DNA of 64,000 nucleotides from Planctomycetota bacterium (GCA_963205185.1 CAUJHZ010000058.1:62001-126000), one strand, 5' to 3'; counted from the stretch's first letter, positions 1-64,000 are shown. The notes: a model not told the origin generated them from the sequence alone. Program-made: numbers and translations.

Positions 1-607
1 TGTTCTCACCGTCCATGACGTTCTCCTGATTCGCAGCGATCGCCGCGACGTTCACACTGGTCTTTCCATCCGCCCCGAGGTCCACGAAACTGATCTCGCC
101 GAGTGTCGCCTTGCGGACCACGTTCACGGGTCCGGCAAACTCCTGGCCGTTGACGAGTACCTTCTGCCCCTCGCGGATGAATTCGAACTCCTCGACCGAA
201 GCGCCCACCGACGCCTGCCAGGGGAATCCGTTCTTCGAAGAGGTCACGATCTCTCGGGCCGTGGGCGTGTCGCGCGACACAACACCCGAGGCGATGAGTT
301 GCCCCTGCTCGATGCGGATCGCGTCGGTGTGACCGACACCTGAAGCCGGATCATGGCTGAATCGAATCGGCCGCTGTTGCGAGGGGATGTTCAATCCAGC
401 CAGGTCGAGAATGACCGGGTGCCGCCACGCGGCGACGCGCATGGCGCTGCCGGTGTAGGCGATCATCTTGAAACGCGGCAGCGCCGTCTGACCTTCGCCG
501 GCCGCCGCCTCGATATCGATCTGCGCTGCGGCGGTGATCTCAATCGATTGCGGCGTCGCCTGTTCAGGCGGCGATGCTGATCGCGTTGGCGTCTTGCTCT
601 TGGCCAT
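1..607 (-). CDS. Phage prohead protease (HK97-type/S78-like), partial at window edge
   Basis: The frame runs off the window after about 202 codons without a stop. It begins at an ATG that overlaps the 3' end of the portal gene by 44 nt, read in another frame. The visible protein has a Gln/Pro-rich start, then a beta-rich core with RFSHDP, a VGHTDAIRI strand, and SKNGFPWQASVGA followed by GPVNVVRKATLGEISFVD. The last segments match the pattern I associate with prohead protease domains that cut scaffold during head maturation. Its place directly after the portal fits. The major capsid protein could be fused downstream or be the next gene, but that part is not in view. The family call rests on pattern recognition without a search. 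Confidence 0.72.
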   Translation of the reverse strand, partial: MAKSKTPTRSASPPEQATPQSIEITAAAQIDIEAAAGEGQTALPRFKMIAYTGSAMRVAAWRHPVILDLAGLNIPSQQRPIRFSHDPASGVGHTDAIRIEQGQLIASGVVSRDTPTAREIVTSSKNGFPWQASVGASVEEFEFIREGQKVLVNGQEFAGPVNVVRKATLGEISFVDLGADGKTSVNVAAIAANQENVMDGEN

Positions 608-2060
608 TGTCCTGATTCCCGTCATTGCTGGTGTCGCCCGCGCTCGGCTGTGCCTGCGCCGGTGACAGTCCCAGTTCCTTCATGAGTTCGGCTTCACGCG
701 CCCGCTGGCGCAGTTCTTCTTCCCAGTCCCGACCCTGCCGGGCGAACTCGGTCGCGAGTGTCGTCGTGTGACTGGCCAGTCGTGTGGCCTGCGCATTCGC
801 TTCCTTGGCGGGATCGACGTGCTCCATGCCATCCCAGAACCACGTGTGCGGCGTGGCGACGCCGATCGCTCGCATCGACTGGGGCAGCAATCCCTCGACG
901 AGCACGGCTTCATCAAGCCAGGCGCGGAGAATCCGATCGAGGACCGCCGTCTGAAGGTGGTTCTGCTCGACACGGATCGATTTGTAGTAGGTCTGGTGAT
1001 CGAGGCGGCCGGAGGCGTAGTTGTACCCGCTGCTATTCCCGGCTGCGACATTGAAAGGCATGTTCAGGCAACGCGCGATCTCGTTGAGGATCTCGCGCTT
1101 GAACTCGGCGTATGTCGTCGCGGGCTGCTCGGCATGGACCTGGCCGAGTTTCCAGCCGCCGGGCAGGACCGTGGCCAGGCGCTTCTCGAGTTCGACGATG
1201 TCCATCGGCTCGAGCGATTCGGCTTCACCGTTGGGCGGGGCGTCGGTGTAGATCACGGCCGCGAAGTCGGCGGCGGTCTCGGCGGCTGCGATGACCGCGA
1301 GTGTGTAACGCCGCAACTGGGCGAAGAGCGGCAGTGCCGGCGTGATGTCGGGAATGCCGCGCCACTGGCCGGGCCGATCGACGCGGTAGTAGTGGACGAC
1401 CGATGCGGCAGGCACGGTGTCGAACTCGCCGCCAAAGCCGAACATGCCGCCGTCCCCCGGATGGCGACGCAGCACGGTGTACTTGATCGGGTTGCCGAAC
1501 GAATCGAAGGTGATGCCGTCCGCCTCGCCGATGCGGAGCAGGCGACCCGGCGGACTCGTGACCTGGTCGGGCTCGACGAGTCGCAGATCGAGCTGGACCG
1601 GCGCTTCGACGGCCGGGTTATTCGTGAGAATGCCGAAGGCCTCGCCGCTCTCCGCACGGGCCAGCCGCATGGTGCGCAACTTCTCGGGCAGGTTGATCGC
1701 CCGCGACCACTGCTCGAATGACTTCTCGATGATGTCGTTGGCCTTGGTGTCATTCGTGAGCATCTGGAGGCGCGGGCCCGTGCCGATGGTGTCGTTGGCC
1801 AGTGTGAGAACGATCCCTTTGGCGTACGAGTTGTTGGCGACCTCGTAGCGGGCCCGGTTGCGCAGGATGCGCCGGACCTCGGGCGAAAGGGCCGCATTGG
1901 GTGACAGGCCGTCGGCATTGGCCCAGTGGCGGCGGTTGTCGGTCGTGGTCTGCGCCGAGTCGAACTTGGCGCGAACGATCCGCACCAGCGGACGCGATGA
2001 CGCTGCCGGCGCCTTGCCGCTGCTGCCAAACCACGATGTCATCAATTGCTTGAGCATCAT
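564..2060 (-). CDS. Phage portal protein, lambda family (Phage_portal_2)
   Basis: About 498 aa, the usual size for lambda gpB-type portals. The N-terminus carries RRILRNRARYEVANNSYAKG and TIGTGPRLQ, the start of the lambda-portal fold. The middle has VVHYYRVDRPGQWRGIPDI and LRRYTLAVIAAAETAADFAAV, the stem and clip helices typical of the family. A C-terminal segment with NMPFNVAAGNSSGYNYASGRLD is also characteristic. The portal forms the dodecameric DNA gate of the procapsid and docks the terminase. The chosen ATG overlaps the stop of the preceding 66-aa gene; a GTG one codon upstream and an ATG one codon downstream are alternatives. It is the anchor for calling the whole left region phage. 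Confidence 0.93.
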   Translation of the reverse strand: MMLKQLMTSWFGSSGKAPAASSRPLVRIVRAKFDSAQTTTDNRRHWANADGLSPNAALSPEVRRILRNRARYEVANNSYAKGIVLTLANDTIGTGPRLQMLTNDTKANDIIEKSFEQWSRAINLPEKLRTMRLARAESGEAFGILTNNPAVEAPVQLDLRLVEPDQVTSPPGRLLRIGEADGITFDSFGNPIKYTVLRRHPGDGGMFGFGGEFDTVPAASVVHYYRVDRPGQWRGIPDITPALPLFAQLRRYTLAVIAAAETAADFAAVIYTDAPPNGEAESLEPMDIVELEKRLATVLPGGWKLGQVHAEQPATTYAEFKREILNEIARCLNMPFNVAAGNSSGYNYASGRLDHQTYYKSIRVEQNHLQTAVLDRILRAWLDEAVLVEGLLPQSMRAIGVATPHTWFWDGMEHVDPAKEANAQATRLASHTTTLATEFARQGRDWEEELRQRAREAELMKELGLSPAQAQPSAGDTSNDGNQDNGQEQDANAISIAA

Positions 2061-2260
2061 CACGCCGTACCCGGCGGCTCCAGTTGCACGAACTTCACCT
2101 TCAGCCCTTTGCCCCGGCTCGCCTTCTTGCTTTCGAGGTAGCGGTCCGCTTCGATCTGCTCGCGGAGCGAGTGCTGCTCGACGCTGCCCGAATCGCCGCT
2201 CGCCTTGGCGGGGCCTTCGGCGCTTTGTTTAATCGCCTGCTCGATGTCGGACTCAGCCAT
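2060..2260 (-). CDS. Small phage protein in the head-tail joining (gpW) position
   Basis: A 66-aa acidic then basic protein starting MAESDIEQAIKQSAEGPAKA and ending close to the portal start, with which its stop overlaps. Its place between terminase and portal is where lambda-like phages keep gpW, the small head-to-tail joining protein, and its length fits. However, I see no clear gpW signature, and the Ser/Gln-rich middle suggests it could be something else. An AAGGG-type ribosome site lies just upstream of the ATG. The larger open frame in another phase (see next entry) overlaps its first two thirds. Confidence 0.6.
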   Translation of the reverse strand: MAESDIEQAIKQSAEGPAKASGDSGSVEQHSLREQIEADRYLESKKASRGKGLKVKFVQLEPPGTA

Positions 2261-2475
2261 CCCTTGTCCTCGTACATTTCGATGAGAACGGTCATGCGCT
2301 TGCGATACCGGCGCTGCCGCTGGGCGTAGGTGTTGACAGCCGTGGAAACCGGCCGCCCCTCCAGGTGCGCCACCCACGCTTCCTGCACCGCGTCATCCAG
2401 ATCAGGCGCAGGGACAAAGCGCAGCGCGATCACGAGTCGGCCGGGGTCATCCAGAGGTGGAAGCACATGGTCCAT
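2101..2475 (-). CDS. Sigma-factor-like short protein overlapping the next gene
   Basis: A 124-codon frame whose first ~72 residues look like real protein: LRFVPAPDLDDAVQEAWVAH followed by an AVNTYAQRQRRYRKR helix, resembling the region-2-like helices of phage sigma factors. The last ~50 residues are Ser/Arg/Ala-rich and match what a shifted reading of the overlapping 66-aa gene would give, so the biological end is uncertain. Either the two genes truly overlap by 160 nt, or a frameshift has split one longer gene. A 7-bp inverted repeat (2474..2480 with 2488..2494) lies over the start codon and could fold in the mRNA. Confidence is limited for these reasons. Confidence 0.45.
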   Translation of the reverse strand: MDHVLPPLDDPGRLVIALRFVPAPDLDDAVQEAWVAHLEGRPVSTAVNTYAQRQRRYRKRMTVLIEMYEDKGWLSPTSSRRLNKAPKAPPRRAAIRAASSSTRSASRSKRTATSKARRRAGAKG

Positions 2476-2635
2476 CCGTCAGGTACGGACGGATGAAACG
2501 CTCAGAGATTGCGGCTGAGGAGGGGTGCGAGCGAAGTCGTTACACGGGTAGAACTCGTGACGCATGCTCCGAGGCAAATTGCGCGGTGGGCTCTAGATCG
2601 TCATCGAGATTGAACCAGCTCTCCGGCCTGCGGCG

Positions 2636-2663
2636 GAAGGGTGGAGGAATTCCTCCACCCTTC
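2636..2663. repeat. Perfect 28-bp palindrome in a non-coding gap
   Basis: The sequence is a perfect inverted repeat with no loop, centred on GAATTC and having GAAGGGTGGAG arms. It lies between the end of the DUF2325-like gene (2686) and the start of the sigma-like gene (2475). There is no T-tract on either strand, so it does not look like a standard intrinsic terminator. A repetitive extragenic palindrome, a cruciform-forming site or a dimeric protein-binding site are all possible. The rest of 2476..2685 shows no credible gene. Confidence 0.7.
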
Positions 2664-2685
2664 TGCATTGCAGTAGTCTGACCAT

Positions 2686-3045
2686 TCAGGCGGAGCGTCG
2701 TCGCCCGTCGCGCCGCGAGAGCCACTCGCCTAACTGTGCTCTCGCAGAGCTCGCTCCGCGAAACTGCAGAACAGCATGTCCATTGCAGCAGAGCGACGGA
2801 AGCTTGCGGGCGTACTTCGTGTTCAACAGAACGATTGAAGCCTTCGCAATTGCCCGCTCAGCCACCGCGCGGGCGTTGCTGCCGTCATCGATGCAACCAC
2901 CGTACGCAAACTCGAAATGCCCACCAAGTTCCGATTGCACGAGTGCATCAAAGACTTTCCTTCGCATTCCCACAACGGCAACAAGTTCACGATCATGGGC
3001 ATAGTCATCGTCCACAGAGGACGAAGAAACACGATTCGGGCTCAT
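2686..3045 (-). CDS. DUF2325-like small protein (cargo gene)
   Basis: 119 aa, starting at an ATG with AGGGAGG six bases upstream. After ~20 variable residues comes ELVAVVGMRRKVFDALVQSE, then GGHFEFAYGGCIDDGS, then SIVLLNTKYARKLP and a short C-terminal helix. This order (VVG strand, G-x-F-E-x-x-x-G, then a strand with a short polar motif) is like DUF2325, small Rossmann-like proteins found beside nucleic-acid and conflict-related genes. The similarity is pattern-level only. It lies 62 nt downstream of the NYN gene on the same strand, so the two are probably co-transcribed. Its base composition looks less GC-rich than the flanking packaging genes, suggesting later acquisition. Confidence 0.5.
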   Translation of the reverse strand: MSPNRVSSSSVDDDYAHDRELVAVVGMRRKVFDALVQSELGGHFEFAYGGCIDDGSNARAVAERAIAKASIVLLNTKYARKLPSLCCNGHAVLQFRGASSARAQLGEWLSRRDGRRRSA

Positions 3046-3107
3046 CAGAGCCTCCCTTCAATAATGCGGCGGCATAAACCACCAAACGAAAACACCGATC
3101 CACAACG

Positions 3108-3746
3108 TCAGTGGATCAAAAAGTTGTCGGAAAACGCATCGGTCGATCCCACTTTGCGGATGCCAAAGAGTTCTTCTTCGCGGTCGTCTAGGTCGATCAG
3201 GATCAGGGGAAACGACGCGGCGCTGTCCCGCAGCACTTTGCCCCACCGACCGTCGAGGCTCCTGCCGAAGAATGCCAGATGGCTCTTTGCGTATTTGCTT
3301 CGCGTCTTCGCCGCACGAATGAGCGGTTCTGCTAGCGCGAAGCTGTCAGATACCAGAACAATTTCATGTGTCTTCGAAAGCGCGCCCATCGCGAAGGCAA
3401 TCGAAGCATCGAATCGAATCAACCGCTGCGCGGCACGATCACCAGGAGCAAGATTCATCGCACCAGGCTCGACGACGAAACTGTCACTCGGAGCGAACCG
3501 TCGAATTGCCCAACTAGACTCAAGATGCGCCAGAAAGCGAGCTTGGCCTTGGTTCGTCTCGCTGTAGGACGTCCATGCGACACGATCAACCTGCCGCCCT
3601 GGCGGACCATTGCCTACAGCATTGGCGATAGCGTCCGCCAGCGAGGCGTAGTTCAGCTGCTGCTCGGGGTAGAGATCGCGGATGGCGAAAAAAATCGCTG
3701 ACAGGTCCATGAGGATCGCCAGCGGCATCGCGGTAGAACGAGGCAT
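3108..3746 (-). CDS. NYN/PIN-like nuclease domain protein (cargo gene)
   Basis: 212 aa if started at the ATG preceded by GGGAGA; the frame stays open 19 codons further upstream without a ribosome site. The order of elements fits a NYN domain: AILMDLSAIFF with an early Asp, VDRVAWTSYSE, QRLIRFDASIAFAMG with a second Asp, then EIVLVSDSFALAEPLIRAA with the Ser-Asp-x-x-x-x-x-P/L arrangement, KSHLAFFG, and FPLILIDLDD. NYN domains are metal-dependent RNases of the PIN superfamily. The three acidic positions are visible, but the match is to family style and needs a profile search. It sits in an apparent two- or three-gene insert inside the packaging module, next to a DUF2325-like gene. Confidence 0.6.
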   Translation of the reverse strand: MPRSTAMPLAILMDLSAIFFAIRDLYPEQQLNYASLADAIANAVGNGPPGRQVDRVAWTSYSETNQGQARFLAHLESSWAIRRFAPSDSFVVEPGAMNLAPGDRAAQRLIRFDASIAFAMGALSKTHEIVLVSDSFALAEPLIRAAKTRSKYAKSHLAFFGRSLDGRWGKVLRDSAASFPLILIDLDDREEELFGIRKVGSTDAFSDNFLIH

Positions 3747-3969
3747 TTCCAGTCTCCCATAACGATGGGCCATATGACCCGAACAGCCATGATGGTACAA
3801 CAAGATGCTGGGTGGTCAAGTCTCGTCGACTCGTTTTCTTGGCTGGCAACCGCTCGTCGACGTGCGTTTGAATTCGGCGAGACGCTTCGCAAGACGACGA
3901 CTGGGACGGACGAGGATCGAAAGGGGGAGGGCCAAGCCACACGTCACCGTCGATCCGCAAGGTTCGTCG

Positions 3970-4578
3970 CTATTCGGCCTGATAGAAATGATCCGGGCAA
4001 ACTGCCCGAAGGAAAGCGATACCAGCGTCAGTGAACGGGGAGCACCAACCGATCTGATCCGGTGATAACGCAAAGAGGCTCAAAGCCGATTGGTACAGCT
4101 CCCGGCCGATTCCACTGCGACGACGATTCATGGACACTGCAACGAAGATGATCGACCACATCTGTGTGATATCGGGGCAGGCTTGGAACTCGGTTCCCTG
4201 ATCGTCCCGCCAAACGTGTCGCCAGACGGTAGTCCGAGGTTGGAGCATCATGATTCCGACGGCTCGATGGCCCACGTGGTGCAATAGGATGTTCGTGCCA
4301 CGAACCTCCATGGACTCGTCCGCATGGTACAGGCCCCCGACACTCGGGATGCCCATTCCGGCGCCAGACGCTAGCTTCTGTGCCCGGAGTTTTTGGGCTC
4401 TCGGTGAATGTGCATCGACAATTGTGATCCGTCGGTTGCGTTCCTGCCAGATTACTCGCTCTGTAGAGAGAGGACGAGCGCGCACGCCGTTGACCACCTG
4501 ATCGTGAAATGCCGCGTGTGCTTTCTCGTCTTCTCCAAGGCCCGCCGCATACTCCATGCAACAGATGGGACAGATCAT
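3970..4578 (-). CDS. ESCO/Eco1-like acetyltransferase with N-terminal C2H2 zinc finger
   Basis: 202 aa from the ATG that has GAGGGA six bases upstream; a GTG six codons earlier is possible. Residues 2-32 contain CPICCMEYAAGLGEDEKAHA followed by AFHDQVVNG. This is the C-x2-C...H-x3-H zinc finger with the C-x-M-x-Y and E-D-E-x-x-H features of the finger fused to eukaryotic cohesin acetyltransferases. The C-terminal half has IIFVAVSMNRRRSGIGRELY, the acetyl-CoA loop of GNAT enzymes, then IGWCSPFTDAGIAFLRAV, the C-S-x-P-T-x-x-G step typical of that same group. What it acetylates here is unknown. A phage-borne relative could modify an SMC-type or other DNA-associated protein. That is inference. 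Confidence 0.7.
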   Translation of the reverse strand: MICPICCMEYAAGLGEDEKAHAAFHDQVVNGVRARPLSTERVIWQERNRRITIVDAHSPRAQKLRAQKLASGAGMGIPSVGGLYHADESMEVRGTNILLHHVGHRAVGIMMLQPRTTVWRHVWRDDQGTEFQACPDITQMWSIIFVAVSMNRRRSGIGRELYQSALSLFALSPDQIGWCSPFTDAGIAFLRAVCPDHFYQAE

Positions 4579-4715
4579 CGCAGTTCCCTCGGGCACCGTC
4601 GTTTATCCCCAGCGGCCATATATCTAGTCCGCAATGCCTACCCACAATCCTAGATTGACGAGTGCCGCCGAAACTGCCCCGGCGTAGCCCGTGAAGCAGG
4701 GCCCAGGCCAGAGAA

Positions 4716-4901
4716 TTATCCCCCCATGCGTTCCGTCGTCGTCACGCGTCTGCCACAGTGCCGACACTCCCGCCGCCTGCGGATCGCGCCATCGGGGATA
4801 CGGCGGGTGTAGATGACCTCGAAGTGCGCACAGCCGCATTTCGGGCACAGGATCCCGCGCGGCTCCGGATCGCGTTTCCGCGTGGTCGTGGTTTCGCTCA
4901 T
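4716..4901 (-). CDS. Small zinc ribbon protein (NrdR-finger-like)
   Basis: 61 aa with ILCPKCGCAHFEVIYTRR and, after a short turn, RECRHCGRRVTTTERMGG. The two CxxC pairs and the R-x-C-x-x-C-G-x-R-x-T-T-T-E-R ending closely mimic the zinc ribbon of the transcription regulator NrdR. There is no ATP-cone, so it is not NrdR itself. Its ATG overlaps the terminase stop by four bases, implying translational coupling and a role late in infection. It may bind DNA during packaging or act as a small transcription factor. Confidence 0.72.
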   Translation of the reverse strand: MSETTTTRKRDPEPRGILCPKCGCAHFEVIYTRRIPDGAIRRRRECRHCGRRVTTTERMGG

Positions 4902-7198
4902 CGCCGCCCTCCCTGGAGGTCAGAGAGCCGGATTCGCCGGCGCGGCACGGGTTGCGTGTCCGTGCCATAGAGGACAGCACCCTGCATCGATGCGGCAACG
5001 GCGCAGCCGACGAGGCAGTCGAGCCAGTGATTGTCGATGCCGTCCACGCGGAGTTTCCACTCATCGACGGTCCGGCCTCGACCTTGCGTCTTCACGCGGT
5101 ACTCGCTGGTGAGGTGTTCGGCGAGGAGTTGATGGTTCGCCGCCGTGCGTTTGGATGACCCACCGGTGTGGCCGAACAGCGACAGACACCCCGGATCACC
5201 CATCGGCACCGCCAGGCGCGCGTGCACGAAGGACTTCCAATAGTTCGTGTCGAAGACGACGTGGCGCACGGCGCGCTTGCCGGTGATGACGGGGATGCGC
5301 CAGTTGAGGCCGACGCGGTCGCCGCGCTTGCGCTTGTACTCGCTGAAAGGGATGCTCGAAGCGCCGACGTACCGGCCATGGCTGGGCATGACGAGATTCG
5401 CGTACCGGCTCTGGCGGCAGAACTGGTAGACCACATCCGAGGACTGCCCCCAGTTGGCGTCGATGAGGCACCGGTCGATGCGGACCATCGCGCCGTCGTC
5501 GCGTTTCCATTCCCGGCCGAGTTTGGCATCGACGAGCCGCTCGAGACCGGCGTAGACCGCGCCTTCGAGACCGGCATGGGGCGCCGCCGCGGCGAGTGTT
5601 CGCCGGATGTCGCGGAGTGTGAAGTACGTGTGGGGGTCCTTCTGGTCCGGCTCGGTGCCGTAGTCGAGCACGCTCCCCGTGAAATCCTCCTCCCATGCCA
5701 CGATGAGCCAGAAGAGCGCCTTGGCCTGCACGTCGATGAACATGGTCAGCAGTGACGATCCGATCGGCACCTCGCCGCGCTCGTGGCCGCTGATCTTCGC
5801 GCCGATCTGTTCGGCCGTGAGCAGGTCTTCGTCGAGGGCGGTGCTCTCCGGGAGCGGTTCATTCTGGTACTCCGCCCAGAATGCGGCCTCATCCTGGAGC
5901 CGCAGATTCATCGCGTGCTGAATGGCGCTGAGTTCATCATGGTTGAACCGGTCCGGCCACGCGACCTCGGCGCCCTCATCCATCTCGGCGCGATTCTCGC
6001 CGTAGAACTCCGTGGCGCGGGTGATGCCCTCGTCGGCACGCAGTCCCTCGGCCCGCAATCGCGCGTACTCCGCCCACAACTGCTCGCGCGTCGGGAAGGA
6101 GTACACCATCTTCGTGCGCTGCCCTTGCCACTGCGGATGCTTGTCACGATCGAGCAGGCGGTCGGCCAGGTCGTCGGGCCGCACGACGGTGAGTGTCATG
6201 AGGCCGGCGATCTTGCGCCCCGGGCCCGCCAGGCCGAGGATGGCGCCGGCGAGGATGCGTTCGCGCGTGGCGCACTGCGATGGCGACCGTGCCGATTCAT
6301 CCGTCTGCGGATCGTCGATGAGCACCAGCGAGGGGCGCACGCTGCGGCCGTCGGGCCGCTTGTACTTCATGCCGCGGATGCGGCCGGTGATGCCGGCGAC
6401 GCGGATGATGCCACCCGAGGGCAGCGAACCCGGCATGGTCGGCAGGACGATCTCGTGCGCCGTCCAGCCGATGTGGGTCTGGCTGCCTTCGAAGAGTTGG
6501 CCTGCGGCGCGCTGGTGGATGCCGTCGAGGCAGTGGATGGGGAAGCACGCCTCGGGGAAGTCGTGCAGGAGGACTTCGCTGTTCTCCAGTTCGGCCTTGA
6601 TCGATTCGAGCATCTGGCTGGCGTGCTCTTCGTCGGATCCGATGAGGGAGACGAACTCGCGGTGGCCGTAGAGCAGGGCCCAGAGACAGGCGATCTCGCA
6701 CAGACTGGTCTTGCCGCTGCCGCGCGGCATGGCCATCGCGAAGAGGCCGCCTTCGAGGACCGCCTGCTCGATGCGGGCGATGACCTTCAGGTGGTCCGGC
6801 GACCACGACAGGTGGAATGTCTGCGGGAAATAGGTCTCGCAGAAGAGGCGGAAGTTGCGGCGGCAGGCTTCTTTGCGGCCCGCGTCGATGATCTCGGGCA
6901 GGGCGTCGATGGCCCGACCGGTGAAGGACTCGGGCAGGTGGCGAGCTCGGGCCGCGTCGAATGGTTCATCTGCAGAATCATCATCGATGGCGTCTTCTAC
7001 GGCCAGCCGCTCGTGCCGTTCGATCACCAGCCACGCGGTGTAGCGGAGCAGATCGACAGTCTTCCCGTCGCCGATGCGATACCCGGCGCGGGTGCGATGC
7101 CGGTGCAGCTGCCGCTCGCTGATCACCTCCCCCAGCGGCGTGCTGTTGAGCAGTCGGCACAGTTCGGCCGGCTTGAGTTGGCGCGGGTCAATCGCCAC
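4898..7198 (-). CDS. Phage terminase large subunit, GpA family
   Basis: About 766 aa. Residues ~10-65 form a helix-rich module like the separate small-subunit candidate upstream. A long ATPase domain follows, with Walker A PRGSGKT near residue 160, a Walker B strand SLVLIDDPQTDE, and LSWSPDHLKVIARIEQAV just before it. The C-terminal nuclease part has LLTMFIDVQAKALFWLIVAW (first acidic residue), RIDRCLIDANWGQSSDVVY, and DNHWLDCLVGCAVAAS near the end, all usual for GpA-type terminases. It cuts and pumps phage DNA into the procapsid. The GTG with GGAG six bases upstream is preferred over the GTG two codons earlier, which would overlap its ribosome site. Confidence 0.93.
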   Translation of the reverse strand: MAIDPRQLKPAELCRLLNSTPLGEVISERQLHRHRTRAGYRIGDGKTVDLLRYTAWLVIERHERLAVEDAIDDDSADEPFDAARARHLPESFTGRAIDALPEIIDAGRKEACRRNFRLFCETYFPQTFHLSWSPDHLKVIARIEQAVLEGGLFAMAMPRGSGKTSLCEIACLWALLYGHREFVSLIGSDEEHASQMLESIKAELENSEVLLHDFPEACFPIHCLDGIHQRAAGQLFEGSQTHIGWTAHEIVLPTMPGSLPSGGIIRVAGITGRIRGMKYKRPDGRSVRPSLVLIDDPQTDESARSPSQCATRERILAGAILGLAGPGRKIAGLMTLTVVRPDDLADRLLDRDKHPQWQGQRTKMVYSFPTREQLWAEYARLRAEGLRADEGITRATEFYGENRAEMDEGAEVAWPDRFNHDELSAIQHAMNLRLQDEAAFWAEYQNEPLPESTALDEDLLTAEQIGAKISGHERGEVPIGSSLLTMFIDVQAKALFWLIVAWEEDFTGSVLDYGTEPDQKDPHTYFTLRDIRRTLAAAAPHAGLEGAVYAGLERLVDAKLGREWKRDDGAMVRIDRCLIDANWGQSSDVVYQFCRQSRYANLVMPSHGRYVGASSIPFSEYKRKRGDRVGLNWRIPVITGKRAVRHVVFDTNYWKSFVHARLAVPMGDPGCLSLFGHTGGSSKRTAANHQLLAEHLTSEYRVKTQGRGRTVDEWKLRVDGIDNHWLDCLVGCAVAASMQGAVLYGTDTQPVPRRRIRLSDLQGGRR

Positions 7199-7466
7199 GA
7201 GCACCTCCGTTGGCGCTGGCGCTCTCGGCCATGTCGCGCACGAGCCACGCGGCGTAGTGCACCAGGTTGATCGTGCCGTCGGCGTTGGTTGGCGCTCCGT
7301 CGTCGATGTCGCGCTCGATCATCGCCTCGCTCACCGGCCGGCCGGCGACGCGCGTCAACGTGCGCGCCGTGTCGGTCACCGATAGAGCGGCGGGATTCAG
7401 CCCGGCGGCGCGCTCGGCTTGCCGTGAGTCTGGTCGAACGGTCTGTTCTTCACGCGGCGTCGACAC
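7188..7466 (-). CDS. Small terminase-like DNA-binding protein
   Basis: 92 aa from a GTG with GGAGGG six bases upstream. The frame extends upstream, but that part is Arg/Ala-rich and looks non-coding. The C-terminal ~50 residues, with VSEAMIERDIDDGAPTNADG then TINLVHYAAWLVRDMA, match the N-terminal module of the adjacent large subunit (SERQLHRH...VDLLRYTAWLV). Both look like the DNA-recognition helix module of small terminases. It overlaps the large-subunit start and opens the leftward late operon. It probably selects packaging sites on phage DNA. Confidence 0.6.
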   Translation of the reverse strand: MSTPREEQTVRPDSRQAERAAGLNPAALSVTDTARTLTRVAGRPVSEAMIERDIDDGAPTNADGTINLVHYAAWLVRDMAESASANGGARGD

Positions 7467-7758
7467 GGCGGCCCTCCGTGGCCCACGGCGCGCCCGGGTT
7501 GCTCGATGCGAGGCGTCGGCCCATGTACGAACCCGGCCCAACGTGGGCCAACACGGCGCGATGTTCGGCCATTCCTAGCAGATGCCTAGCACATGGCGCG
7601 CTGCTCGCGGCGAGGCTCCCCACACTCATGCCCAGTTGTGCACAATCTGCGAATCCTGCTCGAATCCTCGGCGATTCCCCTTGCATGTGCGCGCCGTTCA
7701 TGCCCTCATGTGTGCAACGCGAGGCGGAATAGGCCGCCCGCCGCAAGGAGCCAGACGC
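7467..7758. promoter_or_regulatory. Divergent control region between late and rightward blocks
   Basis: 292 nt without a convincing gene, lying between the starts of two operons read in opposite directions, so promoters for both are expected. I cannot name clear -35/-10 pairs. Two features stand out: a tandem 11-bp repeat CCTAGCAGATG/CCTAGCACATG at 7574..7595, and a 10-bp palindrome TTGTGCACAA at 7636..7645. Either could bind a phage regulator. Confidence 0.4.
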
Positions 7759-7989
7759 ATGCAAACGCAACGCACCAACCCGCACATAGACGCCGCGATC
7801 AGCGCCCAGGGCGCCCTTGGTCTCAAGTACCGCCCAACGGTGATCCGCGACGAAGCCATCGCATTCTCGATCGCCGCCCGCACCCGCGCCGGCGCGGTGA
7901 TGCTCGGCGAGGGGGCCTTCTGGGTGGTCTGCCTCGCCGACGCCACGCGACTCGAACGCGCCGGGTACGAATGGGCCCCGCGCCGCTGA
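7759..7989 (+). CDS. Hypothetical small protein, first gene of the rightward block
   Basis: 76 aa from an ATG with AAGGAG nine bases upstream. Sequence is a single small alpha/beta domain: ALGLKYRPTVIRDEAIAFSI, then GAVMLGEGAFWVVCLADATR and a C-terminal GYEWAPRR. No catalytic motif or known family is recognised. Its position as the leader of at least nine short genes, all with clear ribosome sites and small gaps, suggests an early or accessory phage protein, perhaps acting against the host. Confidence 0.6.
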   Translation: MQTQRTNPHIDAAISAQGALGLKYRPTVIRDEAIAFSIAARTRAGAVMLGEGAFWVVCLADATRLERAGYEWAPRR

Positions 7990-8016
7990 ACCACTCAACC
8001 GAAAGGACGCAGCACC

Positions 8017-8400
8017 ATGACAACGCCAGATACGAACGCAACCAGCCAGACCACCACGATGAGCCTCGACGACCTGCTCGCCTTGCCCAGCAACGACCTG
8101 TTCAACCGCATCAGCGAGATGGCCGCAACGACGCCCGAGCACGAGAAGGCGCTGAAGGCCCTGTACTTCGCCATTGACGAGTACCAGACGCAATCGAAGT
8201 ACCTCGCGCGGGATTTCGGCAACGCCAAGCGCCACGCCGAGGAGGGCGAGCAGCACGCGGCCAGCGGAATCCGATGCGACGCCGCATGGCTGCTCTCCGA
8301 CGCGCAGCGCATCGCCGAGGACGCCGCGAAACGGCAGCACGCCGCCGACACCGCCAAGCTGCTCCTCCACATCCTGCCCGAAGGCATCTTCACGAAGTGA
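8017..8400 (+). CDS. Hypothetical helical protein
   Basis: 127 aa, almost all helical after a Thr/Ser-rich start. SLDDLLALPSNDLFNRISEM leads into two long Lys/Glu/Ala-rich helices ending LLLHILPEGIFTK. No cysteine pairs, membrane segment or enzyme motif can be seen. An AAAGGA ribosome site precedes the ATG. The gene lies 27 nt after its neighbour and clearly belongs to the same transcript. Function not recognised. Confidence 0.65.
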   Translation: MTTPDTNATSQTTTMSLDDLLALPSNDLFNRISEMAATTPEHEKALKALYFAIDEYQTQSKYLARDFGNAKRHAEEGEQHAASGIRCDAAWLLSDAQRIAEDAAKRQHAADTAKLLLHILPEGIFTK

Positions 8401-8439
8401 CCACGAGGCGCGATCGACGCGCCGGGAAGGACCACCACC

Positions 8440-8694
8440 ATGACCATCAAACAAATCACCATCAAGGGCGAGCGGGGCGATGTCGAGATCCGCGACGCCG
8501 ACTACGGAGCGCAGATTCTGTTCGGCGAGACCTGCCTCGAACTCTCGCGCCACAGCGGCGAGGACGAACGCTGGGCCGCCGCGACGGCGATGGCCAAGGC
8601 CATCTACGGCAGCGACCGCCACGGCCGGCCGCGCTGCACCAACTCCGAAATCCACGCGGTGCGCCTCGAGATCGAGCGCGTCGCCGGCTGCTGA
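8440..8694 (+). CDS. Hypothetical small protein
   Basis: 84 aa starting MTIKQITIKGERGDVEIRDA, a two-strand beginning, then LFGETCLELSRHSGEDERWA and a helix rich in Ala/Met. GGAAGGA lies upstream. The later GSDRHGRPRCTNSEIHAVRL segment echoes the DGSGRPRWRVSPN part of the 102-aa gene at 8974, which may point to a shared fold or duplication among these small proteins. No known family recognised. Confidence 0.6.
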   Translation: MTIKQITIKGERGDVEIRDADYGAQILFGETCLELSRHSGEDERWAAATAMAKAIYGSDRHGRPRCTNSEIHAVRLEIERVAGC

Positions 8695-8724
8695 ACCACC
8701 CACGCCAGACGAAACGGAATCACC

Positions 8725-8961
8725 ATGAGCACGACACGCGACAACACCTTGAACACCATCGCCCGCGAGGTCCTCGGCCTTGAGACCTTGGCCACCCGCA
8801 ACAGCGACCGCCTCGACTTCCACGACACCGCGGTGTGGTGCGTGAAGGAGGCGCTCGAGCGCGCCTACGAGGCGGGCCGTCAGTCGGCGCGGCCGACCAA
8901 GGCCGTGTGCCCGGCCTGCGGGCGCAAGATCGAGATCACGCTGCTGCCGGCGAGCAAGTGA
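8725..8961 (+). CDS. DUF6900-like protein with added C-terminal zinc ribbon
   Basis: 78 aa. Residues ~8-50, IAREVLGLETLATRNSDRLD followed by FHDTAVWCVKEALERAYEAG, match the short conserved domain I know as DUF6900, common in phages and plasmids. The tail AVCPACGRKIEITLLPASK adds a single CxxC knuckle, so metal binding would need a partner or dimer. Function of the family is unknown. The gene is part of the rightward small-gene block. Confidence 0.7.
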   Translation: MSTTRDNTLNTIAREVLGLETLATRNSDRLDFHDTAVWCVKEALERAYEAGRQSARPTKAVCPACGRKIEITLLPASK

Positions 8962-8973
8962 GAGAGGAGCATC

Positions 8974-9282
8974 ATGAAGACCAGTGCCATTCAGATTGAG
9001 CGAAATCGTCCCGCCCGCCGCAACGGCGCCGGCGCGCCCGACGTGGTAATCCGCGAGGCCTGCGACCGCGATGGCATCGTCCTGGGCCACCTCGTCGCCA
9101 GCCACGATGGCACGCCCGAAGGCATCGTCGCCGCCGCACGCCGCGCGACGCAGCGCATGTTCGACGCCTTCGCCGACGCGTGCAACGTCAACAGCCGCAT
9201 CATCGCGACCGACGGGTCGGGCCGGCCGCGCTGGCGCGTGTCGCCGAACCTTGCAGTCATCGAAGAACTCGCCGCCACGTGA
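8974..9282 (+). CDS. Hypothetical small protein
   Basis: 102 aa, starting 12 nt after the previous stop with GAGAGGAG upstream. The N-terminus is basic (ERNRPARRNGAGAPD), followed by VVIREACDRDGIVLGHLVAS, an Ala-rich helix and ATDGSGRPRWRVSPN. It resembles a small mixed alpha/beta domain. No motif allows a functional call. Same operon as its neighbours. Confidence 0.6.
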   Translation: MKTSAIQIERNRPARRNGAGAPDVVIREACDRDGIVLGHLVASHDGTPEGIVAAARRATQRMFDAFADACNVNSRIIATDGSGRPRWRVSPNLAVIEELAAT

Positions 9283-9330
9283 CGGCGAGCCATTTCCACC
9301 AACCGCTGCATCAACGAAAGGAGCAGCACC

Positions 9331-10419
9331 ATGAAGAAGAACGAAGTCCAGATCGGCAGCACCTACACCGCGAAGGTGTCCGGCAATATCGCCAAGGTGC
9401 GCATCGACGCCGAGAATCGAAATGGCGGCTGGGACGCGACCAACCTTGAGACGAAGAAGAAGGTTCGCATCAAGAGCGCCCAGCGGTTGCGGGCCGAGGT
9501 CGGCTCGCCGCCGCAAGCGAGCACGACGCCGCCTGCAGGCAGCGACAACAAGGACGCCAAACCGGCCTCCGGCGTGAAACCCGGGGGCCGCGTTGTTGAT
9601 AGAGACGCCCAGCGCATCGCCGAGCGCGACGCGAAGGCCGCGGCCAAGGGTCTCGTGCTGAAGACCGAGATCGTCGACGGCAAGGAACGCTCGCACTGGG
9701 TGAAGAAAGCCGAGCAGGCCGCAGCGCAGCAAGGCACGCCGGACGCGAAGACACCGGCCGACGCACCGCCCGCCGAGAAGCGCAAGGGCCGACGCACGCC
9801 CCCGCGCATCGCGCTGGTGAACAAGGACCAGCACGCCGAGATCGCCAAGCAGGTCGAGAGCCTGCCCACCAGCCGCAACCACGTGTGCTGGAAGAAGAAC
9901 GGCAAGCTCTACGAACTGTTCTTCCGCGTCGACGGCCGCACGCCGCTGCTCTACCGGGCGCCGGCCACCTCGGCCGTCGATGAGAAGACCGGCTGCCGCG
10001 AGGTGGACGCGGTCGGCACCGTCACCGGTGTCTTCCACATCAAGCAGAGCATCAAGCAGCTCACCGGCAAGAGCCCGGCGCAGATTGGCATCACCATGCC
10101 GCCCGACCGCGGCGCGCCCAAGGCACGCGGCGAGACGACGAAGAAGACCGCCGGCGGCAAGGCCGGCGCCAAACCGCGCAAGAAGCGCGAGGGCTTGAGT
10201 GGCCTTGACGCCGCAGCACAGGTCCTGGGGCGCGCGAAAGAGCCGCTCGACGCGAAGACCATCGCCGAGCGCGCCATCGCCGCGGGGTGGAAGACCAACG
10301 GCGCCACGCCGCACGCGACCTTGTACGCCGCGATGATCCGCGAGATCAAAGCCAAGGGCAAGGAAGCGCGGTTCATCAAAGCCGACAAGGGCCGGTTCAC
10401 GGCCCGGAAAGGAGCGTGA
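9331..10419 (+). CDS. HARE-HTH domain protein with linker and basic regions
   Basis: 362 aa. Residues ~1-55 form a small beta domain ([20 protein letters not shown]...[13 protein letters not shown]). A long Ala/Pro/Lys linker follows, then a middle domain ([20 protein letters not shown]...[20 protein letters not shown]). The C-terminal ~75 residues, [20 protein letters not shown] then [20 protein letters not shown], are a HARE-HTH, the winged-helix module seen in RNA polymerase delta subunits, restriction enzymes and ASXL proteins. The highly basic segment before it ([17 protein letters not shown]) suggests DNA binding. A phage regulator or chromatin-like protein is likely; the exact role is unknown. 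Confidence 0.72.
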
Positions 10420-10422
10420 TCG

Positions 10423-10647
10423 ATGGACCGCGATGTCCAACGACTGCTCGCGCACGCCGACCAGACCCGCGCCACGATGCGCGACATGCTGGCCGCCATG
10501 CCCACCACCGAGAAGGCCGCGCTGATTCGCACCTGCGCCGCGGGCGACCTCGCAGCTCTCGACGAACGCACGGCGCTGCTGGTCGGCCTGCTCGCGGTGG
10601 TGGCCATCTTCGACCTGAGCGAATCGCGCGGGGAGGTGGGGCCATGA
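10423..10647 (+). CDS. Hypothetical small protein, coupled to next gene
   Basis: 74 aa, helical: RLLAHADQTRATMRDMLAAM, TEKAALIRTCAAGDLAALDE, then a hydrophobic stretch RTALLVGLLAVVAIFDLSES that could be a membrane helix or a buried helix. It begins three bases after the preceding stop, with GGAAAGGAG as its ribosome site inside the upstream gene. Its stop overlaps the ATG of the next gene (ATGA). Function not recognised. Confidence 0.6.
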   Translation: MDRDVQRLLAHADQTRATMRDMLAAMPTTEKAALIRTCAAGDLAALDERTALLVGLLAVVAIFDLSESRGEVGP

Positions 10648-10832
10648 CGGCGGAACATGAAAAACATCTCGTCGAGCCGGAAGACGCCTGCCCGCGCTGC
10701 AGCGAGCGCCACATTGACAACCTGATCTGGATCGACGACGGTGAGCGCGTCCGCTGCGCCACCTGCCTGAATGTCTACACGCCGCCGGCGCTGCGGCGGC
10801 AAGGAGGTGATGATCATGACCAGCGGCCATGA
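10644..10832 (+). CDS. Small zinc ribbon protein
   Basis: 62 aa with EDACPRCSERHIDNLIWIDD and ERVRCATCLNVYTPP, a standard two-CxxC zinc ribbon. It overlaps the stop of the upstream gene by four bases and its own end runs 17 nt into the next gene, so the three are translationally coupled. Like the zinc ribbon beside the terminase, it is too small for an enzyme and probably binds nucleic acid or protein. Confidence 0.65.
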   Translation: MTAEHEKHLVEPEDACPRCSERHIDNLIWIDDGERVRCATCLNVYTPPALRRQGGDDHDQRP

Positions 10833-11349
10833 CATCAACGCCCTGCGCCAGGTGCTGCTCGCGGCCCAGCGCTTGCTCGAAGCCCGCGAAGACCAGATGG
10901 TCACCGCCGAAGAATGGGAAGGGCTCGCCCACGCGGTCAACGCGGCGACCGCCAAACCCGCCGGCGGTCCGGGCGAATCGTTCGCCGTGGACGCCGCCAG
11001 CGGCGCGCTGCTGCGCCGCGTGGTGCCCAGACGCGGCCAGCCCTACGAGCACATGTGTACGCGAGCGGTCTACGAAGAGGTCGCCCATGCCATCGACCTG
11101 ATGGGCAACGCCGCGTTCACGCTCGAAGAGATTCGCGCCAACGTCGGCGCTGGCGACGAAACCAGCATGCCGCCGTGGTCGCAGGTCGCCACGGCCGTCG
11201 CGTTCCTCAAGGAGCGATCCTGCATCGTGCCCGCCCGCGAACGCAAACATGTCGCGGCCACCGACGACACCTGGCTCGACGCAATGATCGAATACCACGC
11301 GCTGCGCGAAAAGGGGCCGGAGGAGGCGGCGGCCGAGACGGGCGAGTAG
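10816..11349 (+). CDS. Hypothetical helical/winged-helix-like protein
   Basis: 177 aa from the ATG eight bases after a perfect AAGGAGG; an ATG two codons upstream is too close to that site. The first half is helical (ALRQVLLAAQRLLEAREDQM, VTAEEWEGLAHAVNAATAKP). The second half, TRAVYEEVAHAIDLMGNAAF, TLEEIRANVGAGDETSMPPW, VATAVAFLKERSCIVPARER, reads like a winged-helix DNA-binding domain with a wing ending in RKHVAAT. It is the last of the small-gene group before the membrane-protein array. Possible phage regulator. Confidence 0.65.
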   Translation: MTSGHDINALRQVLLAAQRLLEAREDQMVTAEEWEGLAHAVNAATAKPAGGPGESFAVDAASGALLRRVVPRRGQPYEHMCTRAVYEEVAHAIDLMGNAAFTLEEIRANVGAGDETSMPPWSQVATAVAFLKERSCIVPARERKHVAATDDTWLDAMIEYHALREKGPEEAAAETGE

Positions 11350-11448
11350 CCCGCCAACCCGTCTCACCCATGCACAGCCGCAGCGCCCGCCGCCGCGGCT
11401 GTGTCTGCGGGAATGCCGGACCAGTTCGTCGCCAGTACAATGAACATC

Positions 11449-12105
11449 ATGCTCAGGTGGGCCCGCCGCATTGCCATCTTCCTGCTGCTCGGCGCGATCG
11501 TGAATGTTGCGTTTGCGTGGGGATGTGCGCTTCCACGTAGGCGGCACTGGTCCAATGGCGCGCCACTTCCCAGCGATGAGCAGACGCGCTGGTGGCGTGC
11601 CAATTGCCCGGAGGGCGTGGTCGATACTCCAGACGAGGTGCATGTGACTCACGACATGGGCTATGAGGCGGTAGCCATGAGCGCGCAATCGCAGGCTGTT
11701 GCGGCCGGCTCGGACGTGATACGCGTCAGCGCGGGTTGGCCACTGATCAGCATGACGGGCGAACACTGGAGCGTCATGCAATGCACCGGTGACCACGTGT
11801 TCCCGATAGGACAGGTCGCAGTTGTGCCAAGGGGCCTGTGGGTATTCCGGCGGCCCACTGGGCACGGTTACGACCAAATCTATCACATCCCACTCGAACC
11901 AATTTGGGGAGGATTCCTCCTCAATGCAATCGGCTACGGGCTGGCGATCTGGCTCTGCGTCGCGATTCCGGCGTTCTTCACCAGATGGCATCGCACGAGA
12001 TGGCACCGATGCATCGCCTGCGGCTACCCGCGCGGCACCTCGCCCGTCTGCACCGAGTGCGGTGAGCCGTTGCCGAGTCCGTCGGATCGTGCGAGGAGCA
12101 GATGA
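11449..12105 (+). CDS. Array member 1: two-TM zinc ribbon membrane protein
   Basis: 218 aa. The start is set by alignment with its five neighbours, which all open ML-[RK]-W; an ATG three codons earlier is also open. TM1 is RIAIFLLLGAIVNVAFAWGC. An exported ~125-residue domain follows, with the motif IPLEPIWGGFLLNAIGYG leading into TM2. After a basic RWHRTRWHR stretch comes the ribbon CIACGYPRGTSPVCTECGEP. Positive charges place both ends in the cytoplasm. This ribbon style is common in planctomycete membrane proteins of unknown function. The extracytoplasmic part is the variable region of the family. Confidence 0.75.
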   Translation: MLRWARRIAIFLLLGAIVNVAFAWGCALPRRRHWSNGAPLPSDEQTRWWRANCPEGVVDTPDEVHVTHDMGYEAVAMSAQSQAVAAGSDVIRVSAGWPLISMTGEHWSVMQCTGDHVFPIGQVAVVPRGLWVFRRPTGHGYDQIYHIPLEPIWGGFLLNAIGYGLAIWLCVAIPAFFTRWHRTRWHRCIACGYPRGTSPVCTECGEPLPSPSDRARSR

Positions 12106-12117
12106 GGAACTGAGGCC

Positions 12118-12783
12118 GTGCTGAAGTGGTTTCGTCGCATCATCCTCTTCCTCCTGCCCGGCGCGATCGTGAACCTCGCGGTGGCGTGGGGATTGACATT
12201 CAAAGCCACTGACTTCAATGGCGAAATGTCGGTATTTCGTTCTCATCCGGACAATCCCACATGGATTGGCTGTTCGATCCGCCGTTTCGGAGTTGAACAG
12301 TTGGTGGTATGGGATCATCCTCCCGCGCCCGATTGGATCAACAGCCCCGTGATGACTCGGCAATGGAGCATCGTTCGGGATAGGCCGCCAACGGCAATGG
12401 GATCGACAATCTCTGAGGATGACTTTTGGATCGAGTACGCTCATGGATGGCCTTGGTTGAGCATGGTTGGTCGATTACGCATTGACGAGAACATCATCGA
12501 GGAATCAACTTGGGCAGTGCCTGCAACGCAATCCAACGTCTTCAACGCAGATGACCGTCTTGTGCCGCTTCACCCCATATGGCCAGGATTCATTATCAAC
12601 ACGATATGTTTCGGTATGGCTGGTTGGTTTGTCTTCGGCGCACCGTTCGCAATCCGGCGGTTGCTGCGTTCCAGACAAGGATCGTGTCTCATCTGCGGCT
12701 ACCCGCGCGGCACCTCGCCCGTCTGTACCGAATGCGGAGCACCACTGTCCAATTCGTCGGCTGCCCCGGCCGCGCGATGCTGA
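12118..12783 (+). CDS. Array member 2: two-TM zinc ribbon membrane protein
   Basis: 221 aa, GTG start 12 nt after member 1. TM1 RIILFLLPGAIVNLAVAWGL has a Pro in place of the Leu seen in others. The outer domain has DNPTWIGCSIRRFGVEQLVV and YAHGWPWLSMVGRLR, equivalent to the RFG and GWP motifs of the other members. VPLHPIWPGFIINTICFG leads to TM2 and then CLICGYPRGTSPVCTECGAP. The tail NSSAAPAARC differs from the PSPSARARSR tails of others. Its base composition is visibly less GC-rich than the flanking phage genes. Confidence 0.75.
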   Translation: MLKWFRRIILFLLPGAIVNLAVAWGLTFKATDFNGEMSVFRSHPDNPTWIGCSIRRFGVEQLVVWDHPPAPDWINSPVMTRQWSIVRDRPPTAMGSTISEDDFWIEYAHGWPWLSMVGRLRIDENIIEESTWAVPATQSNVFNADDRLVPLHPIWPGFIINTICFGMAGWFVFGAPFAIRRLLRSRQGSCLICGYPRGTSPVCTECGAPLSNSSAAPAARC

Positions 12784-12798
12784 TCGTAAGGTGAGTCC

Positions 12799-13446
12799 AT
12801 GCTGAAGTGGTCCGGCAGAATTCTCGCCTTCCTGGTGCTCGGCGCGATAATGAATGTCGCGGTGGCGTGGGGGTGTGTTGCGTGGCACTCGACTGCGGAT
12901 GAAAGCCCCGCGCGTTACCGTGATCCGCACAACAGTGAACTCCTCGTGAGCGTCACTCGGCGGTTTGGCGTTGAGTATGTGACAAACACGGGCGTATCCC
13001 GCGAGTGGAGCGTCCAAATCGGCAATTCTTCGATTCCGTATACTGGAAAAGTCTGGTGGCCAGCGGCGCGGGGCGAACAGCGCGTGCAGGTTTTCTGCGG
13101 TGCGGGCTGGCCAATGTTGGCGCTCACGACTTGGCGATGTTGGGCCGCCAATGACATGGAGCATTACTGGGGAATACCGTGGTTGCCCGATCGCGGCCCC
13201 GGACTGATGCAAATCGACCCGCCGGCGCTCCCGTTGTACCCGATTTGGTCCGGCTTCACGCTCAACACTCTGTTCTACGCGATCATCCTGAACGTCGCAT
13301 TCCGAGTACCGGTGGCGAGTCGAAGGTGGCTGCGCACGAAATGGAGTCTGTGCCCCGCCTGCGGCTATCCGCGCGGCACTTCGCCCGTCTGCACAGAGTG
13401 CGGCGATCCACTGCCGAGTCCGTCGGCTCGTGCAAGGAGCAGGTGA
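12799..13446 (+). CDS. Array member 3: two-TM zinc ribbon membrane protein
   Basis: 215 aa, ATG 15 nt after member 2. TM1 RILAFLVLGAIMNVAVAWGC. The outer domain keeps LLVSVTRRFGVEYVTNTGVS and VFCGAGWPMLALTTWRCW. LPLYPIWSGFTLNTLFYA precedes TM2, then CPACGYPRGTSPVCTECGDP. The 3' end is nearly identical at DNA level to members 1 and 4 (GAGTCCGTCG...GTGC.AGGAGCAG), evidence of recent duplication or gene conversion. Two cysteines in the outer domain could form a disulfide. Confidence 0.75.
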   Translation: MLKWSGRILAFLVLGAIMNVAVAWGCVAWHSTADESPARYRDPHNSELLVSVTRRFGVEYVTNTGVSREWSVQIGNSSIPYTGKVWWPAARGEQRVQVFCGAGWPMLALTTWRCWAANDMEHYWGIPWLPDRGPGLMQIDPPALPLYPIWSGFTLNTLFYAIILNVAFRVPVASRRWLRTKWSLCPACGYPRGTSPVCTECGDPLPSPSARARSR

Positions 13447-13458
13447 GGAACTTAGTCC

Positions 13459-14175
13459 GTGCTGAAGTGGTTTCGTCGCATCATCCTCTTCCTCCTGCTC
13501 GGCGCGATCGTGAACGTCGCGGTGGCGTGGGGTTGTGCTGCCCTCAATGCGGAGCACTTGGACCACTACTACACCCACTCCCAGCTCCGAATGAACAGGG
13601 CCGCTCAAGAAAACGGCGGGGGCTACGTTGATATCGTGCGTCGTTTTGGATTCGAACGGGTTCTTTACGATGTGATGACCCGAATGAAATTCTCGCGACT
13701 CGCTGATTTGCCGAGGTTTCCAGAGTACGAAGGTAGGGTCTGGTGGGACGAAGCAAAACTGAACATTGTGGACGGGCCGCAGGTAGCGGTCGGATGGCCG
13801 ATGTTCGCCTTTCGAGCGTCTCGTGAGATGAGGTTCCCGAACCGGTGGCCGGGATCTAACCAATACTCTGCTCGCCGCATCATCCAGCCGGAGTGGTATG
13901 GCGCCTTGGACCTCTCTGCAATCTCCGGCAGCAGTGCATCGCGATCGCCTGTGGTTTTGCCCTATCAACCTCTGCCGGTCGGCCTCGCGACCAACACGCT
14001 GTTGCTCGGCGGCATCACCGCGAGTGTGTACTACGGGTTTGGGTTCGCGCGCCGAACGCTGCGCGTGCGCGCTGGCCGCTGCCCCGCTTGTGGCTACCCG
14101 CGCGGCACCTCGCCCGTCTGTACCGAATGCGGCGAACGGCTGGCATCTCCGTCGGCTCGTGCGAGGAGCAGTTGA
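13459..14175 (+). CDS. Array member 4: two-TM zinc ribbon membrane protein
   Basis: 238 aa, GTG start 12 nt after member 3. TM1 RIILFLLLGAIVNVAVAWGC is nearly identical to member 2. Outer motifs: YVDIVRRFGFERVLYDVMTR, the EGRVWWDEAK patch shared with member 3 (TGKVWWPAA), and VAVGWPMFAFRASREM. The pre-TM2 motif is LPYQPLPVGLATNTLLLGGI, the most divergent of the set (PIW replaced by PLP). Ribbon CPACGYPRGTSPVCTECGER. Confidence 0.75.
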   Translation: MLKWFRRIILFLLLGAIVNVAVAWGCAALNAEHLDHYYTHSQLRMNRAAQENGGGYVDIVRRFGFERVLYDVMTRMKFSRLADLPRFPEYEGRVWWDEAKLNIVDGPQVAVGWPMFAFRASREMRFPNRWPGSNQYSARRIIQPEWYGALDLSAISGSSASRSPVVLPYQPLPVGLATNTLLLGGITASVYYGFGFARRTLRVRAGRCPACGYPRGTSPVCTECGERLASPSARARSS

Positions 14176-14187
14176 GGAGGAAGGTCC

Positions 14188-14904
14188 ATGCTGAAATGGT
14201 CCGGTCGAATTCTCGTCTTCCTGCTGATCGGCGCGATTCTCAATGTCGGGGTGGCGTGGTGGCTCGGCTGGCGCGTGCTCTATCAGCCTGGCTCGCTTCA
14301 AATCACGAACGAACCGATGGAGCCGGGCGAGTTTGTGCCTCAGGAGTTTCGCAACGAGTTGCTTGGGCCGGCCGGCCTGTCGATCAGCCGCACGCGCCAG
14401 TTTGGCGCGGATCACGTGCAGGTGCACAAGGGAACAACCATGCGCTGGGCCGACCTGCCGGTGATTCCGTTGGACACCCTCTGGCCGCACTGGGGCCCGC
14501 TCGCCGGCCGTGAGCCGCGTGAGATCTATGAATCGATGACAAATCCCATCGGCCACACGGCGCGCGGCTGGCCGATGGTCTCGATGTGGTGCGCGTTCGA
14601 GCAGGGAACGCACGGCCCCGTTCAGGGCGGCATCCATCTCGGTCACAAGCAGACGCTTGACACCTTCATCGTCACCGACCTCGTCCTGCCCCTGCGGCCG
14701 ATCTGGACCGGCTTTGCCGTCAACACGGCCTTCTACGCGAGCGTCGCGTGGATACTCGTTGCCGTGCCGGCAGCGTGGTGCCGCCGCCGACGCATCCGGC
14801 GCGGCCTCTGCGGCGCCTGCGCCTATCCGCGCGGCACCTCGCCGGTCTGCACCGAATGCGGCGAGCCACTGCCGAGTCCGTCGGCCGGGGCGGCGCGATC
14901 CTGA
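14188..14904 (+). CDS. Array member 5: two-TM zinc ribbon membrane protein
   Basis: 238 aa, ATG with GAGGAGGAAGG upstream, 12 nt after member 4. TM1 RILVFLLIGAILNVGVAWWL. The outer domain has SISRTRQFGADHVQVHKGTT, ARGWPMVSMWCAFEQG and LPLRPIWTGFAVNTAFYASV before TM2. A run RRRRIRR precedes CGACAYPRGTSPVCTECGEP, in which the first ribbon half has A-Y in place of G-Y. The outer domain is longer than in member 3, showing that the exported region is the part that changes. Confidence 0.75.
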   Translation: MLKWSGRILVFLLIGAILNVGVAWWLGWRVLYQPGSLQITNEPMEPGEFVPQEFRNELLGPAGLSISRTRQFGADHVQVHKGTTMRWADLPVIPLDTLWPHWGPLAGREPREIYESMTNPIGHTARGWPMVSMWCAFEQGTHGPVQGGIHLGHKQTLDTFIVTDLVLPLRPIWTGFAVNTAFYASVAWILVAVPAAWCRRRRIRRGLCGACAYPRGTSPVCTECGEPLPSPSAGAARS

Positions 14905-14919
14905 CTGCGAGGTGTGTGC

Positions 14920-15549
14920 ATGCTGAAATGGTCCGGCCGAATTCTCGTCTTTCTGCTGATCGGCGCGATTCTCAACGTCGCGGTCGCCTGGTGCTGCGTA
15001 CTCACAATCAGCTGGCCCGCCCGGAACGCGGTTCATGATCCGACCAGCGAACAAGTGCACTGGTGGAAGCAGAATGCTCCCCACGGATTCGATCCCACTC
15101 CTGGCGGTGTCTCCTACCCAACGAAGGCGTTCGGGAGCGATGCGGCACACCTTTCGGGCACATCGTCTGACGAGCATGGAGGCAGATTGCACTACGGGTG
15201 GAGACTGCGCTCGGGTGTTCCGCTGCGGTGCTTTGAAGGGCAGCGTTGGATCGACTACACCAACGCACCCGCGAATGAGCACCGGCCAGTCACCATCGAA
15301 CGCGGCATGAAGGTGTGGCGACGGCGCGGCAACAATTACGACATTCCGGTCACACCCATCTGGGGCGGCATGATCGGCAATTCGCTGCTCTACGCCGCCA
15401 TTCCGTTCACACTGCTCTTCATCCCCCGGTGGTACTTGCGACGCCGACGCCTTCGCAAGCGTCTGTGTCCCGCATGCGGCTATCCGATGGGAGCGAGCAA
15501 TCGTTGCACCGAGTGCGGGGAGCCACTGCCGACCGAGACTGCCAAGTAG
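14920..15549 (+). CDS. Array member 6: two-TM zinc ribbon membrane protein
   Basis: 209 aa from ATG; an in-frame GTG two codons upstream is possible. TM1 RILVFLLIGAILNVAVAWCC matches member 5 nearly exactly. The outer domain has SYPTKAFGSDAAHLSGTSSD and IPVTPIWGGMIGNSLLYAAI. TM2 is followed by RRRRLRKR and the ribbon CPACGYPMGASNRCTECGEP, the only member in which PRGTSPV is replaced (PMGASNR). It ends the rightward block, eight bases before the stop of the convergent methyltransferase gene. Confidence 0.75.
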   Translation: MLKWSGRILVFLLIGAILNVAVAWCCVLTISWPARNAVHDPTSEQVHWWKQNAPHGFDPTPGGVSYPTKAFGSDAAHLSGTSSDEHGGRLHYGWRLRSGVPLRCFEGQRWIDYTNAPANEHRPVTIERGMKVWRRRGNNYDIPVTPIWGGMIGNSLLYAAIPFTLLFIPRWYLRRRRLRKRLCPACGYPMGASNRCTECGEPLPTETAK

Positions 15550-15557
15550 CGCCCGCA

Positions 15558-16874
15558 TCATGATGCACAACGCTCCGCCTTCTTCCCCGTGAACTGCTCG
15601 TACCTCTGCACGATGACATCGCAGTACGCCGGATCGAGTTCCATCAGGAACGCGCGGCGCTGCGTCTGCTCGGCGGCGATCAGCGTCGAACCCGATCCGC
15701 CGAAGAGATCAAGCACGTTCTCGCCGGCGTGGGACGAGTACTGCATGGCTCGCACGGCCAACTCGACCGGTTTCTCGGTCAAATGACACATTGACGCCGG
15801 GTTGACCTTCTTCACATGCCAGAGATCAGTCGCGTTGTTCGGCCCGAAGAATCGGTGCGCAGCGCCCTCGCGCCATCCGTAGAACGCGATCTCGAACGCG
15901 CCCATGAAGTCCTTGCGCGTCAGCACAGGGTGCTGCTTATCCCACACGATTCCCTGGCTGAAGTACAGGCCCGCGCGGTTGAGAGGCCCCGGGTAATTGC
16001 CCAAGTTGGCGTAGCCGCCCCAGATGTAGAAGCCGCCGCCTGGAATGAGCACGCGCGCCATGTTGCCGAACCACGCGTCGAGCATCTCGTCGAACGCTTC
16101 GTCGGTGACGAAGTCGTTGGCCAGCGGTCGGTCTTTCGCCCGCATCTTCTTCGTCGTGCGCTTCTTCTCGCCCTGGCGCGCGACATCGAACGACTGGTGG
16201 TGCGTGCGCTTCTTCTTCGACGCGGTGAAGGACGAGTTGCCCGCCGCGATCGCGTTGTTCGATCGCGGCTCCACCTTCACGTTGTACGGCGGATCGGTGT
16301 TGACGAGGTGAATCGGCTGGCCATCGAGCAGTCGATCGACATCGGCCGCGCTGGCGCTGTCGCCGCACAGCAATCGGTGCTCACCGAGAATCCACAGATC
16401 GCCGCGCTTCGTGATCGGCTCATCGGGCGGCTCGGGAACCGCATCAGGATCGGTCAACCCTTCCTGCACGCCCGGGTCGAAGATCTTCGCGAGGTCATCG
16501 GCGCTGAAGCCGAGGCTCGACCAGTCGAATCCGGCGCCTTGGAGTTCGGCCATCTCGATCGGCAGCAATTCCATGTTCCACTCGGCCAGTTCGGCCGACT
16601 TGTTGTCGGCGATCCGGTACGCGCGCACCTGCTCGGGCTTGAGATCAGTCGCGACATGGACGGGCACCTTCTCGAGCCCGAGGCGCTGCGCGGCCTTCCA
16701 TCGCGTGTGGCCGCAGATGATCACGCCGTCGCCATCGACCACGATCGGCTGCCGCCAGCCGAAAGCCTGGATGCTGTTCATCACCGCTTCGATGGCGTCG
16801 TCGTTGAGCCGCGGGTTCTTTTCATAGGGTCTGATCTCGGTGATGGGGCGAAGTTCAACCTTGAACGCGTTCAT
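15558..16874 (-). CDS. ParB-domain DNA methyltransferase fusion
   Basis: 438 aa from an ATG with AAGGAGAA upstream; the frame stays open upstream, but that part is Arg/Gly-rich noise. Residues 1-~105 are a ParB/Srx fold (ITEIRPYEKNPRLNDDAIEA, CGHTRWKAAQRLGL). After a linker comes a methyltransferase with TDPPYNVK before DLFGGSGSTLIAAEQ. This motif order is that of beta-class N4-cytosine/N6-adenine methyltransferases. Such fusions are frequent in phages and mobile islands, usually without a restriction partner. They are thought to protect or mark phage DNA. It shares an ATGA overlap with the upstream gene. Confidence 0.9.
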   Translation of the reverse strand: MNAFKVELRPITEIRPYEKNPRLNDDAIEAVMNSIQAFGWRQPIVVDGDGVIICGHTRWKAAQRLGLEKVPVHVATDLKPEQVRAYRIADNKSAELAEWNMELLPIEMAELQGAGFDWSSLGFSADDLAKIFDPGVQEGLTDPDAVPEPPDEPITKRGDLWILGEHRLLCGDSASAADVDRLLDGQPIHLVNTDPPYNVKVEPRSNNAIAAGNSSFTASKKKRTHHQSFDVARQGEKKRTTKKMRAKDRPLANDFVTDEAFDEMLDAWFGNMARVLIPGGGFYIWGGYANLGNYPGPLNRAGLYFSQGIVWDKQHPVLTRKDFMGAFEIAFYGWREGAAHRFFGPNNATDLWHVKKVNPASMCHLTEKPVELAVRAMQYSSHAGENVLDLFGGSGSTLIAAEQTQRRAFLMELDPAYCDVIVQRYEQFTGKKAERCAS

Positions 16875-17812
16875 GAGTCCGTTCTCCTTGTTCTGGTAGC
16901 CGGGCGGCCCGGGCGCGAATCCGCCGCCCCGGTTGCCGCCATGTCGCCGCCCACGTTCGCCCCTGTGGCGAGATGTGCCGCAGCGGCGTAGTTCCGGCCG
17001 CCTGCCGTGGGCACATCGCCACGTGGGCGAACGTCGTCGCCCACGATTGGCCCGCCGTGGGCCGGCAGCGGCAGCAGGCCGATCTCGCGCTCCGAACGCG
17101 GCGCGGCGGCGAGCCGAACCTGCATGGCGTGCGCCCCCTCGCGCCACGCCAGCGCGCAATCGGCATCGGCGTCGATCGCCTGCGGCGCGTCGGCCGGGGC
17201 CTCCGTCGGCGCCGCGCGCCCGGCGGTCGTGAGGCTGTACCACACCCGGCCGTCCAGATCGGCGCCGCTGATCAGCCAGCCGCGAACCAGCGCGGGGATC
17301 GCCTGCTCTTCAAGAACCGACAGCAGGCGGCGATTGGCGCGCCCGTCCTCGTCGTTGCCGCACGCGGCCCAGTACGAGGGTGTGCCCGCCAGCGCCCACT
17401 CGGCCGTCCACCGCGTCCCGAGGTGCGTCATCGTGGCCCGCGCATCATCGATGGCGGCGAGGCGCTGACAGACCTCCCGACCCGCGAGCCAGCGCGGCGC
17501 GCCGGCCAGCGAGCAGGCCCGTTCGATCCCGGCGTCGAGCAGCCGGGTGGCGATTACCTTTGTCCGTTCAACGCGACGGTGGAGCAGACCGCGCCGCTCC
17601 AGCCTTCCCAGCGCCTCGACATTCTCATCGCGCTCATCGCGATCGCGACCCTGATGCCGCCAACGCAGGCCTGCGCCGGAGCGGAATGATCGCCGGGCCA
17701 GGTACGCCGCCGCCGCGCCGCCACCACCCCACGGCCCACGCCACGGCGCGAACACCGCCCACAACTCGCCCGCCAGGCGGCAAACCAAGGTGTCATCAAC
17801 ACTTGCGCTCAT
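16871..17812 (-). CDS. Hypothetical protein, possibly winged-helix
   Basis: 313 aa from the ATG giving MSASVDDTLVCRLAGELWAV. Two regions look structured: RDERDENVEALGRLERRGLL followed by RTKVIATRLLDAGIERACSL, and TAEWALAGTPSYWAACGNDE through SVLEEQAIPALVRGWLISGA and VWYSLTTAGRAA. The second looks like a winged-helix ending in a Tyr-Ser-Leu-Thr wing strand. The last ~50 residues are low-complexity Gly/Ala. Its stop overlaps the methyltransferase ATG, so the two are coupled. A regulator or packaging-related phage protein is possible. Confidence 0.6.
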   Translation of the reverse strand: MSASVDDTLVCRLAGELWAVFAPWRGPWGGGGAAAAYLARRSFRSGAGLRWRHQGRDRDERDENVEALGRLERRGLLHRRVERTKVIATRLLDAGIERACSLAGAPRWLAGREVCQRLAAIDDARATMTHLGTRWTAEWALAGTPSYWAACGNDEDGRANRRLLSVLEEQAIPALVRGWLISGADLDGRVWYSLTTAGRAAPTEAPADAPQAIDADADCALAWREGAHAMQVRLAAAPRSEREIGLLPLPAHGGPIVGDDVRPRGDVPTAGGRNYAAAAHLATGANVGGDMAATGAADSRPGRPATRTRRTDS

Positions 17813-17933
17813 GCTGCGGCCCTCCGTGCCGCACGCCATTCTGCAAAGTCGGACAGTGCCGCGTCATTCGATCTCTGTCTACTTTCGCCGCTGTTCCCGC
17901 GTCCCTCGTGGCACGCCATTTGCTGGGAAGTAC

Positions 17934-18194
17934 CTAATGCAGCGCGCGCTCGCACTCGCGCCTCGCCTTGGCCGCGCTGGCGTACACGCCGACGACCTCC
18001 CAGCCGCGATCGCACTTCGCCAGCGCCAGGTACAGACATCGCGCGCGCCCGCTCGTGTGCGGCATGATCGGCAGCGATTCGATCTGCTCCATTGCGACGA
18101 CTCGCGCAACTCGATCGGCGCCGCGAAAGCCGTCGATGTGGCAACCCTGGTCGAAGGCGCGCGTCCAGTAGGTGGTCCAGCGCAGGCAGCCCAT
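17934..18194 (-). CDS. Hypothetical small protein next to candidate origin
   Basis: 86 aa from the ATG with AAAGGAG six bases upstream; seven further upstream codons are possible. It reads MGCLRWTTYWTRAFDQGCHI, DRVARVVAMEQIESLPIMPH, then CLYLALAKCDRGWEVVGVYA and a basic helix. A short alpha/beta protein with several Cys and Trp. No family recognised. It lies between the primase gene and the methyltransferase unit. The segment 17813..17933 downstream of it contains no clear gene. Confidence 0.55.
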   Translation of the reverse strand: MGCLRWTTYWTRAFDQGCHIDGFRGADRVARVVAMEQIESLPIMPHTSGRARCLYLALAKCDRGWEVVGVYASAAKARRECERALH

Positions 18195-18298
18195 TGCGGC
18201 TCCTTTCGATTTCATCGATCACTCGAATCCATCCTCGTTTCCCCCTCGCGTTAACGCGCACGCGCGCTCGCGCATGTACGCAGCGCGCGCGGGTGGGT

Positions 18299-18470
18299 GT
18301 GATGGATAGAGAAATAGAGAGAGATATATTCTCTATCTCCTTATTTAACCAAGACTTCCGCCCACCGAAATCCGTCACGGCGACCCGTGACGGATTCGTG
18401 ACGGATTCACCATTTCCGGCCGTTTCACGTCGCCGGCGCGCATCTGGCGTGACGGTTCGTGACGGATTCG
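18299..18470. other. Candidate phage replication origin: AT-rich patch plus CGTGACGGATT repeats
   Basis: A purine-rich, AT-rich stretch (about 18299..18355) containing the inverted repeat GATAGAGAA...TTCTCTATC stands out in very GC-rich DNA. It adjoins a perfect 12-bp hairpin (18369..18380 with 18385..18396, AATCCGTCACGG/CCGTGACGGATT). Further direct copies of CGTGACGGATT or a one-base variant lie at 18397, 18448 and 18458. Iterons next to an unwinding-prone patch, beside the primase gene, are the layout of a replication origin. A promoter/operator for the 86-aa gene is the alternative. No gene was found in 18195..18491. Confidence 0.5.
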
Positions 18471-18491
18471 CGTGGTGGATTCGCCGCGGCG

Positions 18492-20930
18492 TCATGGCAG
18501 TCGATACCCCTGGGCCGGCTTGGTTCTCGTCGGGATGTCCACGCACTCGATATCTTCCTGCACGAGCAGCGTGGCGATGATCTGGTCGAAATCGGCGAGC
18601 TTGCAGCGCATCGCACGCATGAGTTTGTTGCGGGCCATGACGCGACCCGGCGCCTCGCGCAACTTCTTCACCAGTTTCAGACACTCGGCGTGGAACGGAT
18701 TCTCAGCGACATGCCCCGCAGCCATGAAGAGCATGCGGCGCGTCTGGTGCATCACGAGTTGACGCGCCCACCGCACCGCGTCGGCGTCGATGGACGGATT
18801 GCGAGCATCAGCGCTGATCGCGTGGAGCAGCGCGAGTTTGCGCACCTGCTCGCTCACGCGGCCCCACACCGTCGTGCCGACCGCATCCTGCCGTTGCTCA
18901 GCCGCGGCATACTCGGCCTCGGCCTCGTGCCGCAGCTCGACGAGCAGACCCTTCGCCGCCTCGGTCTGCGGCACGACCTTGGGCACCGGATGCCAGTGCT
19001 CGAGGTTGCCTCTGCCCGGCGAGAAGTCCGACCACCACCGCGCGGTTTCGATCACGCGCGGCGGCAGGTCGCGGATGCTCGGCTCCTGGCCGGCGCCGCG
19101 CTGGCCCGCTTCGAGAATGAGCATGCGCGCGAAGAAGCCGTTGGTGAGCATGCGCTCACTCAGGGCCTCGTAGTAGTGATTGGGGATCGCCGTGCCGAAG
19201 ATGGTCAGGCCCGGCTGGTTGATGACGCCCGGCGACTCCTTGCCCGCCTTGCGGCGCATGGGATAGACGCTGTTGGACGACGAGTACATCGTCAGCAGCG
19301 TGCTCATGATGGCTTCGTGCCGGGCGTCCCTGGCCTTGTTGATCGACTGGAGCATGCCGTCGATCTCGTCGGTCTGGAAGAGCATGCTCGGCTGCTTGAA
19401 CAGCGCATCCTGGATGCCCTCGCCCGAGGCGAATCGCTCGCCGAGGCACTCGGAGAGACCGATCTCGTGGACGATGCGCGTGTTGACCTTGCGCGGCCAG
19501 TCCTTGCCGGCCGAGGAGTGCGCGAGGCCAAGGAGATACATGTTCGTGCGGTTGTCCCCGCCGTCGCGCACCTTGCGGCCCGCGAGGAAGGCCTGGAGGG
19601 CCAGCGCGCCGCAGAACGCGAGCACGAGATTGGGATAGGGCGCGGTCGCGAGGCAAAAGTCCATGACCTCGCCGACGAAGCCGGGCACGCGGAGAAGTTC
19701 GGTGGGCAGCAGACCGGGATCGGGCGGCGCGACGATGGCGGGCGGCTCAGATGGCTCATCTGATGCCGGCGCCGGTTCGACGGCACTGACACGCTCGGGC
19801 GATGGGGGTGGATCGCGATTGATCATCCCCGACAGATCAACGGCATCGTGCGCGGTCCCGCGCGCTGCATACTCCGGATCGAGCACACGCCGAAGATCCG
19901 GCCAGGTGAAGTTCTCGCCGCGGTTGTGCTTGTTGCAATACGCGAGCATGCCATCGTCGCCCACGAGCACGGCGATGTCCGATGAACCCGTCGAGACGAT
20001 CTCGGGATCGATCGGACAGCGTTCGAGCAGGAGCATGGTCTTGGTGCCGTTGCGGCGCACGCCTTTGACGGGCACGCCGCGCTGCTCGAGCCAGACGCGC
20101 ACGCCATCGGGCGTGCGGGGAAAGCGCTCGATCTGGTCGGGGGGCGAAGACGGCGGCGGAGGCTTGGCGGTCTCGACGAGCGCCTGCAGCGCCTCAGTCG
20201 GCACGACACGAACCTCGTCGGGAACGTTGATCAGTTTCGAACGGCGGTGCGGCCGCGCGACGATGCAGTCGCCGGCAGGCAGGTCGTCGCCCTTGCGCGC
20301 CATGGTGCCGATGATCTTCGTGATGCGGGCCGGGTTGTGGACCGAGCGATCGATCCTGACGCGCTCATCATCGAAGTGATCCGCGATCGCGATGAGCACG
20401 CGGCGCACCAGATCAGCGTCATTCGCGGGCAGGTCGATTTGGTAGAGCAGGTGATACCCGTTCCCCGACATCGCGACGATCGGCTCAGGCCAATCCTGGA
20501 GCGAAAGGAACACCCAGATCGCGCTGGCGCGCTGCCGCGCGAGTTCGAGTTCGTCGTCGGTGCTGCTCACACCGCTGGGCCGCACGGGATCGACGTCGAC
20601 AAGCAGCCAGCGGCGGGCGATGATGTCACCGTCGGCCGTCGTCTCGGGCGCGCGGCGCTTGAGACGGTTCGCGGCCCGGGCGAGCAGATCGGATCTGACG
20701 GGATTGAGCGTGACATAGACGCCCGGCGCCAGGCCGCTCTCGTCGAGTTCGGAGATCAGGCCCGCGGCCGCCTCGATCGAGGCGTGGGTGAAATACCCGC
20801 TCACCGTGCTCGTGTATGTCGCGCCGCGCCGCTCCAGGCACTTGGGCGCGCGGACCTCGAACACGTCGCCCGGCTGCACGAGCAGGGTGAGGAAGCGAGC
20901 GATCTCGGCGACGATGGCGTCTCGTGTCAA
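18492..20930 (-). CDS. Phage primase-like/DUF3987 replication protein
   Basis: 812 aa, apparently starting at a TTG that overlaps the helicase stop (TTGA), with GAGGAA upstream. Residues ~110-230 resemble an archaeo-eukaryotic primase: RRWLLVDVDPVRPSG, AMSGNGYHLLYQIDLP, then DRSVHNPARITKIIGTMARK, the N-P-A-R...G-T-x-x-R-K-G step of the primase active site. A Pro-rich linker follows. The C-terminal half, NLVLAFCGALALQAFLAGRK, HSSAGKDWPRKVNTRIVHE, LFQTDEIDGMLQSIN, GLTIFGTAIPNHYYEALSER, fits DUF3987, a P-loop-like domain found in plasmid and phage replication proteins. The predicted role is priming and probably unwinding during phage DNA replication. Confidence 0.82.
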   Translation of the reverse strand: MTRDAIVAEIARFLTLLVQPGDVFEVRAPKCLERRGATYTSTVSGYFTHASIEAAAGLISELDESGLAPGVYVTLNPVRSDLLARAANRLKRRAPETTADGDIIARRWLLVDVDPVRPSGVSSTDDELELARQRASAIWVFLSLQDWPEPIVAMSGNGYHLLYQIDLPANDADLVRRVLIAIADHFDDERVRIDRSVHNPARITKIIGTMARKGDDLPAGDCIVARPHRRSKLINVPDEVRVVPTEALQALVETAKPPPPSSPPDQIERFPRTPDGVRVWLEQRGVPVKGVRRNGTKTMLLLERCPIDPEIVSTGSSDIAVLVGDDGMLAYCNKHNRGENFTWPDLRRVLDPEYAARGTAHDAVDLSGMINRDPPPSPERVSAVEPAPASDEPSEPPAIVAPPDPGLLPTELLRVPGFVGEVMDFCLATAPYPNLVLAFCGALALQAFLAGRKVRDGGDNRTNMYLLGLAHSSAGKDWPRKVNTRIVHEIGLSECLGERFASGEGIQDALFKQPSMLFQTDEIDGMLQSINKARDARHEAIMSTLLTMYSSSNSVYPMRRKAGKESPGVINQPGLTIFGTAIPNHYYEALSERMLTNGFFARMLILEAGQRGAGQEPSIRDLPPRVIETARWWSDFSPGRGNLEHWHPVPKVVPQTEAAKGLLVELRHEAEAEYAAAEQRQDAVGTTVWGRVSEQVRKLALLHAISADARNPSIDADAVRWARQLVMHQTRRMLFMAAGHVAENPFHAECLKLVKKLREAPGRVMARNKLMRAMRCKLADFDQIIATLLVQEDIECVDIPTRTKPAQGYRLP

Positions 20931-23680
20931 AAGGGAAGTTCCTCTTCAGCGATTCCGCCGTAGGTCCGGGCGTACTGCGCCGCCCCCTCGTCGGTGTCGA
21001 TGCGCGGGGGTTTCGGGCCGAGGACATGACCGACGACCTCGTCGTACCTGCTGCCGGGCTTGCGCCTGATCGTGATGCTCAGTGCCGGTGCCAGCGTACC
21101 GCACCGTGCCAAATCGACGGCTTCGTCAACGGTGTCGGGCACGGGTTCGTTCGAGCGCTGCCGCCACCAGGCTTCCGCTTTCCGTCGCGGAAAGCCGGCG
21201 TGCTCGAAGCAGATCCATTCGCTGAACGTCGTGGCAAAGCCGCATTGGTAGTAGACTCGCATCGTCGGCGGCGCATCGGGATCGCCGCGCTTGTGATGAA
21301 CGTCGTACCAGACACCCGTCACTTTGTAGACGCTGTGCTTCACCTGGTCGGAGAGAATGCCCTCGCTCGTGGCCTCGGCATCATGTCCATTCCGAGCGGG
21401 CGGCGGGAATTCGTAGCCGCACTCAGGACACGTCAGGTAGCCCGCGGAGATGATCGCATGGCAGCCCGGGCACTCCTTCATCGGCGCCTTGCCGTTGCGT
21501 TCGATCGGCTCATCGATGAGAAGATCATCGACGGGCCCGTGGCGCATGATGTTCCCGCCGAAGTCAAGGACGAGGCAGTCAGCCTTTTCAGGATGAATGC
21601 GAAATCCCCGGCCACAGTTTCCGACAACCGCGACCTTTCCCCCGCGACGCGTGACCAGTGTGCCCTTGTCGGTGGTCAGGCACCAGACCCACTCATTGCG
21701 CTCGAAGTCAACCGGCCCGAGCCGACACCGACGCGCACCGAGACGATTGTGTTCATCCCGGGTTCCACCCACGCACGCCACGCGTTGCGGCTTGACATGG
21801 ATCGTCCACTGCGGCCGCGGAGTGCGGTTCCATTCGCTTGACGCCGGAACGTGTTGTGCGATGTTGCACCGGTGTCCGCGCTCGATCGCGAGTTGCTGAA
21901 TGCGATCCGCCATCCGCTGACGGCAGCCTACCGCGATTGTCATCACGCGCTTCTCATAGTCGCGCGGCCTGTGGTTCCTGCCGTTGGCCAGGTTCATGGC
22001 ACTCAGAAGGATTCTGAACTGCCGCCGGCTCAGCGTGTTGAAGATGGCCGGAACGTCCTTGTCCAGCCACGGGGCGAGATCGGACCAGCCTCGCAGCCCC
22101 GCGGTTGCCCCCCGGCCGTGACCGCGAGGCACGACGAAGAGCACTCCGTCGGCGTACCTGGACAGGCGACCCTCTCGCGACTGCCGATACTCGCGGAACG
22201 CCATGCCACACGCCGTCAATACGTCGCGCACCTGCGGCACAAACTTTGCAGTGGACTGACTGATGGCGACCGTGGAATTCGCGTGGTTCATGTAGCCGTC
22301 GGTCAAGAACCAGCCGATGAACTCCACCTCCGCATCGGTGAGAGGGGCATCGATGCCATGCTGCCGGCCGTGCCCGGCAACCGGAACGTTGAACATCTCC
22401 TTGCGGTGCGACGCTTCCGTCGCGGTCTGAATCTGCCAGTGCAGGCAGGTTCGTGCTCGTCCGCGAACGACCATCGAGTGCTGGTCCGTCACTCGGATGT
22501 CCAGGTGCGGGGCCGACACGCCGTACATTGACTCGCTCGGACGAAGCGCCCGATGCACCTTGTCGAGTGCCGGAACATACGTGATCTCCTCGGTGTCGAG
22601 GTCGAACGCAGCCACAACATCGCCCGTGGCGATTTCATGGCACCGCCGCCAGCCCGAGGAAGTCAGCACCTCGGTTTCCATATCCAGACACATCTGGTAA
22701 AAGAGCCCGGGCGAAAGCGTCGGCCGCAGCATGGCCACGCAGTCGATTCCCGGTGCGTCGAAACCAGTCGTCAACACATTCACATTCGCCAGGTACTTCA
22801 ACTCCCCGGCCTTGAATCGTTTGAGGAGCGCAGTGCGGACGGGAGCGGGTGTATTGCCCTCGACGAACCCGCACTCGACTCCGTGACGCATGCGCAGTGT
22901 TTCCGCGACATGTTGACCGTGGCGAATGCCCGATGTGAAGATCAGCACCGACCGACGATCAGCGGTTTGCTCGACGATCTCCGCGCACGCACCCTGCACG
23001 AGGTCGTCGGTGTCCATGACATCCTCGACCTCGCCGGCGATAAACTCACCGGCGCGGGTGTGCAATCCGCTCATGTCGGCCCGCGCGACGCCGGCCTTGG
23101 TGCGCAGGGGGCATAGGTAGCCCTGCACGATCAGTTCGCGCACGCCGATCTCGTAGCAGATGGCGTTGAGGATGTTCTCGGGAGCGCAGATCATCCCCGA
23201 GTTCATGCGAAAGGGCGTGGCAGTCAGACCGATGATTCGCACATGCGGATTGACAACCTTCGCTTCAGCGATGAACTGGCGATAGCGGCCCTCGCCATCA
23301 GCGGGCAGCATGTGGGCTTCATCCACGATGATCAAATCAACGGGACCGAGATCGCAGGCCCGTTGATAGATGGACTGAACACCTGCGACTGTGACGGGAT
23401 AGTCCAACTCGCGGCGTTTGAGCCCGGCCGAGTACAAACCCACGGGCAGATCAGGAGCGACGGCACGGAGCTTTTCCAGCGACTGTTCGAGCAGTTCTTT
23501 CACATGCGCGGTGATGACGACGCGCCCGTTCCACAGGCCCACCGCATCGCGGCAGATCGTGGCGATCACCAAGGTTTTTCCCGCCGCCGTCGGCAGGACG
23601 ATGCAGGGGTTGTCATCGTGCGCGCGCAGGTAGCCGTAGGTTGCATCCACCGCCTCACGCTGATACGGCCGCAGTTCCAT
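20927..23680 (-). CDS. SF2 DNA helicase interrupted by an intein
   Basis: 917 codons from the ATG overlapping the preceding stop (TGATG). The N-extein (1-330) has LRPYQREAVDATYGYLR (Q region), LPTAAGKT (motif I), IIVDEAHM (II), GLTATPFR (III), LANVNVLTTGFDAP (V), and GLFYQM starting motif VI. The C-extein resumes CGRGFRIHPEKADCLVLDF, completing Q-x-x-G-R-x-x-R. It then carries a zinc ribbon (ECPGCHAIIS...CPECGYEF) and a C-terminal domain. Once spliced the enzyme is about 559 aa, usual for phage XPB/RecQ-like type helicases that act in replication or recombination. The block of replication genes around it supports this. Confidence 0.92.
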   Translation of the reverse strand: MELRPYQREAVDATYGYLRAHDDNPCIVLPTAAGKTLVIATICRDAVGLWNGRVVITAHVKELLEQSLEKLRAVAPDLPVGLYSAGLKRRELDYPVTVAGVQSIYQRACDLGPVDLIIVDEAHMLPADGEGRYRQFIAEAKVVNPHVRIIGLTATPFRMNSGMICAPENILNAICYEIGVRELIVQGYLCPLRTKAGVARADMSGLHTRAGEFIAGEVEDVMDTDDLVQGACAEIVEQTADRRSVLIFTSGIRHGQHVAETLRMRHGVECGFVEGNTPAPVRTALLKRFKAGELKYLANVNVLTTGFDAPGIDCVAMLRPTLSPGLFYQMCLDMETEVLTSSGWRRCHEIATGDVVAAFDLDTEEITYVPALDKVHRALRPSESMYGVSAPHLDIRVTDQHSMVVRGRARTCLHWQIQTATEASHRKEMFNVPVAGHGRQHGIDAPLTDAEVEFIGWFLTDGYMNHANSTVAISQSTAKFVPQVRDVLTACGMAFREYRQSREGRLSRYADGVLFVVPRGHGRGATAGLRGWSDLAPWLDKDVPAIFNTLSRRQFRILLSAMNLANGRNHRPRDYEKRVMTIAVGCRQRMADRIQQLAIERGHRCNIAQHVPASSEWNRTPRPQWTIHVKPQRVACVGGTRDEHNRLGARRCRLGPVDFERNEWVWCLTTDKGTLVTRRGGKVAVVGNCGRGFRIHPEKADCLVLDFGGNIMRHGPVDDLLIDEPIERNGKAPMKECPGCHAIISAGYLTCPECGYEFPPPARNGHDAEATSEGILSDQVKHSVYKVTGVWYDVHHKRGDPDAPPTMRVYYQCGFATTFSEWICFEHAGFPRRKAEAWWRQRSNEPVPDTVDEAVDLARCGTLAPALSITIRRKPGSRYDEVVGHVLGPKPPRIDTDEGAAQYARTYGGIAEEELPF
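21617..22690 (-). other. Intein with LAGLIDADG-type endonuclease domain inside helicase motif VI
   Basis: 358 residues, helicase positions 331-688. Block A is CLDMETEVLTSSGWRRCHEI; block B is DIRVTDQHSMVV with the T-x-x-H tetrad. A dodecapeptide-like block C, EFIGWFLTDGYMNHANSTVA, marks a LAGLIDADG homing endonuclease, and a second helical half (LSRRQFRILLSAMNLANG) follows. The C-terminal block is VWCLTTDKGTLVTRRG...VAVVGN, with Cys as the +1 residue. The usual penultimate His is Gly, as in a group of phage inteins. Without splicing the arginine-finger motif is broken, so the helicase should be inactive. Confidence 0.93.
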
Positions 23681-23994
23681 CACGCCAGCGCCTCCTGCGC
23701 CGCGCGCACGCTGGCCGAGAGCGCCGACAGATCCTCGGCCGCCAGGCAGATCATGAGTTTGGATCGGCGGCGACGGAAGAGGACGACCGGCACACGCGAT
23801 CCCGCCGACTTCTGAAGTCGTTTCCATGCAGTCCAGAACTGCGGGCACGGCGCCTGGAGTTCCTCGGCATGCACGCCAGGAAGGCATGCATCACGATCAT
23901 CGAGCGCCAGCGACGCCGCCGCGTCGCGCGAGGTGGCGGACACCTCGCGCAACACGGCTGCGCCGTTCAAACTGGTGGCGGTTGCTGGCGTCAT
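23680..23994 (-). CDS. Small protein resembling a degenerate PDDEXK nuclease
   Basis: 104 aa from the ATG overlapping the preceding stop (ATGA); a GTG four codons upstream is also open. CLPGVHAEELQAPCPQFWTA, then VPVVLFRRRRSKLMICLAAE and a C-terminal helix, follow the layout of small phage Holliday-junction-type or VRR-like nucleases (GLHVE-K...VPVVVHRRN...WLVxL). The E-x-K pair expected after PG-[VL]-H appears as AEELQ, so the catalytic Lys is missing. Either it is an inactive structural relative or the resemblance is superficial. Its place in the recombination/replication block favours the former. Confidence 0.5.
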   Translation of the reverse strand: MTPATATSLNGAAVLREVSATSRDAAASLALDDRDACLPGVHAEELQAPCPQFWTAWKRLQKSAGSRVPVVLFRRRRSKLMICLAAEDLSALSASVRAAQEALA

Positions 23995-24458
23995 TTCCTC
24001 GCCCACGGAGGAGTGCTGCCCGGACCGCTCGCTGCCGCGGCGCCCACTGCACCGGAACCGGCATCGCGCTTCGAGTAGCCTTTGATGACGTTCTTGAGTT
24101 CGCCGTTGTCACTTCGCTTCTCCAGACCGACGGTGATCATTAGCGGGAGATTGTGCAGTTCAGCCGAGTCGTTGGGCGTCATGACGCCAACTGCGTGACA
24201 GATTGCAGACAGGGTGCCTTGGGCGATGTCGACGGTGAGTGGATTGGGGTGCTTGATGGTCAGTTGATCCCAGACCTTGCGGCCCTTGTACTGCCCGTCG
24301 AGGATGTCGAACTCGAACTTGAGATACTCGCCGTTCCCTTTGCGGGTGGGTTTCATCTCGCTCGCGACGATAATCGCGACGTACTTTCCCGCAGGGATGG
24401 GATCAAAGCCGGGATTGGGATCGACTTCGTTCGCGTTGAATCCGTTGAGATTGGCCAT
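23991..24458 (-). CDS. DUF669 phage protein (single-strand annealing/ssDNA-binding partner)
   Basis: 155 aa. PIPAGKYVAIIVASEMKPTR, NGEYLKFEFDILDGQYKGRK, VWDQLTIKHPNPLTVDIAQG and LSAICHAVG are the ordered signature of DUF669, a common phage family with an OB-like core encoded beside RecA-like ATPases. The tail is Gly/Ser/Pro-rich like SSB tails. It probably binds DNA or the neighbouring AAA protein during replication or recombination. It lies six bases from the AAA gene end and overlaps the next ORF. Confidence 0.85.
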   Translation of the reverse strand: MANLNGFNANEVDPNPGFDPIPAGKYVAIIVASEMKPTRKGNGEYLKFEFDILDGQYKGRKVWDQLTIKHPNPLTVDIAQGTLSAICHAVGVMTPNDSAELHNLPLMITVGLEKRSDNGELKNVIKGYSKRDAGSGAVGAAAASGPGSTPPWARK

Positions 24459-24464
24459 GATGGG

Positions 24465-25256
24465 TCAGTTTCCTTTCGGTTCAGAAGAAGTGGGTGATTC
24501 GGCAGAGATGAGCGGGTTCTCGCCGCGCACAAACGCGGCGTAGATGCGGTAATCGAGTGGAATTTCGTCAGGGAGGTTGAGGCGGTTCTTGGCGACGTGC
24601 GCCGGCCGCTCGGTCGTGCGGATGATGCGCTCGCCCGTGCCGATGCCCTGCGTGCGCTTGCGGTCGAAGCCTTCACTCGTCGTCTTCGTGAGCACGCGGT
24701 AGGTCGCGAAGAAGACCTCGTCGCACCACTCCTGGATCAGCGCCGACGCCTGCTTCTGGAGGCGCGGCACGTAGCGGTCGTAGGAATCGGTTTCGGGATT
24801 GTTGAACTTCTCGATGGCCGCGTGTGCGATTAGAATCACCGACATTCCGCGATGCGCCCGCAAAGCATCGAGACCTGCAAGCACCTCGCGCCATTGAGTG
24901 AGGGCGAAGACGTAGCCCTTCGCGTAGCCGATGTCTTCGATCGACTCGACGCCGCGCTGGGCGCAGACCTCGGCGAAGATGAGCCGCTCGAGCCAGTCGA
25001 GCGAGTCGATGACGATGGTCAGATACTCATGCGGCTCGGAATAGAGGACGGCGAGCGAATTGACCACTGCTCTGTACTCTTTCGCGAGCGGAAACCGATC
25101 GACGCCGAGGTCGTTGACACCCTCTTCAGTCTGAATGAAGATCGGTTTCTCAGCCATAGCCGCGAAGGTGCTCTTGCCCACGCCGTGGACCCCGAACAGG
25201 CCCGTGCGTCGTGGCAGGACGGCCCGACCCTTCTGGATGCTCTGGATTGATGTCAT
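24465..25256 (-). CDS. Phage AAA ATPase (AAA_24/Sak4-like)
   Basis: 263 aa from the ATG giving MTSIQSIQKGRAVLPRRTGL; the upstream frame is Pro-rich noise. Walker A is GVHGVGKST, the Walker B strand is YLTIVIDSLDWLERLIFAEV, and MSVILIAHAAIEKFNNP follows, the H-x-x-x-x-x-F sensor region of phage AAA_24 proteins. Late segments ERPAHVAKNRLNLPDEIPL are also typical of the family. These RecA-like ATPases pair with DUF669/SSB proteins to promote strand annealing or exchange. Operon order with DUF669 is a standard phage arrangement. Confidence 0.88.
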   Translation of the reverse strand: MTSIQSIQKGRAVLPRRTGLFGVHGVGKSTFAAMAEKPIFIQTEEGVNDLGVDRFPLAKEYRAVVNSLAVLYSEPHEYLTIVIDSLDWLERLIFAEVCAQRGVESIEDIGYAKGYVFALTQWREVLAGLDALRAHRGMSVILIAHAAIEKFNNPETDSYDRYVPRLQKQASALIQEWCDEVFFATYRVLTKTTSEGFDRKRTQGIGTGERIIRTTERPAHVAKNRLNLPDEIPLDYRIYAAFVRGENPLISAESPTSSEPKGN

Positions 25257-25281
25257 GCGATGAAGACTCCTTCGAATGGGT

Positions 25282-25611
25282 TCAGGTGGCGGCGCCGGCG
25301 GTGGGGGCAGTGGGGGTGGTTGTGGCGCGCGGGTTGATGGGCTGCGACGTCCGCCGCACCTGGAACGAGTCCTCGCCGAATTCGCGGGTGATGAAGGCGG
25401 TGAAGACGCGGACGACCGCATCGCCGGCGCCGGTGCGGCCGTCGATCAGGATGACGCAGTGGGGAGCGTCGACGTGGTACGCGACTTCCATTCGCACGCG
25501 CGCTTCGCCAAAGAGACCCTCGGCGGCGACGATGGCCAGATGGAGCGTGGCCTCGACCTCGGTCAGGTCGACGCCGGCTCGGAATGAGAATCGAAACACG
25601 GTGTCGGACAT
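25282..25611 (-). CDS. Hypothetical phage protein
   Basis: 109 aa. FRFSFRAGVDLTEVEATLHL, AIVAAEGLFGEARVRMEVAY, DAPHCVILIDGRTGAGDAVV and RVFTAFITREFGEDSFQVRR look like a compact alpha/beta domain. The tail is Thr/Ala/Pro-rich. Between the sigma-factor gene and the AAA gene in the replication block, it is likely expressed early. No family recognised, but the order of secondary structures and the clean start make it a credible gene. Confidence 0.65.
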   Translation of the reverse strand: MSDTVFRFSFRAGVDLTEVEATLHLAIVAAEGLFGEARVRMEVAYHVDAPHCVILIDGRTGAGDAVVRVFTAFITREFGEDSFQVRRTSQPINPRATTTPTAPTAGAAT

Positions 25612-25671
25612 GGGCGTTGCCTCCTGTTGTGGTCCGCCAAACGGCAGGCTGACTGCGCGCGTGGGGGGGTA

Positions 25672-25687
25672 TGGGTTACCTATGCCG
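25672..25687 (+). repeat. Candidate recombination site, copy 1 (TGGGTTACCTATGCCG)
   Basis: A 16-base sequence present three times in the window in the same orientation (also 45273 and 47181, the last with one change). This copy lies in the gap downstream of the sigma-factor gene stop. With copy 2 it brackets 19.6 kb holding the regulators, the restriction island and the recombinase module. It could be an attachment-like site, a remnant of one, or a shared regulatory element. Confidence 0.5.
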
Positions 25688-25707
25688 TGTGCTGGCGCGT
25701 TGCGCGC

Positions 25708-26322
25708 TCATTGCCCGGAAAGTCGCGGATCTTCGAATTTGCCGCGGATGCGGAGCAGCTCGTTGCCGACCTGGCGGCGGGAGAACGGGAAACCGAGCCG
25801 CTCGCTCCATTCGCGGGCGGCGCTGGCCACGCCGTGCTGAGCGACATGCAGGAGGATCTCCCGCTCTTCAGCCGTGAGGCGACTGAGGCCTTCGCGGACC
25901 CATTCCTGTTGGAGGAGCAGTTCGAGAGGAGTGAGGCCGTGACAGAAGGTGTGGCGTCGGCCGTCGCACTCGCTCAGAATGGCGCTCAGCGAGATTTCAT
26001 CGCCGCCGCACTCGATCTTCGTGCGCTCTATCGAAACGGTGGGTCGGCCGTTCCACCGCTTCTGGCGGTGCCGGTGGCGCAGTTCCATGCCGATCCAGCT
26101 CTTCAGCGCGGTGTTGACGAACGCGTCGATGCTGCCCCGATCCGGGTCGTAGAGGTGGGATTTGCGCCACACGTAGATATGCATCTCCTGCTCGAATTCG
26201 TCGAGGTCCGACTTCGAGAAGTCGGAGCGCCGGCACAACTGGCGGGCCTTTGTTTTGATCAGTTCAGCGGTGGATGGGTGATTGACGACGTCAGTCGGAA
26301 GGGCCGGTCGTGGCGTTTCCAA
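25708..26322 (-). CDS. Sigma-70-like phage transcription factor
   Basis: 204 aa. SKSDLDEFEQEMHIYVWRKS, DPDRGSIDAFVNTALKSWIG and MELRHRHRQKRW have the shape of sigma region 2 (acidic helix, then aromatic/basic helix). TPLELLLQQEWVREGLSRLT, AEEREILLHVAQHGVASAAR and EWSERLGFPFSRRQVGNELL fit region 4 with its HTH. It sits at the head of the leftward replication block and could switch phage transcription by redirecting RNA polymerase. A related short piece occurs at 2101..2475 in the late block. Subfamily not determined. Confidence 0.72.
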   Translation of the reverse strand: METPRPALPTDVVNHPSTAELIKTKARQLCRRSDFSKSDLDEFEQEMHIYVWRKSHLYDPDRGSIDAFVNTALKSWIGMELRHRHRQKRWNGRPTVSIERTKIECGGDEISLSAILSECDGRRHTFCHGLTPLELLLQQEWVREGLSRLTAEEREILLHVAQHGVASAAREWSERLGFPFSRRQVGNELLRIRGKFEDPRLSGQ

Positions 26323-26500
26323 AGGGGGCTCCCGTTGGCCGGGAGGTGCTCAGGAGTGCCACAGAATCTGCGCCACGAGAACAAAGGAGGCGTTGCAGGA
26401 TTACCGCTTCTGCGGCACCCACAACACCTCCACTTGGTGGCCGGTTAGTTGTCAGGTACATTGACGAATTGACATGCGCAAGGAGCCGACCCTTGGTCGT

Positions 26501-26830
26501 TCAGGCGAGCGTCTCCTCGACGATCATCCGAAATGGAAGGCCGCGCTGAATCTCGATCGACGAGATCACGCCATCAGGAATCTCGTCCAGTCGCTCGAAA
26601 AACTCGATGACTTGGCGTTTCAGCAGGAAGTCCGGCTTCCGGGTTTCCGGCCGAGGACCGTTGTCAGATTGGAACTTGTACTCGTGAATGACACGCGGCA
26701 TTGGATCAAGCACCGGCTCGCCGCACCGGACGGTCAAGCCCGCAATGCGGCCGTAGTTGACCCGTTGGAAGACTTCAATCAGGGAGCGGCGGGCGGTCGA
26801 GAGTTGTCGCTTCGTGTACAAGCTGTCCAT
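26501..26830 (-). CDS. Hypothetical protein downstream of phased repeats
   Basis: 109 aa. MDSLYTKRQLSTARRSLIEV, FQRVNYGRIAGLTVRCGEPV, VIHEYKFQSDNGPRP, KPDFLLKRQVIEFFERLDEI, DGVISSIEIQRGLPFRMIVE form a mixed alpha/beta protein. I do not recognise a family. It is the first gene after the five 11-bp direct repeats (26917..27012), so it is probably under their control, and may encode the protein that binds them. The 178-nt gap 26323..26500 after it shows only short broken frames. Confidence 0.6.
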   Translation of the reverse strand: MDSLYTKRQLSTARRSLIEVFQRVNYGRIAGLTVRCGEPVLDPMPRVIHEYKFQSDNGPRPETRKPDFLLKRQVIEFFERLDEIPDGVISSIEIQRGLPFRMIVEETLA

Positions 26831-26916
26831 GCAAGGACATAAACAACACCCGTGCCAGGTGCCGAATGGTCGATTTCAGATCAGAAACGCCGTTTGTGGC
26901 TCCGACGAGAGCCCTG

Positions 26917-27012
26917 AGGAAAGTCGGCAGCGTGTGCAGGAAAGTCTGGCCTGCGTCACAGGAAAGTCGGACGGCGTCGTAGGAAAGTCTGGAGACCATC
27001 CAGGAAAGTCGG
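26917..27012. repeat. Five 11-bp direct repeats spaced 21-22 bp apart (iteron-like)
   Basis: AGGAAAGTC[GT]G occurs at 26917, 26938, 26960, 26981 and 27002. The spacings of 21, 22, 21 and 21 bp equal two helical turns, so all copies face the same side of the DNA. The spacers are unrelated in sequence, so the signal is selected. They lie upstream of the 109-aa gene start (26830) and downstream of the AAA+ gene (ends 27039). Binding sites for a multimeric regulator or replication initiator are likely. Confidence 0.85.
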
Positions 27013-27038
27013 CTGTTGGCCGGGAATGTGCAGTCCTA

Positions 27039-29987
27039 TCAGGCCAGCTGGGGTGTGGCGTCGATGCTCAGGCCGAGTTCCTTGTACATCTTCGATGCCT
27101 GGGGCTCCTTCACACCCATGATTTCAGCCGCCCGCTTCTGCAGCCCCTCTCCGGGCTCGAATCCTTCCTCCCTCGCGATCGTGTCGGCGAGTTGCCAGAG
27201 TTCGCGGCTGCACGCGTCGACTTTGAGCGCCTCAGCTTCTTCGATTGCGGAATCTGATAGGTTGCAGTGCTGTAGCAGCAGCCGACTCCCGCCCTCGCTC
27301 TCAGCACGTGCGATTCCGAGCGATAGCGTCTTCCGGAGTTCTCGGATGTTGCCGGGCCAGTCATGACGAAGAAAGGCGACGAGGCATCGTTCGTCTACGC
27401 GTTTCGCTGCCGCATAGTGCCGAGCCAACAGCAGAATGTCGCCGCGTCTTTCGCGGAGCGGCGGAATCCGTATCGTGATCGCCAGCCGGTCCGCGAGATC
27501 GCGCCGAAGCCTTCCCTCCGCCACCGCGGCGTCGATATCGGCATTTGTCGCGAAGATGCATCGCACATCGGGCGTGAACGAGTCGCCTCCGACGCGCTGG
27601 ACCTCGCGCCGGTCGAGTACCGAGAGGAAAATGACCTGCAGTTCTGCAGACATGGTCGCGAACTCGTCGACGAACAACGTCCCGCCATGCGCGTGCTGGA
27701 GATGGCCAAGTCGACCCTTCGGGTCGACGCCTGTGACTCCATGCCCCTTTCCAAACCCGATCCACTCGCCGCGCTGGATGTTGAGGTCGCCGCCGCTCCC
27801 GCCCGCATTGACTACGCGGAATACCCTCCCGGACCGATCGCTCGACCGGTGGATCAGTTCCGCGATGTGGGTCTTGCCGACGCCGGGCTCGCCGAGGATC
27901 AAAACGTGTGCGAGACCGTCGATCTTGTTCGCGTGATGAATCTGCTCGAACACCTCGAGGATGCCCGGGCTGGTCCCGATCACGCGGCGATCCGGATCAA
28001 TCCTTGTGCGGTACTCGCGCTGCGCCTCTCGACGCTTTCGGCTGATTGGTGTCGTCGGGCGCGGCTCGATGCGCTGCGAGGGCGTCCTCGCGCGCCGGGC
28101 ATCAATCGTGAGTATCACATTGCGCTCGGCTCCGTACTTCACGAATCGCAGGGCGACGCCATTGCGCCCAGCCGGACGCTCGGCGACAAGTTCCTCGCCC
28201 GGCGCGAGATCCTGGGCGTCCCCTTCTCCACCGTCGAAAAGGCTGCCCGCGGCGCTGGTCGAGAGGCTCGGGGCCGCCCCAAGTCCCCGGTTCCTGACGA
28301 CGACCCCCGACTCGCTCTGGCCGACCTGCAGGCTGGGCCACACCGGAAGGCCGAACTGTTCGAGCAGCGCGTCGTCCAGCTCTGCGAAGGTCGACACCGG
28401 CTCTCGAAGCACTCGATCGCTCTGTTGCGGTCGAAGCGGAATGCGCTTCGCGGCGATCAGCCGAAGTGACGCAGGCAGGCGGTGATGCATTGGCGGCAGC
28501 TCCGCGATTGCCGCGACGCACCACTGCAACTGTTCGAGCAGCGGTCGCAGGTCGCCCGTCGCCGCAATGAGGCGCGCGTGGAGGGCCGGAAGGAGCTTGG
28601 CGAGCACGGCGATGATGGCGTCGAGTGAGAGGTCGTCGAGCCGCATCCTCAGCTTGCGGACACGAATGCACTCTGCTGGGATTTCAACTTCCCACGCCTC
28701 AGCCGGCTGCTCCAACGCCCACGCGACGAGTTCCGCCTCCACCAAAGCACGGTACTCGGCGGGAATGCGCTGAAGCGCATCACAACACGCCGTCGATGCG
28801 ATCTCGCAGATTCGGGCCGATTTCGCATCGCTGCGGCACGCGCCCAGCAGTGCCGGGAGCCGTTGCGGCGCGCTGATTGCGATGTCACGGACGATGGATG
28901 CGGCTTCCCTTGCGATATCCTCTGCCTTCGCGAGCTCATCGAGTGCGCGAAGGTGGGGATTCCAGTGCTTCCAGTCATCGCTGAAGTCGGCGGTGTGGAG
29001 GAACTCCGTGCGAACTTCGGGCGCGGCCATCACCTCGCGATACGGAGCGAGATCGACCATATCAATGAACATCTCGTCCGCCAAGGCGAGGTCGTCGAGG
29101 GATCGCGGCACATGCGTGTAGTAATCCGCGTCGAGAATCGTCCGGACGGTCGTGTCGACAAGTTGGTAGAATGCCCGCGCCTGATCTTCTGCAGTAGTCG
29201 GTTCCTTTTTGTAATGGATTCTCGGGAAGCGGAGTCGGAGGGATCCGCTCAGGCCACGAAGAAAAAAGCGTATCAGAAGACTTCCGGAGATCGACGCTGC
29301 GGAGACTTCAACATCCGAATCGAACGACTCGATGGTCACCTTCGGATCAGTAAGAATCTCGCTCAACCGCTCGGCCGCGGGATCGAGATACTGTCGGCTC
29401 TGGAACGACGCGTGGTCGATGCTGCGGTACTGCACCCCAGAAGGACCGGCAAACCGCAATTTGTAGAGACGATCGCTGAATCGGCTGAAGCAAAGCGTGC
29501 GGAGTTTCTCGAGGTCGAACTGCTCCTTTGTAACGGAGTCCTTCGGGATTCCGAGATTGGTGGCGTTGAACTCGTAGAGGATCTCGTCGGTGATCCTGCG
29601 TCCACCACCCGTCGCGGTGAACTTCAGCATCCCGCGGTCGTCGCGGGAGTACTGAACATTCACCGTGTCGACGATGACGTTCTGCCACGAGTACCAGAGA
29701 GGCCTGCGCGCGTCGTAGTCATAGGTGCGCACCGACAGGTCGTTCTGCAGTCCAAGGACGACGGTGGCGGAGTCCGCGTTGCCAATCTGAAGCGTGGCGA
29801 AGACGCCGAATCGAATAGTGGGTGACAGCCACGCTTGACCGAGACCCCGCTCGATCCGTTCCCGATCGAAAGGCACAGTCGATCGGTACGACTGGACAGT
29901 GACCTCCCTCTGGTCGAGTACGCTCTCGTCGCGAGGTCCGACAGCAAGTGGCTGAATGTGTGCTGAAGGGTCGTAGGTGGAGGGCAT
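27039..29987 (-). CDS. Large AAA+ protein related to sigma-54 activators, degenerate GAFTGA loop
   Basis: 982 aa from the ATG with GAAAGGA upstream. About 690 residues of unrecognised sequence come first. The AAA+ domain has Walker A GEPGVGKT near 700, Walker B GGTLFVDEF near 772, ATNADIDAAV and the PPLRERRGDI arginine region. DWPGNIRELRKTL, the usual NtrC-class junction, follows. The sigma-54 contact loop GAFTGA is replaced by GHGVTG near 750, so classical sigma-54 activation is doubtful. The end, QKRAAEIMGVKEPQASKMYK, is a possible HTH. Its N-terminus does not look like REC, GAF or PAS. It could be a phage regulator or a nucleotide-driven defence sensor. Confidence 0.82.
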   Translation of the reverse strand: MPSTYDPSAHIQPLAVGPRDESVLDQREVTVQSYRSTVPFDRERIERGLGQAWLSPTIRFGVFATLQIGNADSATVVLGLQNDLSVRTYDYDARRPLWYSWQNVIVDTVNVQYSRDDRGMLKFTATGGGRRITDEILYEFNATNLGIPKDSVTKEQFDLEKLRTLCFSRFSDRLYKLRFAGPSGVQYRSIDHASFQSRQYLDPAAERLSEILTDPKVTIESFDSDVEVSAASISGSLLIRFFLRGLSGSLRLRFPRIHYKKEPTTAEDQARAFYQLVDTTVRTILDADYYTHVPRSLDDLALADEMFIDMVDLAPYREVMAAPEVRTEFLHTADFSDDWKHWNPHLRALDELAKAEDIAREAASIVRDIAISAPQRLPALLGACRSDAKSARICEIASTACCDALQRIPAEYRALVEAELVAWALEQPAEAWEVEIPAECIRVRKLRMRLDDLSLDAIIAVLAKLLPALHARLIAATGDLRPLLEQLQWCVAAIAELPPMHHRLPASLRLIAAKRIPLRPQQSDRVLREPVSTFAELDDALLEQFGLPVWPSLQVGQSESGVVVRNRGLGAAPSLSTSAAGSLFDGGEGDAQDLAPGEELVAERPAGRNGVALRFVKYGAERNVILTIDARRARTPSQRIEPRPTTPISRKRREAQREYRTRIDPDRRVIGTSPGILEVFEQIHHANKIDGLAHVLILGEPGVGKTHIAELIHRSSDRSGRVFRVVNAGGSGGDLNIQRGEWIGFGKGHGVTGVDPKGRLGHLQHAHGGTLFVDEFATMSAELQVIFLSVLDRREVQRVGGDSFTPDVRCIFATNADIDAAVAEGRLRRDLADRLAITIRIPPLRERRGDILLLARHYAAAKRVDERCLVAFLRHDWPGNIRELRKTLSLGIARAESEGGSRLLLQHCNLSDSAIEEAEALKVDACSRELWQLADTIAREEGFEPGEGLQKRAAEIMGVKEPQASKMYKELGLSIDATPQLA

Positions 29988-30088
29988 CGACCGGTCCTTT
30001 CTGAGCGATCCTCCTCCCTCTCCCGGCGCCTGGCGGGGCACTCAGCAGCCCGCTCGCAGCAACGGATAATAACCGCTATCATGCGGGC

Positions 30089-30295
30089 ATGACGCCCAAA
30101 CGGGGTGCCGCCAGATCGAGGGTTGCCGAATCGCCGGAGGTGATGACCATCGACGACCTCGCGCGGTATCTCCAGCTCTCGAAGTCGTCGCTCTACAAGC
30201 TCGCCCAGGACGGGCGAGTTCCTGGACAGAAGGTGGGTCGCCATTGGCGGTTTCATCGTGAGGCAATTGACTCATGGCTGAAGCGCGGACGGTGA
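30089..30295 (+). CDS. Excisionase-type helix-turn-helix protein (HTH_17)
   Basis: 68 aa. VMTIDDLARYLQLSKSSLYK and LAQDGRVPGQKVGRHWRFHR are the two halves of the MerR/excisionase-like DNA-binding domain, ending EAIDSWLKRGR. Divergent from the AAA+ gene with ~100 nt between them, and 48 nt upstream of the Mrr gene. As a recombination directionality factor it could serve the serine recombinase at 42.9 kb. As a repressor it could control the restriction island. The sequence cannot decide between these. Confidence 0.85.
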   Translation: MTPKRGAARSRVAESPEVMTIDDLARYLQLSKSSLYKLAQDGRVPGQKVGRHWRFHREAIDSWLKRGR

Positions 30296-30343
30296 CTCGA
30301 CGCCTATGAAAGCATGGTTCCGACCGCGGCATTGGAGGATTCG

Positions 30344-31405
30344 ATGGCACTCTGGCTGAACCGATCGGGTCGGCACTGCGAGCACGAGGGCAAGTTCCTC
30401 GATGACAACCGAGTGTACCTCACCTGGGGCGGGCTCAATCGGGATCTCGGCCCATTGCGCAGTCGAGAGGAACTCCTCACGGTTCTCGAGGATGTCTATC
30501 CGAAGTTCACGCGGGGACACCGAGTGCAGAACTCGGGCCAAATCTGGGCATTCGCCCGCAAGATGGCCCCCGGCGACTGGGTGGCCGTGCCGAGCAAGCG
30601 CAAGACCATCCACATCGGCGAGATCACCGGAGACTACACCTTCCACCCGAAAGCGGAGAACCCGTACTACCACTCTCGCGCCGTGAAGTGGCTCGCCACC
30701 GACATCCCGCGCACGAACTTCGACCAAGACATCCTCAACTCCCTCGGCGCCTTCACGACCGTCTGTCAGATCAAGCGCAATGACGCCGAGGCCCGTGTGC
30801 GAGCGATGAAGGCCAACGATTGGAAGTCGACCGGCGCCAAGCCGCGGGCGATCGCTCCCACCAATGGCGAGGACGAGGAGACCGTCGAGCCGGCGGAGAC
30901 GGACCTCGACCTTGAGCAGATCGCGCGCGACCAGATCGCCCGCCACATTTACGCCAAGTTCGCCGGCCACGGCCTTGAGAGCCTCGTACAGGCCATCCTC
31001 GACGCTCAGGGCTTCACGACGTTTCGCAGCGACAAGGGCACCGACGGCGGCGTTGATCTCCTCGCCGCGCCCGACACGCTCGGATTCGGCTCCCCAAAGA
31101 TCTGTGTCCAAGTCAAGAGCCAGGCGACGCCGCTTGAGCGTGCAGTGCTCGATCAACTTCTGGGCACCATGCAACAGGTCGGCGCCGAACAGGGGCTGCT
31201 CGTCTGCTGGGGTGGCTTCAAGCCAACAATCATGCGGGAGGTCCGCCGCCTGTTCTTCAGGGTCCGCCTCTGGGACCAAAGCGATCTGATCGGCCAGTTC
31301 CTTGCCGTCTACGACAAACTTGACGAGGATCTCCGCGCTGAAGTCCCGCTCAAGCGGATTTGGGCTGTGGCGTCTCAGGAACAGCAAGAAGACGACGAGG
31401 AGTAG
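30344..31405 (+). CDS. mrr: Mrr-type restriction endonuclease with EVE-like N-terminal domain
   Basis: 353 aa from the ATG with GGAGG six bases upstream; ten more codons are open. Residues ~20-150 (FLDDNRVYLTWGGLNRDL, QIWAFARKMAPGDWVAVPSK, KTIHIGEITGDYTFHP) resemble the EVE-type reader domain that precedes some Mrr enzymes. A charged linker leads to the nuclease: HGLESLVQAILDAQGF, SDKGTDGGVDLLAAPD, KICVQVKSQ (D...Q-x-K catalytic set), LLVCWGGF. Mrr enzymes cut modified DNA. Its position upstream of hsdM suggests a combined barrier against both modified and unmodified DNA. Linked three bases before the hsdM start. Confidence 0.87.
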   Translation: MALWLNRSGRHCEHEGKFLDDNRVYLTWGGLNRDLGPLRSREELLTVLEDVYPKFTRGHRVQNSGQIWAFARKMAPGDWVAVPSKRKTIHIGEITGDYTFHPKAENPYYHSRAVKWLATDIPRTNFDQDILNSLGAFTTVCQIKRNDAEARVRAMKANDWKSTGAKPRAIAPTNGEDEETVEPAETDLDLEQIARDQIARHIYAKFAGHGLESLVQAILDAQGFTTFRSDKGTDGGVDLLAAPDTLGFGSPKICVQVKSQATPLERAVLDQLLGTMQQVGAEQGLLVCWGGFKPTIMREVRRLFFRVRLWDQSDLIGQFLAVYDKLDEDLRAEVPLKRIWAVASQEQQEDDEE

Positions 31406-31408
31406 CCT

Positions 31409-33047
<1,639 letters not shown>

Positions 33048-33058
<11 letters not shown>

Positions 33059-34367
33059 CGCCGTTCCCGAGGTTGAGCTTGGTCCGCTCTGTACGAAGAT
33101 CGGCAGTGGCGCAACGCCTCGAGGTGGGGAGAAGGTGTATCTCCCACACGGTGTTGCTGCGCTTATTCGCAGCCAGAATGTCTACAACGACGGCTTCACG
33201 ACTAACGGCTTGGTGTATCTGTCGGAGGAGCACGCATCCCAGCTCTGCAATGTCGAAGTTGAAGCTGGCGATGTGCTTCTCAATATCACAGGCGACTCTG
33301 TCGCGCGTTGCTGTCAGCCAGACCCTCGGGTGCTCCCCGCTCGAGTGAATCAGCACGTCGCGATCATCCGACCGCGACGTGACCAGCTTGATCCTGCATT
33401 CCTACGATACTTCCTCGTATCTCCTCGAATGCAGGCGCAGATGCTGGCGTGGGCGCACGCAGGGGCGACAAGGAATGCACTCACGAAGGGGATGATCGAA
33501 TCCTTCAAGGTTCCAAAGCCGGATATTTGCACACAGCGTCGCATCGCTGCGATCCTCGGTTCACTGGACGACAAGATCGAGTTGAACCGGCGGATGAACC
33601 GGACATTGGAACGGATGGCGCAGGCGCTGTTCAAGTCGTGGTTCATCGACTTCGACCCCGTCCGCGCCAAGGCCGAGGGCGATCCCACCGCCGGCGACCT
33701 ACCCACCCAGCTCGCCGCCCTCTTTCCCGACCGCCTCATCGACTCCGAACTCGGCCCGATTCCGGAGGGATGGAAACCTGGCAGGCTGGCAGATATCGCA
33801 GATAGCCCGCGCCGCGGAGTGAAGCCGGCGGACATTCCCCCCGCCACGCCGTACATTGGCCTCGAACACATGCCGCGGCGCAGCATCGCTCTCGACTCGT
33901 GGGGGCGAGCGGATGAGGTTGCCAGTGGTAAGTCTCTGTTTCGCAAGGGCGAGATACTCTTTGGCAAGCTCCGCCCGTACTTTCACAAGGTGGGCATTGC
34001 GCCCGTCGATGGAGTGTGCTCGACCGATATCGTGGTCATCGCACCCGAGGATGACCGCTGGCGTGGATTCGCGCTCTCGCTCGTATCGAGCAAGGCGTTC
34101 GTGGACTACACGGACTCGCACTCGGCAGGCACAAAGATGCCCCGCACGAACTGGACGGACATGGGGAACTACCCGGTCACGATACCTCCCGATGACGTTG
34201 CCGAGGCATTCCAGATTCGTGTGGCGTCGCTCCACGAGCGAATTAGAGTGGGAGTGCATCAGATTCGCGTCCTTACGGGCCTGCGCGATACGCTCTTGCC
34301 GAAACTTCTGAGCGGCGATGTTGAGGTACCGGAGGCTAAAGCAGCGGTTGAGGAGGTGGCGGAATGA
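33048..34367 (+). CDS. hsdS: Type I restriction-modification specificity subunit S
   Basis: 439 aa from the ATG inside the end of hsdM. It has two target-recognition domains, each starting with a conserved strand ([19 protein letters not shown] and [20 protein letters not shown]). Each ends with a long helix containing [18 protein letters not shown] or [18 protein letters not shown]. The first conserved helix is followed by [20 protein letters not shown], a typical HsdS phrase. The subunit reads the split DNA target; its sequence cannot be predicted here. The stop overlaps the next gene start (ATGA). Confidence 0.93.
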
Positions 34368-36040
34368 GGCGGGCGACGAGTGCCACAGCCCACTACCGGT
34401 GCGAATTCGACCTTCGCCCGCTGGGGTCCATTGACCAGCCGTGGTCTTCATTGGCCAAGTCGATCCGCCATTGGATCGAGCAGTCCCCCCAAATGGCGCC
34501 GCCGGAAACGAACGATGCATTCTTCGCCGGCTGGTTCTTCCGCAGCGGAGAGTGGAGGCCGCCCGGCGCCCGATACCACTATGTCCGAACCGCTAGTCTT
34601 GTAGGGAACGGCGACGATCGAGCGCCACAGTACTGGGCGGTTCGGTATGAGCATGATGACGACGAGCCGGCGAGGACGTGGCGCACCGACATCGGTATCA
34701 CGCGCATCAGTTCAACTGACTACCGATTCGCGCTGGCCATCGGCCACTTCGTGCGCGAGGGCTACATTGGGCGCGAACCCAAATCCCCGATGCCCACTGC
34801 CCCGCGACTCGTCGGGTGGCTCCTGCGATCGCCGGACTGGCGGGCATTCTCTGGCACGGAGCAGTTGCTCAGTGAGCCTCGCGTCCTCAACACAGGGGAC
34901 GGCGAGGGGTTCCGGCGAAGGCTGGAGGATCCGGACAGGGAGTGCCCCATCGTGCTGGTGTCGCGGGATTTTGACTCCGGGAAGTTTCTGATCGATCCGG
35001 GGCTGCTGGCGCGGAAACTCTCCGGCTCAGCATCGATTTACGAGTCCGCCTCGTCCGATCTGGACAGGGAACTCGAATGGTGCCTTGGTCGTCGTTTCAG
35101 TTGCTGGAACGGCATGGTGAGGGTGTATCAGCCCGAGCTTCGCTTCGATGGTCCAGCGGACGCGAGGAGGCACCGCTTCGTTCCCGGCCGCGCCATCGGG
35201 GAACTCGGCGTCGATACCGTCCTCGACATGCTCGTCCGGGGCGTCGCGCGCCGAGTTGGGGTAGCGAGGGCGGACACGATCGTTGCGCTTGAGGACATCG
35301 CGACGATCGATCGCGAACACCGGATGGCCACGCTGAAGGCAGAGGCTGGGGAGGCGGACCGCCACGAGTGGATCTCCCTGCTGGAGGAGACCAACAGCGA
35401 CCTGGAGGAACAGAACCGGAAGAAGGACGAGCGGATTCAGGCGCTCGAGAACGAGGTCGCCGACCTGAGCGACGCAGTATCCCGGCTTGAGTTCGACACG
35501 CGCTCCTTGCGGCAGCGTGCCACAAATGCGGAGCGCGCGGCGGCCGGCCTGCGGGCCCGGGCGGACGCCATCGCGGCGCTGGACCGCTTGCCGCAAAGCA
35601 TGCGAGAGGTCGTAAATGCAATCTCAGTCTTGCACCGGGACCGCATCGCGTTCACCGATCAGGCGCTTCGCACGGCGGACGAATGCGAATTCCGTCGGAT
35701 CAACGATACATGGACATGCCTGCGCGCAATGGCCACAACGCTCCATGATCTGTTCTTTCAGTCCGAAGATGTCGGCAACCTAGAGCAGCGTTTCTTCGAG
35801 AGCACTGGCTTTCGGTTGGCCATGACCGAGGGCGAGATGACCAAGGACAACAACAAGCTGATGCGGTTGCGGAAGGATGTATACAAGGGTACAGAGATCG
35901 ACATCACGCCCCACGTGAAGATCGATAAGGACTCGACGCGGGTGTACTTCTTCCCTCATCGCTCGGGAGAGACACAACTGATCGTGGTTGGCTACATCGG
36001 ACACCTGAAAACTGCGGGCACCAGGAGAAGGCGAAACTAA
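34364..36040 (+). CDS. Unrecognised coiled-coil protein inside the type I operon
   Basis: 558 aa. The N-terminal ~330 residues look like a globular enzyme-like domain (IRHWIEQSPQMAPPET, APRLVGWLLRSPDWRAF, PIVLVSRDFDSGKFLIDPGL). A coiled coil spans ~335-415 (EWISLLEETNSDLEEQNRKK, then heptads). The final domain, MTKDNNKLMRLRKDVYKGTE, DITPHVKIDKDSTRVYFFPH, TQLIVVGYIGHLKTAG, resembles RelE/ParE-like small folds that end some defence proteins. I cannot assign a family. Its ATGA overlap with hsdS and direct coupling to the rloC-like gene show it is a true operon member and not a shadow. Confidence 0.8.
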   Translation: MRRATSATAHYRCEFDLRPLGSIDQPWSSLAKSIRHWIEQSPQMAPPETNDAFFAGWFFRSGEWRPPGARYHYVRTASLVGNGDDRAPQYWAVRYEHDDDEPARTWRTDIGITRISSTDYRFALAIGHFVREGYIGREPKSPMPTAPRLVGWLLRSPDWRAFSGTEQLLSEPRVLNTGDGEGFRRRLEDPDRECPIVLVSRDFDSGKFLIDPGLLARKLSGSASIYESASSDLDRELEWCLGRRFSCWNGMVRVYQPELRFDGPADARRHRFVPGRAIGELGVDTVLDMLVRGVARRVGVARADTIVALEDIATIDREHRMATLKAEAGEADRHEWISLLEETNSDLEEQNRKKDERIQALENEVADLSDAVSRLEFDTRSLRQRATNAERAAAGLRARADAIAALDRLPQSMREVVNAISVLHRDRIAFTDQALRTADECEFRRINDTWTCLRAMATTLHDLFFQSEDVGNLEQRFFESTGFRLAMTEGEMTKDNNKLMRLRKDVYKGTEIDITPHVKIDKDSTRVYFFPHRSGETQLIVVGYIGHLKTAGTRRRRN

Positions 36041-36150
36041 TGGCCGACCGTCTCGACGAGTACGACCGCGTGCCCTTCCATCGCTGCGGCAGCAAACTGG
36101 GGCCCTCGCCCGCCGAAGCCGTCCCCAAGGGGTGCGGTGATGCCGATTGA
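36040..36150 (+). CDS. Possible 36-aa coupled mini-ORF
   Basis: The ATG overlaps the preceding stop (TAATG) and the frame runs 36 codons, ending 11 nt inside the next gene. The peptide is MADRLDEYDRVPFHRCGSKL, continuing [16 protein letters not shown]. It is unusually ordered for random sequence of this length, but no homologue comes to mind. Its main function may be to couple translation of the ATPase to the upstream gene, or it is a leftover gene end. Confidence 0.35.
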   Translation: MADRLDEYDRVPFHRCGSKLGPSPAEAVPKGCGDAD

Positions 36151-38418
36151 TCGCATCTCTAGGCTGCGGGACTACTGCGTCTTCCGGGACTTCACATGGC
36201 CCGCAGGTCTCAGCGACTTCGTACGGTACAACCTGATCTACGGGTGGAACGGCTCGGGCAAGACGACAATGAGCCGGTTGTTCCGTGACCTGGAACTTCG
36301 CAGGCCGCCGGCGATGGGAGCGGCAACGATTCGCATCAACGGCGGCGATGTCAGCGGATCGGAGTTTCCGCATGTCACGCTCCAAGTGCGGGTGTTCAAC
36401 CGCGACTTCGTCAATGAGAGCGTATTTTCCGTGAGCGGCGGTGATGTACCGCCGATCTTCGTGGTCGGGAAAGACAGCATCGAGAAGCAGAAGGAAGTCG
36501 ATGGGCTGAAGGGCGAACGGACGACTGCCGAAGCTTCGCTTACGAACGCGCGCGCCAAGAAGCAGCGGGCCGAGCAGACGTTCGACAAGTTCTGTCAGGA
36601 TCGAGCGAGAGGAATCAAGGATGTACTCAGATCGCCCGGTCCGAATCCGTACAACAACTACGACAAGTCCGACTTTCAGAGTCGTGCGCAGAAGATGACA
36701 ACGGATGGCGATGGTGCATCGCATCGACTGGCCGAAAGTGAGCTGGATACCTTGCGTGCGCAGATCGCAGCCAAGCCCAAGCCCAGAGTTCCAGAGTCTG
36801 CATACCGCCTACCGGAGACGAAGGGGCTGGCTGACGCAACGGCGCCGTTGCTCTCGACGACTGTCGTGTCGGCGGCGATCAAGACGTTGAAGGACGATCC
36901 CGCGCTCGCCGATTGGACGCGGAAAGGGCTTGGTCTGCACCGAGACACGCATGCGGAGAAGTGTCTGTTCTGTGAACAGCCCCTGCCGCCTGACCGCCTT
37001 GCAGATCTTGAAGCGCATTTCAGCGCTGAGTACGAGCAGTACCTCCGCCGACTGGATGAGCAGATCGAGGCCTTGAGGTCTGAATCCACACGGGCTGGCG
37101 CAGTCATTCTGCCGAAGCAGATCGAGGTGTACGATGATCTCGGCCAGGAGTACGCGGACGCCGAACAAAAGCTGCAGAAGGCCATCGAAGCCGTTCGTGC
37201 GTTTCTGGATGATCTCGTTCGGATCCTGGTCGACAAGCGGTCGCGGCCGTTCGATCGCCTCAGCCTGGACATCACCGTTCCCGATGTGGCGACGGACGCA
37301 GTCGATCGTCTGAACGGAGTCCTTCGCAAGCACAATCAGACGTGTGACGAGTTCGAATCCCGCATCGCTTCGTCGCGGGATCGACTCGCACTTGGTCTGA
37401 TCGCGGGCGCACTCGAGGAGTTCGTTCGGCTTCAAGATGCCGTGCAGTCAGCCCACGCAGCAATCGCGCCCGCGGAGCAGGACGTGCGGCGGCTCATCAA
37501 CGAGATCGAACGGCTAGAGCGAGAAATCGTCGAGCACCGTCGGCCGGCGGAGGAACTCAACGACGACCTGCGAAAGTACTTGGGCCACGGCGAGCTACAG
37601 CTGGCAATCATGGACACCGGATACAGCATTATGCGGAATGGTGTGCCCGCCGACATGCTCAGCGAAGGGGAGATGACAGCGATCGCACTCCTCTATTTCC
37701 TGAAGGCGCTGGAAGATCGCGGCTTCGACAAGCTGAATGGCGTGGTTGTCCTCGACGACCCGGTGTCCAGCCTTGACGCCAACGCCATGCACCTAGCGTT
37801 CAGCCTGATGCGGGAGCGTACTGCAGATGCTGGTCAACTCTTCGTACTCACGCACAACTTCGCTTACTTCCGCCAGGTGCGTAACTGGCTTCATCATGGA
37901 GTGAACAAGAAGCGCAAGAATCCAGCGAAACACAAGGCACGGTTCTACATGCTGCAATGTGCTGAGGAAAGCGGAAAGAGAACATCGGTACTGTGCCCAC
38001 TCGACCCGTTGCTGCTTACTTATGAGTCCGAATACCACTTTCTGTTCGCCTCTGTGTATCGGTTTGCCAATGGACCGATGCCCGATGGCCTGGAGGCATG
38101 CTACGGATTGCCGAATGTTGCCCGTCGATTGGTGGAAAGCTTCTTGGCGTTTCGGCACCCCGGTGCATTCGACAATCTGTGGGGCGCTCTGCGCGAGGTC
38201 TCCACCTCCGACGAAGCGAGGAAGGGCCGCATTCTGAATTTCGTACAGACACATTCGCACGGTCCGGGGACGGGGCAACCAGAACATGATCCGTCGATTC
38301 TCGGCGAGTCCAGATCGATTCTGCGGGAGGTTCTGGCGCTGATCGAATCGGAAGATTCCGAACACTATGCGGCGATGAAGAATCTCGTTGATCCTGGTGC
38401 CGACGCGGAGAACCCCGC

Positions 38419-38422
<4 letters not shown>
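36140..38422 (+). CDS. RloC/PrrC-like AAA_13 ATPase with zinc hook
   Basis: 760 aa from the ATG with AAGGGG upstream; a GTG one codon earlier is open. ABC-type ATPase head: [18 protein letters not shown] (Walker A, residues 35-42), [18 protein letters not shown] (signature), [16 protein letters not shown] (Walker B), [13 protein letters not shown]. Two coiled-coil arms are joined by [11 protein letters not shown], a zinc hook CxxC as in Rad50 and RloC. The C-terminal ~170 residues (after [12 protein letters not shown]) occupy the place of the anticodon nuclease in PrrC/RloC, but I cannot confirm its Arg/Glu/His set. Its placement inside hsd genes is the known PrrC arrangement, a guard against anti-restriction. 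Confidence 0.85.
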
Positions 38423-41514
<3,092 letters not shown>

Positions 41515-41561
41515 GCGTGGTCTGCAAACCGAACAGGAAGAGCACCGAGGTCACGGGGTGG

Positions 41562-42272
41562 TTAGTGGAGTGGATAACCGACGGAAATCATGAAACCGTC
41601 CTCGTCGAGAAATCGGGTTACCTGCAACCCGTTGACATCGACCCTGACCATGGGCTGCGAGCGATCCCAAATGTCCTCACCCATCTGCTCCATCAGTCGC
41701 TCTCCGTCGACTTCAGTCACAACTAGGAAAACTGCCATTGTCGAAGTGAACCTTTGCTCGAAATCCTCGCGTGAACTGGTCCTCTCCATCTCGAACCTCA
41801 TCGTGAAATCGAATTGGTTGATTCGAGTGTCCCCGACCCAGATGTCTGCCTTCATCCACGGGGATTCGATCGCGCGCGACGTGTGATATCGCTTGAAACC
41901 GCCTTCGATTTGATTGAGGTGGTCACTGGTCCAAGGCTTCCATCCGCGATCTGGCGAGCATCGACGCATGAATGCTGCAACCGTGGCATCAACTACATCG
42001 TTCGGGACAAAGACGGAATCCGGAATCGCGCGATCGTTCGACCGATCAATCACCACTACCTCGCGGCGGCCGAGACGGAGGCCAACCCAGATGCCGGTGA
42101 GGAGTATGCCGCCTGCGAGCGCGATGAGGAACCAGCGGTGATTGATCTGGGCCCAGAAACGGGCGGGGACGGCGTTGGCAACGCCGCACCTGGGGCATGC
42201 GAGGGCGCTGCCACTCATGGACTCTGGGGCTTCGAGCAGTTCATGGCAGGCAATGCAATTCCAGTGGATCAT
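41562..42272 (-). CDS. N-terminal zinc ribbon, single-TM exported-domain protein
   Basis: 236 aa. HWNCIACHELLEAPESMSGS and ALACPRCGVANAVPARFW form a zinc ribbon, then RWFLIALAGGILLTGIWVGL is one TM helix. The ~160-residue exterior has FMRRCSPDRGWKPWTSDHLN, IWVGDTRINQFDFTMRFEME and VDVNGLQVTRFLDEDGFM. This order, ribbon then TM then exported domain, is the mirror of the six-gene array (TM, exported domain, TM, ribbon). It converges on hsdR with 47 nt between the stops. Common type of planctomycete hypothetical; function unknown. Confidence 0.75.
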   Translation of the reverse strand: MIHWNCIACHELLEAPESMSGSALACPRCGVANAVPARFWAQINHRWFLIALAGGILLTGIWVGLRLGRREVVVIDRSNDRAIPDSVFVPNDVVDATVAAFMRRCSPDRGWKPWTSDHLNQIEGGFKRYHTSRAIESPWMKADIWVGDTRINQFDFTMRFEMERTSSREDFEQRFTSTMAVFLVVTEVDGERLMEQMGEDIWDRSQPMVRVDVNGLQVTRFLDEDGFMISVGYPLH

Positions 42273-42487
42273 CCCGGCTTACATCCTTGCTGAATCGCTC
42301 ACCCGGGGCATGCGGGTGCTCCGCTCGTCGATAGCATTATCCCGCCATCGATGCAGGAGTCATCCGAGCGGTTATGGTAGAACCGGTGTCTCTCGTTGCA
42401 TGACGTACGGCTCAACGAGGTGTCGGGGAAGAGTTGGGTAGGATTGCCCCCTCGGAAGATCCGAAACGGATTGGCTTCCCGTCAGCA

Positions 42488-42885
42488 TTAGGTGTGGTCG
42501 GGTTTGCGGAACAAACGGCTCAGTCGCCGCTGCTTCGTCCAGACGGCCTCCTGCAAAATCGGCCTTAGGCCCCGCTCTGTAATGGCGTCGCGGCCGGCAG
42601 TCACTGGCGATAGGTGCAGAATCTCCTCCTGAATGTCCGGCGCCAGGTTGAGCAGATTCATGATCTGCGTCATCCGTGGCTGGGTGACGTGGGCGAGGCG
42701 CGCGAGTTCGGACTGGTTGGCGACGACGCCGTCCTGGAGCAACTGGTCGAAGCGGATCGCCAGCGCCATCAGTTTGGAGATGCGCGGGATGCGGCCCTTC
42801 GGCTCCGGCTTCTGCGGCGCCGGGCCGGTGATGGCGCGCTTGCGGTTTCCCTTGACGGCGAAGTGAATCTCGCGGGTGATGGTGG

Positions 42886-42889
<4 letters not shown>
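42488..42889 (-). CDS. Small HTH protein coupled to the recombinase
   Basis: 133 aa. ISKLMALAIRFDQLLQDGVV, ANQSELARLAHVTQPRMTQI and MNLLNLAPDIQEEILHL form a ParB-like/KorB-like HTH. The start overlaps the recombinase stop (ATGA). Genes of this kind recur after large serine recombinases and DUF2924 in alphaproteobacterial and planctomycete islands; that statement is from general acquaintance, not a search. It may act as a partner in site synapsis or as a repressor. The gap 42273..42487 upstream of hsdR's neighbour contains no gene. Confidence 0.75.
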
Positions 42890-44474
<1,585 letters not shown>

Positions 44475-44478
<4 letters not shown>

Positions 44479-44981
44479 GGTTTCGCCTCCAGCTGGAAGA
44501 AGCGAAAGCCGTTGAGGTGGCTGCCGGTGACCTTCTTGGCGATGGCGGTGAGCGTGCGATATCGCTGCCCATCCCACTCGAATCCCTGCCCGTCGTCGAG
44601 CACGACGACGCGGATCGTGCGGCCCTTGTACTTGCGGACGATGGCCGAGCCGGGCGGCGGCAGGCGCGGGTCGCGCGGCTCAGCGGCAGAGACCGCGCGT
44701 ATCGCAGGGGGTGGGGCGTCCGGCTGGGGCGGGTGTATCTGCGTGCGGGGCGCCATCACGCGCACCTCCGCGTCGTCGGCCAGTTCAGCCGCACGACGGC
44801 GGGCACGCTCGGAGAGGTCGCCCTCGGCGTTGGCCTGCATCCGCCAGGCGATCTTGCGGATGAGGTACGCTCGGTGGCGGGTCCGGCACGGCTGGTTGCA
44901 GAGTTGCTCGTAACGTTCGACGAGTTCACTCGTGGTCATCCGGTGCAGGGCGTCGATCTCGCGTTCGATGGTCGTTGGCAT
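44475..44981 (-). CDS. DUF2924 protein (recombinase-associated)
   Basis: 168 aa. EREIDALHRMTTSELVERYE, RHRAYLIRKIAWRMQANAEG and the C-terminal RKYKGRTIRVVVLDDGQGFE, WDGQRYRTLTAIAKKVTGSH, LNGFRFFQL are the DUF2924 signature. The family nearly always lies beside large serine recombinases in mobile islands and its molecular role is unknown. A Pro-rich linker joins two conserved halves. Operon order here: small GTG-start gene, DUF2924, recombinase, HTH protein. Confidence 0.9.
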
Positions 44982-45013
44982 GTGGCGGCTCCTTTCGGGA
45001 TGGAGACCCGGCC

Positions 45014-45238
45014 CTAACCGCGGGGCCGGCTCACCACAGTGAGGCGCGCAGGCTCGCCGAGTTCAAGTGCGATGTCGCCGGAATCTGCGGATTGAGTGGG
45101 CGGCGAGGATGCCCGCGACCGGGCCGGCCGGACGAAGCGGACAAGGCCGCATGCGAGGATGCGACCGACCTCGACGCGGCGCTCCGCGACGGACATGGTG
45201 GCGGGGTCGGTGATGGCGGGCACAGCGGGCTCCGGCAC
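45014..45238 (-). CDS. Small protein of the recombinase module
   Basis: 74 aa if started at the GTG giving MPEPAVPAITDPATMSVAER; an ATG 14 codons in is an alternative. VAERRVEVGRILACGLVRFV looks helical, the rest Pro/Ser-rich. It lies 32 nt upstream of the DUF2924 gene and downstream of repeat copy 2. Genes in this position are common in these modules, but I see no functional motif. Confidence 0.5.
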   Translation of the reverse strand: MPEPAVPAITDPATMSVAERRVEVGRILACGLVRFVRPARSRASSPPTQSADSGDIALELGEPARLTVVSRPRG

Positions 45239-45272
45239 AGGACATGATGCGGCGCAACGAGGAGCGCCGTCA

Positions 45273-45288
45273 TGGGTTACCTATGCCG
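45273..45288 (+). repeat. Candidate recombination site, copy 2 (TGGGTTACCTATGCCG)
   Basis: Identical over 16 bases (17 counting the preceding A) to copy 1 at 25672. It lies between the recombinase module and the HNH gene, 35 nt from the GTG of the small recombinase-module gene and 57 nt from the HNH gene stop. With copy 3 it brackets a 1.9-kb two-gene segment. Confidence 0.55.
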
Positions 45289-45345
45289 AAAAACGTCCAG
45301 TTGCGCAGCAGCCAGAACAAACCGAGCGATTTGGTCGGAGCTCTT

Positions 45346-46083
45346 TCAAGCGAGCACCGTGACGAGCCGGAAGTTCGGCTCTGGCAACGTTGTCATGTCG
45401 GGCGGCAGAATGTGAGCGTGCATGGGACACATCAGGGTCATGTCGAGCAGGCGGAACACACACATTTCCGCACCAGCATCCTCACAGATCTCAACGGATA
45501 CTCGATTGACCCAATCGGCAAGCGAAACACCACGTCGAAACGTAGCGAACAAGCGTTCGTGATCTGTGGTGATCAAGAACCACCAATTGCCACCGTTTCG
45601 AGGCGCTCTGGCGAACGAGCGAGCATCGTCATATCGACCGCTTCGAGCGATAGTCGGGTCATCCCTTGCGATCACTTCAATGCCCATCTTCAGAAGCAGG
45701 CGGGCTGTAGCGAGCGGTTCAGTGCACTCCGCCAACAGGCGCACCTGAGTGATGCGTCCGGCCGTGATCGCTGCTTCAACTCGTGGATCGGGGGGATCAA
45801 TTCCCAGAGTTCCGGGCATGCCGGTCGCACGCAGAGTGCCGAGGTGCGTCTCCTGCTTTGGTGCCTTGCCCTTGGCCGTCGGGATCTGCATCATTAATCG
45901 AAACGGCAGGAGCGGAAAACTGCCAAGCGCCAATGGTTCGACCTTTGAACCAAAGTACTGGTTGCACTTCGCGCACTCCAAACCGGCTGGCAAGACAGCC
46001 CAATCGCCGCCTCCCAACGATTGGGGGAAGATGTGGGCAACCGTTTCGTCCGACGAGTCTGCGCCGCAAAAGATGCAGGACAT
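45346..46083 (-). CDS. HNH endonuclease-like protein
   Basis: 245 aa. MSCIFCGADSSDETVAHIFP, QSLGG, then ECAKCNQYFGSKVEPLAL give the HNH order: CxxC knuckle, E-T-V-A-H-I-F-P (catalytic His), Asn-containing L-E-C-x-x-C-N. The remaining 180 residues are of unknown fold, including NGGNWWFLITTDHERLFATF. HNH proteins of this layout are DNA or RNA nucleases and common in defence loci. Its upstream partner (HEPN-like) is 33 nt away on the same strand. Confidence 0.8.
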   Translation of the reverse strand: MSCIFCGADSSDETVAHIFPQSLGGGDWAVLPAGLECAKCNQYFGSKVEPLALGSFPLLPFRLMMQIPTAKGKAPKQETHLGTLRATGMPGTLGIDPPDPRVEAAITAGRITQVRLLAECTEPLATARLLLKMGIEVIARDDPTIARSGRYDDARSFARAPRNGGNWWFLITTDHERLFATFRRGVSLADWVNRVSVEICEDAGAEMCVFRLLDMTLMCPMHAHILPPDMTTLPEPNFRLVTVLA

Positions 46084-46116
46084 GCTCCGATCGTAGGGGT
46101 GAATTCGGGAAGTGTC

Positions 46117-46968
46117 TCAGTCTGGAGTTCGGATGTCCCGCATGAGCGCGAGTACCGAAATGACGTATGCTAAATGCGACACGGCGCGAGATGAATTCTC
46201 ACGCGTACCGTAATCGCACGATTCTCCGTGAAGTATGGCATGGCGGTTCAGCAAAGGCGGGTGTGCTGTTCGCTTGCGTTGTGGAAATACCATTGGCAAC
46301 TCAGTCGAGAGGGGTGCCAGCAATGCAGCGGTGATCGCTCCGTCGGCGTCTGGAAAAGCCTTCATGAAGTGCTTTGGTTTGCTCAACTGGTACAGCTGTA
46401 CGTTCGTGACTTCGAAGCATATCCCATCAGTCTGCGCCAGAATCACAGGTATCGACAGATCAAATTCTCCACGCTCATGGGCACGGAATGCCGATGCGAT
46501 TATTTGATGTCGATGGCCGAAGGACTCTTCGACCTGTTTCAGTAGCCCCTCCATCCGTTCATCGAAGTACTGACACAGTACGAGTTCAGCGGCAGCGTGA
46601 TCGCGACCACCGATGTCCTGTGCGAAGTCGAATATGGCGCGAAATGGAAGCTCAAAATCGACGTACCAGCCGTGTTGACCGAGATGAATCATCGCTTGGC
46701 GCTGGCGCTCCGGCAGCTGTGCGAATACTTCCAGAACCCCGTTGAGAACCGAGGTCACTTTTGGCCAATCAACATGTATCGCTTGCAGTGCCTCCTGAGC
46801 ACGTTTCGCCTGCATGCTGATGTGTGCAACCAGGGGTTTGATGTCAGAATGCAGATTCTTCGCAGATGCAACGATTGAAGCGATAGCTTCCGCCAATTGT
46901 TTGGGATCCATGCCGCTATCGCAGTTCAAAGGAGTGGCGGCGCTCTCGGATTCCGCTGCATCGTGCAT
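46117..46968 (-). CDS. HEPN-like C-terminal domain protein (possible RNase toxin)
   Basis: 283 aa from the ATG with GGGAGAG upstream. The helical N-terminus (DPKQLAEAIASIVASAKNLH...SVLNGVLEVFAQLPERQRQA) leads to QHGWYVDFELPF and FGHRHQIIASAFRAHERGEF. The C-terminus has LLNRHAILHGESCDYGTREN and a final helix. R-H-A-I-L-H is an RX4H motif, the signature of HEPN RNases, and the NRHxxLHG...YGT-x-x-N phrase recurs in abortive-infection-type proteins I have seen. HEPN toxins cleave RNA when triggered. No antitoxin is obvious; the HNH gene 33 nt downstream is the likely partner. Confidence 0.65.
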   Translation of the reverse strand: MHDAAESESAATPLNCDSGMDPKQLAEAIASIVASAKNLHSDIKPLVAHISMQAKRAQEALQAIHVDWPKVTSVLNGVLEVFAQLPERQRQAMIHLGQHGWYVDFELPFRAIFDFAQDIGGRDHAAAELVLCQYFDERMEGLLKQVEESFGHRHQIIASAFRAHERGEFDLSIPVILAQTDGICFEVTNVQLYQLSKPKHFMKAFPDADGAITAALLAPLSTELPMVFPQRKRTAHPPLLNRHAILHGESCDYGTRENSSRAVSHLAYVISVLALMRDIRTPD

Positions 46969-47180
46969 TCGAAACTCTCCCAGTCGTCCGGCAGCGCACC
47001 ATCTGCGTGGCAGTGGATCGCGATTCGGGCAACGCTCTGCCACTACACCGGCTGCGACCGCCAGCGTCGTCTCGCACGGGCAAACGGCTGCACACGGAAT
47101 TGTACCACGTCGAAGTAGACCGCGACGACTGCGCACAGGACTCCGGCATCATCGCCACCTGCACTGGACAAGAACTTTCG

Positions 47181-47196
47181 TGGGTTACCTATACCG
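47181..47196 (+). repeat. Candidate recombination site, copy 3 (TGGGTTACCTATACCG)
   Basis: Differs from copies 1 and 2 at one base (A for G). The site overlaps the last two codons of the 583-codon gene and provides its TAG stop. A site that spans a gene's 3' end is what one expects when an element inserts and restores the reading frame. Between it and the HEPN-like gene start (46969..47180) I see no gene. Confidence 0.5.
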
Positions 47197-48940
47197 TGGC
47201 AATTGCGGTTGCGCACTGGTTGAGTTCGGTCGCTAGTCTGTCGTACAACGCGTCAATGGCCAAGCCATGTCCCGCAGTCGTGCTTGCTGGATCGATGCCA
47301 AACGTGCGGAGACCCGCCGCCAGTCTTTGCGGAAAGGAGGCTCCACGTCTGTGCGCGTCCAACTGTCTCAGATCATTCAGGGAGAACAAGTGGCTGCAGG
47401 GGCTGGGATCAAACGAGGCCGTGAATCGCGATACGACGTCGGAACGATCGGTGGCGAGATCTAGTCCTGCCTGCTGGGCGATCAGGCTGAGTTCCACGAG
47501 TCGGCAGAGGCACTTCAGCGAGCGGAAATCCTTAATGCTCGTTCTTTCGGCTCCCAAACCGATCAACAACTCACGCAACACTCGCTCACTCAGCCCTTCT
47601 CCGACCAGTTGATAGAGGTCTTTGCACCGATCCACGAACGCGTCACGCGTCGCAGAGATCGGTACATGTCGGCAAATCGGCTCAACAGCGTCGGCTTTCC
47701 ACCAGCCGTGGTACTCAAGCCATTGTCGATCAAGCGAAACCACATCTGCTGATTTGACCACGCGCCCGAGCACACGACTTGCCAGCACCGCGACGGCCTC
47801 CCCGAGTTCGACCAGACCAAACACGATTTCGCGAGCGCGAATGCCTATATTGCGCACCGACTGCAACTCTCCGGTCGACGCGGTTGGTGGCGAAACGGAG
47901 TGACGGTGGTAATGCCGAACAATGTCTGGATGGTTGGCCTCATAGAGCTTTCTGACTTCAAGGCGGATGAGATCTCGGTCGATGCGACCGCAGTATCCGA
48001 CAGCCCATTGACCGCCATATGAAACGGTCCCACTCTCGGGGATGATGGTGTACTCGGGTCGTCCCTCGAACCGACCGAGCACATCATCCTTGACGTACAC
48101 GAAAGCCATTCCCTGGCCGCGCCAGTTGTCGTCAGTGATGGCTCCGGGTATGCCTGGCCAGTTTAGTTCCCCGAAGTGATTCGCATCCTCCGATACTGGA
48201 AGGGCACCGGGTCGAATCAGCAACCGGTGACCCCAGATGTCAACGTGGAACTGTGAGTCACTGCCTGTAATCGTCTGAATCCGAATGAACGCGTCTCGAA
48301 AGCGATACTCCTTGTACGGTTCGCCGCCGAGCAGGGATCGCGCTTGCTCATCGTTGTCGACGATCCATCGCTCGTAGAAGACGCATACGACTGATCGTTG
48401 CCGGAGCGAGGCGTAATCTTGCAAGTAATCCCTTAGAATCGTGACGCTGCTAGGAGTTTCGTGAAAGTGCTCGTAGATGGAGACTGGCTTGACGACTAGC
48501 ACGTCGGGTGTCGGTTGTGCTGGCTCGTCCCAGTGGACGGCAGCGCTCTCTTCGACGCGAGGAATCAGCCCGTACGTCATCAACAAGCCCGGATCGGGAT
48601 GCTGGACCGTCCGGTTGTTCGACGTCCAGCTCAGGACTAACGGTTCGATGTCGTCGGGGATTGCAGAAGTTCCGAAGATCCAGAAGCGAGGATGGTACTT
48701 CCAGTCTCCGGGAGATGGGTAGGGGCCTGAAGTGCTCACTTCATGACCCAGCTCCGGTTCTCCAGTGATCGCCTCGTACTCTGCTTCGCGCACAAGTCCG
48801 CAGGTGAGCGTCCTTGCACAAAGCCCCGTCGCTGTCTGCTCTTCCCAGGACTCGGCAAGTGTGACGACTGGGCCATCGTCCGCCAACCGGGACTTGAGCG
48901 AAGCGAACACGTCTGGCCATCGGGCACTCGAATCATCCAT
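47189..48940 (-). CDS. Unrecognised large protein at the island edge
   Basis: 583 aa. The first 340 residues are beta-rich and polar (DVFASLKSRLADDGPVVTLA, YHPRFWIFGTSAIPDDIEPL, VLVVKPVSIYEHFHETPSSV, VCVFYERWIVDNDEQARSLL, WRGQGMAFVYVKDDVLGRFE). The last 200 are helical (RAREIVFGLVELGEAVAVLA, WLEYHGWWKADAVEPICRHV, RSLKCLCRLVELSLIAQQAG). No catalytic motif can be named. The C-terminal end is defined by a stop inside repeat copy 3. A clean start, long frame and sensible amino-acid mix make it a real gene. Candidate defence or island-boundary gene. Confidence 0.75.
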   Translation of the reverse strand: MDDSSARWPDVFASLKSRLADDGPVVTLAESWEEQTATGLCARTLTCGLVREAEYEAITGEPELGHEVSTSGPYPSPGDWKYHPRFWIFGTSAIPDDIEPLVLSWTSNNRTVQHPDPGLLMTYGLIPRVEESAAVHWDEPAQPTPDVLVVKPVSIYEHFHETPSSVTILRDYLQDYASLRQRSVVCVFYERWIVDNDEQARSLLGGEPYKEYRFRDAFIRIQTITGSDSQFHVDIWGHRLLIRPGALPVSEDANHFGELNWPGIPGAITDDNWRGQGMAFVYVKDDVLGRFEGRPEYTIIPESGTVSYGGQWAVGYCGRIDRDLIRLEVRKLYEANHPDIVRHYHRHSVSPPTASTGELQSVRNIGIRAREIVFGLVELGEAVAVLASRVLGRVVKSADVVSLDRQWLEYHGWWKADAVEPICRHVPISATRDAFVDRCKDLYQLVGEGLSERVLRELLIGLGAERTSIKDFRSLKCLCRLVELSLIAQQAGLDLATDRSDVVSRFTASFDPSPCSHLFSLNDLRQLDAHRRGASFPQRLAAGLRTFGIDPASTTAGHGLAIDALYDRLATELNQCATAIATV

Positions 48941-49321
48941 GCATCTGATTCCTGAGTCAGCGCTGAGTGGTCGATCCGAGCTTGCGACATCGGTCGGGCG
49001 GTTACCGAGTTCGGGCTACTTCGCCTTTCACCCCGCGCCGCTGCCCCTGGCATTCTACCGAGTCAGGCGCTTCAGTGCGCGAACACCGTTGCGCCCCCTC
49101 ACCGAGCGCAACAGTGGGGGTTGCGCTCCCTACTGGAAAGACAACCCCCTCATAACCCCGTACCCTGCGAAACAGAGACTCGGAGAGACTTTTGGCCCAA
49201 ACCGGCGCTTTTGGCGACTCCGGCCGCGCTCATCGGTTATGACCTCGGCGCGGGCAGAGGCACGGCCCGACATCGAGCCCTCCGCCAAGTCCTTGCAGAA
49301 CAGTGGCCTGCAAACGCAAAC

Positions 49322-49343
49322 GCCGCCGAGGTCTCTCGGCGGC
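49322..49343. terminator. Hairpin (GCCGCCGAG/CTCGGCGGC)
   Basis: A perfect 9-bp stem with a GTCT loop in the gap 48941..49391. Otherwise that gap shows no gene. With the hairpin at 49360..49387 it probably helps to end transcription coming from the tRNA side (minus strand). The T-tract is weak, so Rho or the fold itself may be needed. Confidence 0.45.
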
Positions 49344-49359
49344 GATTCCATTAAACCAC

Positions 49360-49387
49360 AGGGCCGGCTGCATTTGCAACCGGCCCT
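49360..49387 (-). terminator. Probable terminator downstream of the tRNA
   Basis: The stem AGGGCCGG/CCGGCCCT has a 12-base loop and lies just beyond the 3' end of the tRNA on its strand, with GTGGTTT following on the minus strand. A terminator right after a single-gene tRNA transcript is the natural reading. Confidence 0.55.
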
Positions 49388-49391
49388 TCAA

Positions 49392-49465
<74 letters not shown>

Positions 49466-49677
49466 ATCCTTTGGCGGAAATGGACATTAGGCCCACGCTG
49501 CGGAACCGTCAACATTCTTCACCCCTCGGGGCTATCGAATGCGGGTCGAGCCCCGGTCCGGCCGATGCTCTCAACGCCGCTGCCGCGCTTCCGCCTCCAA
49601 GACCCTGCCGCGACCACGCGCGTTCGACGCCGGTGCCGCCGCGACCGTCTCAGCCTTGCCGACCTGGAGTCAGTCAC

Positions 49678-50541
49678 ATGTGCCGCTTCACCCTCTACGT
49701 CGGCCCGCCCATTACGCTGTGCTCGCTTATCACCGAGCCGACCCACTCGCTCATCCACCAGAGCTTCGAGAGCCGCGAGCGCGAGGAGCCGCTCAACGGA
49801 GACGGGTTCGGCGTGGCGTGGTACGCGCCGGCGATCAGCCCGCAGCCCGCGACGTTTCGATCGATCTCGCCGGCGTGGAGCAACCGCAACCTGCGCGAAC
49901 TGTGCCGCGTCACGCGGACGCACTGCGCCCTGGCCCACGTCCGCGCTGCGACGCGCGGTCTGCCGGTGACGGAAACCAATTGCCACCCATTCACCAGCGG
50001 TCCGTTCGCCTTCATGCACAATGGTGATGTGGCTGGCTTCGAGCGGCTCCGCCGGCGCATCATCGCCGATCTGTCCGACGACGCGTTTCACGCGGTGTTC
50101 GGCACGACCGACTCGGAACATCTCTTTGCGATGTTTCTCGATGAGCACGCCGCGCTCGGCTCGAACGGCTCGACCACTGAGACGCTCGCCGAGGCGCTCG
50201 AGCGGACGCTTCAGCGGCTCGTGCGCCTGACGCGCGAGGCCGGCATCGATCAGTCGTGCTATCTCAACATCGCCGTGGCCGACGGGCGCCACGCAGTCGC
50301 GTCGCGTTGCAGCACCGATTCGCGCGGGCGGGCGGACTCGCTCTACGTGCACACCGGGCGTCGCTACGTCTGCGAGGGCGGGGTCTGCCGCATGATCGCG
50401 CCGACGGATGGCGCCGGCCCGACGGTCATCATCAGTTCCGAGCCGCTCAGCGACGATCCGGGCTGGACGGAAGTGCCCGTCAACCACCTCGTCATCGTCG
50501 GCGAAGACCGATCCGTCTCCACGCGCCCGTGCGAGATGTAA
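49678..50541 (+). CDS. Class II glutamine amidotransferase family protein (YafJ/EgtC-like)
   Basis: 287 aa from the ATG giving MCRFTLYVGPPITLCSLITE; Cys2 becomes the N-terminal nucleophile. NGDGFGVAWYAP, LCRVTRTHCALAHVRAATRG, NCHPFTSGPFAFMHNGDVAG and GTTDSEHLFAMFLDEHAALG follow the usual class II order. The glutamine-binding Arg, Asn and Gly are in place. The chosen start has GGAG upstream, while the frame before it is low-complexity. It faces the leftward operon tail to tail and may serve the same pathway by releasing ammonia or acting as a gamma-glutamyl hydrolase. Confidence 0.9.
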   Translation: MCRFTLYVGPPITLCSLITEPTHSLIHQSFESREREEPLNGDGFGVAWYAPAISPQPATFRSISPAWSNRNLRELCRVTRTHCALAHVRAATRGLPVTETNCHPFTSGPFAFMHNGDVAGFERLRRRIIADLSDDAFHAVFGTTDSEHLFAMFLDEHAALGSNGSTTETLAEALERTLQRLVRLTREAGIDQSCYLNIAVADGRHAVASRCSTDSRGRADSLYVHTGRRYVCEGGVCRMIAPTDGAGPTVIISSEPLSDDPGWTEVPVNHLVIVGEDRSVSTRPCEM

Positions 50542-50543
50542 AG

Positions 50544-51263
50544 TCACATCGTGCTCAGCGCGGCCCTGCAGGTGGCGACCAGGTCGGCCACGAGGCGCCG
50601 CCATGCCGTGCGCGAGCCGGCGGCAAAGCGCTGATTCACCTCGAGTTCCATCGCGGCGTAGCGCGCGGCCGGACAGCGCCGGCGAAAGGTCGTCTGGATG
50701 CCATCCGAGACGCCGCGATACGGCTGGTTGCGATGAACCGTCAGTTCCGGCCGCGCCTGGCGCAGCGCCGCCTGCCAGCGCGTGCAGAGCAGGCGTTCGG
50801 CTCTGCGCGATGGATCGAAGAGCAGGCCGACGTCGGTGCGTCGGACGACGCCGTCGAGCACGGGCGTGAAGGTGTGCATGGCGAGGTGAACGACGCGCTG
50901 CGAACGGCCCAGCGCGCTTTCAATGGCCTGCTCCACCTGCCGCCGGTGGGGGTGGTAGTAGTCGCGCAGAATCTGCTCGCGCTGGGCGTCTGGCAACGGC
51001 CGCGTGATTTTCGAAAACAGCGCGCGGTCGTGCGGCGACCGATTGAGTTCGACCAGCAGCCGCGTCGTGGTGGAGGCGATGAGCGGCGCGTGCAGCGCGG
51101 CGGCGAAGGCGCGGCCCATGTCGAGCGATCCGGGATCCCAACCGCGGTGAGACGCGAGCAGTTCAGCGTGGCCGGCGAACAGCGGCGCATACGGTCGAGG
51201 CACGCGATTGCCGCCGTGCTCGCACGTAACGATGACCGCGATGCGCTCAGACCGCCGGGCCAC
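50544..51263 (-). CDS. N-formylglutamate amidohydrolase family protein
   Basis: 239 aa. IVTCEHGGNRVPRPYAPLFA, SHRGWDPGSLDMGRAFAAAL, STTTRLLVELNRSPHD, HLAMHTFTPVLDG, DVGLLFDPSRR, NQPYRGVSDGIQTTFRRRCP and YAAMELEVNQRF give all the family motifs (metal-binding E-H and H, substrate Arg). In histidine degradation the family frees glutamate from N-formylglutamate, but no hut genes are nearby. Grouped with ligases of the glutamate type, it may cleave a related amide. It overlaps the GCS2-like gene by 17 nt. Confidence 0.9.
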   Translation of the reverse strand: MARRSERIAVIVTCEHGGNRVPRPYAPLFAGHAELLASHRGWDPGSLDMGRAFAAALHAPLIASTTTRLLVELNRSPHDRALFSKITRPLPDAQREQILRDYYHPHRRQVEQAIESALGRSQRVVHLAMHTFTPVLDGVVRRTDVGLLFDPSRRAERLLCTRWQAALRQARPELTVHRNQPYRGVSDGIQTTFRRRCPAARYAAMELEVNQRFAAGSRTAWRRLVADLVATCRAALSTM

Positions 51264-52503
51264 GGAACATCACTCCGCGCTGCAGACAGTCGCACAATTG
51301 GCCATACACCTCGCGCAACCGCGGCCGCGACGGCTCCGGACCCAGCACCCGCATGAGTCGAGTCGCCAGCGTGCCTTCGTCGAGGATGATGCGCAGCGCC
51401 GCCTTGATTTCATCGGCGACGTCGGGATGGCTCAGCACCAGCGACTCGGCGAGGTGCCGCCAGAGTTCGCCGACCGTGCATGCATCGACCGGCAGGCCGA
51501 GCGTCTCGAGGTAGCCGCGATTCTCGATGCGCGCCGTCTCAGCGCTGCGGACCGCGGCGAGGAAGATTTCCGCCAGCGGCTCGATCGACCAGCGCTGCTG
51601 GCTGAGCGTATCCGACCAGCGCTGCTCACACAGAGCGCGGACGAGTTCGATGACCATGCGGATGACGGCCAGGTCGGCTATCACCGTTTCCTGCACATCC
51701 AGCACGCGAATCTCGATGGCATCGCGGTCGAAGCGCGCGATCGCCCCGCGCGCGTTGAGCCATTCATGCTGCAGGATGCCCGCCGGGTCGTGCGGAGCGA
51801 TGTCGACGTAGAGGCGCTGGAGGATTTCTGTCTCATAAGCGGCGCGTGTGTACACGGCCTCGGGGATCACTGCGCCGCTGACAGACGGTATCCGTCGCGC
51901 GTTGTGGCGATACACCTCGAGCCGGTTATCGAGCAGTCCCGTAGCGCACGAGTCGAGCACTGGGCTGCTCGCGGCCAGGCCCGGCAGGATGGGCAGCGCG
52001 AGACGGATGGCCGCATGCAGCCGGCCGAACTCCTCGTCATTGCCGAATGGCAGGTTCAGGTGCGCGCTCTGCAGGTTCGCCCAGCCGTGCCCCTGGCAGG
52101 AGAAGATGCGATCGAACGCCTCGTAAGTGGGGCTGTACTCGTGCGGCCAGAGGCGCATCTCTCTGTGCGGGTCCATCCACGGGTGCACTGCGCCGGGCAT
52201 GAGGCGCGCGCCGCGCGCCTCGAGAATCGTGTTGATCGCTCGCACCTGCTCGTTGAACGGCTCGACGAGCGGCCCCAGCGCCCGGGCCGGCTCGGTGGTC
52301 TTCACTTCGATCACGTGCAGCGCCAGTTCATTGGACCACGTGATCTCGCCCGCCTCGTAATCGGAGGTGTACGAGCCGACGGCGGCACGGATGACCTCGT
52401 CGCAGATCGGCATGACGTCGAGCGTCTGCCGATTCACGATCATGTATTCAAGTTCGACGCCGAAGCCTTCGAAGAGGTGCAGCGTCCGATCAGAAGCACT
52501 CAT
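51247..52503 (-). CDS. Glutamate-cysteine ligase family protein (GCS2/YbdK-like)
   Basis: 418 aa. LFEGFGVELEYMIVNRQTLD (catalytic Glu pair), ITWSNELALHVIEVKTTEP, GARLMPGAVHPWMD, FSCQGHGWANLQSAHLNLPF (ion- and substrate-binding), and IEIRVLDVQETVIADLAVIR define the carboxylate-amine ligase fold. It joins an amino acid to a carboxylate at the cost of ATP. YbdK is a weak gamma-glutamylcysteine ligase; the true substrate here is unknown. Coupled by ATGA to the RimK-like gene, so the product is likely a modified peptide-like molecule. Confidence 0.9.
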   Translation of the reverse strand: MSASDRTLHLFEGFGVELEYMIVNRQTLDVMPICDEVIRAAVGSYTSDYEAGEITWSNELALHVIEVKTTEPARALGPLVEPFNEQVRAINTILEARGARLMPGAVHPWMDPHREMRLWPHEYSPTYEAFDRIFSCQGHGWANLQSAHLNLPFGNDEEFGRLHAAIRLALPILPGLAASSPVLDSCATGLLDNRLEVYRHNARRIPSVSGAVIPEAVYTRAAYETEILQRLYVDIAPHDPAGILQHEWLNARGAIARFDRDAIEIRVLDVQETVIADLAVIRMVIELVRALCEQRWSDTLSQQRWSIEPLAEIFLAAVRSAETARIENRGYLETLGLPVDACTVGELWRHLAESLVLSHPDVADEIKAALRIILDEGTLATRLMRVLGPEPSRPRLREVYGQLCDCLQRGVMFRGPAV

Positions 52504-53969
52504 GAACGTGATTTCCCTTCCGTGCGGGCGCGCACCCGCGCCAGGAATCCCTGCATGATGCGATCGTAGAGATCATCCTTGAGCACCTGGTCCTCGTAGC
52601 CGGCGTCGATGTTTGGGTTGTCATTGACTTCGATGACCACACCCTTGCGGCCGATCTCCTTGAGATCGACCCCGTAGAGCCCGTTGCCCATGAGTGCGGC
52701 CGCCCGCACCGCGGCCCGGACGATCGACCTGGGCGCCGACTCGATCGGGAGCGAATCGACTTTGCCGTACGATCGTTCGCCGTCGCGGTCGTGCTTGACG
52801 ATCTGCCAGTGCCTGTGGGCCATGTGGTAGCGGCATGCCCAGAGCGGCTGGCCGGCGAACACACCGATGCGCCAGTCGAACTCGGTCGGGAGGAATTCCT
52901 GCGCGACGAGCAGATCGGATTTTTCGAGCAGCTCCTCGACGCGTTGGGCGAGGTCTTCCTCCGTGTGCACCTTGACCACGCCGTGCGAGAAGGAGCTGTC
53001 GGGCTGCTTGAGCACGCACGGCAGGCCGAGCGTGGGCACGATCTGATCGACGTTGCCGCGATGGACGATGAGCGTGCGCGGCGAAGGGATCTGGTGCCGC
53101 TGCAGGGCCTCGGCGAGGAACACCTTATTCGTGCACCGCACGATCGACTCCGGATCGTCGATGACCACGAGACCCTCGGCGGCTGCACGGCGCGAGAAGC
53201 GGAACGTATGGTGGTTCACCGCCGTCGTCTCGCGAATGAACAGCGCATCGAATTCGGCGATGCGGCCGTAGTCGTCCTTGGTGATCATCGTGGCGTCGAA
53301 GCCGACGTGTTCGGCGGCGCGGGTGAACTTCTTGAGCGCTTTGTCGTTGGACGGCGAATCGGCCGCCTTGGGGTCGTGCAGGATCGCCAGGTCATACAGC
53401 GCCGGCTTGCGCCGGGTAACGCTGCGTGTGTGCCCGGCAAAGTGTCGCGTCGCCACGTCGATGAGAAACGGCCAGTGCGGGTCAGGTACGTCGCTGGCGG
53501 GAATCGGCTTGATGTGCACGAGACGCCATCGGTCGTCGCGCACGAAGTGGGCCCGCAGCATCGGCGCCGGGAAGAGATTGAACAGCTGCAGCGCCAGGCG
53601 CGTGTAGCGCTGCGCCATGTTGTGCCCGAAGTACACGCTGAGCACGAAATGGTCCGACTGGATCGGGCTCAGGCAGTGTTGCACCAGCTCGTCGAGATCG
53701 TCGGTGACCGAGCGCACGATGGTCAGCGAGCGCATGTCCTGGATGGTGGTGACGCTCGGCAGCGGCCGGTGGCCGCGCGCCGCGGCCAGCAATGAGACGT
53801 AATAGCCCGTGGACTGATAGCGGTACGACCGGCTGAGATTGAATACGCGCGTGTGCCGGCGGCCGCTGTAGGCGGCGTCGGTGAGATAGTTGCGCCCGGA
53901 GACGACTTCGACTCCGGGCATGTTCGAGGGCCAGTCGGATGGATCACTGACCACGATCAGCGCGGACAT
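52500..53969 (-). CDS. RimK-like ATP-grasp ligase with N-terminal extension
   Basis: 489 aa. The N-terminal ~190 residues (MSALIVVSDPSDWPSNMPGV, ARVFNLSRSYRYQSTGYYVS-like region) are the RimK-associated N domain found in this subfamily. The ATP-grasp part has NKVFLAEALQRHQIPSPRTL, PCVLKQPDSSFSHGVVKVHT, LLVAQEFLPTEFDWRIGVFA, GLYGVDLKEIGRKGVVIEVN and DNPNID (metal site). It adds amino acids, often glutamate, to a C-terminus or small carboxylate. Its start overlaps the C39-like gene by 26 nt. Confidence 0.9.
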   Translation of the reverse strand: MSALIVVSDPSDWPSNMPGVEVVSGRNYLTDAAYSGRRHTRVFNLSRSYRYQSTGYYVSLLAAARGHRPLPSVTTIQDMRSLTIVRSVTDDLDELVQHCLSPIQSDHFVLSVYFGHNMAQRYTRLALQLFNLFPAPMLRAHFVRDDRWRLVHIKPIPASDVPDPHWPFLIDVATRHFAGHTRSVTRRKPALYDLAILHDPKAADSPSNDKALKKFTRAAEHVGFDATMITKDDYGRIAEFDALFIRETTAVNHHTFRFSRRAAAEGLVVIDDPESIVRCTNKVFLAEALQRHQIPSPRTLIVHRGNVDQIVPTLGLPCVLKQPDSSFSHGVVKVHTEEDLAQRVEELLEKSDLLVAQEFLPTEFDWRIGVFAGQPLWACRYHMAHRHWQIVKHDRDGERSYGKVDSLPIESAPRSIVRAAVRAAALMGNGLYGVDLKEIGRKGVVIEVNDNPNIDAGYEDQVLKDDLYDRIMQGFLARVRARTEGKSRS

Positions 53970-54702
53970 GCATTGCCTCTTCCGTTGTTCTCCGGTCCTT
54001 CGGTTCGAGGATCAGGAGATTGGCGTCGTACGTGATGGATCCGAGCATGATGGAGCAGATGAGCCGGTCAATATCCACGTGGTAGCGCAGGTCCGGCGAG
54101 TGGGGGTTGCTCGCCAGCGGGTCGGCGACGAGCACCTGCCGCGTCGCGGCGTCGTAGCCGCAGAGCACGACGAAGTGGCCGGTCGGTTCGCCGCGCAAAT
54201 CGTCGGCGACGGCCCGATCGCTGGGAAAGAGTTCGCGCGAGCACTGGTAGAGGTACGTGGCGCTCAGGCCCGTCAGAATCGGAATCTTCCGCTTGAGAAA
54301 CTTGCGAAAGAGCGCTGCGTTCATTTCTTCAAAGCGGAGTTCGCCTCCGGTGGCGAGGAACTCGAGGTACAGTTGCGTCGCGTAGTGGAGGCGAGGCGAA
54401 GTCTTGAACGCCAGTTGCGCCTTGAGCCGCTCGCTGAGATTCGGCGCATCCGGCCCGAACCACGTCGGGTCGAACAGGTCGAGGTTCCACGTGTAGATGC
54501 GAGCCTTGTAGCCGCGGCGGATGCCGTGAATGCCCAGCATCACCGCCAGGGTGCCGCCGTCGGCGAGCCGGCCCGTCTGCTCGATGACGTCTTCGAGCGG
54601 CAGGTGATCGTTGAAATAGCCGTACACCGCCTGCAGGCACGTCGGACCGCACGTCGTGTCATTCGGCTGAGCCTGGATGTCAAAGTGCAGTTGCGTCTTC
54701 AT
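53944..54702 (-). CDS. C39-like peptidase domain protein
   Basis: 252 aa. DIQAQPNDTTCGPTCLQAVY is the C39/C70 papain-like start (Q before Cys), LPLEDVIEQTGRLADGGTLA the next helix. PTGHFVVLCGYDAATRQVLV and ADPLASNPHS supply the His and Asp. It is cytoplasmic by sequence: no signal peptide, no transporter fusion. It may trim or crosslink the product of the two neighbouring ligases. The association with RimK-like and GCS2-like genes recurs across proteobacteria and planctomycetes as far as I recall, without an assigned product. Confidence 0.87.
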   Translation of the reverse strand: MKTQLHFDIQAQPNDTTCGPTCLQAVYGYFNDHLPLEDVIEQTGRLADGGTLAVMLGIHGIRRGYKARIYTWNLDLFDPTWFGPDAPNLSERLKAQLAFKTSPRLHYATQLYLEFLATGGELRFEEMNAALFRKFLKRKIPILTGLSATYLYQCSRELFPSDRAVADDLRGEPTGHFVVLCGYDAATRQVLVADPLASNPHSPDLRYHVDIDRLICSIMLGSITYDANLLILEPKDRRTTEEAMHVRADRGQ

Positions 54703-54723
54703 GGCAATGGCGGAGCGAGCGAT

Positions 54724-55884
54724 TCAGACCGGCCAGAACCCCTTGATCACCTCGATGAGGATCAGGATGATAATGATCCACTCGAGCACTTCCATGCGCA
54801 CCGTCGTCTGCCGGTCAGTGATCTTTGAATAGATCGTGTCAACCGTCTGCAGTTTGCGGTTGATGTTCGCGCCCCATTGCGGCAGGTGAAAGCGCTGAGA
54901 GACGGCCCGGTACACGCGGGCGAGGTACTGGTCGCCGACCAGTTTCATCGAGTGGGTGACTCCTTCGAAGAGGATGGCCGAGTCGGCGTGGAAGATGCCC
55001 AGCCGACGCAACTGCCCGCCGCCGATGCCCAGAAACGTCTGGCGCGGTCCCTTGAACCGAGCCAGCAGTTCGTACGACGCGTCAAGCACGCGCTCGAGTT
55101 CATCGTCGAGCGAGCGCATCTGCACGAGTTGCACATTGGCGAACTCAAGAATCGATCGCACGTCGCCGGGGTCCGGACCGAGCAGGATCGCCGCGTGCCA
55201 GTCGATGACGGCCCGGTCGCCGGCCCCGTAGCCGATCGACAGCGAGAGCGCATCGTCAATCTCCTGGTTCGACAGCGGCTCGCGCTCGGCGCGGAGGATG
55301 CGCGCGACCGTGGCGCGGCGCCGGCCGATGAACTCCTCCGCCCGTTCGCCGGCGGCCGACTCGATCTCGAAAATGACGTAATCCTCGATCGGCGGCGCGA
55401 TGCGCGGCTTGCTGACGGCGGCGCCCAGCGCGGCCAGCGTTCTTTCGACGTGTTCGCGGGCCCGCTGCGCCAGCGGCAGGTGGTCATAGAGCAGATCGCT
55501 CAATTCGGCCAGGTCTTCAAACGGGCACGCCAGCGGAATCGAGAATCGAACCGACGCTGCGCCGAAGGCATAAAGCACCACATCCACCATCACGTCGATC
55601 TGAAACGCCCCGAGCGCCATCGGCTCGGTCTGTACCGCGATCGACAGCGGCACCGTCGGTCCGGGCACCGACTGCGGCGCCCGCTTCTTCTTCTGGATCA
55701 CCATGCGGCGGCTGCTGGCGGCGATTGCCCGTTCCGCTTCGTTGAGGTTGATGCCGAATCCGACGTCAAACGCAAAGCAGGTGTGGCACACGCCCCGCAC
55801 GATCGTCGAGGGCGCGCCCACGACGGCCGGCGTCGTGGAGCCGGTCGGGGACAGCGGCGCGAGGTTGGAAGCGTCGTGCGTCAC
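54724..55884 (-). CDS. RMD1/DUF155 family membrane-associated protein
   Basis: 386 aa, GTG start. The core has DYVIFEIESAAGERAEEF, EFIGRRRATVARILRAEREP, ILLGPDPGDVRSILEFANVQ, LVQMRSLDDELERVLDASYE. The end has NRKLQTVDTIYSKITDRQ then TVRMEVLEWIIIILILIEVI, a C-terminal TM anchor in the family style of DUF155/RMD1 proteins. Function in bacteria is unknown; eukaryotic relatives are mitochondrial inner-membrane proteins. It sits in the run coaE-rho-this gene, 48 nt from rho and 21 nt from the C39 gene, so it is probably co-transcribed. Confidence 0.85.
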   Translation of the reverse strand: MTHDASNLAPLSPTGSTTPAVVGAPSTIVRGVCHTCFAFDVGFGINLNEAERAIAASSRRMVIQKKKRAPQSVPGPTVPLSIAVQTEPMALGAFQIDVMVDVVLYAFGAASVRFSIPLACPFEDLAELSDLLYDHLPLAQRAREHVERTLAALGAAVSKPRIAPPIEDYVIFEIESAAGERAEEFIGRRRATVARILRAEREPLSNQEIDDALSLSIGYGAGDRAVIDWHAAILLGPDPGDVRSILEFANVQLVQMRSLDDELERVLDASYELLARFKGPRQTFLGIGGGQLRRLGIFHADSAILFEGVTHSMKLVGDQYLARVYRAVSQRFHLPQWGANINRKLQTVDTIYSKITDRQTTVRMEVLEWIIIILILIEVIKGFWPV

Positions 55885-55932
55885 GGGAGGAGTCGAGCGG
55901 AGCCGTCGGACCGTCGCCGCTCGACCCGTTGA

Positions 55933-57495
<1,563 letters not shown>

Positions 57496-57654
57496 GAGAT
57501 GACCGTTGAGTTGCTGTCCGGGAAGTGATGGTGGTGGGGCCACGCCGCAGAGGAGATTGCACCATCGTCGGAATGGCACGGCTGTCGGGCTGGACAGAAG
57601 CGCGGACAACCGGTAGATGCGGGCAGGGGGGAACCTTGGCCTGAGCGGCCGACC

Positions 57655-58338
57655 CTACGGAGCAGGTCGCGGCCCTTTACGGGGCTCGCAGCCGGCGGAC
57701 TTCGTCAGGATCTCGTCGAGCGTCAACCGGACCCGCCGGGAAAGATCGGCGACGTCCCCTTCGTTGACAATCACATAATCGGACCGTTCCCGCTTGGTTT
57801 CAAGCGGCCACTGGTTTTTTTCTCGACGATTCAGTTCGGCTGCATCCCACCTTCGCCCCTTCTTTACGCGGGCCAGACGCGTCGGTTCGGCGGCGTCCAC
57901 AAAGATCACCGCATCGCAATTCCGGTCCAGACCGGCCTCAAAGAGCAAGGGAGCGTCAATGACAAACGCCGTCACCGGCCCCTTCGCCGCCGCCTCGGCC
58001 CACATCCTCTTTCGCCGGGCATCGACCTTCGGATGCACGAAACTCTCCAGCCGCCGCCGCTGGGTTTCATCTTCGAACACGATCCGGGCCACGGCCCGGC
58101 GGTCGATCCGCCCGGCCTCGTCGAGCACCTGGCCGCCCCACCATTCCACCAGCCGATCCCGAACATCCTGCTCGAGCAGGACTTGCCGCACATCCTCATC
58201 CGAGTGCGTCACCACGCAGCCCATGCCCGCCAGCAGCCGGGCGACCTCGCTCTTACCCGAACCGATCCCGCCGGCAATCCCGATGACCGGGGCGGCAGGC
58301 ACGAATTCGCCAGGCGAAGGATTCACAGACTCGGGCAT
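57655..58338 (-). CDS. coaE: Dephospho-CoA kinase
   Basis: 227 aa from the ATG giving MPESVNPSPGEFVPAAPVIG; a TTG two codons upstream is also open. GIAGGIGSGKSEVARLLAG is the P-loop, THSDEDVRQVLLEQDVRDRL and GRIDRRAVARIVFEDETQRR the CoA-binding part, and VIDAPLLFEAGLDRNCDAVI, NEGDVADLSRRV complete the fold. It phosphorylates the 3'-OH of dephospho-CoA in the last step of CoA synthesis. Gap to rho is 159 nt. The coaE-rho adjacency is plausible as an operon. Confidence 0.95.
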   Translation of the reverse strand: MPESVNPSPGEFVPAAPVIGIAGGIGSGKSEVARLLAGMGCVVTHSDEDVRQVLLEQDVRDRLVEWWGGQVLDEAGRIDRRAVARIVFEDETQRRRLESFVHPKVDARRKRMWAEAAAKGPVTAFVIDAPLLFEAGLDRNCDAVIFVDAAEPTRLARVKKGRRWDAAELNRREKNQWPLETKRERSDYVIVNEGDVADLSRRVRLTLDEILTKSAGCEPRKGPRPAP

Positions 58339-58420
58339 CGTCAATCATAACCGCCCGCTGGAGGCGTACGTGCAAGGGGCGGGCGCATGGGCAGATGCCC
58401 CAGCGCTTGAAACGGTTCAG

Positions 58421-59782
58421 CTACTCGAATGTCCACGTCACGGTGTGGCTGATCTCGCACTCGAAGGGCGCCATGGCCTGCATGCGGATGGTGCGGCCGC
58501 GCGCTGCCTGGGGGACGTTGACGGTGATCGTCGCCACGCCGTCGGCGTCGGCTCGGACAATCGGCGATGTCTGCGGATCACGGATGAGGAGTGTGCCGCC
58601 CGGGCAGTCGGGCTGGATCTTCTTCGCCCCTTCGCGCGTGCCATAGGCGAGAAGAACGCGCTGATCGGGCAGCAGGCCGGTGATCGTCATCGTGTTGCGT
58701 TGGCCGGCGAGACCCGGCTCGGGGTCGGACATCTCGAAGAGGTAAGGCGTGACGAGGTAGCCTCGGCCATCGCCATCGATGTTCTCTCCGTATGCCGCTA
58801 TCTGCCCGGCTTCGTTGACATCATCGGCCGTGACCAGCGTCACGTCGGGATGTCGTGAAATGTGATCGTTCAGATCGATTGGCACAAATGCCTGCGCCTT
58901 GTCCCAAACCACCGCGGTTGGGCCGGAGCCTTCACTATTTGTCGCACTGCCGACAACGAGTCCCGCGTCGTTGATCTCTTTCGGTTGAGGAATGCCGCCA
59001 AGCGGGTACGGCTCGATGAGGTCGGTGATCTGACCCTCGAACCAATAAAAGCCGCGCCGGCGCGGACTGAGAAAGTACCCGACGACTTCAGTGTTGTTAT
59101 TGATGCCATACGCGAATCCTCGGAGGTCAGCCGGTTCACCGCCGATGTCGATCATCTGGCCGTTTCGCCAGAGATAGGGGCGGGTGACAGCCTGCTCGTT
59201 GTATGATCGTCCGACGATCTCGCCGAGTTCGTTGATGTCGTTGGCGCCTTCGTCGCCGGGCCGGCTGCTCAACCGTCCGAGGTCGACGGGAGGAGCTAGG
59301 CGCGGCCAGAGGGCCGAGCGATTGGGTAGATCGCACGCTCCAACCATCCAGCCGAGATCACTGGCCGCGAACGCATCACAATAACTGCCAGTGCCGGGGA
59401 GATTCTCAAGCATCGTCGAGCCGATGCCGATCCTCCACGCGGCGGCCCGAAACCGATCGTTGACGAGCGTTGATCCCACGAGCAATCCGGAGGATGGGCT
59501 AATTCCGTACGCATCCCCGCCATCGCCGCCCGGCGGTGCAGGAATAGTGATCAACTCCCCATTGATCCACACAACGCTCTCTGATGGCACGTTGCCGGAC
59601 CGTCCGACGATGCGGGCGAATTCATCGAGTTCCTTGGCGCTCGAAACGTCGTGACCTTCAAGCACACCAATCGACGTCAACTCGTAGGCCGTCACGCCGC
59701 TGGGCTGGGCATCTGCAATGCCTGCAGCCGTGGCCAGCAACCCGCCCATAATCAGATTCTGGATCCTCTCGCGGAACGGCAT
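58421..59782 (-). CDS. Exported protein with HAF-type repeats
   Basis: 453 aa. The signal peptide is FRERIQNLIMGGLLATAAGI followed by ADAQ. Then come repeated ~50-residue units of the form [A-F]-x-[IL]-N-[DN]-x-G-x-x-V-G-x-x-x...W (ARIVGRSGN, YGISPSSGLLVGST, NDINELGEIVGRSYN, YGINNNTEVVGYFL, KEINDAGLVVGSA, DVNEAGQIAAYGENIDG). The pattern fits HAF-family extracellular repeats, which probably form a beta-propeller. The C-terminal 90 residues are a separate beta domain (LAGQRNTMTITGLLPDQRVL). Role unknown; autotransporter-like or surface protein possible. Confidence 0.82.
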   Translation of the reverse strand: MPFRERIQNLIMGGLLATAAGIADAQPSGVTAYELTSIGVLEGHDVSSAKELDEFARIVGRSGNVPSESVVWINGELITIPAPPGGDGGDAYGISPSSGLLVGSTLVNDRFRAAAWRIGIGSTMLENLPGTGSYCDAFAASDLGWMVGACDLPNRSALWPRLAPPVDLGRLSSRPGDEGANDINELGEIVGRSYNEQAVTRPYLWRNGQMIDIGGEPADLRGFAYGINNNTEVVGYFLSPRRRGFYWFEGQITDLIEPYPLGGIPQPKEINDAGLVVGSATNSEGSGPTAVVWDKAQAFVPIDLNDHISRHPDVTLVTADDVNEAGQIAAYGENIDGDGRGYLVTPYLFEMSDPEPGLAGQRNTMTITGLLPDQRVLLAYGTREGAKKIQPDCPGGTLLIRDPQTSPIVRADADGVATITVNVPQAARGRTIRMQAMAPFECEISHTVTWTFE

Positions 59783-59835
59783 GAGACGCCTCCCGTGATT
59801 GACACTCCAAGTCTACTCCAGGATTCGGGAGCCGG

Positions 59836-59857
59836 GTGAAACTGCCAAGAGTTTCAC
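59836..59857. repeat. Hairpin GTGAAACT/AGTTTCAC
   Basis: A perfect 8-bp stem with a six-base loop in the 215-nt gap between the divergent HAF-repeat gene and sulfatase gene. A shared operator is possible. The same gap contains a possible promoter-like TATATT near 59924, but I cannot define a -35 element. Confidence 0.35.
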
Positions 59858-59997
59858 CGCGAGAATCTCACCCTGTTGTTGACCAATGAAGTGGATTTGG
59901 CCTACTGAAACTGCGCAGGGCCGGTATATTGGATGGGAGCCAGCGCGACCGCCCGGGCAGGCGGCGCGAGCCACCGGCTCTCCAAAGGAGGATGGAG

Positions 59998-61284
59998 ATG
60001 TCATTGCACCGCATGAGACAGTTGGCGGCGATACTGATGAGTTGCTCACTGGCCTCGCCCGTATTCGCGCAGGAGCCTCCGAACCTCATTTTCATCCTGA
60101 CCGATGACATGGGCCTCGAGGCGATCCAGTGGGCGGGCGACGAGGGCCAGAGGAGTGAACTCATCTACACCAAGAACCTCAACGCCATGTCGCAGCAGGG
60201 AGTGAGTTTCAGGCGCTGCCGGGTCAATCCGAACTGCTCGCCCACGCGCGCGTGCCTCATGACTGGACGAAGCGCCCTGGACAACGGCGTGGTCGGCGTC
60301 CTTGGCCGCTATAACCCGCTGGACGACGCGGGCAACCCGTGCGAGTCGACCGCGCTCTCGGGCGCGCCGGCCTGGGTCACCAACCGCCTCGCCTTGCAGA
60401 CGCAGGAGCGCACCATCGCCGAAGTGCTCAAGCAGATGGGCTACTACACGATCCTGATCGACAAGTGGCACCTGGGCTACGACGAGGGCTACCCCGTGTC
60501 CGAAGGGCGCGAACTGCTGCCCTACACTCAGGGGTTCGACGTATTCGTGGACTGGATGGATGACATCTGCGACGGATACGATGATCCAGAGCACTATTTC
60601 TATGCCGATCACCACATGCTCCGCGCCATGCAGGCGGCGCGCGATGCGGTGAACAACCGGCCGAACCCGACGACAACCCCCTACGCGCTTTTCTTCCACA
60701 CCATCACACCGCACAAGCGGCACTCAGATGGAACCAGCGGCTGGTGGGAGATCGACGACACCAGCCTGCTGGACGAGACCAGCGAATACGGGGACACGAA
60801 AGAAGAGCGCTTCGCCCAGAACGTCGAGGCGCTGGATACGGCATTGCTGCGGGAACTGCTCCGCACAGGTGGCGATCGACTTCAAGTTCTTGATCCCGAG
60901 ACCGCGGAATACCAGTCGCAGAGCAATACCATTGTCTTCTTCCTCGGCGATAATGGGATCGACGAGATTCTGAACTCCAAGGCCAAGAACACGCTTTACG
61001 AGGGCGGGATCCGCGTGCCGCTCTTCGTGATGGGCGAGGGGATCACGGGTACCCCATATCAAGACACCCTCGACGACCGCCAGATCAGCCACGTCGACAT
61101 CTACGACACCATCTGCGACATCGTCGGCGCCACGACCGAGCGCGACAATCCCAACGGCGCCTTCCCAAGGCGCGGCGAGAGTTTCGCGTACAACATCGGT
61201 TACTCGCAAATCGAGGAAACTCGCGATATCACCGTTTGCAGTCTCGGCAACGCCGACACCGGCGATCAGTGTAGACCCAACTGA
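59998..61284 (+). CDS. Exported sulfatase (frame probably broken near 3' end)
   Basis: 428 aa from the ATG seven bases after AAAGGAGG; an ATG two codons earlier touches that site. A signal peptide (RMRQLAAILMSCSLASPVFAQ) is followed by LIFILTDDMG (metal-binding Asp pair). CSPTRACLMTGR has the Cys (~80) that becomes formylglycine. Later motifs: DKWHLGYDEG, IVFFLGDNGIDEI, KNTLYEGGIRVPLFVMGEG. Alkaline-phosphatase superfamily arylsulfatase. The frame ends NADTGDQCRPN, but the following nucleotides in other frames read like its continuation (see next entry). So this copy may be truncated. Confidence 0.85.
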   Translation: MSLHRMRQLAAILMSCSLASPVFAQEPPNLIFILTDDMGLEAIQWAGDEGQRSELIYTKNLNAMSQQGVSFRRCRVNPNCSPTRACLMTGRSALDNGVVGVLGRYNPLDDAGNPCESTALSGAPAWVTNRLALQTQERTIAEVLKQMGYYTILIDKWHLGYDEGYPVSEGRELLPYTQGFDVFVDWMDDICDGYDDPEHYFYADHHMLRAMQAARDAVNNRPNPTTTPYALFFHTITPHKRHSDGTSGWWEIDDTSLLDETSEYGDTKEERFAQNVEALDTALLRELLRTGGDRLQVLDPETAEYQSQSNTIVFFLGDNGIDEILNSKAKNTLYEGGIRVPLFVMGEGITGTPYQDTLDDRQISHVDIYDTICDIVGATTERDNPNGAFPRRGESFAYNIGYSQIEETRDITVCSLGNADTGDQCRPN

Positions 61285-61738
61285 TCTTCCACTTCAAGCA
61301 CGACTCGCAGGAGTTCAATCCACACTATCCGACTCTAACTACCTGCATGAGTCGTGACAGCGACATGGAAGTCATCAATGTCTATAAAATGCTCGGGTCC
61401 TGGAACGCGAACGGATGCGCCTATTAGGACGAGAAACCTCGCTCGGGTCATTCGACCCCCCGCCGCATATCATTGCCATCCCGTTCAACAGCGGCTACGC
61501 CACGAAGATCCGCATGACGCCCATGCCGCAGGGCACGCCGGTGAGTTTCGGGCGCAATGAAGATTTCAAGAGCGTCATCGATGGATGGCGGGCAACTCCC
61601 AGCAGCAATCACGGCGTGGTGCTGCTCGCCGATGAACTTCCCCTGTTCCTGTCCGGCACAGACTTCCGCGACCAACAGCTCACGTTCCAGACGTCGGATG
61701 CGGTGATCCGGTTGACCGTGGTTCGGGACCCTTGAATC
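61270..61738 (+). pseudogene. Frameshifted C-terminal remainder of the sulfatase
   Basis: Directly after the sulfatase stop, another frame reads LIFHFKHDSQEFNPHYPTLT and continues to NANGCAY before a stop at 61428. A third frame gives IIAIPFNSGYATKIRMTPMP, VIDGWRATPSSNHGVVLLAD, QQLTFQTSDAVIRLTVVRDP, ending at 61738. These look like successive pieces of one protein: the end of a sulfatase followed by a DNRLRE-type beta domain. Two frame changes within 150 nt suggest decay or assembly errors. Confidence 0.55.
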
Positions 61739-61761
61739 GCCTTGTGAATGGAGCATGAAAA

Positions 61762-61786
61762 CGGCGGAGGAGCATCTGCTCCGCCG
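61762..61786. terminator. Hairpin CGGCGGAG/CTCCGCCG
   Basis: A perfect 8-bp GC-rich stem with a nine-base loop, after the frameshifted sulfatase tail. On the minus strand it is followed by TTTT, on the plus strand there is no T-tract. It probably separates the sulfatase region from the transglutaminase gene. Confidence 0.45.
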
Positions 61787-61820
61787 CCAAGTGCTAAACT
61801 GTCCACTGCGCGGCGATGGT

Positions 61821-63332
61821 ATGATCGTGCAGATGAACCTGCCCTTCGCCATCACATCACTCCGCCACCGATCCGCCGCGCCGGGCCTGGCGCTGCTCCT
61901 CGTGCTGCTCGTCTGCCGCGGTGCTGCGGCCGCCCCTCCTGAGAACACCGATCTCTGGTACACCGTGCTGCTCCAGGGCCAGCACGCCGGGTGGATGCAC
62001 TGCTCTGAAACCACTGCCGACGGACGCATTACCACCGAGGTGCAGTGGCTCCTCAGCGTCTCGCGCGCCGGCACACCCGTCGAGTCGCGCAAGTCCGGCC
62101 GCTTTGTCGAGACCGTCGATGGCGAGCCCGTGTCATTCTGGCTGATGCAGGACCTCGGCTCCACGCCGCGCGAGGTGCTCTACGAATTCGGCCCGTCCGG
62201 CCTGACCAGGCGCATCACCGAGGCCGGCCGCACGAGCACCTCCACGCTGCCGCTGCCGCAAGGCGACTGGCAGACGCCGCGCGAAGCGAGCGAATTCGCG
62301 CACGCGCGCCTGCGCGGCGGCACAGATCAGTTCACCGTCACCTCCATCGACGTGCTCGGCGACATCGAGCCCGTCACCACCACGCGCGAACTCCTCGAAG
62401 CCGAAACGACCATCAACGTGCGCGGCAGGAAGGTCATGGCCTCGAAATGGAAAGCCGTAACATCGAGCAGCCCCGGCCTCGCCGCGACCGAGTATTACGA
62501 CACGCAGGGCGTACTCGTGCGCAGCGAAGTCGAACTCGGCGGCGCTTCAATCGTCACGCTGCTTTCCGACCGCGCCAGCGCGATGCGCATGGGCGCCGGG
62601 CCGGAGATGATGCTCAAAACCTTCGTGCGGCCGAGCAAGCCCATTCCCAGCCGCAACCGACTCAAAAAGGCCGTGTACGACCTGAGCGTGACGGAGGGCG
62701 ATCTCCCCGACCTCCCCGCCGGCGGAGCGCAGAAAATTGAGCGACTGCATGAGCCGGATCGCATCCGCCTCACCATCGAACCCGCCGCGAGCGAGCCCGT
62801 CGAAGATCGCGCCGAAGATTACCTCAAGCCATCGGAACTGATCACCTGCGATGACGAGCAGGTCATCGAACTCGCGCAGCGCGCCGTGCGCAACGTGCCC
62901 GCCAGCCCGCAGCGCCGGGCCGAGGCGATCCGGACTTTCGTCGGCCGCTACATCCGCCGCAAGAGCCTCGGCGTCGGCCTTGCCTCCGCCGCCCAGATTG
63001 CGCGCGATCGCGAAGGCGACTGCACGGAGCACGCGGTGCTCACCACCGCCATGCTCCGCGCGGCCGGCATCCCGGCGCGCCTCGCCACGGGCCTCGTGCT
63101 CGTCGATGAATTCGCGGGGCAGAAGTCCATCTTCGGCTATCACATGTGGTCGCAGGCGCTCATCGACGGCGCGTGGGTCGATTTCGACGCCACCCAGCCG
63201 CAGCGCTTCGACGCCACGCACATCGCGCTGCGCTTCACCGCCGCCAACGAAGACGAGTTCCTCTCCGACATGACCGCGCTGCTCGCGATCATGGGCCGCC
63301 TGAAGATCGACGTCGTCAGCCTGGAATACTGA
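61821..63332 (+). CDS. Exported transglutaminase-like protein
   Basis: 503 aa from the ATG; an ATG four codons later is equally possible. The signal peptide is PGLALLLVLLVCRGAAAA. After ~340 residues of beta-rich sequence (LWYTVLLQGQHAGWMHCSET, TEYYDTQGVLVRSEVELGGA) comes the transglutaminase core: DREGDCTEHAVLTTAMLRAA (catalytic Cys), GYHMWSQALIDGAWVDFDAT (His and Asp). Such exported proteins are common in planctomycetes. Substrate unknown; it may act as a peptidase or crosslinker in the cell envelope. Confidence 0.88.
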   Translation: MIVQMNLPFAITSLRHRSAAPGLALLLVLLVCRGAAAAPPENTDLWYTVLLQGQHAGWMHCSETTADGRITTEVQWLLSVSRAGTPVESRKSGRFVETVDGEPVSFWLMQDLGSTPREVLYEFGPSGLTRRITEAGRTSTSTLPLPQGDWQTPREASEFAHARLRGGTDQFTVTSIDVLGDIEPVTTTRELLEAETTINVRGRKVMASKWKAVTSSSPGLAATEYYDTQGVLVRSEVELGGASIVTLLSDRASAMRMGAGPEMMLKTFVRPSKPIPSRNRLKKAVYDLSVTEGDLPDLPAGGAQKIERLHEPDRIRLTIEPAASEPVEDRAEDYLKPSELITCDDEQVIELAQRAVRNVPASPQRRAEAIRTFVGRYIRRKSLGVGLASAAQIARDREGDCTEHAVLTTAMLRAAGIPARLATGLVLVDEFAGQKSIFGYHMWSQALIDGAWVDFDATQPQRFDATHIALRFTAANEDEFLSDMTALLAIMGRLKIDVVSLEY

Positions 63333-63391
63333 ACCGTCCCGCCCGGATCTCGCGATCAAGATCCAGCGCCATACTCCTACACTTGCACTGC

Positions 63392-64000
63392 ATGCCCGTC
63401 GATCTCAGCCAACTCCCGCCGCTGCCGCCTCGCCCCGATCAGAGCCACAAGGGCACGTTCGGCACGGTGCTCATCGTCGGCGGCTGCGATGACGGCACGC
63501 ACACGATGATCGGCGCGCCCGCACTGACCGCCATCGCCGCGCTGCGCGCCGGCTGCGGCCTGGCCAAACTCGCGCTGCCCGCCACCGTGCTCGCCCCGGC
63601 CCTGACCATCGCGCCCAGCGCCACGGGCATCGCGCTGCCTGTCGATGATGACCTCAGATTGTGCTCCAGCGACGCCGCGGCTCTGCTCGCGCCCGAACTC
63701 GAAAAGACAACGTGCCTGGCCGTCGGTCCCGGCTGGGGCGTCGGATTCGATCGCCAGCAACTGCTCGTCTGGCTGCTGGCGCAGGATGAAGTGCCCATCG
63801 TCCTCGACGCCGACGGCCTGAACAACCTCGCCGCCCTGCGCGACTTCACCGCCGACCTCCGCGCTCCGCTCATCATCACGCCGCACCCCGGCGAGTTCGG
63901 CCGCCTCGCGCAAGCCCTCGGCATCGAGCGCGCCGGCGCCGGCAAAGATGATCCCGCCGGCAACGCCACCGACATGGCCCGGCGCCTCGGCTGCATCGTC
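63392..64000 (+). CDS. ADP/ATP-dependent NAD(P)H-hydrate dehydratase, partial at window edge
   Basis: 203 codons are visible, open at the window end. SHKGTFGTVLIVGGCDDGTH is the NnrD/YjeF C-terminal signature. Next come GAPALTAIAALRAGCGLAKL, VGPGWGV, PIVLDADGLNNLAAL and ITPHPGEFGRLAQALG, the ribokinase-like fold motifs. The enzyme repairs damaged NAD(P)H (hydrates). No YjeF N-terminal epimerase precedes it here, so it is a stand-alone dehydratase. The catalytic Asp region (N-x-G-T...G-x-G-D) lies beyond the window. Confidence 0.9.
   Translation, partial: MPVDLSQLPPLPPRPDQSHKGTFGTVLIVGGCDDGTHTMIGAPALTAIAALRAGCGLAKLALPATVLAPALTIAPSATGIALPVDDDLRLCSSDAAALLAPELEKTTCLAVGPGWGVGFDRQQLLVWLLAQDEVPIVLDADGLNNLAALRDFTADLRAPLIITPHPGEFGRLAQALGIERAGAGKDDPAGNATDMARRLGCIV

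Follow-up and report, generated by a model that had tools for sequence, protein, structure and literature searches.

Comparison of related prophages shows that a tandem array of six membrane-protein genes fills the accessory cargo spot of a temperate phage lineage, of which a planctomycete genus carries several copies per genome. The six are members of a TM-exterior-TM-zinc ribbon family of the order Phycisphaerales, with which they share full-length homology, topology, and the tandem habit. The original prediction did not mention the more than 30 further relatives in the same genome, nor that the six are not most closely related to one another. Sequence comparison largely accounts for the making of the array, though not for its role. 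The family is very large and has no name, in an environmentally common bacterial order, and its use as prophage cargo offers a first handle on its role; since the copy number within one phage lineage is zero, one, or six, the array provides a natural comparison set.

The window (the whole 64-kb stretch of DNA analysed) holds the array at 11449-15549 on the + strand, as six consecutive open reading frames whose stop-to-start gaps of 12, 15, 12, 12, and 15 nt agree with the spacing originally described. The reading frames of gene 1 (11449-12105, with a further in-frame ATG at 11440), gene 2 (12118-12783, GTG start), gene 3 (12799-13446), gene 4 (13459-14175, GTG start), gene 5 (14188-14904), and gene 6 (14920-15549, with a GTG at 14914 as another start) are all intact. 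A wrong assembly join could conceivably lie inside the array, though the longest exact repeat there is 42 nt. Alignment of the six proteins recovers the predicted common frame, with the proline motif now read as P-[IL]-x-P-[IL]: TM1, exterior domain, proline motif, TM2, arginine-rich arm, and four-cysteine ribbon. Invariant residues fall in TM1, in a P-x-x-P / G / N block ahead of TM2, and in the ribbon (Cys-x-x-Cys ... Cys-x-x-Cys-Gly), and the exteriors differ strongly between paralogues, as had been noticed at the outset. The array genes match the full-length family profile (TM1, GWP, TM2, ribbon), GVP replacing GWP in gene 6. The family consensus reads FLLLGAIVNVAVAWG ... GWP ... LPxRPIWPGFAINTxFYA ... 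CxxCGYDLRG...CPECG; the window copies differ in being phage cargo and in that five of the six ribbons have CxxC-x-YPRGTSPVCTECG rather than the commoner CGYDLRG...CPECG.

AlphaFold2 models of gene 3 (pLDDT 85, pTM 0.80) and gene 5 (pLDDT 84, pTM 0.80), both built on alignments of 55-68 sequences, give a TM helix, a small beta-rich exterior domain, a second TM helix, and a C-terminal ribbon, and the proteins are predicted from their sequences and these helices to sit in the inner membrane. Fold searches with both models against PDB and BFVD returned no usable match (every E-value > 0.1). Searches of Pfam, NCBIfam, PHROGs, and PADLOC gave nothing beyond weak ribbon matches, with no named family there or in PDB, and a literature search found no paper on a TM-exterior-TM-ribbon family. 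The ribbon matches are weak across the whole family: the C-terminal four-cysteine ribbon is shared with Pfam DZR, Zn_ribbon_3, and Zn_Ribbon_1 at scores below the gathering cut-offs (for gene 1, Zn_Ribbon_1 12.7 against 25 bits and Zn_ribbon_3 12.3 against 27 bits), leaving the rest of the protein uncovered.

The prophage location first proposed is borne out by the neighbours of the array, which are phage genes for portal, terminase, ParB/methyltransferase, DUF3987 primase, helicase, and Sak4; a large serine recombinase lies at 42886-44478. Terminases 92-96% identical to that of the window recur in all four genus relatives searched. Terminase matches number 4-9 in each of the genomes G000-G004, and the closest of them reach 92-96% identity between species, which makes this lineage of sibling phages unusually successful within one genus. 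We mapped the window's phage genes onto the related loci, some of them known to come from metagenome assemblies and several on prophage contigs that stop at repeats, and called their genes with a home-made codon-usage caller; the mapped prophages share the order terminase, + strand operon, variable spot, and ParB/methyltransferase. The spot is bounded on the left by a phage gene (10771..11349, + strand) that is kept in nearly all mapped prophages and has no Pfam or PHROG match, and on the right by the ParB/DNA-methyltransferase gene (15558..16874, - strand; Pfam N6_N4_Mtase and ParB_N; phrog_498, E 8e-125).

Of the 19 prophages of the genus that could be scored at this spot, 10 hold family genes, the window with six and L113, L115, L116, L117, L119, L126, L128, L129, and L133 with one apiece. 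The other nine hold HNH_3 (L274, L275), Fic (L271), or unknown ORFs (L262, L263, L264, L270), or are empty (L273 and apparently L268). Copy number at the spot, which the original prediction had proposed to compare, thus varies between 0, 1, and 6. Presence of a family gene switches at least seven times on the methyltransferase tree of these 19 prophages, and cargo turnover is therefore fast. Variable content at a constant position, with conserved phage genes on either side, is what marks a moron or accessory locus, and the moron loci of temperate phages likewise swap unrelated cargo rapidly, HNH and Fic included; here, by contrast, members of one host family are present in more than half of the scorable prophages, and in the window they form a six-gene mosaic.

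A stem-loop (ACAGCCGC...GCGGCTGT; 11364..11413, + strand) separates the cargo from the phage gene upstream and is possibly a terminator or attenuator, or marks an edge of the spot. A pattern scan places this hairpin ahead of the family gene both in the window and in seven of the nine single-gene prophages, ahead of unrelated cargo in L263, and at the empty spot of L273. Its RNA fold of -29.2 kcal/mol has a z of only -1.7 against shuffles and so is unexceptional for its base composition. A sigma-70 consensus scan found no promoter; planctomycete promoters may differ from that consensus. Farther along the window, beside phage genes, we noted a sigma-54-interaction AAA+ protein (27039-29987, - strand) and a locus encoding an AAA_13 protein together with a type I restriction subunit of HsdR type (30344-41514, + strand).

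Whereas the array had been taken for a phage-specific unit, its family proves to be mostly chromosomal and multi-copy, the array itself sitting in a prophage. We found the family in 53 of 61 Phycisphaerales genomes, often in 20 to at least 48 copies each (counts of 48 are lower bounds, 48 candidates having been scored and many genomes standing at or near that number). Across 149 genomes drawn evenly from the phylum, every clear match belonged to the order, and a single weak one lay outside it. The six-row profile marks 38 places in the array's own genome, its six genes included, and chromosomal tandem arrays of nine genes (L112, in G003) and six genes (L140, own genome) occur. A pattern scan of IMG/VR found no family member, nor did a profile search of 80 related viral contigs with kindred terminases, 52 of which span the spot. 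A phage-born family is rejected on these grounds, and because the family is order-wide in hosts and absent from the viral sets searched, we infer that transfer ran from host to phage.

The size of this host repertoire bears on a kind of host conversion other than exclusion. The proteins would act as sensors or adaptors in the membrane, with a cytoplasmic partner common to their ribbons, and the prophage copies would rewire that host system, which might be envelope stress or the handling of surface proteins. The high copy number per host genome would fit such a role, as would the invariant ribbon cysteines, arginine-rich arm, and TM2 beside very different exteriors, and the ankyrin repeats that follow the ribbon in some chromosomal members. 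Against it, a neighbour search across the family found no consistent partner gene beyond orthologous loci, what recurred beside family members being genes of the prophages or of orthologous chromosomal loci and, in the own genome, an FG-GAP-linked group. We regard it as unlikely, if a serious contender.

The making of the array can be read from a tree of 39 family members of the genus. Gene 5 groups with a copy in the sister species G003 (L110, 88%) and with a chromosomal copy in G004 (L125, 74%); gene 3 groups with its orthologue, which prophage L116 carries as a single gene (78% amino acid identity), and gene 6 with the single gene of prophage L113. With lower support, gene 2 lies near the second gene of L110, its nearest kin, and gene 4 near the chromosomal copies L114, L138, and L127. 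Nine switches between phage and chromosome labels are seen across the tree, and well-supported branches force no fewer than four of them. Gene 3 and the L116 gene are separated by a dS of 0.36, and since phage core genes mostly give 0.25-0.58, gene 3 is probably an old resident of the phage lineage.

This tree decides against the simplest reading of the locus, that one phage gene was duplicated in place and the exteriors diversified afterward. Tandem order, equal spacing, and near-identical ends are what such a history would leave, and repeated duplication or gene conversion had originally been proposed from the ends. Forcing the six into a single clade costs 328 log-likelihood units (p-AU 4e-54), a result that applies to most of the sequence, the protein columns possibly being mosaic themselves; genes 3, 5, and 6 have closer kin outside the array than inside, and the exteriors are purified rather than diversifying. 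In-place duplication of one gene is rejected accordingly, and we consider its version with later diversification extremely improbable; of the original pair of mechanisms, simple repeated duplication falls, and recombination of the ends stands.

That recombination is visible in the shared ends, whose near-identity holds for some pairs: the first 75 nt are 96% identical in genes 2 and 4 and 91% in genes 5 and 6, the other pairs compared giving 76-85%. These leader pairings do not track the exteriors. The first 75 nt of gene 1 are 91% identical to the L116 single gene, as against 76-77% to genes 2 and 3. Gene 1 thus carries the leader of the single-gene prophages, and gene 6 the ...AK-stop 3' end found in most of them, unlike genes 1-5, which end in linker-type tails such as PSARARSR. 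An example of the shared linker (12060..12128, + strand) comprises a gene end with a PSxRARSR tail, a short gap, and the start of the next gene; variants of two classes occupy the other four junctions, and the same kind joins the two genes of L110. The longest exact repeats among the array genes measure 42, 41, and 33 nt. A 796-nt block, running from inside the ribbon of gene 4 through the linker and gene 5, is 90.6% identical to the two-gene array of L110, in which the gene upstream of the gene 5 match is of a different type from gene 4. L110 retains the phage hairpin together with a ~45-nt remnant of the upstream phage gene, and it is for this reason a prophage-derived piece, now lying among chromosomal genes between REP-like repeats. 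From these mosaics we infer that the shared ends were exchanged by homologous recombination.

The original prediction also held the exteriors to be variable; the comparison between species does not support their diversification. Between gene 5 and L110 the exterior is 92% identical (dN/dS 0.16) and the ribbon with its tail 63%; between gene 5 and L125 the exterior is 82% identical (dN/dS 0.20), as against 56% for TM1, 65% for TM2, and 64% for the ribbon, so that the exterior of this gene, about 140 residues long and the best conserved of the types, has changed less than its ends. Gene 3 and the L116 gene give an exterior dN/dS of 0.47, and the closest between-species pairs range from 0.15 to 0.47, values that come from few pairs and a simple counting method, pairs such as gene 6 and L113 being saturated and saying little. 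The exteriors are, by these alignments, stable types, unlike between paralogues, conserved between species, and under purifying selection where a type can be measured. Their conservation between species means that there is no sign of diversifying selection, and none was seen in pairs close enough to measure.

Selection and recombination together weigh on a reading in which the array is a passenger. An expanded host family would recombine wherever a copy sits, the prophage being another landing place; given so highly expanded a family and such long conserved ends, tandem arrays would arise without benefit to the phage. The family is indeed habitually tandem on chromosomal contigs, as the arrays of nine and six genes attest, the prophage-derived pair sits between REP-like repeats in the G003 chromosome, and the conserved ends share exact repeats of up to 42 nt. 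Such passive hitch-hiking sits poorly with six intact frames, with purifying selection on exterior types, and with the presence of a family gene at this spot in 10 of the 19 prophages scored, and we judge it unlikely.

We favor instead an account in which the cargo was drawn from the lineage-specific host family of inner-membrane proteins. The spot first held one family gene, probably a relative of gene 3, to which already diverged genes from other prophages and the chromosome were added and reshuffled, probably by homologous recombination at the leader/TM1 and ribbon/linker ends. Given recombination between conserved ends, the shared frame would serve as the recombination handle and the exterior types would be the units collected. 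The role of the array would be to convert the envelope of the lysogen, with each exterior type blocking or altering a particular partner outside the inner membrane. As a whole, this explanation of a host-derived cargo array, assembled by recombination at its ends and acting on the envelope, is the best we can offer, and we hold it tentatively, at somewhat below an even chance.

Surface recognition, exclusion, or immunity of many specificities, as first suggested, are possible roles in view of the context, and the most plausible target would be competing phages at the step of DNA entry. We favor exclusion at the envelope because of the accessory spot, the HNH and Fic genes that fill it elsewhere, the several sibling prophages per genome, and the predicted inner-membrane topology, with SieA and DicB as precedents. 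SieA of P22 is an inner-membrane prophage protein that blocks DNA delivery of other phages, and its types, less than 30% identical (PMC10883804), resemble the array in being strongly diverged on one topology; DicB acts on an inner-membrane receptor (PMC6832061). SieA, HK97 gp15, and DicB (acting on ManYZ) are all prophage-encoded accessory proteins at the inner membrane, as the array proteins are predicted to be, although SieA has three TM helices and the array proteins two. To our knowledge, SieA has no ribbon and forms no six-gene arrays. Searches of the PHROGs, PADLOC, PDB, and BFVD libraries gave no sequence or fold match to known exclusion proteins of the SieA/gp15 type.

Several observations count against exclusion: the family has no match among the exclusion and defence families already described, nor any fold match, and the exteriors lack the excess of amino acid changes that an allele-specific arms race might leave. 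The family is also plentiful in genomes and loci without this phage, and its basic role must therefore be a host one. Superinfection exclusion at the envelope is, on this balance of analogy and context, the likeliest single function, though doubtful; if true, host genes would here have been assembled into an exclusion cassette of many specificities. More speculatively, and in our estimate improbable, the order may hold a large combinatorial repertoire of membrane receptors, in which many stable exterior types share a constant TM/ribbon frame. Its temperate phages would capture members of this repertoire and, with the constant ends as recombination handles, stack them in exchangeable arrays that give the lysogen specificities for recognizing or excluding rival phages.

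The chromosomal members offer some further observations. In the array's own genome, five weaker family relatives (L142, L144, L145, L153, and L156) have secreted-looking proteins of one group nearby, the longest of which bears an FG-GAP repeat. Two chromosomal relatives carry long extra parts (L145:7723-9840 and L153:7368-9284), with ankyrin repeats in the C-terminal half of the L145 protein. At a chromosomal site adjoining an ABC transporter/membrane-fusion operon (L114, L127, L138), the types of family gene differ by species; L118, where the family gene adjoins a gene also found in L138, is part of the same variable site, which holds two family genes in G000 and one elsewhere. Family genes in G003 and G000 (L110:6856-11259, and also L136, L137, and L148) are bordered by repeated CGTACCTGTCCC / GGGACAGGTACG motifs, which in places are spaced by ~270 bp and resemble REP elements tied to REP-associated transposases.
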